A DNA stretch of 33,041 nt from positions 1 through 33,041 of IMG/VR virus record IMGVR_UViG_3300021197_001249. One strand, given 5' to 3'. The stretch's first letter is position 1. Each line of letters starts with the position of its first letter. The position numbers were made by a program, and so were the translations under genes. Under the pieces are notes generated by a model. That model was not told where the DNA came from, ran no database searches, and worked only from the letters and a program-made list of their open reading frames with translations. This DNA comes from a virus. Below are positions 1 through 33,041 of the stretch, piece after piece.

Positions 1-43
1 TATAAATCCTGGAATCCTTAAATGGAAATTAAACCAGGATCAT

Positions 44-667
44 ATGAATCTTTTATGGTCTTACATTAAAAAACCCACTACTAATGGTGCATGGGTGTTT
101 GATAATAATAATAAAGTTATTGAAAGAACTCCATATCAAGAGTGGGCACTTGATGATAGTAGCAAAGTTTTTCAAACAGAAATACTATCACCAGCAATTA
201 AGTATTATGTAGATTTTTGGGGATACCCGATGACTGCCAGAAATAGTCATCATCCAGTCCCAATTATGAATCGAATTTGGTGTAGAATTTCTGGTAAGGG
301 AGAATATCAACCACTTCATAGTCATCAATCTATTTGGACATTTATTATCTGGATGAATATTCCATTCGAGCATGAAGAAGAGGAATCTGGAGATGCAATA
401 GAATTGTATCCACAAGCAGGTAATGTTGCTATTAATTATATAGATTCTATTGGGAGAATTCAAGAACAACCATTTAGATTGGGTAAAAAGGATGAAGGAA
501 CTATACTTTTATTTCCAGGAGATTTAAAACATGTGGTTTATCCCCACCATACAACTGATGAATATAGAATTAGTATTGCAGGTGATATTGTAATTGATAG
601 TTTAACTTATGGTGAACAGATGCCTGTTTACCGAAAAAATGATTATGAATTTTGCAACTTTCGCTAA
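44..667 (+). CDS. 2OG-Fe(II) oxygenase-like protein, possibly 5'-partial
   Basis: Probable 2-oxoglutarate/Fe(II)-dependent oxygenase of the small type common in T4-like cyanophages; substrate unknown. The 207-residue reading contains an H-S-H motif at residues 92-94. This is followed by a hydrophobic strand, a Glu-rich loop, and a C-terminal block with the second His (H163, in G-D-L-K-H) and a 2OG-binding Arg (R175, in Y-R-I-S-I-A). That order is the double-stranded beta-helix pattern of this family. The chosen ATG has an AGGA at 36-39. However, the frame stays open leftward to base 2 with no stop, so the true start could lie outside the window. It precedes gp62 by 8 bases. The fold assignment is fairly sure; the start is not. 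Confidence 0.75.
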   Translation: MNLLWSYIKKPTTNGAWVFDNNNKVIERTPYQEWALDDSSKVFQTEILSPAIKYYVDFWGYPMTARNSHHPVPIMNRIWCRISGKGEYQPLHSHQSIWTFIIWMNIPFEHEEEESGDAIELYPQAGNVAINYIDSIGRIQEQPFRLGKKDEGTILLFPGDLKHVVYPHHTTDEYRISIAGDIVIDSLTYGEQMPVYRKNDYEFCNFR

Positions 668-675
668 GAGTGATT

Positions 676-1041
676 ATGGAATTAAAGGACTGGTTAAATT
701 CAATCAATTTTACAAAAGAAGATTTGTCTGAAAACATCTCTTCGTACCCTCCATTTATTGTAAATAAATGTTTGTCTGGTCATCTTGATGGAGTTCTTTT
801 TGCAAATGAGATGAATAAAAACTCTCATTTGGATAAAGACATGCAATATGCGTTCTTTATAAATACTCTGAGGAAGCGTAAGAGATTCTCTCCCTGGCTC
901 CGAAAAGATAAAATTGATAATCTTGATCTTGTAAAACAATACTATGGTTATAGTAATGAGAAAGCAAGTCAAGCTTTGAGAATTTTGTCGAAGGAACAAC
1001 TCGATTACATTAAACAAAGACTTGACATTGGTGGAACATGA
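676..1041 (+). CDS. 62: DNA polymerase sliding-clamp loader subunit gp62
   Basis: Small subunit of the T4-type clamp loader, which works with gp44 to load the gp45 clamp for gp43. The 121-residue protein has the cyanophage gp62 hallmarks: a central N-K-C-L-S-G-H-L-D block, then R-K-R-K-R-F-S-P-W-L-R-K and a K-Q-Y-Y-G-Y motif near the C-terminus. It is shorter than T4 gp62 (187 aa), as is usual in marine relatives. A longer reading from 652 would overlap the upstream gene; the ATG at 676 lies just after that gene's stop and is preferred. Its last codons overlap the regA start (ATGA), indicating translational coupling as in T4. Confidence 0.88.
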   Translation: MELKDWLNSINFTKEDLSENISSYPPFIVNKCLSGHLDGVLFANEMNKNSHLDKDMQYAFFINTLRKRKRFSPWLRKDKIDNLDLVKQYYGYSNEKASQALRILSKEQLDYIKQRLDIGGT

Positions 1042-1475
1042 CAAACACTATTGAACCCCAGGTAAACTGGAAACCCGAGATGATGGTAGAAGTTATGCTC
1101 AATGAACCAGATGATTTTTTGAAGGTTCGTGAGACTCTAACTCGCATTGGTGTTGCCTCTAGAAAGGAAAAGAAACTCTATCAATCTTGCCATATTCTAC
1201 ATAAGCAGGGTAGATATTATATTACACATTTTAAAGAACTCTTTGCTCTGGATGGTAAGCACGCTAATCTTACCATTAATGATGTGCAAAGAAGAAATAG
1301 AATTACTAGACTATTGTCTGACTGGGGTTTAATTAGTATTGTTAATGACGAATCTATTTTAGATATTGCTCCTTTAAATCAAATTAAAGTTTTATCTTAC
1401 AAGGATAAGACTGAGTGGGTCTTAGAGCAAAAATATAATATTGGATCCAAAAAGAAAGTAGAGCAAACAGAATAG
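1038..1475 (+). CDS. regA: translational repressor RegA
   Basis: RNA-binding translational repressor of early phage messages. The 145-residue protein carries the T4 RegA core: a D-D-F-L-K-V-R-E-T-L-T-R-I-G-type N-terminal block, then K-L-Y-Q-S-C-H-I-L, a Y-Y-I-T-H-F-K-E strand and L-L-S-D-W-G-L-I. It has about 15 extra residues at the N-terminus and a few at the C-terminus compared with T4 RegA (122 aa). The order 62-regA matches T4. The start ATG overlaps the gp62 stop. In T4, RegA represses the clamp-loader and its own messages; the same loop here is inference. Confidence 0.92.
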   Translation: MTNTIEPQVNWKPEMMVEVMLNEPDDFLKVRETLTRIGVASRKEKKLYQSCHILHKQGRYYITHFKELFALDGKHANLTINDVQRRNRITRLLSDWGLISIVNDESILDIAPLNQIKVLSYKDKTEWVLEQKYNIGSKKKVEQTE

Positions 1476-1684
1476 TGGATGAAAGAGAATCTGAGTACGA
1501 CGAGTACGATTATCAACTGTTTTTGAAAATAGAAGATGTTCGTATAATGTATGATCATGTCTGCTATTCAATAAAAATGTGGCCAGGTTCTCCTGCAAGA
1601 CCAGTTGAAGAGCAAGTATATCTTGATAAACTTAAAACACAATTATTTGCTATGATTGCTGATTACAATTTTGAGAACGGTTAG
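1475..1684 (+). CDS. conserved small phage protein, unknown function
   Basis: A 69-residue acidic protein read from a GTG whose first base is the last base of the regA stop codon. The N-terminus is Asp/Glu/Tyr-rich; the rest looks helical (around I-M-Y-D-H-V-C-Y-S-I-K and D-K-L-K-T-Q-L-F-A-M-I-A-D). No domain is recognised. Its tight coupling to regA suggests it is a real gene of the same operon. The GTG start lacks a clear Shine-Dalgarno and would depend on translational coupling. No membrane segment or metal motif is seen. Confidence 0.6.
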   Translation: MDERESEYDEYDYQLFLKIEDVRIMYDHVCYSIKMWPGSPARPVEEQVYLDKLKTQLFAMIADYNFENG

Positions 1685-1732
1685 TTCTGTAGAATTGTTC
1701 GGTAATTACTGCTAATTGGTTTTATCTTTTAA

Positions 1733-1740
1733 TATAAATA
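1733..1740 (+). promoter_or_regulatory. T4-type late promoter box upstream of hsp20
   Basis: An exact TATAAATA lies 60 bases before the hsp20 ATG in a short intergenic region. This is the T4-like late promoter -10 element recognised by gp55-type sigma. It has no good -35 hexamer, as expected for late promoters. Late expression of hsp20 fits a chaperone role in virion assembly or stress late in infection. Confidence 0.6.
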
Positions 1741-1799
1741 GTAAAGGATGCCTTCGGGGTCCACACAATACAAACTCGCTTATTAAAGGAGCTAAAACC

Positions 1800-2231
1800 A
1801 TGGGTAATCTCATGAGATATTCTGCTGCAGATCTTCCACAACTTTTGGATAGAATCAATCGCAACAGCATTGGAATGGATGAGTATTTTGATCGTCTTTT
1901 TAACGTTCATGAAACATCTACCAATTATCCACCATATAACTTGATTCAGGTTAGCAATGTAGAATCACGTTTAGAAATTGCGCTTGCTGGATTTAAAAAA
2001 GAAGAAGTTAATGTTTACAAAGAATACGGAAAACTTTTTGTTGAAGGACAAAAAGAAACTGCAGGAGATACCAACTACGTCCATAGAGGAATGGCTCAAC
2101 GATCTTTCACCAGATCATGGACGCTCAGTGATGATACGGAAATTAGATCAGTTACTTTTGAGGATGGGTTATTGAGTATTGAACTTGGTAAAATAGTTCC
2201 AGAACATCATGTTCGTAAAGACTATCTTTAA
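1800..2231 (+). CDS. hsp20: small heat-shock protein Hsp20 (alpha-crystallin family)
   Basis: ATP-independent holdase chaperone, a hallmark gene of T4-like cyanophages. The 143-residue reading has a short N-terminal arm, then an alpha-crystallin domain from about residue 42. Its strands are Y-P-P-Y-N-L-I-Q, R-L-E-I-A-L-A-G-F and K-L-F-V-E-G, followed by the family block H-R-G-M-A-Q-R-S-F-T-R-S-W-T-L and then D-G-L-L-S-I-E-L. The reading frame is open to 1716, but ATG 1800 has AAAGGAG at 1785-1791 and follows the late box at a sensible distance. The C-terminal I-x-I anchor of many Hsp20 proteins is not seen. Confidence 0.92.
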   Translation: MGNLMRYSAADLPQLLDRINRNSIGMDEYFDRLFNVHETSTNYPPYNLIQVSNVESRLEIALAGFKKEEVNVYKEYGKLFVEGQKETAGDTNYVHRGMAQRSFTRSWTLSDDTEIRSVTFEDGLLSIELGKIVPEHHVRKDYL

Positions 2232-2253
2232 GTAAAAACAATTAAGTTTAGAT

Positions 2254-2261
2254 TATAAATA
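2254..2261 (+). promoter_or_regulatory. T4-type late promoter box before a structured leader
   Basis: A second exact TATAAATA begins 22 bases after the hsp20 stop. A strong terminator-like hairpin lies only about 35 bases further on. A transcript from here would therefore be short unless it reads through into the gene at 2369. See the finding on a possible small RNA. Confidence 0.45.
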
Positions 2262-2263
2262 CT

Positions 2264-2290
2264 GGTGGGGCATACCCAAATATCGTCACC
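2264..2290 (+). other. putative 5' stem-loop in the hsp20 downstream leader
   Basis: GGTG (2264-2267) can pair with CACC (2287-2290), enclosing a small GGG/CCC hairpin with the loop CATA. Together with the following terminator hairpin it forms a compact two-domain RNA. The pairing is visible in sequence; whether it is functional is unknown. Confidence 0.3.
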
Positions 2291-2294
2291 GCAC

Positions 2295-2336
2295 GGGCGG
2301 GGTTGGTCAGAATCAACCCTTGCCCATTTTTATTTT
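2295..2336 (+). terminator. rho-independent terminator
   Basis: A GC-rich hairpin whose outer arms GGGC and GCCC extend through G-T pairs to a GGTTG/CAACC core, with one bulged C. It is followed at once by a T-rich tract (ATTTTTATTTTTT). It would end the hsp20 transcript and any RNA started at the 2254 late box, separating these from the gp43 operon. Confidence 0.8.
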
Positions 2337-2368
2337 TTGTGTTAAAGTAGGTAGTAAAGCATCTTATT

Positions 2369-2719
2369 ATGACTGTTAAATTAGCCGTTGTGAAGACGGG
2401 AGAACAAATCATTACTGACGTTGAAGAGATGACCTTGGATGATAAGGTTGTTGGTTATTTCTTCAATAAACCATGTATTGTTAATACGGGCAAACCAGAA
2501 AAAAATAAAGAAACTGGAAGGACTTCTTTTGACATTAGTCTTAGTCCTTGGATTGCTCTTGGCAAAGGATATAAATTTCCAGTTCCTCTAGACTGGTTGG
2601 TAACCTTTGTGGATCCAGTAGAAGAACTTAATAACATGTATCTCGTAGATATTATGGGTCAAGAACTCGAAGATCAAAGTCAATCAATTATTGTTACCGA
2701 TGGATGTGAGGATTGCTGA
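2369..2719 (+). CDS. conserved cyanophage protein, Sm-like beta-barrel candidate
   Basis: A 116-residue protein of unknown function at the head of the gp43 operon. Alternating hydrophobic strands (V-K-L-A-V-V-K-T-G-E-Q-I-I-T-D, then P-C-I-V, F-D-I-S-L-S-P-W, K-F-P-V-P-L-D-W-L-V-T) followed by P-V-E-E-L-N-N-M-Y suggest a small beta-barrel. The next gene shows the same ordered blocks, so the two are likely paralogues. The C-terminus ends C-E-D-C, which may bind metal, but no second pair is present. The Sm-like assignment is inference from strand pattern only. Confidence 0.7.
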   Translation: MTVKLAVVKTGEQIITDVEEMTLDDKVVGYFFNKPCIVNTGKPEKNKETGRTSFDISLSPWIALGKGYKFPVPLDWLVTFVDPVEELNNMYLVDIMGQELEDQSQSIIVTDGCEDC

Positions 2720-2720
2720 T

Positions 2721-2975
2721 ATGGAACCTAAAATCATTATTTTTCAAACTGGTGGAACTCTGATCGCTGTATTAGAAGAAGCACCATCTGCTGATATTGG
2801 CGAACCCGATTGCATTTTGGTAAGCCCATTTAATATCATGCCTGACGGAACTCTTCAACCTTGGTTGGGTGATCTTACCTCAGACAACAAATTCAAGATT
2901 CATTCTGATAAAATCTTGACCATCGCTGAACCAACTGCTAAAATCAAAGAACTATACAGCACTTTGACTAAGTGA
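2721..2975 (+). CDS. conserved cyanophage protein, paralogue of the preceding gene
   Basis: An 84-residue protein starting one base after the upstream stop. It repeats the blocks of its neighbour in order: P-K-I-I-I-F-Q-T-G-G, a P-x-C-I-L-V turn, L-Q-P-W, K-F-K-I-H-S-D-K-I-L-T and a final P-x-x-K-I-K-E-L-Y. It looks like a shorter copy of the same small beta-barrel. The stop overlaps the GTG start of gp43, so it is translationally coupled to the polymerase. A longer in-frame start at 2691 overlaps the upstream gene and is less likely. Confidence 0.7.
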   Translation: MEPKIIIFQTGGTLIAVLEEAPSADIGEPDCILVSPFNIMPDGTLQPWLGDLTSDNKFKIHSDKILTIAEPTAKIKELYSTLTK

Positions 2976-5467
2976 GATTCTACACAAACGTCCAGATGAT
3001 CGGGGATCAATTTCTCGTCCGAGGATATGAAGATGGTAAGAACTTCATGATCCGAGAGAAATATTCTCCGACTCTTTTTGTTCCTTCTAAAAAGAAGACA
3101 TATTATCGGACGTTGACTGGAGAATACGTTGAACCAATTAAACCTGGTGGTGTTCGTGATTGTAGAGAATTTATCAAGAAGTATGATGGTGTAGAGAATT
3201 TTAATATCTATGGTAATGAGAGATATGTATATCAATATATCTCCGACAATTATAGAGAAGATGAAATTAAGTTTGATATTAGTAAAATTAAACTTACAAC
3301 AATTGATATTGAGGTTGCGTCTGAAAATGGATTCCCTGATGTAGAATCTGCTGCAGAAGAAGTTCTTCTAATTACTCTTCAAGATTATACAACAAAAGAA
3401 ATTATTACTTGGGGTAAGGGACCATTCAAACTAAAGCAAGGTAATCATTACTATAAGCAATTTAACAATGAATATGATCTACTGAATGATTTTATTGCAT
3501 GGTGGATTGAAAATACTCCTGAAGTTGTTACTGGGTGGAATAGTAAATTATATGATATTCCGTATCTAGTGCGACGTATTGATAGGATTCTTGGTGAGAA
3601 GTTGATGAAAAGACTTTCTCCTTGGGGTCTAGTTAGTGAGGATGAAACTTATATTGCTGGAAGAAAGCATATATCATATGATATTGGTGGGATATCTCAA
3701 CTAGATTACCTTGATCTTTATAAGAAGTTTACGTACAAAGCGCAAGAGTCCTATCGATTGGATTACATTGCGAGTGTGGAACTTGGGCAGAAAAAACTTG
3801 ATCACTCTGAGTTTGATACGTTCAAAGACTTCTATACTAATGGGTGGCAGAAGTTTGTAGAATACAACATCATTGACGTGGAACTTGTTGACCGAATGGA
3901 AGACAAGATGAAGTTGATTGAACTTGCATTGACTCTTGCGTATGACGCTAAGGTCAATTATGAAGATGTGTTTTACCAAGTGCGTATGTGGGACACAATA
4001 ATTTATAATTATCTTAAGGATAAAGGAATAGTTATTCCTCCCAAGATTAAATCTGACAAAAATGAAAAGTATGCGGGGGCATATGTCAAAGAACCGATTC
4101 CTGGAAAGTATGATTGGGTTGTCTCTTTTGACCTTAACAGTCTGTACCCTCATCTCATTATGCAGTACAACATCTCCCCAGAGACCTTACAAGATACTAG
4201 ACATTCTTCAGCTACGGTAGATAAGATATTGAACAAAGATATTGACTTCTCTGGATATGAAGATTTTGCTGTGTGTGCAAATGGGTCAATGTATAGGAAA
4301 GATGTTAGAGGATTTCTTCCTGAACTGATGGATAAGATTTACAAAGATAGAACTGTATTTAAGAAGAAGATGATTGCTGCTAAGCAGCAGTATGAAAAAA
4401 CTCCAACAAAAGTACTGGAGAAGGAAATTGCTAGATGTAATAATATTCAAATGGCACGTAAGATTCAACTCAATAGTGCTTATGGTGCTATTGGAAATCA
4501 GTACTTTAGATATTATAAACTTGCTAATGCAGAAGCAATTACTTTATCTGGTCAGGTATCAATTCGCTGGATTGAAAATAAAGTAAATGGATATTTGAAT
4601 AAACTACTATCAACTGATGGAGTAGACTATGTTATTGCATCTGATACTGATTCTATCTATTTGAATATGGGTCCTCTTGTGGATAAATTTTTTGTTGCTA
4701 AGTCTGCAGATAAGAGTGCCATTGTAAATATTCTAAATTCGATTTGTGAAGATAAACTCGAACCTTTTATCGACACTTCATATCAAGAACTTGCTGATTA
4801 CGTATCTGCATACGATCAAAAGATGCAAATGAAGCGCGAGAATATTGCTGAACGTGGTATCTGGACTGCGAAGAAGCGATATATTCTTAACGTATGGGAT
4901 AGTGAAGGTGTTCGATATGAAGAACCTAAATTGAAGATGATGGGTATTGAAGCAGTTAAATCTTCAACACCCGCACCTTGTCGAACTATGATTAAGGATG
5001 GTCTTAAATTGATGATGAATGGTACAGAAGAAGATGTAATTAACTTTATTGATAAGTGTAGAGAAGATTTTAAGAAACTTCCACCAGAACAAATATCTTT
5101 TCCAAGATCTGTTTCTAATGTTCGTAAGTATGCTGATAGCACAAGAATTTATAGTAAGGGAACACCTATTCATGTTCGTGGTGCTTTATTGTATAATCAT
5201 CAAATAAAGGAGAAGAAATTGATTAATAAATACTCACTCATTCAAAATGGGGAGAAGATCAAGTTCTGTTATTTGAAGGAACCAAACCCTTTACATGAAA
5301 ATGTAATATCCTTCATTCAAGAATTTCCAAGAGAACTTGAACTTGACAAGTACCTTGACTACAACCTACAATTTGAAAAGAGTTTTGTCGAACCTCTTAA
5401 AACTATTCTCAACGCTATTGGTTGGAGTGTTGAGAAAACTGTAAACCTAGAACTATTTTTTTCCTGA
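2972..5467 (+). CDS. 43: family B DNA polymerase gp43
   Basis: Replicative DNA polymerase with 3'-5' proofreading. The 831 residues (T4: 898) show ExoI D-I-E (112-114), ExoII in W-N-S-K-L-Y-D and ExoIII in Y-N-I-I-D. Then come polymerase motif A (F-D-L-N-S-L-Y-P-H), motif B (K-I-Q-L-N-S-A-Y-G) and motif C with the catalytic D-T-D-S (558-561). A K-K-R-Y block follows. All catalytic acids are present, so the enzyme should be active. The GTG start overlaps the TGA of the upstream gene; the first residues (M-R-F-Y-T-N-V) fit the family. The C-terminus is where the clamp-binding tail is expected. The stop overlaps the ATG of the next small gene. Confidence 0.97.
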   Translation: MRFYTNVQMIGDQFLVRGYEDGKNFMIREKYSPTLFVPSKKKTYYRTLTGEYVEPIKPGGVRDCREFIKKYDGVENFNIYGNERYVYQYISDNYREDEIKFDISKIKLTTIDIEVASENGFPDVESAAEEVLLITLQDYTTKEIITWGKGPFKLKQGNHYYKQFNNEYDLLNDFIAWWIENTPEVVTGWNSKLYDIPYLVRRIDRILGEKLMKRLSPWGLVSEDETYIAGRKHISYDIGGISQLDYLDLYKKFTYKAQESYRLDYIASVELGQKKLDHSEFDTFKDFYTNGWQKFVEYNIIDVELVDRMEDKMKLIELALTLAYDAKVNYEDVFYQVRMWDTIIYNYLKDKGIVIPPKIKSDKNEKYAGAYVKEPIPGKYDWVVSFDLNSLYPHLIMQYNISPETLQDTRHSSATVDKILNKDIDFSGYEDFAVCANGSMYRKDVRGFLPELMDKIYKDRTVFKKKMIAAKQQYEKTPTKVLEKEIARCNNIQMARKIQLNSAYGAIGNQYFRYYKLANAEAITLSGQVSIRWIENKVNGYLNKLLSTDGVDYVIASDTDSIYLNMGPLVDKFFVAKSADKSAIVNILNSICEDKLEPFIDTSYQELADYVSAYDQKMQMKRENIAERGIWTAKKRYILNVWDSEGVRYEEPKLKMMGIEAVKSSTPAPCRTMIKDGLKLMMNGTEEDVINFIDKCREDFKKLPPEQISFPRSVSNVRKYADSTRIYSKGTPIHVRGALLYNHQIKEKKLINKYSLIQNGEKIKFCYLKEPNPLHENVISFIQEFPRELELDKYLDYNLQFEKSFVEPLKTILNAIGWSVEKTVNLELFFS

Positions 5468-5637
5468 TGGACCTTCCTATTACCGACAAAGAACTTGACA
5501 CTATTGTCAGTGCTCTTCGTCTTGGTGGAGATACTTCTCTCTATCAAAAATTGAAAACTGTAAAAGAGATTCGTGAGGAAAATCCTGACGGTTCTTATAA
5601 AAGAATTCTTCGTGAAAAATACGGGATGGTTGCTTGA
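5467..5637 (+). CDS. small conserved protein, unknown function
   Basis: A 56-residue protein read from an ATG that shares the gp43 stop (TGATG). It has two predicted helices: L-P-I-T-D-K-E-L-D-T-I-V-S-A-L, then S-L-Y-Q-K-L-K-T-V-K-E-I-R-E. A basic end (Y-K-R-I-L-R-E-K-Y-G) follows. The start-stop overlap on both sides and regular codon use argue that it is real. No known domain; the position between polymerase and recombinase suggests a replication-linked accessory, but this is only context. Confidence 0.6.
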   Translation: MDLPITDKELDTIVSALRLGGDTSLYQKLKTVKEIREENPDGSYKRILREKYGMVA

Positions 5638-5756
5638 TGATTAAAATAAATTACTATATTGAAGGGTTTCCAAACTCAAAATTATTTAAGTTTTTTAAAA
5701 CTGAAGATCAAGTAGAGATGTTTAAATATCAAAACCCACATTATATTTTTGAATGA
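5637..5756 (+). CDS. tiny ORF between gp43 and uvsX
   Basis: A 39-residue reading whose ATG overlaps the stop of the preceding small gene (ATGA) and which ends three bases before uvsX. It fills the gap exactly, which supports translation. It is rich in Phe, Tyr and Lys and has no recognisable motif. It could instead be a spacer that is only fortuitously open. Confidence 0.4.
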   Translation: MIKINYYIEGFPNSKLFKFFKTEDQVEMFKYQNPHYIFE

Positions 5757-5759
5757 CTT

Positions 5760-6776
5760 ATGGATTTTTTAAAAGAGATTGTAAAAGAGATTGGAGATGA
5801 CTTTACCAAACTGGCAGCGGACATCGACGAAACCGAAACTTACGTGGACACAGGTTCGTACATCTTTAACGGAGTTGTATCAGGTAGTATATTTGGTGGT
5901 GTATCTGGGAATAAGATTACTGCCATTGCTGGGGAGTCTAGTACTGGAAAAACTTTTTTCAGTCTCGCCGTTGTCAAGAACTTCTTGGATTCTAATCCTG
6001 ATGGGTATTGTCTATATTTTGACACTGAAGCCGCTGTTAATAAGTCTCTACTCGCAAGTCGTGGGATCGATCTGAGTCGTCTTGTTGTAGTGAATGTGGT
6101 TACGGTCGAAGAGTTCCGTAGCAAGGCACTCAAGGCAGTAGACATGTACCTCAAAACGCCTGAGGGGGACCGTAAACCATGTATGTTTGTGTTAGACTCT
6201 TTGGGAATGCTATCCACTGAGAAAGAGATTACTGATGCTCTTAATGAAAAGCAAGTTCGGGACATGACTAAATCGCAACTTATTAAAGGTGCATTTAGGA
6301 TGCTGACTTTAAAACTTGGTCAAGCAAACATTCCTATGATTGTCACTAACCATACTTATGATGTTATTGGTTCTTACGTTCCTACTAAAGAGATGGGTGG
6401 GGGTTCTGGTCTTAAATATGCTGCTTCTACTATCATCTATCTTAGTAAGAAAAAGGAGAAGGATGGGACAGAAGTCATTGGAAATATTATCAAAGCAAAG
6501 ACTGCTAAATCACGTTTAAGTAAGGAGAATAAGACAGTTGAAATACGTCTATATTATGATGAGCGTGGTCTTGATCGATATTATGGTCTTCTTGAACTCG
6601 GTGAGATTGGCGGACTTTGGAAGAACGTTGCTGGTCGATATGAGATGACTGTTGGGGGAGAAACTAAAAAGGTATACGCTAAGGCGATTCTTAAAGATCC
6701 AGAGGTTTACTTTACCTCTGAAGTTATGGAGAAACTTGACGAGATTGCTCGTGAAGAATTTAGTTACGGAACCTGA
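5760..6776 (+). CDS. uvsX: UvsX RecA-like recombinase
   Basis: Strand-exchange ATPase for recombination-dependent replication and repair. The 338-residue protein has Walker A G-E-S-S-T-G-K-T at residues 58-65, and a Walker B-type strand in C-M-F-V-L-D-S-L-G. An I-V-T-N-H-T-Y block and an M-G-G-G-S-G-L-K-Y loop like the RecA L2 region follow. T4 UvsX is 391 aa; the shorter form is normal in cyanophages. It starts three bases after the preceding ORF, continuing the gp43 operon. Confidence 0.95.
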   Translation: MDFLKEIVKEIGDDFTKLAADIDETETYVDTGSYIFNGVVSGSIFGGVSGNKITAIAGESSTGKTFFSLAVVKNFLDSNPDGYCLYFDTEAAVNKSLLASRGIDLSRLVVVNVVTVEEFRSKALKAVDMYLKTPEGDRKPCMFVLDSLGMLSTEKEITDALNEKQVRDMTKSQLIKGAFRMLTLKLGQANIPMIVTNHTYDVIGSYVPTKEMGGGSGLKYAASTIIYLSKKKEKDGTEVIGNIIKAKTAKSRLSKENKTVEIRLYYDERGLDRYYGLLELGEIGGLWKNVAGRYEMTVGGETKKVYAKAILKDPEVYFTSEVMEKLDEIAREEFSYGT

Positions 6777-6797
6777 GAAGATTAACCAACACACATT

Positions 6798-8189
6798 ATG
6801 GACACCATTGAGACCACAATTTTAAAAAATCTTCTGTTCAACGAAGAGTTCTCTAGAAAAGTAATTCCTTTTATTAAGGAAGAATACTTTCAGGAACCCA
6901 CTCAAAAAATTACATATGAAGAAATCACGTCTTTTATTGGGCAGTATAATTCTCAAATTACCGTAGAAGCATTGTTGATTGAAGTATCTAATCGTAGAGA
7001 TTTAAATGATGAGACTTTAAAACAACTTCAAATGTTGATTACCAACTTGGAGGAAAGTCCTGTTGATCAGCAGTGGTTGCTTGATACTACAGAAAAATGG
7101 TGTAGGGATAGGGCAATTTATTTGGCATTGATGGATTCTATTAGTATTGCTGATGGAAATGATGAGATGAAAAGTAGGGATGCAATTCCTAATATACTTA
7201 GTCAAGCATTGGCAGTTTCATTTGACAATAATATTGGTCATGATTATTTTGAAAATGCTGATGAACGATTTGATTTTTATCATCAGAAGCACGATAGAAT
7301 ACCTTTTGACTTAGAATACTTTAATAAGATTACTAAAGGTGGTCTTGTTAGTAAAAGTCTTAATATAGCTCTAGCTGGAACTGGTGTTGGCAAGTCTTTG
7401 TTCATGTGTCATATGGCTAGTTCTTGTCTTCTTGCTGGTAAAAATGTATTGTACATTACTATGGAGATGGCAGAAGAAAAGATTGCTGAGCGCATTGACG
7501 CCAATCTTCTTAATGTGCCAATTCAAGAGATTTCTGAACTTCCTAAGTCAATGTTTGATAACAAAGTTGAGAATCTTGCGAAAAAAACTCAGGGATCTCT
7601 TATAATTAAGGAATACCCAACTGCGAGCGCACATAGTGGACATTTTGAAGCATTGCTTGCAGAACTTGCACTTAAGAAATCATTTAAGCCTGATATTATT
7701 TTCATTGATTACCTTAATATATGTGCTTCCAGCAGGTATCGCGGAAACAGCAATGTCAATTCATATTCATATATCAAATCAATTGCTGAAGAACTTAGAG
7801 GATTGGCTGTCGAAGCAAACGTCCCTATCGTTTCTGCCACGCAGACCACTCGTTCTGGTTATGGTAGCTCTGATGTTGACCTTACTGACACTTCTGAGTC
7901 CTTTGGTCTCCCTGCTACTGCTGATCTTATGTTTGCCCTTATTTCTACAGATGAGCTCGAAGGGCTTGGACAAATTATGGTGAAGCAACTGAAGAATAGG
8001 TACAATGATCCCACAGTCAACAAACGCTTTATTGTTGGGATCGATCGTGCTAAAATGAGATTGTACGATTGTGAACAATCTGCTCAAGAAGATGTTCTTA
8101 ACAATGGGGGAGAGTATGAGTTTGATGATGGAGACTCTGATAAAAAACAAAATAGAAAAGAAAAGTTTGGGACCTTTAAATTTGATTAA
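6798..8189 (+). CDS. 41: replicative DNA helicase gp41 (DnaB-like)
   Basis: Hexameric 5'-3' helicase that partners primase gp61. The 463 residues comprise an N-terminal helical domain (about 1-145) and a RecA-like C-terminal domain. The latter has Walker A A-G-T-G-V-G-K-S (193-200), a Walker B strand P-D-I-I-F-I-D-Y-L-N, an S-A-T-Q-T-T-R motif near 345, and an acidic tail ending K-F-G-T-F-K-F-D. Length is close to T4 gp41 (475 aa). It is the last core replication gene before the accessory glycan cassette, which starts two bases after its stop. Confidence 0.95.
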   Translation: MDTIETTILKNLLFNEEFSRKVIPFIKEEYFQEPTQKITYEEITSFIGQYNSQITVEALLIEVSNRRDLNDETLKQLQMLITNLEESPVDQQWLLDTTEKWCRDRAIYLALMDSISIADGNDEMKSRDAIPNILSQALAVSFDNNIGHDYFENADERFDFYHQKHDRIPFDLEYFNKITKGGLVSKSLNIALAGTGVGKSLFMCHMASSCLLAGKNVLYITMEMAEEKIAERIDANLLNVPIQEISELPKSMFDNKVENLAKKTQGSLIIKEYPTASAHSGHFEALLAELALKKSFKPDIIFIDYLNICASSRYRGNSNVNSYSYIKSIAEELRGLAVEANVPIVSATQTTRSGYGSSDVDLTDTSESFGLPATADLMFALISTDELEGLGQIMVKQLKNRYNDPTVNKRFIVGIDRAKMRLYDCEQSAQEDVLNNGGEYEFDDGDSDKKQNRKEKFGTFKFD

Positions 8190-8190
8190 C

Positions 8191-8742
8191 ATGAAGAACG
8201 TTGGAGCAGATCTGATCGGTGATTTCACTGATATTGATTATCCTGCACGAAGGCAGTTTCCTAGTGATGATATAGTAAATCGATGGAAAAGTATTGGGCA
8301 TAATTATGTCAATTATACTGGTCTTCTTAGGGAAGAGTATCGTGGTGTTCCCGATTGGTGCCATGACATTGTAAGTAAATTTAAGACCAAGCATATACCT
8401 ATTGGAGATAAGTGGTATTTTTTGCAGGATACTTCATTGTCTCTTTATAAGATGCCTCCTGGAACAATCATGCCAGAGCATGAAGATACTTATCCTAGAT
8501 TCCGAGAGATTTATGGTGAATCTAATGTTGATATGATCTGTAGAATTTTAATATTCCTGGATGACTGGAAGACTGGACATTATTTTGAATTGGATAGAGA
8601 ACCTTATGTAAAATGGTCAAAGGGTGATTACCTTTGGTGGCGTGGAGATACTAGTCATCTTGCAGCAAATCTTGGAATTGAAGATAGATATACTATGCAA
8701 ATTACATCAACTTTATCAACATGGAAAAAAGAGATGCAGTAA
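8191..8742 (+). CDS. 2OG-Fe(II) oxygenase-like protein
   Basis: First gene of the accessory cassette. The 183-residue protein shows a P-G-T-I-M-P-E-H-E-D block giving H97-x-D99. This is followed by strands, a G-D-Y-L-W-W-R-G-D-T-S-H block (H156) and an Arg in D-R-Y-T-M-Q-I-T (R166), matching the H-x-D...H...R layout of 2OG oxygenases. The frame is open from 8071 inside gp41, but the ATG at 8191, right after the gp41 stop, gives a protein starting at the expected place. The last 22 bases overlap the sulfotransferase-like gene. Substrate unknown; a hydroxylase acting on the glycan or its carrier is possible. Confidence 0.72.
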   Translation: MKNVGADLIGDFTDIDYPARRQFPSDDIVNRWKSIGHNYVNYTGLLREEYRGVPDWCHDIVSKFKTKHIPIGDKWYFLQDTSLSLYKMPPGTIMPEHEDTYPRFREIYGESNVDMICRILIFLDDWKTGHYFELDREPYVKWSKGDYLWWRGDTSHLAANLGIEDRYTMQITSTLSTWKKEMQ

Positions 8743-9449
8743 TCGATGACCTTGTTGACAACTATGGAGAATATTGTTCTTCTTTTACATTTAACTTTAG
8801 GGATAAATGTGAAGAAGATGACATCCATAAAGAGGGGTTTGTAAATTGCTATTGGAATCCTACTAGCAAATTAGTCTATATGCACATTGATAAGTGTGGT
8901 AGCACGTCAGTTTCAACTGCACTAAGATATTCAAAGATAAAGTTTTTCTCTCTTGAGAAAATGACTCGTAAATATGTTCCTAATGAACTAGCAAAATTCT
9001 TGGTTAAGGATCATATATTTTTTGCAATAACCAGAGATCCAGTTCAAAGATGGATCTCTGGTCTTAATGAATTTATTTGTAGATTTGAACCTGATTTTGA
9101 TTGGGTTGTTGATCAAGTAAAGAATAAGAAATATATATTTGATGAGCATACTGGACCACAAACATCTTTTTTAAAATTGTGTACTGATAATAATGCTAAC
9201 TTGAAGTTGATAAAGTTGGATAGTAAGTTATCTCCAAAAGTTAATTTGTTTATTAAAAAAAATTTATGTAAGGAAGACTTGGAAAGATATGAACCCTTTT
9301 TGATTGATCACTTAAGAAATTCTAAAGACTTCCATCCAAATTATAGACCATTGTGTGCTAAAATATATAAAGATTACATAGAGTCTGACAAAGAAGAGTT
9401 TGACAAACTTTATCGAGGAGATTATGAATTGTACGCAAAAGGTATCTGA
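8721..9449 (+). CDS. sulfotransferase-like protein
   Basis: Probable PAPS-dependent sulfotransferase. The 242-residue protein has the 5'-phosphosulfate loop as H-I-D-K-C-G-S-T-S-V (55-64), preceded by a short beta-strand. The 3'-phosphate-binding block is F-A-I-T-R-D-P-V-Q-R-W-I-S-G (101-114). A later H-T-G-P-Q-T-S-F-L block is typical of the carbohydrate sulfotransferase group. It overlaps the previous gene by 22 bases and the next by 26, so the three are probably co-translated. Sulfation of a sugar in the same cassette is the natural reading; the acceptor cannot be told from sequence. Confidence 0.78.
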   Translation: MEKRDAVIDDLVDNYGEYCSSFTFNFRDKCEEDDIHKEGFVNCYWNPTSKLVYMHIDKCGSTSVSTALRYSKIKFFSLEKMTRKYVPNELAKFLVKDHIFFAITRDPVQRWISGLNEFICRFEPDFDWVVDQVKNKKYIFDEHTGPQTSFLKLCTDNNANLKLIKLDSKLSPKVNLFIKKNLCKEDLERYEPFLIDHLRNSKDFHPNYRPLCAKIYKDYIESDKEEFDKLYRGDYELYAKGI

Positions 9450-10038
9450 CCCCTTTCATGCCGTCGAGAGTTTTGAAGATACGATAGCGAAATTTTATGG
9501 TGCAAAGTATGGAGTTGCTACTGATTGTTGCACCCATGCAATTGAATTGTGTTTGAGGTATGAAGGATACGATAGAATAACATTACCAGAACGTACCTAC
9601 ATCTCTATTCCAATGACCTGCGAGAAGATTGGTCTTGATTGGAGATTTGATAATATTCGGTGGTATGATCAATATCATCTTGGCGGTACTAATATTATTG
9701 ATGGTGCAGTTTTGTGGAGACCAAATTCATATGTCTCTGGAACTTATCTGTGTTTGAGTTTTCAATATCGGAAGCATCTCTCTTTAGGTAGAGGTGGAAT
9801 GATTTTGACCGATGATGAATATGCTGCAGAACAGTTGCGAATGATGGCATATGATGGACGTAAAAAGTATGTTCCTTGGGGTGATCAAGACATTAGTGTG
9901 ATGGGATATCATTATTATATGACTCCAGAGACTGCGAAGATGGGACTTGATGTATTTGAAGAAGTGAAGGATGCATTCCCTCTTGCGATGAGTTATAAGG
10001 ATTATCCACACCTTCCTAATATGGAGATATTTAAATGA
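9424..10038 (+). CDS. truncated DegT/DnrJ/EryC1-type aminotransferase (large domain only)
   Basis: PLP-dependent sugar aminotransferase fold, reduced to 204 residues against the usual 360-400. Visible family blocks are Y-G-V-A-T-D-C-C-T-H-A-I-E-L (PLP phosphate site), L-P-E-R-T-Y-I-S-I-P-M, I-I-D-G-A-V (pyridine Asp, D93), and L-S-F-Q-Y-R-K-H-L-S-L-G-R-G-G-M-I with the Schiff-base Lys at K117. It ends after the M-T-P-E-T-A-K-M-G-L helix, so the small C-terminal domain is missing. ATG 9424 is chosen because CGAGGAG sits at 9414-9420. The retained Lys and Asp suggest catalysis or PLP binding could persist. The stop overlaps the first GT25-like gene. Confidence 0.75.
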   Translation: MNCTQKVSDPFHAVESFEDTIAKFYGAKYGVATDCCTHAIELCLRYEGYDRITLPERTYISIPMTCEKIGLDWRFDNIRWYDQYHLGGTNIIDGAVLWRPNSYVSGTYLCLSFQYRKHLSLGRGGMILTDDEYAAEQLRMMAYDGRKKYVPWGDQDISVMGYHYYMTPETAKMGLDVFEEVKDAFPLAMSYKDYPHLPNMEIFK

Positions 10039-10895
10039 ATAAGTTAAAAGGTCTTCCTCCAATATTTTATTTAAATTTGGATCACAGAACTGATAGAAAA
10101 GAGCACATAGAGAATCAGTTTAAAAAGTGGGATATCACAGACTACACACGTTGGTCGGCATCAACTTTTGATTCAAAAAAAGTTGATCAGTGGGGACAGA
10201 GGTTGGATCAGATGTTACTCGCTCCATCTGATGCATCTATTCTTATGAATGAATGGCATCTATTAATTGAGTGGTACAATTCTGGAATGTCAGAATATTG
10301 TATGGTTGTTCAAGATGATCTATGTTTTGATCTTGTTGAACATTGGCCTTTTAACTGGGAGGATGTTATGAAATCACTTCCATATAATTGGGACATAGTT
10401 CAATTTTATTACTGCCATGATTGGGAATTAATGATGCATCTTCATCCCAGAACTTGGCACAGTTCTTCTGCAGCATGTTTTATGGTAAATAGATTCTTTG
10501 TTGAGAAGTTAATTAAAATTCATGTTAATCCTGATGGAACTATTAGGACAAATCAATCTTTGCATGATTTGGAAGTTCCTAGGGAATCCTATAGTAGCGA
10601 TGATTTTCTTCTTTATCAGATTGCTAAATCTTACACTATTCCACTATTGACTTTAGATCCTAAATTGGCGGTAGCACAGGATAATAATCAATCTAGCAAT
10701 TCAAATGCTGAAGATTATAATCCAGTTATTGCAGTATATCATAATAAGATTTATGATATACTTTCAACTACTTGTACAAAACAGTGGTGGGAAACTCAGA
10801 GTTCTAATTTCACTGCAGATGATATTTTGAGTTGGGGCAAACCTGTTCATAAAAAAATGAAAATGTTATTGCCACAGTACGATAAGATAGGTTAA
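10035..10895 (+). CDS. GT25-like glycosyltransferase, copy 1
   Basis: First of five tandem paralogues resembling glycosyltransferase family 25 (LPS or collagen-type transferases). The 286 residues start with F-Y-L-N-L-D-H-R-T-D-R (11-21), the donor-site signature of the family. They continue with a V-V-Q-D-D metal-site equivalent (91-95), the array-wide P-Y-N-W-D block, and a C-terminal W-W...F-T-A-D-D-I-L-S-W-G-K-P module shared by the set. Both key motifs are kept, with Q-D-D instead of E-D-D, so it may be active. Its ATGA start overlaps the aminotransferase stop. Substrates unknown. Confidence 0.78.
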   Translation: MNKLKGLPPIFYLNLDHRTDRKEHIENQFKKWDITDYTRWSASTFDSKKVDQWGQRLDQMLLAPSDASILMNEWHLLIEWYNSGMSEYCMVVQDDLCFDLVEHWPFNWEDVMKSLPYNWDIVQFYYCHDWELMMHLHPRTWHSSSAACFMVNRFFVEKLIKIHVNPDGTIRTNQSLHDLEVPRESYSSDDFLLYQIAKSYTIPLLTLDPKLAVAQDNNQSSNSNAEDYNPVIAVYHNKIYDILSTTCTKQWWETQSSNFTADDILSWGKPVHKKMKMLLPQYDKIG

Positions 10896-10900
10896 AATAT

Positions 10901-11737
10901 ATGGAATTTAGTGTATCTTCAAAATTGAATGACATGCCCACTATAATATATCGGGCATCTTCTGAAAATCCACCTATAGAGCAAGAACTTTCTTCTTGGG
11001 GAATAACTAACCATAGAAAGCATTGTGACAAGTACAGTCCGCAAAGATATAAAGATTGGAAACATTTGCTTCTTGATAGTGGTTTGATGCAAACTCCTTT
11101 GGAACTATCGTATTCAATTAATATTATTGATGCTATTGTTGATTGGTATGATAATACTGATGATGAGATTTGTATTGTTGCTGATGAAAATGTTACGTTT
11201 AAGAATGCAAAAAATTGGCAATTTGACTGGACTTTTTTAATGCAGCAACTTCCATATAATTGGGATTGTATACAGTTGTTTGTATATTGTTCAGAGTCTC
11301 TGAAGATGCATATGCATCCTTGGATAAAATCTAATATGGGTCAACAGTGTTTTATGATCACTAGATATTTTGCTAAGAGATTAAAACATTTTCACTACAT
11401 AGATGGGAAGTTTAAACTTTATTATGATACTCCAGATAAATCTATACCTATAGATTCTTATGGATCTATAGATACATTTTTTTATGACTTGGGAATTACT
11501 TATACTTTTCCTGTGTTTTCATTAATAAAAAATAGTACTTCATCGTATTTACCTGAGATGTGTTCTGAAGGTATTGATTATTGGTGGGAGGATAAGGCAC
11601 CTTTATATTCTAATTTTGAATTATTTAATTATAATAAGGGTGATGATGAATGGAAAATGGATCAATACTTTGATGTGGATTCATCTAAAAATAAAGTATA
11701 CATGGATGAGAGGAGGCCAAGACTAATATGGATTTGA
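10901..11737 (+). CDS. GT25-like paralogue, copy 2, catalytic motifs lost
   Basis: A 278-residue member of the array by position and shared blocks: L-P-Y-N-W-D-C-I-Q-L, G-S-I-D-T-F-F-Y and a Y-W-W near the C-terminus. The donor signature is replaced (I-I-Y-R-A-S-S-E-N-P in place of N-L-D-x-R-x-D-R). The metal motif reads A-D-E-N (94-97) instead of E-D-D. It is therefore probably not a working transferase on its own, yet the frame is intact and the length preserved. It starts five bases after copy 1 and overlaps copy 3 by ten bases. Confidence 0.68.
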   Translation: MEFSVSSKLNDMPTIIYRASSENPPIEQELSSWGITNHRKHCDKYSPQRYKDWKHLLLDSGLMQTPLELSYSINIIDAIVDWYDNTDDEICIVADENVTFKNAKNWQFDWTFLMQQLPYNWDCIQLFVYCSESLKMHMHPWIKSNMGQQCFMITRYFAKRLKHFHYIDGKFKLYYDTPDKSIPIDSYGSIDTFFYDLGITYTFPVFSLIKNSTSSYLPEMCSEGIDYWWEDKAPLYSNFELFNYNKGDDEWKMDQYFDVDSSKNKVYMDERRPRLIWI

Positions 11738-12630
11738 GTAACAAGTTAGACGGTATGCCAACCGTCAATTATTTTAATCTTGATAATAGAGTTGATCGTA
11801 AAGAATGGATGGTTGGTCAATTTAAAAAGTATGGGATTAAGTATAATAGAGTATCAGGAACGAAATACCTTGCTTCCGAAAATGCTAGATGGAAGCACTT
11901 GATTGCAGATGGTGAAGATTACAAACTGCTTGTACCTATTGCGGCAAATGCAATCACCCATCTTGATTTTTTAAAACGATGGTATTCCGAAACTACTGAA
12001 CCATATGTCCTTCTTATGGAAGATGACTATGATCTTGGATTGATTCCATATTGGCATTTTGATTGGAATTATATGATGGAGCGTATTCCATATGATTGGG
12101 ATTGTATTCATATGGGATATGAAAATCCAGATGGTCTTTTATTTCATCTCCATCCTATCGAGGCTGCTCATGATTTTGGACCAGTTCTTTTAAAAAGAGA
12201 ATATGTTGAAAAGTTGTTGGATCTGCATTGTGTTGGAGAACAGTATAAATTGGTTCATACTGTTGCAGATATTGCTTGGAATCGACAAACGGATGTTGCT
12301 GGATCTGGTACAGTAGACTATTTTATGGTTCACAGTGGAAGAACATATTGTTTACCTTTAATTACTATCAATGCTAATTTTGGTAGTTTTGAAAATAATA
12401 GTATAATTCAAAGATACTATAGACAAGAAGGTGATATAATTGCTAGGAATACGTATTACTATTGGTGGCAGCATGAGAAAAGTAAATTTACTTTAGATGA
12501 CTTTTTTAGTTTTGGTGGTAAAGTGCATGAATCTATGAGATTAAAACCTCAGAAGTTCAGGTCTTATGATTTGACGGGTAAACAATATGAGCAGTATGGA
12601 GAATCCTACCTTGATTATTATAGAAGGTAA
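11728..12630 (+). CDS. GT25-like glycosyltransferase, copy 3
   Basis: A 300-residue copy with full signatures: Y-F-N-L-D-N-R-V-D-R (15-24), L-L-M-E-D-D-Y-D (95-102), I-P-Y-D-W-D-C-I-H-M-G-Y-E, then G-T-V-D-Y-F-M-V-H-S-G-R-T-Y-C. The C-terminal module is Y-Y-Y-W-W...F-T-L-D-D-F-F-S-F-G-G-K. GAGGAGG at 11709-11715 is a strong ribosome site for the ATG. It overlaps copy 2 by ten bases. This copy looks catalytically complete. The C-terminal tail after the module (about 30 residues, Tyr-rich) is longer than in copies 4 and 5. Confidence 0.8.
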   Translation: MDLSNKLDGMPTVNYFNLDNRVDRKEWMVGQFKKYGIKYNRVSGTKYLASENARWKHLIADGEDYKLLVPIAANAITHLDFLKRWYSETTEPYVLLMEDDYDLGLIPYWHFDWNYMMERIPYDWDCIHMGYENPDGLLFHLHPIEAAHDFGPVLLKREYVEKLLDLHCVGEQYKLVHTVADIAWNRQTDVAGSGTVDYFMVHSGRTYCLPLITINANFGSFENNSIIQRYYRQEGDIIARNTYYYWWQHEKSKFTLDDFFSFGGKVHESMRLKPQKFRSYDLTGKQYEQYGESYLDYYRR

Positions 12631-12636
12631 TAAATA
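12629..12636 (+). promoter_or_regulatory. late-promoter-like box inside the glycosyltransferase array
   Basis: AATAAATA, one base off the T4-type late box, overlaps the stop of copy 3 and lies about 25 bases before copy 4. This is the only sizeable gap in the array. Weak evidence, because such AT-rich octamers occur by chance in this genome. Confidence 0.25.
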
Positions 12637-12660
12637 TACTTACGGAGGAAATTGATTATC

Positions 12661-13503
12661 ATGGAATTGAAAGACACGGTAAAGGGGATGCCGAAAGTTT
12701 ATTATTTTAATTCGGAGCAATCTGAAGTTACTAATGAACATATGAAAAGAAACCTAACAAGTTTAGGATTAGAACACCAGAGAATAATTACATCCAACTA
12801 TAATAAAGAAAACGTAAAGCAGTGGGTTGGTAAATTAATTGATGCTAAAAATTATAAACTACCCGTAGTAACTGCTGGATATTCTATATCTGTACTGGAA
12901 TTTTTAAAGCATTGGTATGAAAGTACTGAAGAAGAAACCTTGATTCTTAGTAGAGATACTATTGACTTTGGGATTATAAAATATTGGCCGTTTACTTGGG
13001 ATGAGTTGCGTCAAAAAATTCCTTATGATTGGGATTGTTTCTTGATGGGATTTGAAAGTACAACTCAAATACCATGCTATCTTCATCCAATCATTCCTGG
13101 ACATAATTTTGGAATGGCAGTTCTGAATAGAAGATATGTTAAAAAACTAATAAAACTTCATTGTGTTGGTGATAAGTATAGACTAGTAAACAAGATTGCT
13201 GATAAAAATTTTGGTGGTCAATCTGGAACAGTAGACTATTTTATTGGGCATTGTGGTAAAACATATTGTATGCCATTGTTCCCAACTCATACTGATTTTG
13301 TTAAAAAGAAAACTAAAAAATATGTATTGGCAAAGGCATGTAGGTTGGCATATTATCAGTGGTGGAGAACTGATGAAAGTTTAGAAATTCTTGGTCATTA
13401 TAATAGATATACTATGGATGAATTACTTACTTATGGTAAAGCAAATGATATTGGTATGATAAAAAATATCCCTACAGCTCAATTATTTGCTGTATTTAAA
13501 TGA
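12661..13503 (+). CDS. GT25-like paralogue, copy 4, catalytic motifs lost
   Basis: A 280-residue copy clearly related to copies 3 and 5 (I-P-Y-D-W-D-C-F-L-M-G-F-E, S-G-T-V-D-Y-F-I-G-H-C-G-K-T-Y-C-M-P-L, Q-W-W, M-D-E-L-L-T-Y-G-K). The N-terminal donor signature is replaced by Y-F-N-S-E-Q-S-E-V, and the E-D-D site reads S-R-D-T-I-D (97-102). GGAGG at 12644-12648 precedes both a TTG at 12652 and the preferred ATG at 12661. An AATAAATA late-like box lies at 12629-12636, so expression could restart here. It overlaps copy 5 by ATGA. Confidence 0.7.
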   Translation: MELKDTVKGMPKVYYFNSEQSEVTNEHMKRNLTSLGLEHQRIITSNYNKENVKQWVGKLIDAKNYKLPVVTAGYSISVLEFLKHWYESTEEETLILSRDTIDFGIIKYWPFTWDELRQKIPYDWDCFLMGFESTTQIPCYLHPIIPGHNFGMAVLNRRYVKKLIKLHCVGDKYRLVNKIADKNFGGQSGTVDYFIGHCGKTYCMPLFPTHTDFVKKKTKKYVLAKACRLAYYQWWRTDESLEILGHYNRYTMDELLTYGKANDIGMIKNIPTAQLFAVFK

Positions 13504-14303
13504 ACTTTACCAAAAAGTTGAAGGGATTTCCAACAGTTCGTTATGTTAATTTGGACTGCAGAACTGATCGCCGTGAGTACATGGAGAATCAGTTTGATAT
13601 GATGAAGATAAACTTTCAAAGAGTATCAGCATCCAAGTTTTCTGCATCTACTATGAGTGAATGGGCTTCCGAGTATGTTGATGGTCCTGTTCCCAAAATT
13701 CCATCATATGCTTTAGGCAATTCTTTAACTCATCTTGAAATTATTAAAGAATGGGTCACTAATACATCTGAAGAATATCTTTTATTGATGGAAGATGATT
13801 ATGATTTGACCTTATTTCAATATTGGAATTTTGATTGGGAATATTTAATGAATCGTGTTCCCTACGATTGGGACTGTATTCAACTAGGATATGAATCTGA
13901 TGAGTTCTTGGCATTCTTTTTGCATCCTAAACTTAGGCATACTTACTTTGGTCCAGTTTTGTTGACTAGAGACTATGCTGAGAAGATATTAGAACTTCAT
14001 ACCTCAGGCGATAAGTATTGTTTTGATAAAGTTTTAGGTTCTAAAAAATTTAAAAACTACGGCACAACAGTAGATTACTTTATTGCACATACTGGTAGAA
14101 CTTATTGTATACCTTTAATTACTACAAACGTTGATTCTCCAAGCACCGAGTACGGTATTAATATCTCTAGACCACACCATCAAAAATCTAAGTATGCTTA
14201 TTACTATTGGTGGATGAAAAAACATTTGACATTTACGTTGGATGAATTTTTTACCTATGGTAAACCAAACGATAACAAAATGATAATTAGCACGAGCGGT
14301 TGA
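13500..14303 (+). CDS. GT25-like glycosyltransferase, copy 5
   Basis: A 267-residue copy with complete motifs: Y-V-N-L-D-C-R-T-D-R (15-24), L-L-M-E-D-D-Y-D (95-102), V-P-Y-D-W-D-C-I-Q-L-G-Y-E, T-T-V-D-Y-F-I-A-H-T-G-R-T-Y-C-I-P-L. It ends with Y-Y-Y-W-W...F-T-L-D-E-F-F-T-Y-G-K-P-N-D. It is closest by eye to copies 3 and 4, suggesting recent duplication within the array. The start overlaps the copy 4 stop, and the next gene begins one base after its own stop. Confidence 0.8.
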   Translation: MNFTKKLKGFPTVRYVNLDCRTDRREYMENQFDMMKINFQRVSASKFSASTMSEWASEYVDGPVPKIPSYALGNSLTHLEIIKEWVTNTSEEYLLLMEDDYDLTLFQYWNFDWEYLMNRVPYDWDCIQLGYESDEFLAFFLHPKLRHTYFGPVLLTRDYAEKILELHTSGDKYCFDKVLGSKKFKNYGTTVDYFIAHTGRTYCIPLITTNVDSPSTEYGINISRPHHQKSKYAYYYWWMKKHLTFTLDEFFTYGKPNDNKMIISTSG

Positions 14304-14304
14304 T

Positions 14305-15267
14305 ATGAATTCTACTAATGAATGGGATAAGTTAAAAAAAGTAATAGTTGGCGTTGCTGATCATGCGGTTATTCCTGAGATGGATAAAAGTCTCAGGACT
14401 ATAAATTATGCTGGTGACCAAGATGTATCTTCTGTAAAAGTTGGACCATACCCACAAAAAGTTATTGATGAAGCAAATGAGGATTTGGAAACCTTTTGTG
14501 ATTTTTTGAGGGAAGAAAATGTTGAGGTTTTGAGACCAAAAAGAGAAGTTACAACTTATTATAATTACTGCCCTAGAGATAGTGTTTTTGTTCATGGTGA
14601 CTTTGCTCTAGCAACTCCACAACCACTTAGATCTAGATCTGGTAATTGGAGATCTTTTGGACATCACATTGACTCAGTTTGTGAAGTACCTTGCTCATAT
14701 CATGATGGACTTTACAATGAAGACTGTGTTGGTGATCCCTCTGTATTGGCACTGACCGAGTTAACACCCGCGTTTGATGCTGCAAATTGCATTCGTGCCA
14801 ATGATGAGATATTGTATTTGATATCTAATAGTGGTAATAGGCAGGGTGCAACTCTTCTGCAAGATATGCTGGGCACTCGCGCAACAGTTCGTGTAGTTAA
14901 AGATATATACACCTATGTCCATATTGACACAACTGTGACATTTCTTAGGGAAGGATTGCTAATGGTCAATCCCAATAGAGTGAAGAGTCGGAATGATTTG
15001 CCGTATCCATTTAATACTTGGACAATGATTAGAGCACCAGATCCAATTGACATTGGTTATTATCCAGGATATAATAATGCATCAGAGTGGTGTAATATGA
15101 ATTTGTTCAGCATATCACCAGATCTGGTTGCTCTTGAAGAAAATCAACATCCAACCAGACAAATTTTGGAAACTTATGGCATAGAATGTGCTATGCTTCC
15201 TATGAGGCACCAAAGAACTTTAAGTGGTGGATTTCACTGCGTAACTTTAGATTTGGAGAGAGGATGA
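14305..15267 (+). CDS. glycine-amidinotransferase-like enzyme
   Basis: Member of the amidinotransferase fold (AGAT/inosamine-phosphate amidinotransferase type), which moves an amidino group from arginine to an amine. The 320 residues show N-Y-C-P-R-D-S-V-F-V near 87-96. All three catalytic positions fit the family: D158 in F-D-A-A-N, H206 in Y-V-H-I-D-T-T and C312 in G-G-F-H-C-V-T-L-D-L. Length is a little short of AGAT (about 400 in animals). It lies between GT25-like and sugar-dehydrogenase genes, so a guanidino-sugar or cyclitol is a plausible product. The end overlaps the next gene by ATGA. Confidence 0.85.
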   Translation: MNSTNEWDKLKKVIVGVADHAVIPEMDKSLRTINYAGDQDVSSVKVGPYPQKVIDEANEDLETFCDFLREENVEVLRPKREVTTYYNYCPRDSVFVHGDFALATPQPLRSRSGNWRSFGHHIDSVCEVPCSYHDGLYNEDCVGDPSVLALTELTPAFDAANCIRANDEILYLISNSGNRQGATLLQDMLGTRATVRVVKDIYTYVHIDTTVTFLREGLLMVNPNRVKSRNDLPYPFNTWTMIRAPDPIDIGYYPGYNNASEWCNMNLFSISPDLVALEENQHPTRQILETYGIECAMLPMRHQRTLSGGFHCVTLDLERG

Positions 15268-16592
15268 AAGTAGGAATTATTGGTACAGGTAAATTGGGTG
15301 GTCCTGTTTCTGAAGTATTTGCTGATGCTGGACATGAAGTTTTTGCCTATGATATTGCTGGTGGAAAAAATATATCCTCTGGAAAAACTGAAGGTGGTGG
15401 ATTTAGGAAGTATTACAAAAGCATTAAAACTGTTGTACAAAAATCGTCAATAGTATTTGTTGCAGTCCCTACCCCACATGAAGAAGAGTATGGGGGTAGT
15501 TCTCCCTCTATGCATTTGGAACCAAAAGATTTTGATTATAGTATTGTAAAGAAAGTCTTATCAGAAATTAATCAGTATGCATCTTCACATCAACAGGTAG
15601 TTCTTATTTCTACAGTTCTTCCTGGAACTGTGAGAGAACAATTATTGCCTTTGGTTCAAAATTGTTCTCTTGTTTATAACCCATATCTTATCGCTATGGG
15701 TACTGTTAAAGAGGATTTTAAGAATCCTGAAATGATTATGGTAGGAACTGAGAATGGTCTCACTTTAGGCAGTCCAGAACTTAGGACCTTAATTAAATTT
15801 TATTTGAGTTGTACTGACATTATTAAACCTGGTGTTAATAAAAGTGAAAAAGATCCTCAGTTTTTGAGTAAGTGGGTTCTCGGAACATATGAGGAAGTAG
15901 AATGTATAAAGGTTTTTTATAATACTTTTATAAGTACAAAGATATCTTTTGTTAACATGATACAAGATGTTGCAGAGAGGCAGGGTAATATTGATGTTGA
16001 TATTGTTACCGATGCTTTAACTAGTGCTTCTACTAGGATCATAAGTCCAGCATATATGAAGGCTGGGATGGGTGATGGTGGTGCTTGTCATCCCAGAGAT
16101 AATATTGCCCTCAGATATTTGTCTCAGAAACTTGATCTTGGTTATGATATCTTTGAATCTGTAATGAAATCTAGGGAGCAGCAAGCAAAAAATCTTGCTG
16201 AGTTTTTAGTTAAACTTTCTGATACTTGTAGAACTCCTATCGTTATTCATGGTAAGGCATATAAACCAAAAGTATCTTATGTTGATGGTAGTTATAGTCT
16301 TTTAGTTGGTCATTATATTGAACAACTTGGAGAAAAAGTTAGATATGTTGATCCATATACTGGAGATAAGTGGAGTGGTCCAGCAATCTTTTTACTTGCC
16401 CATAGCGTGAGTACTACTTATAGGTATTGGGAAGATCAAAACACTGGTGATGAAGTATATTGTGACTTCCCATTCGGTAGTGTTATTGTTGATCCATGGA
16501 GAAAGTTTAAAGCACCTAACGATGAACCATTAGAAGTTATTTACTACGGCAATACCAGAGGTAAATCGGAACATGATTCCAAAGGTAAGTAG
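15264..16592 (+). CDS. UDP-glucose/GDP-mannose dehydrogenase-family protein
   Basis: NAD-dependent nucleotide-sugar 6-dehydrogenase-like protein. The 442 residues have an N-terminal Rossmann G-x-G-x-x-G (G-T-G-K-L-G, 7-12), F-V-A-V-P-T-P near 65-71 and S-T-V-L-P-G-T near 116-122. A central helix carries E-V-E-C-I-K (K216) and Y-N (219-220). The catalytic loop is G-M-G-D-G-G-A-C-H-P-R-D with Cys275. The usual G-F-G-G-S-C-F-P-K-D is altered (D-G-G-A and H-P-R), so substrate may differ. A C-terminal I-H-G-K-A-Y-K-P-K domain follows. The frame opens at 15186, but ATG 15264 begins directly at the Rossmann strand and has GGAGAGAGG at 15255-15263. Confidence 0.85.
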   Translation: MKVGIIGTGKLGGPVSEVFADAGHEVFAYDIAGGKNISSGKTEGGGFRKYYKSIKTVVQKSSIVFVAVPTPHEEEYGGSSPSMHLEPKDFDYSIVKKVLSEINQYASSHQQVVLISTVLPGTVREQLLPLVQNCSLVYNPYLIAMGTVKEDFKNPEMIMVGTENGLTLGSPELRTLIKFYLSCTDIIKPGVNKSEKDPQFLSKWVLGTYEEVECIKVFYNTFISTKISFVNMIQDVAERQGNIDVDIVTDALTSASTRIISPAYMKAGMGDGGACHPRDNIALRYLSQKLDLGYDIFESVMKSREQQAKNLAEFLVKLSDTCRTPIVIHGKAYKPKVSYVDGSYSLLVGHYIEQLGEKVRYVDPYTGDKWSGPAIFLLAHSVSTTYRYWEDQNTGDEVYCDFPFGSVIVDPWRKFKAPNDEPLEVIYYGNTRGKSEHDSKGK

Positions 16593-16639
16593 ACAATTGC
16601 ATTAATCTAAAGTAAAATATTAAAAACAATTTTTAAACT

Positions 16640-17047
16640 ATGTCTAACATTGATACTCAAAAGTACGTTGACTTTGTAAAGGAGACTACTAGTGCTCCTA
16701 GTTTGGATTATCATGTTCTCGCTTCTCGTTTAAGTGAACTAGAAGCAAGTGGTGCTAACGTTACTCAAATGATGACAGCAGCATTTGGACTCTCTGCAGA
16801 AGCAGGTGAGTTTACTGAGGTTGTAAAGAAAATTGTCTTTCAGGGAAAACCATACACTGAAGAAAATATCTTTCATATGAAGCGTGAACTTGGTGACATT
16901 ATGTGGTATCTTGCTCAAGCATGTATGGCTCTTGATATTAGTATTGATGAAGTTATTCAAATGAATTTTGATAAACTTAGTTCTCGTTATCCTGAAGGTT
17001 CTTTTAGTATTGATCGTTCTGAGAATCGTGAGCAAGGAGATGTCTAA
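16640..17047 (+). CDS. mazG: MazG-like nucleotide pyrophosphohydrolase
   Basis: All-alpha NTP pyrophosphohydrolase, frequent in cyanophages. Proposed roles are cleaning of dNTP pools or altering (p)ppGpp; for phage enzymes the favoured substrates are still debated. The 135-residue protein holds the paired metal motifs A-E-A-G-E (E54, E57) and E-L-G-D (E83, D86) and the downstream helix W-Y-L-A-Q-A. The 47-base gap before it is AT-rich without a convincing promoter. Its stop overlaps the ATG of the next gene. Confidence 0.9.
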   Translation: MSNIDTQKYVDFVKETTSAPSLDYHVLASRLSELEASGANVTQMMTAAFGLSAEAGEFTEVVKKIVFQGKPYTEENIFHMKRELGDIMWYLAQACMALDISIDEVIQMNFDKLSSRYPEGSFSIDRSENREQGDV

Positions 17048-17667
17048 TGTTCATTGACTATCAAAATATTTCCAATAAACTTATTTTATTGAATACTTAT
17101 TTTGATAGTATTCAAACTGAATATAGGGATAATTTTAATGGTCTTGAGTTTAGGGATTTTACTGAAGAGCAGGCAAAACATATAAAAGATACTGGGAGTG
17201 GATATCCAATAGGATATGAAAGTTACTTCTCTGGTAAACGTAGAGTGGAGGGTAAGTCTGGATGGCATATCGCTCCACTTTTTGCTGAAAATAATTTATA
17301 TTATTTGAATACACAATTACTACCAGTCCTTACTGAAGTGTTAGCACAAATTGGCATGACTACAGTATGTGCTATTAATGTTTTAGATCCTATGCAATCT
17401 TTGGAATGGCATATTGACAGCGATTATATACCAGGAGTAAAGTTGTATAGAATTATGTGGGGTTTGGAATGTGGCGATCAAAAGTCGGTCATACAGTTGA
17501 AGGATAATCAAGGAAATATTGTTGAGAGAGAATTTAAAGATAAAGAGTTTTATATTTTTCATCCTGAGACAGAACATAGAGTTGAGAATATGATGAACAC
17601 ACCTAGAGCAGTTGTATGTATAGATTATCTTGATAGTACTAAATATAGTGGAACAGCAATTTTATAG
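17047..17667 (+). CDS. aspartyl/asparaginyl beta-hydroxylase-like 2OG oxygenase
   Basis: Fe(II)/2OG hydroxylase fold. The 206-residue protein has S-L-E-W-H-I-D (H122-x-D124), an R-I-M-W-G-L-E strand, then F-H-P-E-T-E-H-R-V-E-N (H177) and P-R-A-V-V-C-I-D-Y (R187). The same ordered blocks appear in the protein at 29967-30665, so the two are likely paralogues. Substrate is unknown; related enzymes act on protein side chains. The ATG overlaps the mazG stop (TAATG). Confidence 0.78.
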   Translation: MFIDYQNISNKLILLNTYFDSIQTEYRDNFNGLEFRDFTEEQAKHIKDTGSGYPIGYESYFSGKRRVEGKSGWHIAPLFAENNLYYLNTQLLPVLTEVLAQIGMTTVCAINVLDPMQSLEWHIDSDYIPGVKLYRIMWGLECGDQKSVIQLKDNQGNIVEREFKDKEFYIFHPETEHRVENMMNTPRAVVCIDYLDSTKYSGTAIL

Positions 17668-17669
17668 TC

Positions 17670-17813
17670 ATGAGCAAACCAAATTATCAGACTAGACTTA
17701 ATATTCCATTGGAAAAGGAGTTGGTCACAAAAGTTTTGAGAAAACTTAGATTCAAATCTATTGATGACTATGTGAATATGAAACTTCAAGAAGACTTATC
17801 TCGCCTTACTTGA
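17670..17813 (+). CDS. small protein with ribbon-helix-helix-like pattern
   Basis: A 47-residue basic protein. The order of one amphipathic strand (T-R-L-N-I-P-L), a helix (E-K-E-L-V-T-K-V-L-R-K-L), a short turn (F-K-S) and a second helix (I-D-D-Y-V-N-M-K-L-Q-E-D-L-S-R-L) matches Arc/MetJ-type DNA-binding folds. This is inference from pattern and size only. It starts two bases after the hydroxylase stop and ends just before a late-type box. Confidence 0.6.
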   Translation: MSKPNYQTRLNIPLEKELVTKVLRKLRFKSIDDYVNMKLQEDLSRLT

Positions 17814-17824
17814 TTGGGAAAACT

Positions 17825-17832
17825 TATAAATA
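17825..17832 (+). promoter_or_regulatory. T4-type late promoter box
   Basis: An exact TATAAATA lies 20 bases before the ATG at 17852, in the short gap after the ribbon-helix-helix-like gene. It fits late transcription of the two following virion-type genes. Confidence 0.6.
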
Positions 17833-17851
17833 TTTGTATATCGTAACACCT

Positions 17852-18460
17852 ATGAAAGACTTTTCACAATTTATGAAAGAGTCTAATTCTCTTGCCTCTG
17901 TGACGGGTAGGAGACTTGGTTTAGTACCTGATGGTCATGGTGGATATCATGACAAAAAGACTGGAGAATTTATTGCCAAGAATGTTGGTGGTAGGTTAAA
18001 ATTTTATAATCAGAATCAAGTTCTGGGCGATCAAGATCCTCCACAAAAGAGGACACTTGCAAATCAAAGACCCGTTTCAACTCAGACCAGACGCCCTAAA
18101 TCTAAAAATAGTGTAACTACTGAAACTGAGTCTATCAGTAGGTCTGATGAAAAAAAATTGAGAGAAAAATATATTCAAGGTAAGATATTCTGTGAAGGAA
18201 CTTATGTTGAAAATATAAGAACAAATCAAATTGGTAAAATTGTTCGTAGAGGAACTAACTATTTGATTTGTGTTACTGAAGATGATGAGATGTTTAAATC
18301 TTGGATTCGAGATCTTCGGGAGTGGACAGATCAATCTGGTGTACCTGCAGATCAAAGATTGGTTGGGACTGATGCTCATAGAGAATATGTTATGAAGCTA
18401 ACTGGAACGAAGAAAATACAAAATTTCATAAATAAATACAAGGCAAAAAAGAAGTACTAG
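17852..18460 (+). CDS. probable virion or internal-head protein
   Basis: A 202-residue protein. It opens M-K-D-F-S-Q-F-M-K-E-S, an N-terminal pattern I associate with T4-like cyanophage capsid-internal proteins. A G-R-R-L-G-L-V-P-D-G-H-G-G-Y block and a low-complexity basic linker (about 70-115) follow. The C-terminal beta-rich part (Y-V-E-N-I-R-T-N-Q-I-G-K-I-V-R-R-G-T-N-Y) looks like a small barrel. The reading open from 17810 would place the start upstream of the late box; ATG 17852 lies 20 bases after it and is preferred. The late box and its neighbours support a structural role, but no specific function is known. Confidence 0.65.
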   Translation: MKDFSQFMKESNSLASVTGRRLGLVPDGHGGYHDKKTGEFIAKNVGGRLKFYNQNQVLGDQDPPQKRTLANQRPVSTQTRRPKSKNSVTTETESISRSDEKKLREKYIQGKIFCEGTYVENIRTNQIGKIVRRGTNYLICVTEDDEMFKSWIRDLREWTDQSGVPADQRLVGTDAHREYVMKLTGTKKIQNFINKYKAKKKY

Positions 18461-18464
18461 AGTA

Positions 18465-19997
18465 ATGGCAAACCTTAAGCATGTTGTCTCTGATCTGCAC
18501 CAGGTTTATTTGGTGGAGATGGACGCAAAAATTAAACCTCAGTTGGACAAATCATCTCCTTCTCCTAGTGCATCGGCGGACGATGCTAAGAAGGAATCTG
18601 GTGGTGGAGAAGAAGGTGTAAAGAAAGCAGCTAGACAACTTGCTTATGATACAAGATATAAAGCAAGACGAGAAGGTATTCCTCTTGAGAGGGCATTTAG
18701 TCAAGCATTGTCAAACTCTAGTGCTTCTGCTCCCGTGAAGGATGCTGCAAAAGCTATGCTTTTTAGTGGTGGAGATAAAAAAGAGGAAGTGGAAAATGAA
18801 GGTGATAGCATTCAGGAAGTAAGAAAGGGTGATAAAGAAATGGTTCGCGTTACCCCTAAAAAGGGATATGGTGACCAAAAAGGTTATGTTCGTTTTGCTA
18901 ATACTACGAAGAAAAAAGAACTTCGCGATAATCCACAGATTCAATCAGTTACTCCAACCTCTCATGGTGAACCTTATGAAGGCAAGTATAAGTTAAAACC
19001 AGGAGAGAACAAGAACACTAAAGGTGATCTTGATGGTGATGGAACTAAGGAACCAGATAAGCATGAATACGCTGGCGTCAAAGATAAGGCGATTAAAGCA
19101 GCGATGAAAAAGAAGAAGGGAAAAACTCAAGAGTCCTTCTCTAATTGGAAGACTGAACTTGGTCTTTCCGAAGATACTGTGGTTGAAGTTGTTGGGCAGG
19201 ATAAAGAAAAAAAAGTTAAGGAAGGTAAGAAAGTAAATAATGTAATTAATATTAATCCAGAACTCAAAGAGGGTATTGGTAAACTTGGTGGTGAAGTTCT
19301 TGGTATTGAAGAGGTTGATGAGGCAGTATATGGTGGTACTCCTGATAAAAAGGCAGAACCAAAAGATACCCGCATGACTGTTACTAATGCTGATAAGAGG
19401 GGTAACACTAAAGCATATCAGAACTACCTAAAAGGTCTTAAGAATAAGAAGGGACAATCCTTGTATAAGGCTGCTGATCATATGAAGGAGAGTGATTCTG
19501 TAAAAAAGATTAGTGCTGAAGCAGTAGACTCTAGTTCTTCTCTTTCAGCAAAGCAACAGGATACAGAAAGAATTCAAGCACAAAATGCTAGAAATCAGTT
19601 GTCCTTAGATCAGACCGCTGCTATTAATAAGAAGAAGAAGGATGCTGCTGATAGAGAAGCATTAAAGCGTGAGATTAAACAAGAGGTTGGTGAAGAGACT
19701 GAACTTGATGAGCGTACTCGTTATGCTAAGGAGAAGGGTAAAGATTTTAAGACTGGCAAACCATCCGAGAGGGGTGGCAATGAACCTAGCAAGGCATTCA
19801 AATCGGTGCAAAGCATGATTAGAAAGTCTGGCGGTGCATTGTCTTCTCGGGGTAATGCAGTTCCAATCAGGGGCAAGAAGAAAGTTAAAGGTGATAAACC
19901 CAAATTTAATCAACCAATAACTCCTGCTCAAAGAATCAAGGGGGAACTTGCTCGTAAGAGAGCACCTAAACCTCCAATTGGTTCTAGATTTGATTAA
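18465..19997 (+). CDS. large charged protein with EF-hand-like loop, probable internal virion protein
   Basis: A 510-residue hydrophilic protein, very rich in Lys, Glu, Ser and Gly and mostly disordered-looking. An ordered N-terminal block (A-R-Q-L-A-Y-D-T-R-Y-K-A-R-R-E-G-I-P-L-E-R-A-F, about 57-80) is one I associate with cyanophage virion proteins. At about 187-198 a D-L-D-G-D-G-T-K-E-P-D-K stretch resembles a calcium-binding dockerin/EF-hand loop. Acidic E-L-D-E-R-T-R and basic Arg/Lys segments alternate toward the C-terminus. It starts four bases after the previous stop and lies in the late-type region. Function unknown. Confidence 0.62.
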   Translation: MANLKHVVSDLHQVYLVEMDAKIKPQLDKSSPSPSASADDAKKESGGGEEGVKKAARQLAYDTRYKARREGIPLERAFSQALSNSSASAPVKDAAKAMLFSGGDKKEEVENEGDSIQEVRKGDKEMVRVTPKKGYGDQKGYVRFANTTKKKELRDNPQIQSVTPTSHGEPYEGKYKLKPGENKNTKGDLDGDGTKEPDKHEYAGVKDKAIKAAMKKKKGKTQESFSNWKTELGLSEDTVVEVVGQDKEKKVKEGKKVNNVININPELKEGIGKLGGEVLGIEEVDEAVYGGTPDKKAEPKDTRMTVTNADKRGNTKAYQNYLKGLKNKKGQSLYKAADHMKESDSVKKISAEAVDSSSSLSAKQQDTERIQAQNARNQLSLDQTAAINKKKKDAADREALKREIKQEVGEETELDERTRYAKEKGKDFKTGKPSERGGNEPSKAFKSVQSMIRKSGGALSSRGNAVPIRGKKKVKGDKPKFNQPITPAQRIKGELARKRAPKPPIGSRFD

Positions 19998-20046
19998 ATA
20001 ATAATAAACTTTACTATATACTACTGTACGGTAGACTGAGGGTATT

Positions 20047-20259
20047 ATGTTAGCATTTCTTCTTCCACTAGCATCTAAAATTATTGCAGATGCAGTTTCT
20101 AAGATTCCTGAAAATGAGGAACTTGGTGAGAAACTAATTGATATTTGTTTAATTATTCTTAGTAAAGCAGTTAAGCTTACTAAGACTGATATGGATGATC
20201 AACTATTAGAAGTTGTTACATCCGCGATTAAATCGAGGGATCAAGATCCCGCTGAATGA
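20047..20259 (+). CDS. small conserved phage protein with amphipathic helices
   Basis: A 70-residue protein. It has a hydrophobic N-terminal helix (L-A-F-L-L-P-L-A-S-K-I-I-A-D-A), the block K-I-P-E-N-E-E-L-G-E-K-L-I-D, a second hydrophobic helix (C-L-I-I-L-S-K-A-V-K-L) and a polar tail. It could be membrane-associated, but the helices are short for a classic holin. TGAGGG in the leader is a weak ribosome site. A strong terminator follows its stop. Confidence 0.65.
   Translation: MLAFLLPLASKIIADAVSKIPENEELGEKLIDICLIILSKAVKLTKTDMDDQLLEVVTSAIKSRDQDPAE
20237..20250 (+). repeat. short inverted repeat at the gene end
   Basis: GGGATC and GATCCC separated by AA lie within the last codons of the 20047 gene, just before the terminator. 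The two-base spacer makes a tight hairpin unlikely, so it may be coincidence or a DNA-level palindrome. Confidence 0.25.
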
Positions 20260-20265
20260 TCTCAG

Positions 20266-20285
20266 AGGGAGAGATATCTCTCCCT
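20266..20285 (+). terminator. rho-independent terminator with perfect palindromic stem
   Basis: A perfect 20-base palindrome (arms AGGGAGAGAT and ATCTCTCCCT) starts seven bases after the preceding stop. The following tract is TTTGTAC and then TTTTT at about 20299-20303. The stem is very stable, but the T-run is offset. It may act in both directions because the palindrome is symmetrical. Confidence 0.65.
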
Positions 20286-20302
20286 TTGTACAGGATTGTT
20301 TT

Positions 20303-20310
20303 TATAAATA
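20303..20310 (+). promoter_or_regulatory. T4-type late promoter box
   Basis: TATAAATA directly follows the terminator T-run and precedes the ATG at 20345 by 34 bases. The terminator and late box together form a clean boundary between transcription units. Confidence 0.6.
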
Positions 20311-20344
20311 AAAAAAGGTAACTGAATTTTACGGACAGTAAGAC

Positions 20345-20875
20345 ATGGCACTCTGGGGAAATAGTGATAACGTAACCTCTGCAGGTTTGATTAGTCTCAA
20401 TTACAACACTGGTATTTGCACGGGATCTGGCACCGCTTTTGGTGCTGCAGGTAGCGCCCAGGAAGGTGATGTGATTCGCTTTGGTGATCGCAGTGGTGTA
20501 TATATGGGGGATGCTGTTATTGTGAGCATCGCAAGCACCATTCAATTGACCATTGCATCTACTTCTGGACTTTCTGGAGTTGCGATTGCTGAGACTTCAT
20601 TTAATGTTTCTCAGTGTCCTACTTACTCTGTTGGAGATTCTACTTTTAGTGAAGGATCTTCTGGTGTATCAGATAAAGTCATGTATGGTATCGCAGAAGG
20701 CGGTGTTGAAGGAACTACAACGACACAATATGCAGTAGATCATGGTGGTTGGGTAGGTGTTACAACTTACATGGACCAACATGGTGAGTTAAGAGTTAAG
20801 AAGGAAGTTCTTGTTGCAATGTCTGGCATTACAACTGGTAACACTCCTGTTTATGATACCAACCCACTAGATTGA
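20345..20875 (+). CDS. probable virion structural protein, beta-rich
   Basis: A 176-residue Gly/Ser/Thr-rich protein beginning M-A-L-W-G-N-S-D. Repeating short strands (V-T-S-A-G-L-I-S-L-N-Y-N-T-G, G-D-V-I-R-F-G-D-R-S-G-V-Y, A-S-T-I-Q-L-T-I-A-S-T-S-G-L-S-G) give a beta-sandwich impression. This N-terminal pattern resembles proteins I know from T4-like cyanophages as hypothetical or virion proteins. Late box upstream and no signal peptide. The structural role is inference. Confidence 0.6.
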   Translation: MALWGNSDNVTSAGLISLNYNTGICTGSGTAFGAAGSAQEGDVIRFGDRSGVYMGDAVIVSIASTIQLTIASTSGLSGVAIAETSFNVSQCPTYSVGDSTFSEGSSGVSDKVMYGIAEGGVEGTTTTQYAVDHGGWVGVTTYMDQHGELRVKKEVLVAMSGITTGNTPVYDTNPLD

Positions 20876-20891
20876 TTAGATGAATTAGGTT

Positions 20892-21281
20892 ATGCATTTT
20901 AATGAGTTGAATGAGGATAACTTCCTTCTTTTTGCAATAAAGAATTATGAGAATCCTCAAGCGGTAACAAAAGACGACTTTGATAAAGATTTAAATCATT
21001 TTAAATATATTAAAAGATTGTTAAAAAGATATCGAAATACGGGTCAATTAAAGACTCACTTATTGATAAATCATTTTATAGTTCTTTATAATATTTTTGG
21101 TGAGGCAGCAACGCCAATGCTTTTTTATAAAATTGAAAGGGATTTATGGGATGTCATGAAGACATTTGTAGTCTTTTTAAATAGACTTCCCGAATATCCG
21201 AAAACATATATGCATGATATAAAAATTGATATTGATTGTCTAGCAGAGTTACGGAAGGTTTACAAAAATGAATCCTCTTGA
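20892..21281 (+). CDS. conserved marine-phage protein, unknown function
   Basis: A 129-residue helical protein. The blocks F-A-I-K-N-Y-E-N-P, D-L-N-H-F-K-Y-I-K-R-L-L-K-R-Y, L-L-I-N-H-F-I-V-L-Y-N-I-F-G and T-P-M-L-F-Y-K-I recur in many T4-like marine phages as far as I can recall. No enzyme motif. Two conserved small genes follow with overlap or close spacing. Confidence 0.72.
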   Translation: MHFNELNEDNFLLFAIKNYENPQAVTKDDFDKDLNHFKYIKRLLKRYRNTGQLKTHLLINHFIVLYNIFGEAATPMLFYKIERDLWDVMKTFVVFLNRLPEYPKTYMHDIKIDIDCLAELRKVYKNESS

Positions 21282-21450
21282 TAAAGTTATTACTATTATA
21301 AAAATGCTTAAAGAAGAGGGTGCCCCTACTATGGCAATGGGGAATGGGCAAATTGCTGGATCTTCTCAAGCAGGTGATGATCCACCAGTAAAGGTTAGAA
21401 AGAAAAAACGTTATATATTTCAAAGGAACACTAGAAAAAATTGGTTGTAG
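21268..21450 (+). CDS. small conserved phage protein, basic C-terminus
   Basis: A 60-residue protein starting inside the end of the previous gene (14-base overlap). It has an N-terminal helix (N-P-L-D-K-V-I-T-I-I-K-M-L-K-E), a Gly/Ser/Pro linker and a basic end (K-V-R-K-K-K-R-Y-I-F-Q-R-N-T-R-K). The basic tail suggests nucleic-acid or protein contact. Unknown function. Confidence 0.65.
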   Translation: MNPLDKVITIIKMLKEEGAPTMAMGNGQIAGSSQAGDDPPVKVRKKKRYIFQRNTRKNWL

Positions 21451-21453
21451 TCA

Positions 21454-21855
21454 ATGGCATTTGGTCTTGGTAGATTAGCAGTTTTAGAATCAAAACTTGA
21501 TATTTATGAAGATCTCTCCAAAGAGATGCTTGACAAGCTCGAAAGAGCAGTAGGAACAATCTCAGAAAACAGCAACAGAGTTGCTGTAATCTTGGAGCGC
21601 CACGAAAATCGTTTGGATGAATCTGAACGTGCCGATAAACTCATCATCGGTATGCTTGAGGAGATGAAGGAAAGGCATGATAAGGAATATGAACTAGTTC
21701 AAGATAGGATTACTAAGATTCAAAAAAAAGTAGAGAGCAATACTAAATTCGTTATTGCTACCACTGCGGTTTTGACGACACTTGTGACAGTGCTACAAGT
21801 GCTTCCGCCTATAATGGATAAAGTTGCAGCAATACCAACTCAAATTGTAAAATAA
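21454..21855 (+). CDS. coiled-coil protein with C-terminal membrane segment
   Basis: A 133-residue protein. Residues 12-92 form long charged helices with heptad-like spacing (E-S-K-L-D-I-Y-E-D-L through R-I-T-K-I-Q-K-K-V-E). One hydrophobic stretch, F-V-I-A-T-T-A-V-L-T-T-L-V-T-V-L-Q-V-L, follows near 98-116 and could span the membrane. The layout (N-terminal coiled coil, C-terminal anchor) is seen in small phage membrane proteins of unknown role. Confidence 0.68.
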   Translation: MAFGLGRLAVLESKLDIYEDLSKEMLDKLERAVGTISENSNRVAVILERHENRLDESERADKLIIGMLEEMKERHDKEYELVQDRITKIQKKVESNTKFVIATTAVLTTLVTVLQVLPPIMDKVAAIPTQIVK

Positions 21856-21861
21856 ATAATC

Positions 21862-22005
21862 ATGGTTTATTTGAAAACCATGGAAAGACATAAAGATTCT
21901 CTGTATTACCTGCAAAAACTTTCTAACTCTGTTTACATGTGGACCAGTATGATGACTGTCTGCTTGTGGGATATTGATGTTGACAGTCGTTTCTGGGAAT
22001 GCTAG
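21862..22005 (+). CDS. possible small ORF overlapping the primase promoter
   Basis: A 47-residue reading beginning seven bases after the previous stop. It is rich in Met, Trp, Tyr and Cys and has no clear domain. Its last codons contain the TTGACA and first base triplet of the strong promoter at 21980-22008, so base composition there is constrained by another signal. It could be a real micro-protein or a chance open frame. Confidence 0.35.
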   Translation: MVYLKTMERHKDSLYYLQKLSNSVYMWTSMMTVCLWDIDVDSRFWEC

Positions 22006-22008
22006 TAT
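21980..22008 (+). promoter_or_regulatory. sigma-70 promoter before primase and nrd genes
   Basis: A consensus -35 TTGACA (21980-21985), a 17-base spacer and a -10 TAGTAT (22003-22008) lie 22 bases before the gp61 ATG. The start would fall about 22015. It should be read by the host housekeeping sigma factor, giving early or middle expression of primase and the ribonucleotide reductase genes. Confidence 0.65.
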
Positions 22009-22030
22009 AAAAACCTAAGAACTTCTTATT

Positions 22031-23008
22031 ATGGATTTTGTTGACGCCAGATATATTAATCTGCTATCCAACAGACTACCAAAATTTAAGAGGGTAAAAC
22101 CCAATCTTTATAATTTTAGATGTCCTCTCTGTGGAGATTCTGAGAAGAGTAGAAATAAAGCAAGAGGGTATTTATATGCTGTTAAGAATAATACCAATTA
22201 TAAGTGCCACAACTGTGGTGTTAGTCTCTCTTTTAATAATTTTTTAAAACAAGTAGATCAGGCACTACAAAAAGAGTATGCTCTTGAAAAATTTAAAGAA
22301 GGTCATACGGGTAAACGTGGTTCTGTTGTAAAAGAACCAGAATTTAATTTTAAAAAACCAGTATTTAAAAAGAAGGTTGGTGTTAACTTGCCTAAAGCAT
22401 CAGCAAATGCTGATGCTAAAAAATATTTGGAATCTAGAAAAATTGAATCTGATAAATTTTATTATACTGATAAGTTTAAAGTTTGGACTAACACGTTAAT
22501 ACAGACTTTTGACAACGTTTCATATGATGAACCTAGGATAATTATTCCTATCATATATGAGAATAATCTAGTTGGGTATCAAGGCAGAGCACTTGGTCCG
22601 AGCAAGATTAAATATATAACCATTATGTTAGATGAAAATGCACCAAAGATTTATGGACTTGACAACATCACAACAAAAGATACCGTCTATGTTACTGAAG
22701 GACCATTTGACAGTTCGTTCATTCGCAATGCGATTGCTATGTGCGGAGCTGATGCTGATGTTAGTCGTTGGGGGATTAGCGATCCTGTGTGGATCTATGA
22801 TAACGAACCACGCAATAGAGAAATCTTATCCAGAATCGAACGTAACATCAACAACGGTGAGAGGGTAGTTATTTGGCCAACAAATATTGGTGAGAAGGAT
22901 ATTAATGATATGGTTCTTGCTGGACTTGACGTGCAGTCTCTGGTAGAATCAAACGTATACAAAGGCTTAGAAGCTAAATTAAAATTCACAAATTGGAAGA
23001 GAATATGA
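22031..23008 (+). CDS. 61: DNA primase gp61
   Basis: Synthesises RNA primers with helicase gp41. The 325 residues hold an N-terminal zinc-binding site, C-P-L-C (31-34) and C-H-N-C (59-62), on either side of a loop with basic residues. A TOPRIM-type region follows (V-Y-V-T-E-G-P-F-D near 219-227, then V-W-I-Y-D-N-E, and I-N-D-M near the C-terminus). Length is close to T4 gp61 (342 aa). The stop overlaps the nrdA start (ATGA), so primase and reductase are coupled. Confidence 0.92.
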   Translation: MDFVDARYINLLSNRLPKFKRVKPNLYNFRCPLCGDSEKSRNKARGYLYAVKNNTNYKCHNCGVSLSFNNFLKQVDQALQKEYALEKFKEGHTGKRGSVVKEPEFNFKKPVFKKKVGVNLPKASANADAKKYLESRKIESDKFYYTDKFKVWTNTLIQTFDNVSYDEPRIIIPIIYENNLVGYQGRALGPSKIKYITIMLDENAPKIYGLDNITTKDTVYVTEGPFDSSFIRNAIAMCGADADVSRWGISDPVWIYDNEPRNREILSRIERNINNGERVVIWPTNIGEKDINDMVLAGLDVQSLVESNVYKGLEAKLKFTNWKRI

Positions 23009-25293
23009 GCAACGGTATTAAGGTAGTCAAACGCTCTGGTCGAATTGAACCAATTGACCTAGACAAGATGCACATCATGGTTGAAGAGGCGTGTAAGGAC
23101 CTTGCAGGGGTCTCTGCTAGTCAAGTTGAGATTCAGTCTGGTATTCAATTTTATGATGGTATTAGCACTGAAGAAATTCAAGAAATTTTAATTCGTTCTG
23201 CTTCTGATTTGATTGATCTTGATCATCCCAATTATCAATTTGTAGCAGCAAGACTTCTTTTATTTGCTGTACGTAAGCAAGTGTTTGGACGTATGAGAGA
23301 TCTTCCTAAACTTTCTAATCATGTTAGAAAGTTGGTTGATTCTGGTGTGTATGACTCGGAAGTTTTTGATAAGTATAATTCAGAAGAATTGTTGAAAGTA
23401 GAATCGTTTGTTGATCATGATCGTGATTTCTTGTTTACATATGCTGGTTTAAGGCAAGTAGTAGATAAATATCTTGTGCAAGACAGGAGCAGTGGAGAAG
23501 TCTATGAGACTCCCCAGTTCATGTACATCATGATTGCATTGACTATTTTTCAAGATTATCCTACAGATACCAGACTCGATTATGTCCGAAGATACTACAA
23601 CGCAATCAGCAAGCACAAAATCAACATTCCCACACCTATCATGGCAGGGGTGCGAACTCCACTTCGACAATTTGCTAGCTGTGTTCTTGTTGATGTTGAT
23701 GACACCCTCGATAGCATCTTTTCTAGTGACATGGCGATTGGCCGCTACGTTGCTCAACGTGCGGGAATCGGTATCAACGCAGGCAGAATCCGTGGCATCA
23801 ACGCTAAGATCCGAGGGGGAGAAGTACAGCACACAGGTGTTGTTCCATTCCTCAAAAAATTTGAAAGCACTGTCAGATGTTGTACTCAGAATGGCATTCG
23901 CGGTGGATCGGCTACAGTACACTTCCCAATCTGGCACCAAGAAATCGAAGACATCCTAGTTCTCAAGAACAACAAAGGCACAGAAGACAATCGGGTACGC
24001 AAACTTGACTACTCAATCCAAATTTCAAAGATTTTCTACGAGCGTTTCATCCAGAATGGAGAAATTAGCTTATTCTCACCGCATGACGTACCAGGTCTCT
24101 ATGATGCTTTTGGTACTGATGACTTTGACACTCTATATCGGATGCATGAACTCAATGATGCTGTTCCAAGAAAGACTATCGGTGCTCAAAAACTCATTAT
24201 GGATCTCCTGAAGGAGAGGGCAGAGACAGGTCGTATTTACATTATGAATATTGATCACTGCAATAGTCATTCATCCTTTAAAGATAAAGTGAGTATGTCT
24301 AATCTTTGTCAAGAGATTACTCTCCCAACAGATCCTCTTCAGCACATTGATGGTCAAGGAGAAATTGCTCTCTGCATTCTTTCTGCAATCAATGTTGGTA
24401 AGGTTAAGTCTGATAATGAATTGGAAGAGTTATGTGATTTATCTGTCCGTGGACTAGAGGAATTGATTGACTATCAGAAGTATCCTATCCTTGCAGCAGA
24501 ACTTGCTACAAAGGCACGTAGATCCCTTGGAGTAGGGTTTATTGGTCTCGCGCATTATCTTGCTAAACTTGGATACTCATATGACTCACAAGAAGCATGG
24601 GATGCTGTTCATGGTTTGTCTGAGTCTTTCCAATACTTCCTTCTCAAGTCATCCAATGAAATTGCAAAAGAGAAGGGTGCTTGTGAAGGTTTCCCACGAA
24701 CAAAATATGCAGATGGAATTTTACCCATAGATACATACAAGCAGGATGTGGACGACATCTCTTCTACCAACTATCAGCATGATTGGGAAACTCTTAGGAC
24801 ATCTATCACCACTCACGGTTTACGGCACTCAACACTGTCCGCACAAATGCCATCAGAAAGCAGTTCCGTTGTGTCAAACGCAACCAATGGAATCGAACCT
24901 CCTAGAGGATACCTGTCCATTAAAAAATCAAAGAAAGGACCTCTTAAGCAGATTGTTCCATCATACACTTCGTTAAAGAATAGTTATACTCTTTTGTGGG
25001 ATATGCCCAACAATAGAGGTTATATTAATATTGTTGCAGTAATGCAGAAGTTCTTTGATCAGGCGATTAGTGGGAACTGGAGTTATAATCCAGAACATTA
25101 TCCAGAAAATGAGATTCCAGTATCTGTGATGGCGAATGACTTCTTAACTACATACAAATATGGATGGAAAACTTCGTATTATCAAAATACTAATGATCTA
25201 AAGTCTGATGAAGTTGAAGACAAATCTTCTTTGGAATCTTTAATTGCAGATTTAGAGAATGTAGAAGAAGATTGTGAGAGTTGCAAAATTTAA
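23005..25293 (+). CDS. nrdA: ribonucleoside-diphosphate reductase class Ia alpha subunit
   Basis: Large catalytic subunit that makes dNDPs for phage DNA synthesis. The 762 residues (T4: 754) begin with an ATP-cone-like domain (I-K-V-V-K-R-S-G-R-I-E-P-I-D). Visible catalytic elements are A-S-C-V-L-V-D-V-D-D, N-L-C-Q-E-I-T-L-P-T, L-C-I-L-S-A-I-N-V-G and M-P-S-E-S-S-S in the substrate barrel. The C-terminal redox pair is C-E-S-C. The frame opens upstream with a TTG at 22993; ATG 23005 overlaps the primase stop and is chosen. Complete and probably active. Confidence 0.96.
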   Translation: MSNGIKVVKRSGRIEPIDLDKMHIMVEEACKDLAGVSASQVEIQSGIQFYDGISTEEIQEILIRSASDLIDLDHPNYQFVAARLLLFAVRKQVFGRMRDLPKLSNHVRKLVDSGVYDSEVFDKYNSEELLKVESFVDHDRDFLFTYAGLRQVVDKYLVQDRSSGEVYETPQFMYIMIALTIFQDYPTDTRLDYVRRYYNAISKHKINIPTPIMAGVRTPLRQFASCVLVDVDDTLDSIFSSDMAIGRYVAQRAGIGINAGRIRGINAKIRGGEVQHTGVVPFLKKFESTVRCCTQNGIRGGSATVHFPIWHQEIEDILVLKNNKGTEDNRVRKLDYSIQISKIFYERFIQNGEISLFSPHDVPGLYDAFGTDDFDTLYRMHELNDAVPRKTIGAQKLIMDLLKERAETGRIYIMNIDHCNSHSSFKDKVSMSNLCQEITLPTDPLQHIDGQGEIALCILSAINVGKVKSDNELEELCDLSVRGLEELIDYQKYPILAAELATKARRSLGVGFIGLAHYLAKLGYSYDSQEAWDAVHGLSESFQYFLLKSSNEIAKEKGACEGFPRTKYADGILPIDTYKQDVDDISSTNYQHDWETLRTSITTHGLRHSTLSAQMPSESSSVVSNATNGIEPPRGYLSIKKSKKGPLKQIVPSYTSLKNSYTLLWDMPNNRGYINIVAVMQKFFDQAISGNWSYNPEHYPENEIPVSVMANDFLTTYKYGWKTSYYQNTNDLKSDEVEDKSSLESLIADLENVEEDCESCKI

Positions 25294-25300
25294 ATATTAA
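25272..25300 (+). promoter_or_regulatory. weak sigma-70-like promoter before nrdB
   Basis: TTGTGA, a 17-base spacer and TATTAA bridge the end of nrdA and the gap before nrdB. Each hexamer is two bases off consensus. It could boost nrdB independently of nrdA, but the match is modest. Confidence 0.28.
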
Positions 25301-25328
25301 TACATAAAACACTGGAGAAATCACAAAA

Positions 25329-26516
25329 ATGCAATACGACTTCGTAGATTCTAATCTTGGTTCTATGGGAACATCTGTAAAAGGTGTAACAGTATTTAAT
25401 ACTGATCAGGTAAATTATAAAAAACAACCAATGTTTTTTGGTAAACCTTTAGGAATTCAGAGATATGATTCTTATAAGTATCCAATTTTTGACAAACTAA
25501 CAACCCAACAACTTGGTTATTTTTGGAGACCAGAAGAAGTTTCATTACAGAAAGATCGTGGAGATTATCAAACACTTCGTCCAGAACAAAAGCATATCTA
25601 TACAAGCAACCTCAAGTATCAGATTATGCTTGACTCCATACAAGGGCGTGGTCCTGGGATGGCTTTTATACCTTATTGCAGTTTACCCGAACTAGAAGCA
25701 TGTATGGAGGTCTGGGGATTTATGGAGATGATCCATAGTCGTTCTTACACATACATTATCAAGAACATTTATTCAGATCCTTCTGAGGTATTTGATAAGA
25801 TTGTCACCGATAAACGCATTCTAGAACGTGCTGCAAGCGTTACAGAGTCATATGATGACTTTATCAATGGTGCTCATCAGTATGATAATGGCACTATGTG
25901 GGAACTCGCTACCGAGGGACATGTTGCTGGACAATATGATCGTCGCGAAGTAAAGCGTAAACTTTATAGAGCAGTTGCTAATGTCAACATATTGGAAGGT
26001 ATTCGTTTTTATGTTTCTTTTGCTTGTAGTTTCGCCTTCGGTGAACTTAAGCTTATGGAGGGTTCCGCTAAGATCATCTCCCTTATTGCAAGAGATGAGA
26101 ATCAACACCTCGCCATTACCCAAAACATTCTGAATAAATGGAAGAAGGGTGATGATCCTGAAATGAAACAGATCATGAAAGAGGAAGAAGAGTGGACCTA
26201 CCAAATGTTTGATAGGGCAGTAAATGAGGAGAAGAAATGGGCAGATTATCTATTTAAAGATGGTAGTATGATTGGATTGAATGATAAACTTCTTCAGCAG
26301 TATGTTGAATGGGTTGCTAATCGTCGCCTTAAGGGAATTGGATTGAATCCAGTATATGATATTGCTGCTAAAAATAATCCTTTGCCCTGGACAGAGCATT
26401 GGATATCTTCCAAGGGACTTCAAGTTGCACCTCAAGAAACTGAAGTAGAATCTTATGTTGTTGGTGGAATTAAACAAGATGTTAAAAAAGATACCTTCTC
26501 AGGATTCCAACTCTGA
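25329..26516 (+). CDS. nrdB: ribonucleoside-diphosphate reductase class Ia beta subunit
   Basis: Di-iron tyrosyl-radical subunit partnering NrdA. The 395 residues (T4: 388) show L-K-Y-Q-I-M-L-D (ligand D102) and F-M-E-M-I-H-S-R-S-Y-T (ligands E133 and H136, radical Tyr Y140). A later A-R-D-E-N-Q-H block gives the last Glu and His ligands. All the radical-site residues expected from E. coli R2 are kept. CTGGAG at 25311-25316 serves as ribosome site. The next small gene starts inside its 3' end. Confidence 0.96.
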   Translation: MQYDFVDSNLGSMGTSVKGVTVFNTDQVNYKKQPMFFGKPLGIQRYDSYKYPIFDKLTTQQLGYFWRPEEVSLQKDRGDYQTLRPEQKHIYTSNLKYQIMLDSIQGRGPGMAFIPYCSLPELEACMEVWGFMEMIHSRSYTYIIKNIYSDPSEVFDKIVTDKRILERAASVTESYDDFINGAHQYDNGTMWELATEGHVAGQYDRREVKRKLYRAVANVNILEGIRFYVSFACSFAFGELKLMEGSAKIISLIARDENQHLAITQNILNKWKKGDDPEMKQIMKEEEEWTYQMFDRAVNEEKKWADYLFKDGSMIGLNDKLLQQYVEWVANRRLKGIGLNPVYDIAAKNNPLPWTEHWISSKGLQVAPQETEVESYVVGGIKQDVKKDTFSGFQL

Positions 26517-26661
26517 TTGGAGAGTTGAGTATCTAGAAATGATGGGGACCCAACTCAATCCTTTTCAAAGGAGATTGCTTGAGGAAGGTCCTCATAAACT
26601 TACAGATGCTTGGGCACTTCAAGCAATGAGATATGATTGGAAGAGAAAAAATAATAAATAA
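26479..26661 (+). CDS. small conserved protein after nrdB
   Basis: A 60-residue protein overlapping the nrdB end by 38 bases. The part from M-G-T-Q-L-N-P-F-Q-R-R-L-L-E-E-G-P-H-K-L onward looks helical and well constrained. A similar small gene after nrdB is familiar from other T4-like cyanophages. The start is unsure: 26455 is also in frame and ATG 26539 would remove the overlap. Function unknown. Confidence 0.6.
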   Translation: MLKKIPSQDSNSDWRVEYLEMMGTQLNPFQRRLLEEGPHKLTDAWALQAMRYDWKRKNNK

Positions 26662-26688
26662 TATTATCTAAAAGTATTTTTTCCCGTC

Positions 26689-27741
26689 ATGGATTTTAGA
26701 ACGCTCAAAGAGGAATATACAAGCATTTATAAGTCTGCCCCTCAGAACCTATCTGAAGAGACTGAAGAACTTGAATTAATTGATGAAGAGTATGAATCTG
26801 AACTTGATGCTTTGGTTGATGAAGACCTCTTAGAAGAAGTTGTTCTTGAACTTCTCGACGAAGGTCTGACTGAAGATCAGATTGTTGAAGCGTATGAAGA
26901 ATTGATTGAAGCGAGAGTAACTTCTGATTCTGATCGTACTGGTGGTGGTTCTAAGGTAACTTCTGGATCTGGAAGTAAGATGGCAGCAGCATCTAGACTT
27001 TCTCGCATGAAGGGTGCTCAGAAGATTGCCAGACAAAAGGCAAGAAAGGAAAAGGTAACGAGTGCTGTTAATACTGTAAAGACTACTGCATCCAATAAAG
27101 TTAATAAGGCAAAGTCTAAGGTCGCCATGGGTGCTCTAAAGGCAACTGGAACTAAACTGAAGGGTAAGAAGGGACAAGACCTGTCTTACAATCAGACTAT
27201 GACTGGTTACAAGTCTGTAAGAGACAAGGCGAAGTCAGCGATTAAAGCAAAGGCAAAGGCAAAAGCAGCAGAAGCAGGTGACAAGGCAAAGTCTGCTGCT
27301 AAGGCAGCGGGAAGCGCAGCGAAGAGTGGTGCAGCAGCTGCTGTAGGTGCTGGTGTAATGGCAGGTAAAGCAGCAAAGGATGCTGCAAGTTCTGCTAAGA
27401 AGGCGATCAAGCAGAAAGCAGCATCTGCTGCAGTCTCTGGTTATGCTGCTGCAAAATCTGCTAAGGATAAGGTATCTGATGCTAAGAATAAAGCAAAGCA
27501 ATCTATTAAAAATAGAATTTCTCAGGCAAAGCGCAATGTAAAAGGTGCAGTTGGTAAAGCGGCACGTAAGGTTGCTGATAAGGCGGGTGGAGTTGCTACC
27601 AGAATGGGTGAAGAGACTAATTATGATCTCGTTCTTAAGTATCTCTACATGGAAGGTCATGTTGAGACTTTAGAAGAAGCGGAATCTGTGATGGTCAATC
27701 TCTCTCATGAGGACATTCAGACAATCTTAGAAGATTCTTGA
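26689..27741 (+). CDS. Ala/Lys-rich histone H1-like internal protein
   Basis: A 350-residue three-part protein. Residues 1-75 are strongly acidic and helical (E-E-L-E-L-I-D-E-E-Y-E and D-E-G-L-T-E-D-Q-I-V-E-A-Y-E). Residues about 95-300 are low-complexity, very rich in Ala, Lys, Ser and Gly, and resemble histone H1 tails or LEA proteins. The last 45 residues (Y-D-L-V-L-K-Y-L-Y-M-E-G-H-V-E-T-L-E-E-A) form a compact acidic domain I associate with T4-like cyanophage proteins. It probably binds DNA or is packaged in the head. It ends just before a strong terminator. Confidence 0.65.
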   Translation: MDFRTLKEEYTSIYKSAPQNLSEETEELELIDEEYESELDALVDEDLLEEVVLELLDEGLTEDQIVEAYEELIEARVTSDSDRTGGGSKVTSGSGSKMAAASRLSRMKGAQKIARQKARKEKVTSAVNTVKTTASNKVNKAKSKVAMGALKATGTKLKGKKGQDLSYNQTMTGYKSVRDKAKSAIKAKAKAKAAEAGDKAKSAAKAAGSAAKSGAAAAVGAGVMAGKAAKDAASSAKKAIKQKAASAAVSGYAAAKSAKDKVSDAKNKAKQSIKNRISQAKRNVKGAVGKAARKVADKAGGVATRMGEETNYDLVLKYLYMEGHVETLEEAESVMVNLSHEDIQTILEDS

Positions 27742-27759
27742 ATTTAATTGGTTGTTGAG

Positions 27760-27785
27760 AGACCTCCGAAAGGGGGTCTTTTTTT
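27760..27785 (+). terminator. rho-independent terminator
   Basis: An eight-pair stem (AGACCTCC with GGGGGTCT, one G-T pair) closed by a GAAA tetraloop is followed at once by seven T. This is a textbook terminator ending the transcript of the Ala/Lys-rich gene. Confidence 0.88.
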
Positions 27786-27814
27786 ATCTAAATATGCTAA
27801 AGTGGATGATATAG

Positions 27815-28252
27815 ATGGTAGACTATGAAAACCCATGGATCTATTTGGAGAGACCTTTTACTTCTGACGATGTTCTGGACTACTTTGGTTTTGTTTATAA
27901 CATTACCAATCTCACCAACCAACGACAGTACATTGGGAGAAAGTATTTTTGGTCCTTTAGAACACCGAAGGGAAAAAAGCGCAAAGTAAAACAAGTATCG
28001 GATTGGAAAAAGTATTATGGATCTTGTCCAGAACTTAAAGAAGATGTTGTCAAATTTGGCAAACAGAATTTTAGTAGATCTATCATCAGCCTTCATAAAA
28101 CGAAGGGCAAAACTAATTTTGAAGAAACCAGACAACTCTTCGGGAACAATGTCCTCATCGAATCACTTGACGACGGAACTCCCGCCTACTACAATAGCAA
28201 CATCCTCAGCAGGTACTACCGAAAGGACTATTATGGCAGAGATGACGACTGA
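27815..28252 (+). CDS. GIY-YIG-like endonuclease
   Basis: A 145-residue protein with the GIY-YIG start as F-V-Y-N-I-T-N (27-33) and Q-Y-I-G-R-K (38-43). A basic stretch follows (P-K-G-K-K-R-K-V-K), then a Glu in N-F-E-E-T (E103/E104) and Asn in Y-N-S-N near 126-129. These are the expected catalytic positions. Small stand-alone versions occur in T4-like phages as homing-type or accessory nucleases. The first 26 residues before the motif are unusual, and an internal start is possible. The next gene starts inside its 3' end. Confidence 0.72.
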   Translation: MVDYENPWIYLERPFTSDDVLDYFGFVYNITNLTNQRQYIGRKYFWSFRTPKGKKRKVKQVSDWKKYYGSCPELKEDVVKFGKQNFSRSIISLHKTKGKTNFEETRQLFGNNVLIESLDDGTPAYYNSNILSRYYRKDYYGRDDD

Positions 28253-28433
28253 AGAAATTGTATCCAAGGTCAACACTTGGGCAATGGATAGGGTCAGTGA
28301 GATCATGACCTCATCAGATTCCAGTACTGAGGATATCAAAAATGCTATTGCTATTGCTAGTGAATTTGATGAATGGTTTGATGATGATGAGCAGGGAGGT
28401 GACATTGAAATCATGTCAATTGAGAAGTATTGA
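28233..28433 (+). CDS. small acidic protein, unknown function
   Basis: A 66-residue acidic protein. It is chosen from ATG 28233 because AAGGA lies at 28223-28227 and because the earlier part of this frame only shadows the nuclease gene. It is helical (T-T-E-E-I-V-S-K-V-N-T-W-A-M-D-R-V) and ends with an Asp/Glu-rich stretch (W-F-D-D-D-E-Q). It overlaps the nuclease by 20 bases. No domain recognised. Confidence 0.55.
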   Translation: MAEMTTEEIVSKVNTWAMDRVSEIMTSSDSSTEDIKNAIAIASEFDEWFDDDEQGGDIEIMSIEKY

Positions 28434-28484
28434 CACATAAATAATAAAATCCCATTTAATATGGGACCATCCAAAAGAAGTTTC

Positions 28485-28513
28485 TTGATGCCTATTACTA
28501 CTTGTGTTATATT
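28485..28513 (+). promoter_or_regulatory. sigma-70-like promoter
   Basis: TTGATG (28485-28490), a 17-base spacer and TATATT (28508-28513) lie 33 bases before the ATG at 28547, in a 113-base gap. The gap also holds a CCCAT/ATGGG inverted repeat at 28451-28465. Confidence 0.5.
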
Positions 28514-28546
28514 TTGTGACTTCTTGTTGGCTACCTACAATTCCGT

Positions 28547-28750
28547 ATGTCTAATTTAACTAGGGATTCTCTAATCAAAACCATCGTTGCAGAAGAAATG
28601 AGAACGTGTGTGCGTGGATGTGATTATACCAACCAACTTAAAAGTACGTACCGTTATTGGGAGAACTTATCGAGTGAAGATCTCTGCACTAAGTATAATC
28701 AGATCAACAACACTAAGGTAACTGTGGATAGTTTGCAACCTAAATATTAG
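28547..28750 (+). CDS. small conserved protein, unknown function
   Basis: A 67-residue soluble protein with an N-terminal helix (R-D-S-L-I-K-T-I-V-A-E-E-M), two Cys (R-T-C-V-R-G-C) and a Tyr-rich middle (S-T-Y-R-Y-W-E-N-L). The last part (K-Y-N-Q-I-N-N-T-K-V-T) looks like a second short unit. It has its own likely promoter at 28485. Unknown function. Confidence 0.6.
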   Translation: MSNLTRDSLIKTIVAEEMRTCVRGCDYTNQLKSTYRYWENLSSEDLCTKYNQINNTKVTVDSLQPKY

Positions 28751-28767
28751 AGCGTTGTTTTCTACAC

Positions 28768-29073
28768 ATGGCCGATAATAAGACCAAAGTAGAGAAGCAA
28801 GACGATGATGATAAAAGTGAAGTTCTTGGTAATTTAGTGAAAGTCGTTGTACTTATTTGGTCTGCTTCTTTGCTCACATTTTCCTACGTTAGACTTCCAA
28901 ACGGACAAAAGATTCTTGATTTTGATCCCACTTTTATAGCTTCAGTTTTTTCTGGATCTTTAGCTGCTTTTGGATTGAGTCCTGCTAAAGCTGGTGGCGG
29001 TAACTCTTCTACTAAAAAGAAGCAAGATGAACCACCTGTCGTATCTGCTATTGACAAACCCAAATCTTCTTGA
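28768..29073 (+). CDS. two-TM protein, holin candidate
   Basis: A 101-residue protein. It has a charged N-terminus (K-Q-D-D-D-D-K), a first hydrophobic segment (V-V-V-L-I-W-S-A-S-L-L-T-F-S-Y, about 25-39) and a second segment (F-I-A-S-V-F-S-G-S-L-A-A-F-G-L, about 56-70). A Gly/Lys/Pro tail follows. Size, charge layout and position 18 bases before a signal-peptide lysozyme fit a holin. The family is not recognised, so the holin role is inferred from context. Confidence 0.6.
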   Translation: MADNKTKVEKQDDDDKSEVLGNLVKVVVLIWSASLLTFSYVRLPNGQKILDFDPTFIASVFSGSLAAFGLSPAKAGGGNSSTKKKQDEPPVVSAIDKPKSS

Positions 29074-29079
29074 TACACT
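29051..29079 (+). promoter_or_regulatory. possible sigma-70 promoter at the end of the holin candidate
   Basis: TTGACA (29051-29056), a 17-base spacer and TACACT (29074-29079; two bases off consensus) lie across the stop of the two-TM gene. The start would fall near 29086, almost at the lysozyme ATG (29092). Transcripts would have little or no leader, or begin translation at Met 29104. Confidence 0.35.
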
Positions 29080-29091
29080 CATGATGTTTAC

Positions 29092-29658
29092 ATGACTAAG
29101 GTTATGAATTTCTTTGTTATTGCCTCAATGTTGGCAGTCTCTGGGAGCTCCATACCCACACCTCCTCCTGTAGAAGTACCAGTAGTTCAGTATGAACCTA
29201 CGTGGAAGTGTGAAGACTGCACTCCAGAAGAACAGTATGTCCTCTCACAACTTCAGGAGCATACAAAAATCTTTGATCGCAATGCGCTTGCTACGATCAT
29301 GGGTAACATCAAGCAAGAGAGTAAGTTCATCTCCAACATCTGTGAGGGTGGTGCTCGCGTCTCATATACTGAATGTAAGTCTGGTGGATATGGTTTGATT
29401 CAATGGACTTCTATTGGTCGCTACAAAGGACTTGGAAACTTCTGTGCTAAATACGTGTGCGATCCCAGTAGTCTGGAAGGTCAGACTCGCTGGATGATTA
29501 ACGAACCTATCTTCCAACGTGTTCTTCCTATATTTGAGGGGCATGATCAAAGTATTTCTTATTATATGCGACCTGCATATACATGGTTGGGATGGGGTAT
29601 CAAAGGCAACCGAGAGGTTTATGCTTGGAACTATGCAAAGAAACTTGTATTGTCGTAA
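29092..29658 (+). CDS. secreted lysozyme-like endolysin
   Basis: Probable peptidoglycan hydrolase. The 188-residue protein starts with a signal-peptide-like stretch (M-N-F-F-V-I-A-S-M-L-A-V-S-G-S-S, 5-20) and a Pro-rich linker. A phage tail-lysozyme-type domain follows: A-L-A-T-I-M-G-N-I-K-Q-E-S-K-F (likely catalytic E76), then Y-G-L-I-Q-W-T and W-M-I-N-E. Four or more Cys (C40, C43, C84, C95) suggest disulfides outside the cytoplasm. With the two-TM gene just before, it forms a likely lysis unit of Sec-exported type. It could instead be a virion-linked lysozyme. Confidence 0.75.
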   Translation: MTKVMNFFVIASMLAVSGSSIPTPPPVEVPVVQYEPTWKCEDCTPEEQYVLSQLQEHTKIFDRNALATIMGNIKQESKFISNICEGGARVSYTECKSGGYGLIQWTSIGRYKGLGNFCAKYVCDPSSLEGQTRWMINEPIFQRVLPIFEGHDQSISYYMRPAYTWLGWGIKGNREVYAWNYAKKLVLS

Positions 29659-29689
29659 GTAGTAGATTAACTTTATAGGAGACTGAACA

Positions 29690-29863
29690 ATGAGCGGAGT
29701 ACCTACAGACGCACTTAACGATTGGGGTCATAATGACCTTGATGGGTTTGCCAATTATATTGGATCCCCTATTGAACATATTAGGAAACTATCAAAAAAG
29801 AATGAAATTGTAATTAGAAAAGAAAGTGGTGAAGAGGTGGTTGACGAAGAGAAGAGCGACTGA
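29690..29863 (+). CDS. small acidic protein, unknown function
   Basis: A 57-residue protein with a strong ribosome site (AGGAGA at 29677-29682). It has an N-terminal N-D-W-G-H-N-D-L-D-G-F block, a central basic helix (H-I-R-K-L-S-K-K-N) and an acidic tail (E-E-V-V-D-E-E-K-S-D). The codons for the tail also contain the -35 box of the tRNA promoter. Confidence 0.6.
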   Translation: MSGVPTDALNDWGHNDLDGFANYIGSPIEHIRKLSKKNEIVIRKESGEEVVDEEKSD

Positions 29864-29869
29864 TATAAT
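29841..29869 (+). promoter_or_regulatory. near-consensus sigma-70 promoter for tRNA-Arg
   Basis: TTGACG (one base off), a 17-base spacer and the exact TATAAT (29864-29869) lie across the stop of the small acidic gene. The predicted start, about 29876, is right at the first base of the tRNA (29878). Placement at a tRNA 5' end argues that it is real. Confidence 0.75.
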
Positions 29870-29877
29870 TAACACAT

Positions 29878-29951
<74 letters not shown>

Positions 29952-29966
29952 CTTAAATAATAAACT

Positions 29967-30665
29967 ATGTTATACCCTTTACCCGATAAAGAATATATCT
30001 ACCATGTAGTCATGGGAAAATTCTTTACAGAAGAAGAAATTAATCCTGCACTTAATTTGCTCAGACTTAATTATGAATTGATTCGTGATGAGTTTAGATC
30101 TGTTAAAGATGGATTGGTTTGGACAAATTGGAATAGTGACAATCAATACACTAGTATAGAGAAAAATCCATACGCAGGTTGGCAAGTTGCTGCTCTTTAT
30201 GGGCAATATGACCCTAATGAAGGTTATGATCATATTGCCAAAGCTGAAGTGGTGTATGATCAGGCATGTTATGCTGATCCAGAGAAAGGAATTATCTATT
30301 CACAAAATGCTGTAAAGATGCCTAACTTGTTTAAGTTGGCATATGAATCTGGTATTTTTAAGAGAGTTGGGATTAGTGTTTTACATCCTGGTAAATCTAT
30401 TCCTTGGCATGTGGATACTGATCCAGAACATCCAGACTATGCTGTTATAAGGGGTCTATGGGGAATAGATGTTAATCCTCAAAATAATGAAGTATGTACT
30501 ATATCGTTAGATACTAAAGATAGTGGAGTTTTAACTGAAGATTTTCTTCCTAATAGATATCATTTCTTTTGGGGAAGAACGCCACATATGGTACACAATA
30601 CTCTTACTACTCCTAGATACTGTTTATGCTTTGATATTGAAGTTAACAGAGATGATCTGCTCTAA
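29967..30665 (+). CDS. aspartyl/asparaginyl beta-hydroxylase-like 2OG oxygenase, second copy
   Basis: A 232-residue Fe(II)/2OG hydroxylase-type protein. It has I-P-W-H-V-D (H148-x-D150), G-L-W-G-I-D, then W-G-R-T-P-H-M-V-H-N (H207) and P-R-Y-C-L-C-F-D-I (R217). The motif spacing and surrounding residues match the protein at 17047-17667, so the two are diverged copies. It is about 25 residues longer, with an N-terminal block not seen there. It follows the tRNA-Arg directly and may be read from the same promoter. Confidence 0.76.
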   Translation: MLYPLPDKEYIYHVVMGKFFTEEEINPALNLLRLNYELIRDEFRSVKDGLVWTNWNSDNQYTSIEKNPYAGWQVAALYGQYDPNEGYDHIAKAEVVYDQACYADPEKGIIYSQNAVKMPNLFKLAYESGIFKRVGISVLHPGKSIPWHVDTDPEHPDYAVIRGLWGIDVNPQNNEVCTISLDTKDSGVLTEDFLPNRYHFFWGRTPHMVHNTLTTPRYCLCFDIEVNRDDLL

Positions 30666-30689
30666 ATAATATTACTTCGTTTGAAGGTG

Positions 30690-30899
30690 ATGAATCCAGT
30701 AATTTTAATCGGTTGCTTTACACCACTGGTTATTATTTTTATAGTAATGAAACTCGCGGTGTGGGTATCTGCAGTAAATTCAGAAAACTCTTATGTCGGA
30801 AAAGAACCTCTACGAAAACGAGGACCATATGTGGCAGATGCATATGCAGATGTTGACAAAGAGGAAGAAGAATTTGGAGATCGCACAGATTATCAATGA
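30690..30899 (+). CDS. small single-TM protein
   Basis: A 69-residue protein. It has an N-terminal membrane helix (V-I-L-I-G-C-F-T-P-L-V-I-I-F-I-V-M-K-L-A-V-W-V, split over about 4-26), a short basic turn (L-R-K-R-G-P-Y-V) and an acidic C-terminus. GAAGG at 30683-30687 lies just before the chosen ATG. A TTG three codons upstream is possible but not needed. A similar small membrane gene occurs in other cyanophages by memory. Unknown role. Confidence 0.62.
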   Translation: MNPVILIGCFTPLVIIFIVMKLAVWVSAVNSENSYVGKEPLRKRGPYVADAYADVDKEEEEFGDRTDYQ

Positions 30900-31020
30900 A
30901 GCGATTAACGAGTGGTATTCGCTTCATAACTTACCAGTTCCTGATTGGAAACAAAAAAGAGATCCAGACTGGTGGATAGATTATCTAAAAGAATTGGGTA
31001 TTGACAAGGACAATCCATAG
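30793..31020 (+). CDS. small conserved protein overlapping the TM gene
   Basis: A 75-residue protein. It starts in another frame inside the 3' part of the TM gene (107-base overlap). The portion after the overlap (I-A-Q-I-I-N-E-A-I-N-E-W-Y-S-L-H-N-L-P-V-P-D-W) looks well constrained and is a pattern I recall from other cyanophages. A later start is possible: Met 30838 or 30847 would shorten the overlap. The 3' codons hold the -35 box of the promoter at 31001. Confidence 0.58.
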   Translation: MSEKNLYENEDHMWQMHMQMLTKRKKNLEIAQIINEAINEWYSLHNLPVPDWKQKRDPDWWIDYLKELGIDKDNP

Positions 31021-31029
31021 TGGTATATT
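31001..31029 (+). promoter_or_regulatory. sigma-70 promoter for the tRNA-Asn/tRNA-Val region
   Basis: Consensus TTGACA (31001-31006), a 17-base spacer and TATATT (31024-31029) end exactly at the ATG of the next ORF (31030). The predicted start near 31036 is inside that ORF, so the promoter more likely serves the two tRNAs and the gene beyond, or the ORF uses a later start. Confidence 0.6.
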
Positions 31030-31239
31030 ATGATTAAGTCACTGACAGAGTATGATTTTGGTGGTCGTAAACCAAATTCGATTAACATTCTTCTTCTCAT
31101 TAGTGATTTAGAAGGGTCTTATCAAAATCTTAAATATATGGGATTTGAAAAAGACATGAAAGTAATAGAAGAAATAAAAAGTAAGTATTACAAACTCTAC
31201 TTCAAAACAAAGAAGGAAGAAAAACTCAATCCTCTATAG
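31030..31239 (+). CDS. small protein ending inside tRNA-Asn
   Basis: A 69-residue helical, Lys-rich protein. Its first Met lies directly behind a -10 box, and its stop (31237-31239) is formed by the 5' strand of the tRNA-Asn acceptor stem. A shorter start at Met 31138 would give an RNA leader. The N-terminal part (Y-D-F-G-G-R-K-P-N-S-I-N-I-L-L-L-I-S-D-L-E-G-S-Y) looks real. Function unknown. Confidence 0.5.
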   Translation: MIKSLTEYDFGGRKPNSINILLLISDLEGSYQNLKYMGFEKDMKVIEEIKSKYYKLYFKTKKEEKLNPL

Positions 31240-31302
31240 CTCAGTTGGTAGAGCAGGTGACTGTTAATCACCCTGTCCCTGGTTCGAGTCCAGGTGGAGG
31301 AG
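31230..31302 (+). tRNA. tRNA-Asn (anticodon GUU)
   Basis: Acceptor TCCTCTA/TGGAGGA (one G-T pair), D-arm GCTC/GAGC, anticodon stem GGTGA/TCACC with loop CTGTTAA giving GUU, T-arm CCTGG/CCAGG with TTCGAGT, discriminator G. No encoded CCA. The 5' end overlaps the stop of the preceding ORF. It lies three bases before tRNA-Val. Confidence 0.96.
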
Positions 31303-31305
31303 TTC

Positions 31306-31377
31306 GCTCGAATAGCTCAGCGGTAGAGCACCTCCTTTACACGGAGATTGTCGGGGGTTCGATCCCCTCTTCGAGCA
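31306..31377 (+). tRNA. tRNA-Val (anticodon UAC)
   Basis: Acceptor GCTCGAA/TTCGAGC, D-arm GCTC/GAGC, anticodon loop TTTACAC giving UAC, T-arm GGGGG/CCCTC with TTCGATC, discriminator A. The anticodon stem CCTCC/GGAGA has one C-A mismatch at its outer pair. It is probably functional because the other arms are intact. It reads GUA. Confidence 0.92.
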
Positions 31378-31395
31378 TTTATAAGGTAAAGTATT

Positions 31396-31644
31396 ATGAA
31401 AATACGTTGTAAAGAGTGCAACATGGAATTGTGTTCCCATGTAATAAAAACAGTGTGTTGTGGGTGCCCTAATATGGCAACTCTTAGGGGAGATGTAATA
31501 TCTGCAAATGACCTGAGTAAGATTGTAATTATACAATCAAATACTGACAATAAAAAACCAGATCCAATATCTCAAGAAGATAAAGTCTGGCGGGAGAATC
31601 GTAGTAAGAGAAAGATTCGTAAGATAAATTTTGAAATTAAATAG
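31396..31644 (+). CDS. small Cys-rich (zinc-ribbon-like) conserved protein
   Basis: An 82-residue protein. C-K-E-C (5-8) and C-C-G-C-P-N (21-26) make a plausible zinc ribbon. A G-D-V-I-S-A-N-D-L-S-K-I-V block and a basic tail (R-S-K-R-K-I-R-K-I) follow. The C-C-G-C-P-N-M signature is one I recall in T4-like cyanophage hypothetical proteins. It ends tail-to-tail with the only minus-strand gene, overlapping it by eight bases. Confidence 0.68.
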   Translation: MKIRCKECNMELCSHVIKTVCCGCPNMATLRGDVISANDLSKIVIIQSNTDNKKPDPISQEDKVWRENRSKRKIRKINFEIK

Positions 31645-32242
31645 GATGCATATCTAAGTCATCTCCTATGACTGCATATTGCATACCATCTTCCTTAACT
31701 TCTCCAAACTTAAATACTTTTTTGGACAGAATACTCCTGTGATGTGATCCTTCTTGTTTTGATTCATCAGTGAAACCCATATCAAATTTGATGCCTAGAG
31801 GGTGGGAGACAATAATGTCTCCTGGTTGAGTATGAATTCCTCCCAACCATTCTCCTTTTAAAATAAGTTTGCGAAATTTTTTAAACCCCGAAATTAAAAT
31901 TCTTCCTCGTTCTGAAGGTGTAAAAAGATTTGGATCTGTAATGTAGTCTGCTTCCCATCCCATCTCACCAAGTCTTCCTGGGTTTTCGTATTTAATATTT
32001 TTGATTAGATTCTGCATTCTAATATTGATATCTTTATCGGATAAACCTAAACGTATAGAATCTTTTAATTCCACATTAAGATAACTTTTTTTACTATAGA
32101 ATGGAACAATGAAAGGGCACAAATTTATTTGCCTATCGTCAAAAACGAATGGAATTTTAATTTGAAGTTTTTCACCAGGTTCAAATAATTCTTCATTATA
32201 ATGGTGCCCCAAATTATATAAATATTTGTCGATTAAATTCAT
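31637..32242 (-). CDS. only minus-strand gene; unknown soluble protein
   Basis: A 201-residue protein read right to left. Blocks that look structured are K-I-P-F-V-F-D-D-R-Q-I-N-L-C-P-F, G-R-L-G-E-M-G-W-E-A-D-Y and W-L-G-G-I-H-T-Q-P-G-D-I-I-V-S-H-P-L-G-I-K-F-D. The C-terminus is K-E-D-G-M-Q-Y-A-V-I-G-D-D-L-D-M-H-P. The P-G-D-I-I-V strand-turn and several His might suggest a cupin-like barrel, but no family is recognised. No signal peptide or TM. A TATAAT-like -10 lies upstream on its strand. Opposite orientation beside tRNAs suggests a later insertion. Confidence 0.7.
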   Translation of the reverse strand: MNLIDKYLYNLGHHYNEELFEPGEKLQIKIPFVFDDRQINLCPFIVPFYSKKSYLNVELKDSIRLGLSDKDINIRMQNLIKNIKYENPGRLGEMGWEADYITDPNLFTPSERGRILISGFKKFRKLILKGEWLGGIHTQPGDIIVSHPLGIKFDMGFTDESKQEGSHHRSILSKKVFKFGEVKEDGMQYAVIGDDLDMHPI

Positions 32243-32263
32243 TGTAAGTCAACACTTCCATAC

Positions 32264-32269
32264 ATTATA
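32264..32269 (-). promoter_or_regulatory. possible -10 box for the minus-strand gene
   Basis: The minus strand reads TATAAT here, 22 bases before the ATG at 32242. No consensus -35 is found 16-18 bases upstream. It may be weak or need an activator. Confidence 0.3.
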
Positions 32270-32274
32270 TCATG

Positions 32275-32303
32275 TTGACAAGAATACTGCATATACATAG
32301 AAT
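32275..32303 (+). promoter_or_regulatory. sigma-70 promoter before the TM gene
   Basis: Consensus TTGACA (32275-32280), a 17-base spacer and TAGAAT (32298-32303; two bases off) lie 41 bases before the ATG at 32345. They sit in the divergent region between the minus-strand gene and the last + strand block. Confidence 0.55.
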
Positions 32304-32344
32304 GGTTATGTATCCTATTGATACATACTCTGTTTAGTATTCAA

Positions 32345-32581
32345 ATGAAGGTTCCTACATCTCTTGTTGGTTTTTATTTTACACTATTCGTATTAATTTG
32401 TTTAGTATGTTATGGTGGATATGAATCAACACTGAGATTATTTACTTATCTAGAATTGCAATTGAGATATGCTATCGTTAGAATTAAGATAATCATTTTA
32501 AGTAGAAAAATTAGGAAACAACTTGTTAAGGATACTGACCATTATTCAAAACTAATAAAGGAATTAAAAAATGGCCGATAA
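32345..32581 (+). CDS. small membrane protein with amphipathic C-terminal helix
   Basis: A 78-residue protein. An N-terminal membrane helix (S-L-V-G-F-Y-F-T-L-F-V-L-I-C-L-V-C-Y-G-G-Y, 5-25) is followed by a long basic amphipathic helix (L-R-Y-A-I-V-R-I-K-I-I-I-L-S-R-K-I-R-K). This pattern recurs in cyanophages as far as I recall. Starting from TTG 32318 would add nine residues that lie close to the promoter; ATG 32345 is preferred. Its stop overlaps the next gene. Confidence 0.65.
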   Translation: MKVPTSLVGFYFTLFVLICLVCYGGYESTLRLFTYLELQLRYAIVRIKIIILSRKIRKQLVKDTDHYSKLIKELKNGR

Positions 32582-32819
32582 AGAGCTGTCTGATCTGTCA
32601 CTTAGCAGAAAAGAATGCCCAAAATGTGGTGCTGTTTGGATTAATCAAAAACATATCTGGAGAGGAACTGCCAATGAGGGCAGTGAACTGAATCTTGCAG
32701 GTTTAGTGTGTAATAAATATGGAGATCAAACTTGCATTAATCCTAAAAAAGGTGAAGAGGGTGGAGTTACTTGGGAAGAAAGATTAAAAACACTTGAGAC
32801 TCTAGACAAAGAAAAATAA
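32571..32819 (+). CDS. small zinc-finger-like protein
   Basis: An 82-residue protein overlapping the previous gene by 11 bases. C-P-K-C-G (16-20) and later C (47) and C (55) can form a four-Cys site. The W-R-G-T-A-N-E-G-S-E-L-N-L-A-G-L-V-C block is distinctive and gives it a conserved look. The tail is acidic and basic mixed. Function unknown. Confidence 0.65.
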   Translation: MADKELSDLSLSRKECPKCGAVWINQKHIWRGTANEGSELNLAGLVCNKYGDQTCINPKKGEEGGVTWEERLKTLETLDKEK

Positions 32820-33022
32820 TGTTATTCGGTAAACGACCAGATTATATTACTAAAGAAGAATGTCAGGAGATGATTGACGATGCAATACGAAAGCATAATC
32901 GTAATGCTGGAATTATCAGTATGTGTGTTGGCTGGGTTGTTCTCGCACTTTTTGCTGAAGGTTTACTTCGACTTGTCGGAGTAATCCCACCACTATTACC
33001 TTGGCTTAAAATTTCATTGTAG
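32819..33022 (+). CDS. small C-terminal-TM protein
   Basis: A 67-residue protein whose ATG shares a base with the previous stop (TAATG). The N-terminal half is charged and helical (T-K-E-E-C-Q-E-M-I-D-D-A-I-R-K-H). The C-terminal half is hydrophobic (I-I-S-M-C-V-G-W-V-V-L-A-L-F-A-E-G-L-L, about 32-50, then a Pro-rich hydrophobic end). It is probably a tail-anchored membrane protein. The remaining 19 bases of the window carry no supported feature. Confidence 0.6.
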   Translation: MLFGKRPDYITKEECQEMIDDAIRKHNRNAGIISMCVGWVVLALFAEGLLRLVGVIPPLLPWLKISL

Positions 33023-33041
33023 AGAATGGCACTTAAATAAA

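Follow-up and report, generated by a model that had tools for sequence, protein, structure and literature searches.

Retained pseudo-glycosyltransferases in a tandem array of GT25-like genes from T4-like cyanophages

Introduction

In human COLGALT1 (GLT25D1; CAZy family GT25), a catalytically dormant GalT-N domain serves as the scaffold for a complex with LH3, the metal core is formed by E435-D436-D437, and R351 contacts the UDP-binding loop (PMC13382579). The D461-W462-D463 motif of the enzyme is essential, and CEECAM1 (CERCAM), a mammalian GT25 paralog, is retained without collagen galactosyltransferase activity (PMC3244457). The cyanophages P-SSM2, S-SM2, S-CAM9 and S-SCSM1 encode proteins of the phrog_2835 family, mostly as one copy per genome and with EDD kept where examined. 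Synechococcus phage S-SCSM2R (PQ898602, 229579-236332) carries four family copies together with DegT, amidinotransferase and 2OG oxygenase genes, and giant-virus GT25 proteins include mimivirus R655.

Here we describe a tandem array of five such genes, two of which have lost both catalytic motifs. The array belongs to the same family and phage group as the cyanophage proteins named above, but those phages have no array with two doubly degenerate copies. With the S-SCSM2R region it shares multiple family copies and DegT, amidinotransferase and 2OG oxygenase genes, but that region differs in copy order and in its third copy, where DD is kept and the N-terminus with the donor motif is missing. 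The active phage copies resemble COLGALT1 in their GT-A fold, and NLRRRQDR (347-354), EDD (435-437) and DWD (461-463) of that enzyme align with them, although sequence similarity is marginal (E 0.64-0.81). The dead and catalytic units of COLGALT1 are domains of one chain, whereas those of the phage are separate genes, two dead of five, whose partnership is putative. CEECAM1, which is not part of an array, keeps EDD and has lost D461; conversely, the dead phage copies have lost EDD and kept the counterpart of DWD. Our literature search, which was incomplete, found no paper describing such an array.

Results

The DNA analyzed here, termed the window, is an IMG/VR record of 33 kb (IMGVR_UViG_3300021197_001249; 33,041 nucleotides) that carries RegA, gp43, UvsX, gp41-type helicase and ribonucleotide reductase genes. 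Judged by these genes its source is a T4-like virus, and it is classed as cyanophage-type because its DNA polymerase and the S-SKS1 (Synechococcus phage) enzyme share 80.5% identity. Five full-length open frames stand in tandem at 10035-14303, within the following cassette.

8071..8742, + strand: probable 2OG-Fe(II) oxygenase, cassette flank (by resemblance; no Pfam match; same place in relatives)
8721..9449, + strand: sulfotransferase, cassette flank (PF03567)
9400..10038, + strand: short DegT-type aminotransferase, cassette flank (PF01041)
10035..10895, + strand: copy 1 (orthogroup G1), intact, NLDHRTDR and QDD (phrog_2835)
10901..11737, + strand: copy 2 (orthogroup G2), pseudo-copy, YRASSENP and DEN, both motifs lost (phrog_2835)
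11728..11737, + strand: overlap of the copy 2 end and the copy 3 start, 10 nt (position identical in 42/42 loci)
11728..12630, + strand: copy 3 (orthogroup G3), intact, NLDNRVDR and EDD (phrog_2835)
12661..13503, + strand: copy 4 (orthogroup G4), pseudo-copy, NSEQSEVT and RDT (phrog_2835)
13500..14303, + strand: copy 5 (orthogroup G5), intact, NLDCRTDR and EDD (phrog_2835)
14305..15267, + strand: amidinotransferase-like gene, cassette flank (65.6% identity to an S-SCSM2R protein annotated as inosamine amidinotransferase)
15261..16592, + strand: UDP-glucose/GDP-mannose dehydrogenase type, cassette flank

The neighboring genes suggest that the cassette probably builds a sulfated, amino- or guanidino-modified sugar, and the host surface or a virion protein would be its attachment site. 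All five copies match the phrog_2835 "glucosyltransferase" profile over most of their length (E 6.7e-24 to 1.4e-43), and copies 2-5 are 24-30% identical to copy 1. Copy 4 has an ATG start at 12661 and a TTG at 12652.

A preliminary description of the array had assigned donor and D-D motifs to copies 1, 3 and 5, and these are confirmed (NLDHRTDR/QDD, NLDNRVDR/EDD and NLDCRTDR/EDD). It had further held that copies 2 and 4 lost both motifs. YRASSENP/DEN in copy 2 and NSEQSEVT/RDT in copy 4 bear this out, except that copy 4 still has one Asp of the pair, the first (R-D-T). The Asp of V-D-Y-F is kept in copy 4 as well. The degenerate copies were also said to remain full length and open while keeping P-Y-x-W-D and W-W, and inspection of frames and motifs agrees: P-Y-[DN]-W-D and W-W occur in all five copies, and Y-x-W-D of copies 2 and 4 is the aligned counterpart of D461-W462-D463, the essential COLGALT1 motif.

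Against the Pfam GT25 profile (PF01755), copies 1 and 5 score weakly, with 14 and 20.6 bits at a cut-off of 24, and copies 2-4 gave no match. "GT25-like" is therefore the correct term for the genes and "GT25 by profile" is not. The preliminary description had looked to profile searches for placement in GT25; none of the five passes the Pfam cut-off, and the placement holds by structure, through a GT-A fold that in the models of copy 2 and of copies 3 and 4 is nearest to solved GT25 enzymes, COLGALT1 among them, with query-normalised TM <0.5 in the PDB. The catalytic hallmarks of GT25, an EDD core and N-L-x-x-R-x-D-R, are found in copies 3 and 5 and, with Q-D-D as its core, in copy 1, but not in copies 2 and 4. 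Single-copy proteins of P-SSM2, S-CAM9 and S-SM2 have a donor motif without the first Arg (R21 in copy 5) and keep EDD. These proteins are probably active despite the missing Arg, and for this reason loss of EDD is the better marker of inactivity.

A scan of viral contigs yielded 80 loci, which together with the window are the basis of the array counts given here. Five copies in the order G1 G2 G3 G4 G5 are present in 22 loci, and six, with an additional copy GX (G1 G2 G3 GX G4 G5), in 18. This gives 40 complete arrays of fixed order including that of the window, and copies 2 and 4 are open and full length in every one. The copies fall into six clean orthologous clades in a FastTree phylogeny, and the flanks are constant wherever a contig reaches them (gp41 helicase, 2OG oxygenase, sulfotransferase and DegT on one side; amidinotransferase and dehydrogenase on the other). 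Thirty-nine other complete loci and locus L004 repeat the window both in gene order and in which copies are degenerate, and we rejected both chance and assembly artefact as the main explanation of the pattern. All 41 are assembled IMG/VR loci of uncultured marine viruses. L004, the 41st array, has copy 2 split by a single-base deletion in an A-run, and the gene is otherwise identical to that of L003; a break of this kind speaks against a partner role for copy 2.

A search of 50,697 phage records turned up no isolate that carries the array; family members occur in 97 records, most of which have a single copy. A search of 84,980 genomes for a cellular source returned only one weak relative; it lies in a Euryarchaeota MAG, on a contig of 6 kb that is possibly viral. 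The pattern is old, and the array is kept vertically as a paralog set in T4-like cyanophages.

The states of the motifs across these loci bear on how the pattern arose. DD is retained throughout G1, G3 and G5 (in G1, in 35/35 distinct sequences), and copy 4 is degenerate in every locus including L045, the first branch. Copy 2 retains its motifs in L045 (NLDHRLDR/EDD), has half lost them in L036-L041 (NSDSRPDR/EDL) and lacks them in the other loci. GX, which lies between copies 3 and 4, is usually intact, so that the six-copy order is typically intact-dead-intact-intact-dead-intact. It is intact in L045, L046 and L048-L050 and nearly so in L036-L041, and in L027-L034 and L040 it has lost the donor motif while keeping EDD (EDE in two). 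Losses of a single motif are seen in more distant arrays, in copy 3 of L057 (GDN) and in copy 1 of L131-L153, where the donor loop is deleted. Motif loss appears to have occurred independently several times: in G2, in G4, in GX of L027-L034, in copy 3 of L057, in copy 1 of L131-L153 and in copy 3 of S-SCSM2R.

An ancestral array of six copies is probable, from which the lineage of the window would have lost GX between copies 3 and 4, a direction taken from the tree. The preliminary description read meaning into the alternation of intact and degenerate copies. This does not hold, because 18 relatives have six copies and L045 has an intact copy 2; the alternation is most simply a by-product of the loss of GX. 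Since the array of L045 is otherwise similar, a dead copy 2 is also not strictly required.

Selection on the copies was measured as omega by NG86 with a codon bootstrap on 11 phylogenetically independent pairs, which replaced an earlier pooled set of 34 non-independent pairs; NG86 dS is approximate. Values are 0.144 (0.115-0.165) for G2 and 0.080 (0.064-0.095) for G4, compared with 0.039, 0.067 and 0.050 for the active copies G1, G3 and G5. Both degenerate copies are under purifying selection, which for copy 4 is nearly as strong as for an active copy and for copy 2 clearly weaker; at non-synonymous sites the constraint on copy 2 is 2-4 times weaker than on active copies. The dN/dS analysis that the preliminary description had called for thus indicates purifying rather than relaxed selection. 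Relaxed selection or breakage in relatives, which it had named as grounds for abandoning its proposal, is not seen at all for copy 4 and is largely absent for copy 2, with its weaker constraint and its broken frame in L004.

These values bear on the idea that duplication left copies 2 and 4 as decaying remnants, which persist for the time being through chance or translational coupling. In copy 2, motif loss does proceed by degrees: the motifs are intact in L045, half-lost in L036-L041 and fully lost in the window. This copy also has the highest rate of evolution and carries a frameshift in L004, and GX has apparently disappeared from the window's lineage. Nevertheless, both copies are open in 40 of 41 assembled loci even though copy 2 has diverged to a minimum identity of ∼31%. 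Omega is far below 1 for both, structural residues are kept at 97-100%, and the fold is predicted to be preserved. The view that simple decay is improbable is upheld, and we regard this explanation as largely refuted.

The overlap of copies 2 and 3, exactly 10 nt long at an identical position in 42/42 loci, would suit a different idea, in which the degenerate genes matter chiefly in cis, through translational coupling or dosage, and their proteins are secondary. With purifying selection on amino acids across each gene and folds preserved in models, we find this scarcely credible. The overlap may also be frozen merely because it encodes two proteins.

The AlphaFold2 model of copy 2 has a pLDDT of 88.2 and a pTM of 0.87. 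Its best match in a Foldseek search of the PDB is mimivirus R655 (9crz, E 1.6e-6, TMq 0.47; only about 12% identity), and COLGALT1 (E 2.7e-5) and other GT-A enzymes also match; matches in BFVD are largely GT25 proteins (E about 1e-11, TMq 0.57). Copies 3 and 4 were modeled, also with AlphaFold2, as a fusion read through two intervening stop codons, a device for examining the interface. Both halves are well folded (mean pLDDT 75.8), and the best PDB match is COLGALT1 (E 4.4e-11), with a beta-1,4-galactosyltransferase (8xlz) at TMt 0.60. Thus, the GT-A fold is predicted to be preserved in both copies 2 and 4. The mutual arrangement of copies 3 and 4 is undefined because pTM is 0.51, from an alignment of 26 rows of which only 7 cover copy 3. 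No confident interface is seen in this fusion, an observation that speaks weakly against a partner role.

Residues are numbered below after copy 5. In the alignment to COLGALT1 the numbering is shifted by a constant 27, so that EDD falls at 435-437 and DWD at 461-463 in agreement with the published positions; R21 is equivalent to R351, E98-D99-D100 to E435-D436-D437 and D125 to D463. D100, the second Asp of the metal core, is missing from 30/30 G4 and 31/33 G2 sequences, and the donor Arg, R21, from 30/30 and 30/33, respectively. With the ligands of metal and nucleotide sugar gone, copies 2 and 4 very probably do not work as transferases in the way usual for this family. D125 is retained in all members of both groups, and the structural residues W85, F111, W113, P121, W124, R157, Y202, P205 and W238 are retained at 97-100%, whereas motif positions either vary freely or are fixed in a changed state. 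D99, D102 and D192 are likewise kept in 30/30 G4 sequences, and D192 is lost in most of G2. Strongly conserved columns number 44 in the copy 2 group versus 96-123; this low count and the faster evolution of copy 2 amount to less conservation than would be expected of a tightly bound subunit.

One way to account for a kept acceptor cleft beside a lost donor site is that the degenerate copies act alone, as lectin-like binders of glycans or nucleotides that now attach to sugar chains on the host surface or virion. Y-x-W-D, W-W and the V-D-Y-F Asp of copy 4 persist while donor and metal residues vary, and the Foldseek matches of copy 2 include vaccinia H3 (5ej0, E 4.2e-4), a protein of the viral envelope whose fold is that of a glycosyltransferase. 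However, no new conserved surface motif can be mapped, as only 2 residues in G4 and 4 in G2 are invariant and group-specific, and tight linkage among transferase genes suggests joint work. We consider such lone binders unlikely.

Some GT-A enzymes, such as those of GT14, have basic residues in place of the metal. E98 is replaced by R or K in 30/30 G4 sequences, all of which keep D99, D102, D125 and D192, and the omega of G4 (0.08) is near that of active copies. Copies 2 and 4 might still be transferases with an altered, metal-independent donor site, in which R/K of copy 4 assumes the charge role of Mn2+. Yet a new donor site should be conserved, and in G4 the N-terminal donor motif is lost as well and differs among members. 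Copy 2, acidic at position 98 in 33/33 sequences, has no such fixed substitution. Continued transfer of this kind seems rather improbable.

Discussion

That copies 2 and 4 are retained pseudo-glycosyltransferases, with catalytic residues lost, the fold predicted to be kept and purifying selection acting on them, is well supported. Copies 1, 3 and 5 are inferred to be active metal-dependent transferases. The best single mechanism, to which we would give an even chance, is that the degenerate copies are non-catalytic partner subunits of the active ones. Copies 2 and 4 would then supply dimer surfaces or acceptor-binding clefts to active copies encoded in their operon, a role comparable to that of dormant GalT-N in COLGALT1 as the scaffold of the complex with LH3. 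The linkage of the genes, the fixed copy 2/copy 3 junction (42/42 loci) and the COLGALT1 precedent together suggest this partnership. We propose more tentatively that the five or six paralogs may form a viral glycosyltransferase machine, in which dead paralogs, each encoded by its own gene, would be locked into fixed complexes with the active members and determine specificity for acceptor or linkage.

If the dead copies are indeed subunits, pseudo-glycosyltransferases would have arisen repeatedly, and at known steps, within a small phage operon. The series from L045 through L036-L041 to the window would then make the transition from enzyme to partner directly testable, and the copy number of phage glycosyltransferases should then not be taken for the number of sugars added.

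Gene cassette around the glycosyltransferase array

The tandem array of GT25-like (phrog_2835) genes is flanked on both sides by a conserved cassette, and further oxygenase-like genes are present elsewhere in the window:

8071-10038 and 14305-16592, cassette members: probable 2OG oxygenase, sulfotransferase, short DegT aminotransferase, amidinotransferase and UDP-sugar dehydrogenase
44-667, 17047-17667 and 29967-30665, three additional genes resembling 2OG oxygenases or Asp/Asn hydroxylases

The combination of DegT and amidinotransferase genes recalls aminocyclitol and guanidino-sugar pathways. Among phage isolates, a close amidinotransferase is found only in Synechococcus phage S-SCSM2R (65.6%). 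The DegT-type aminotransferase is only 212 amino acids long (9400-10038), and its divergence in relatives is out of step with that of neighboring genes, as if the gene had been exchanged between phages, a pattern drawn from six loci only. One relative carries an inserted gene resembling a 2OG-Fe(II) oxygenase (L027:9598-10168) between the extra family copy, GX, and the counterpart of copy 4, G4.

Motif losses and a possible break in relatives

Two intact family members reside on a 6 kb contig (VGTM01000109.1) filed under a Euryarchaeota MAG; this contig may be viral and wrongly binned. Loci L131-L153 form a separate lineage with three-copy arrays, in which the first copy retains the EDD metal motif and the donor loop is deleted (SCDV--DR or N--HHENR). 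Compared with L003, from which it does not otherwise differ, copy 2 of locus L004 (L004:6037-6884) lacks one A in an A-run and is thereby split, reflecting either a fresh break or a sequencing error. The third family copy of S-SCSM2R (L083:9174-9863) lacks the N-terminal donor motif and adjoins intact copies, an example of a degenerate copy from a cultured phage.
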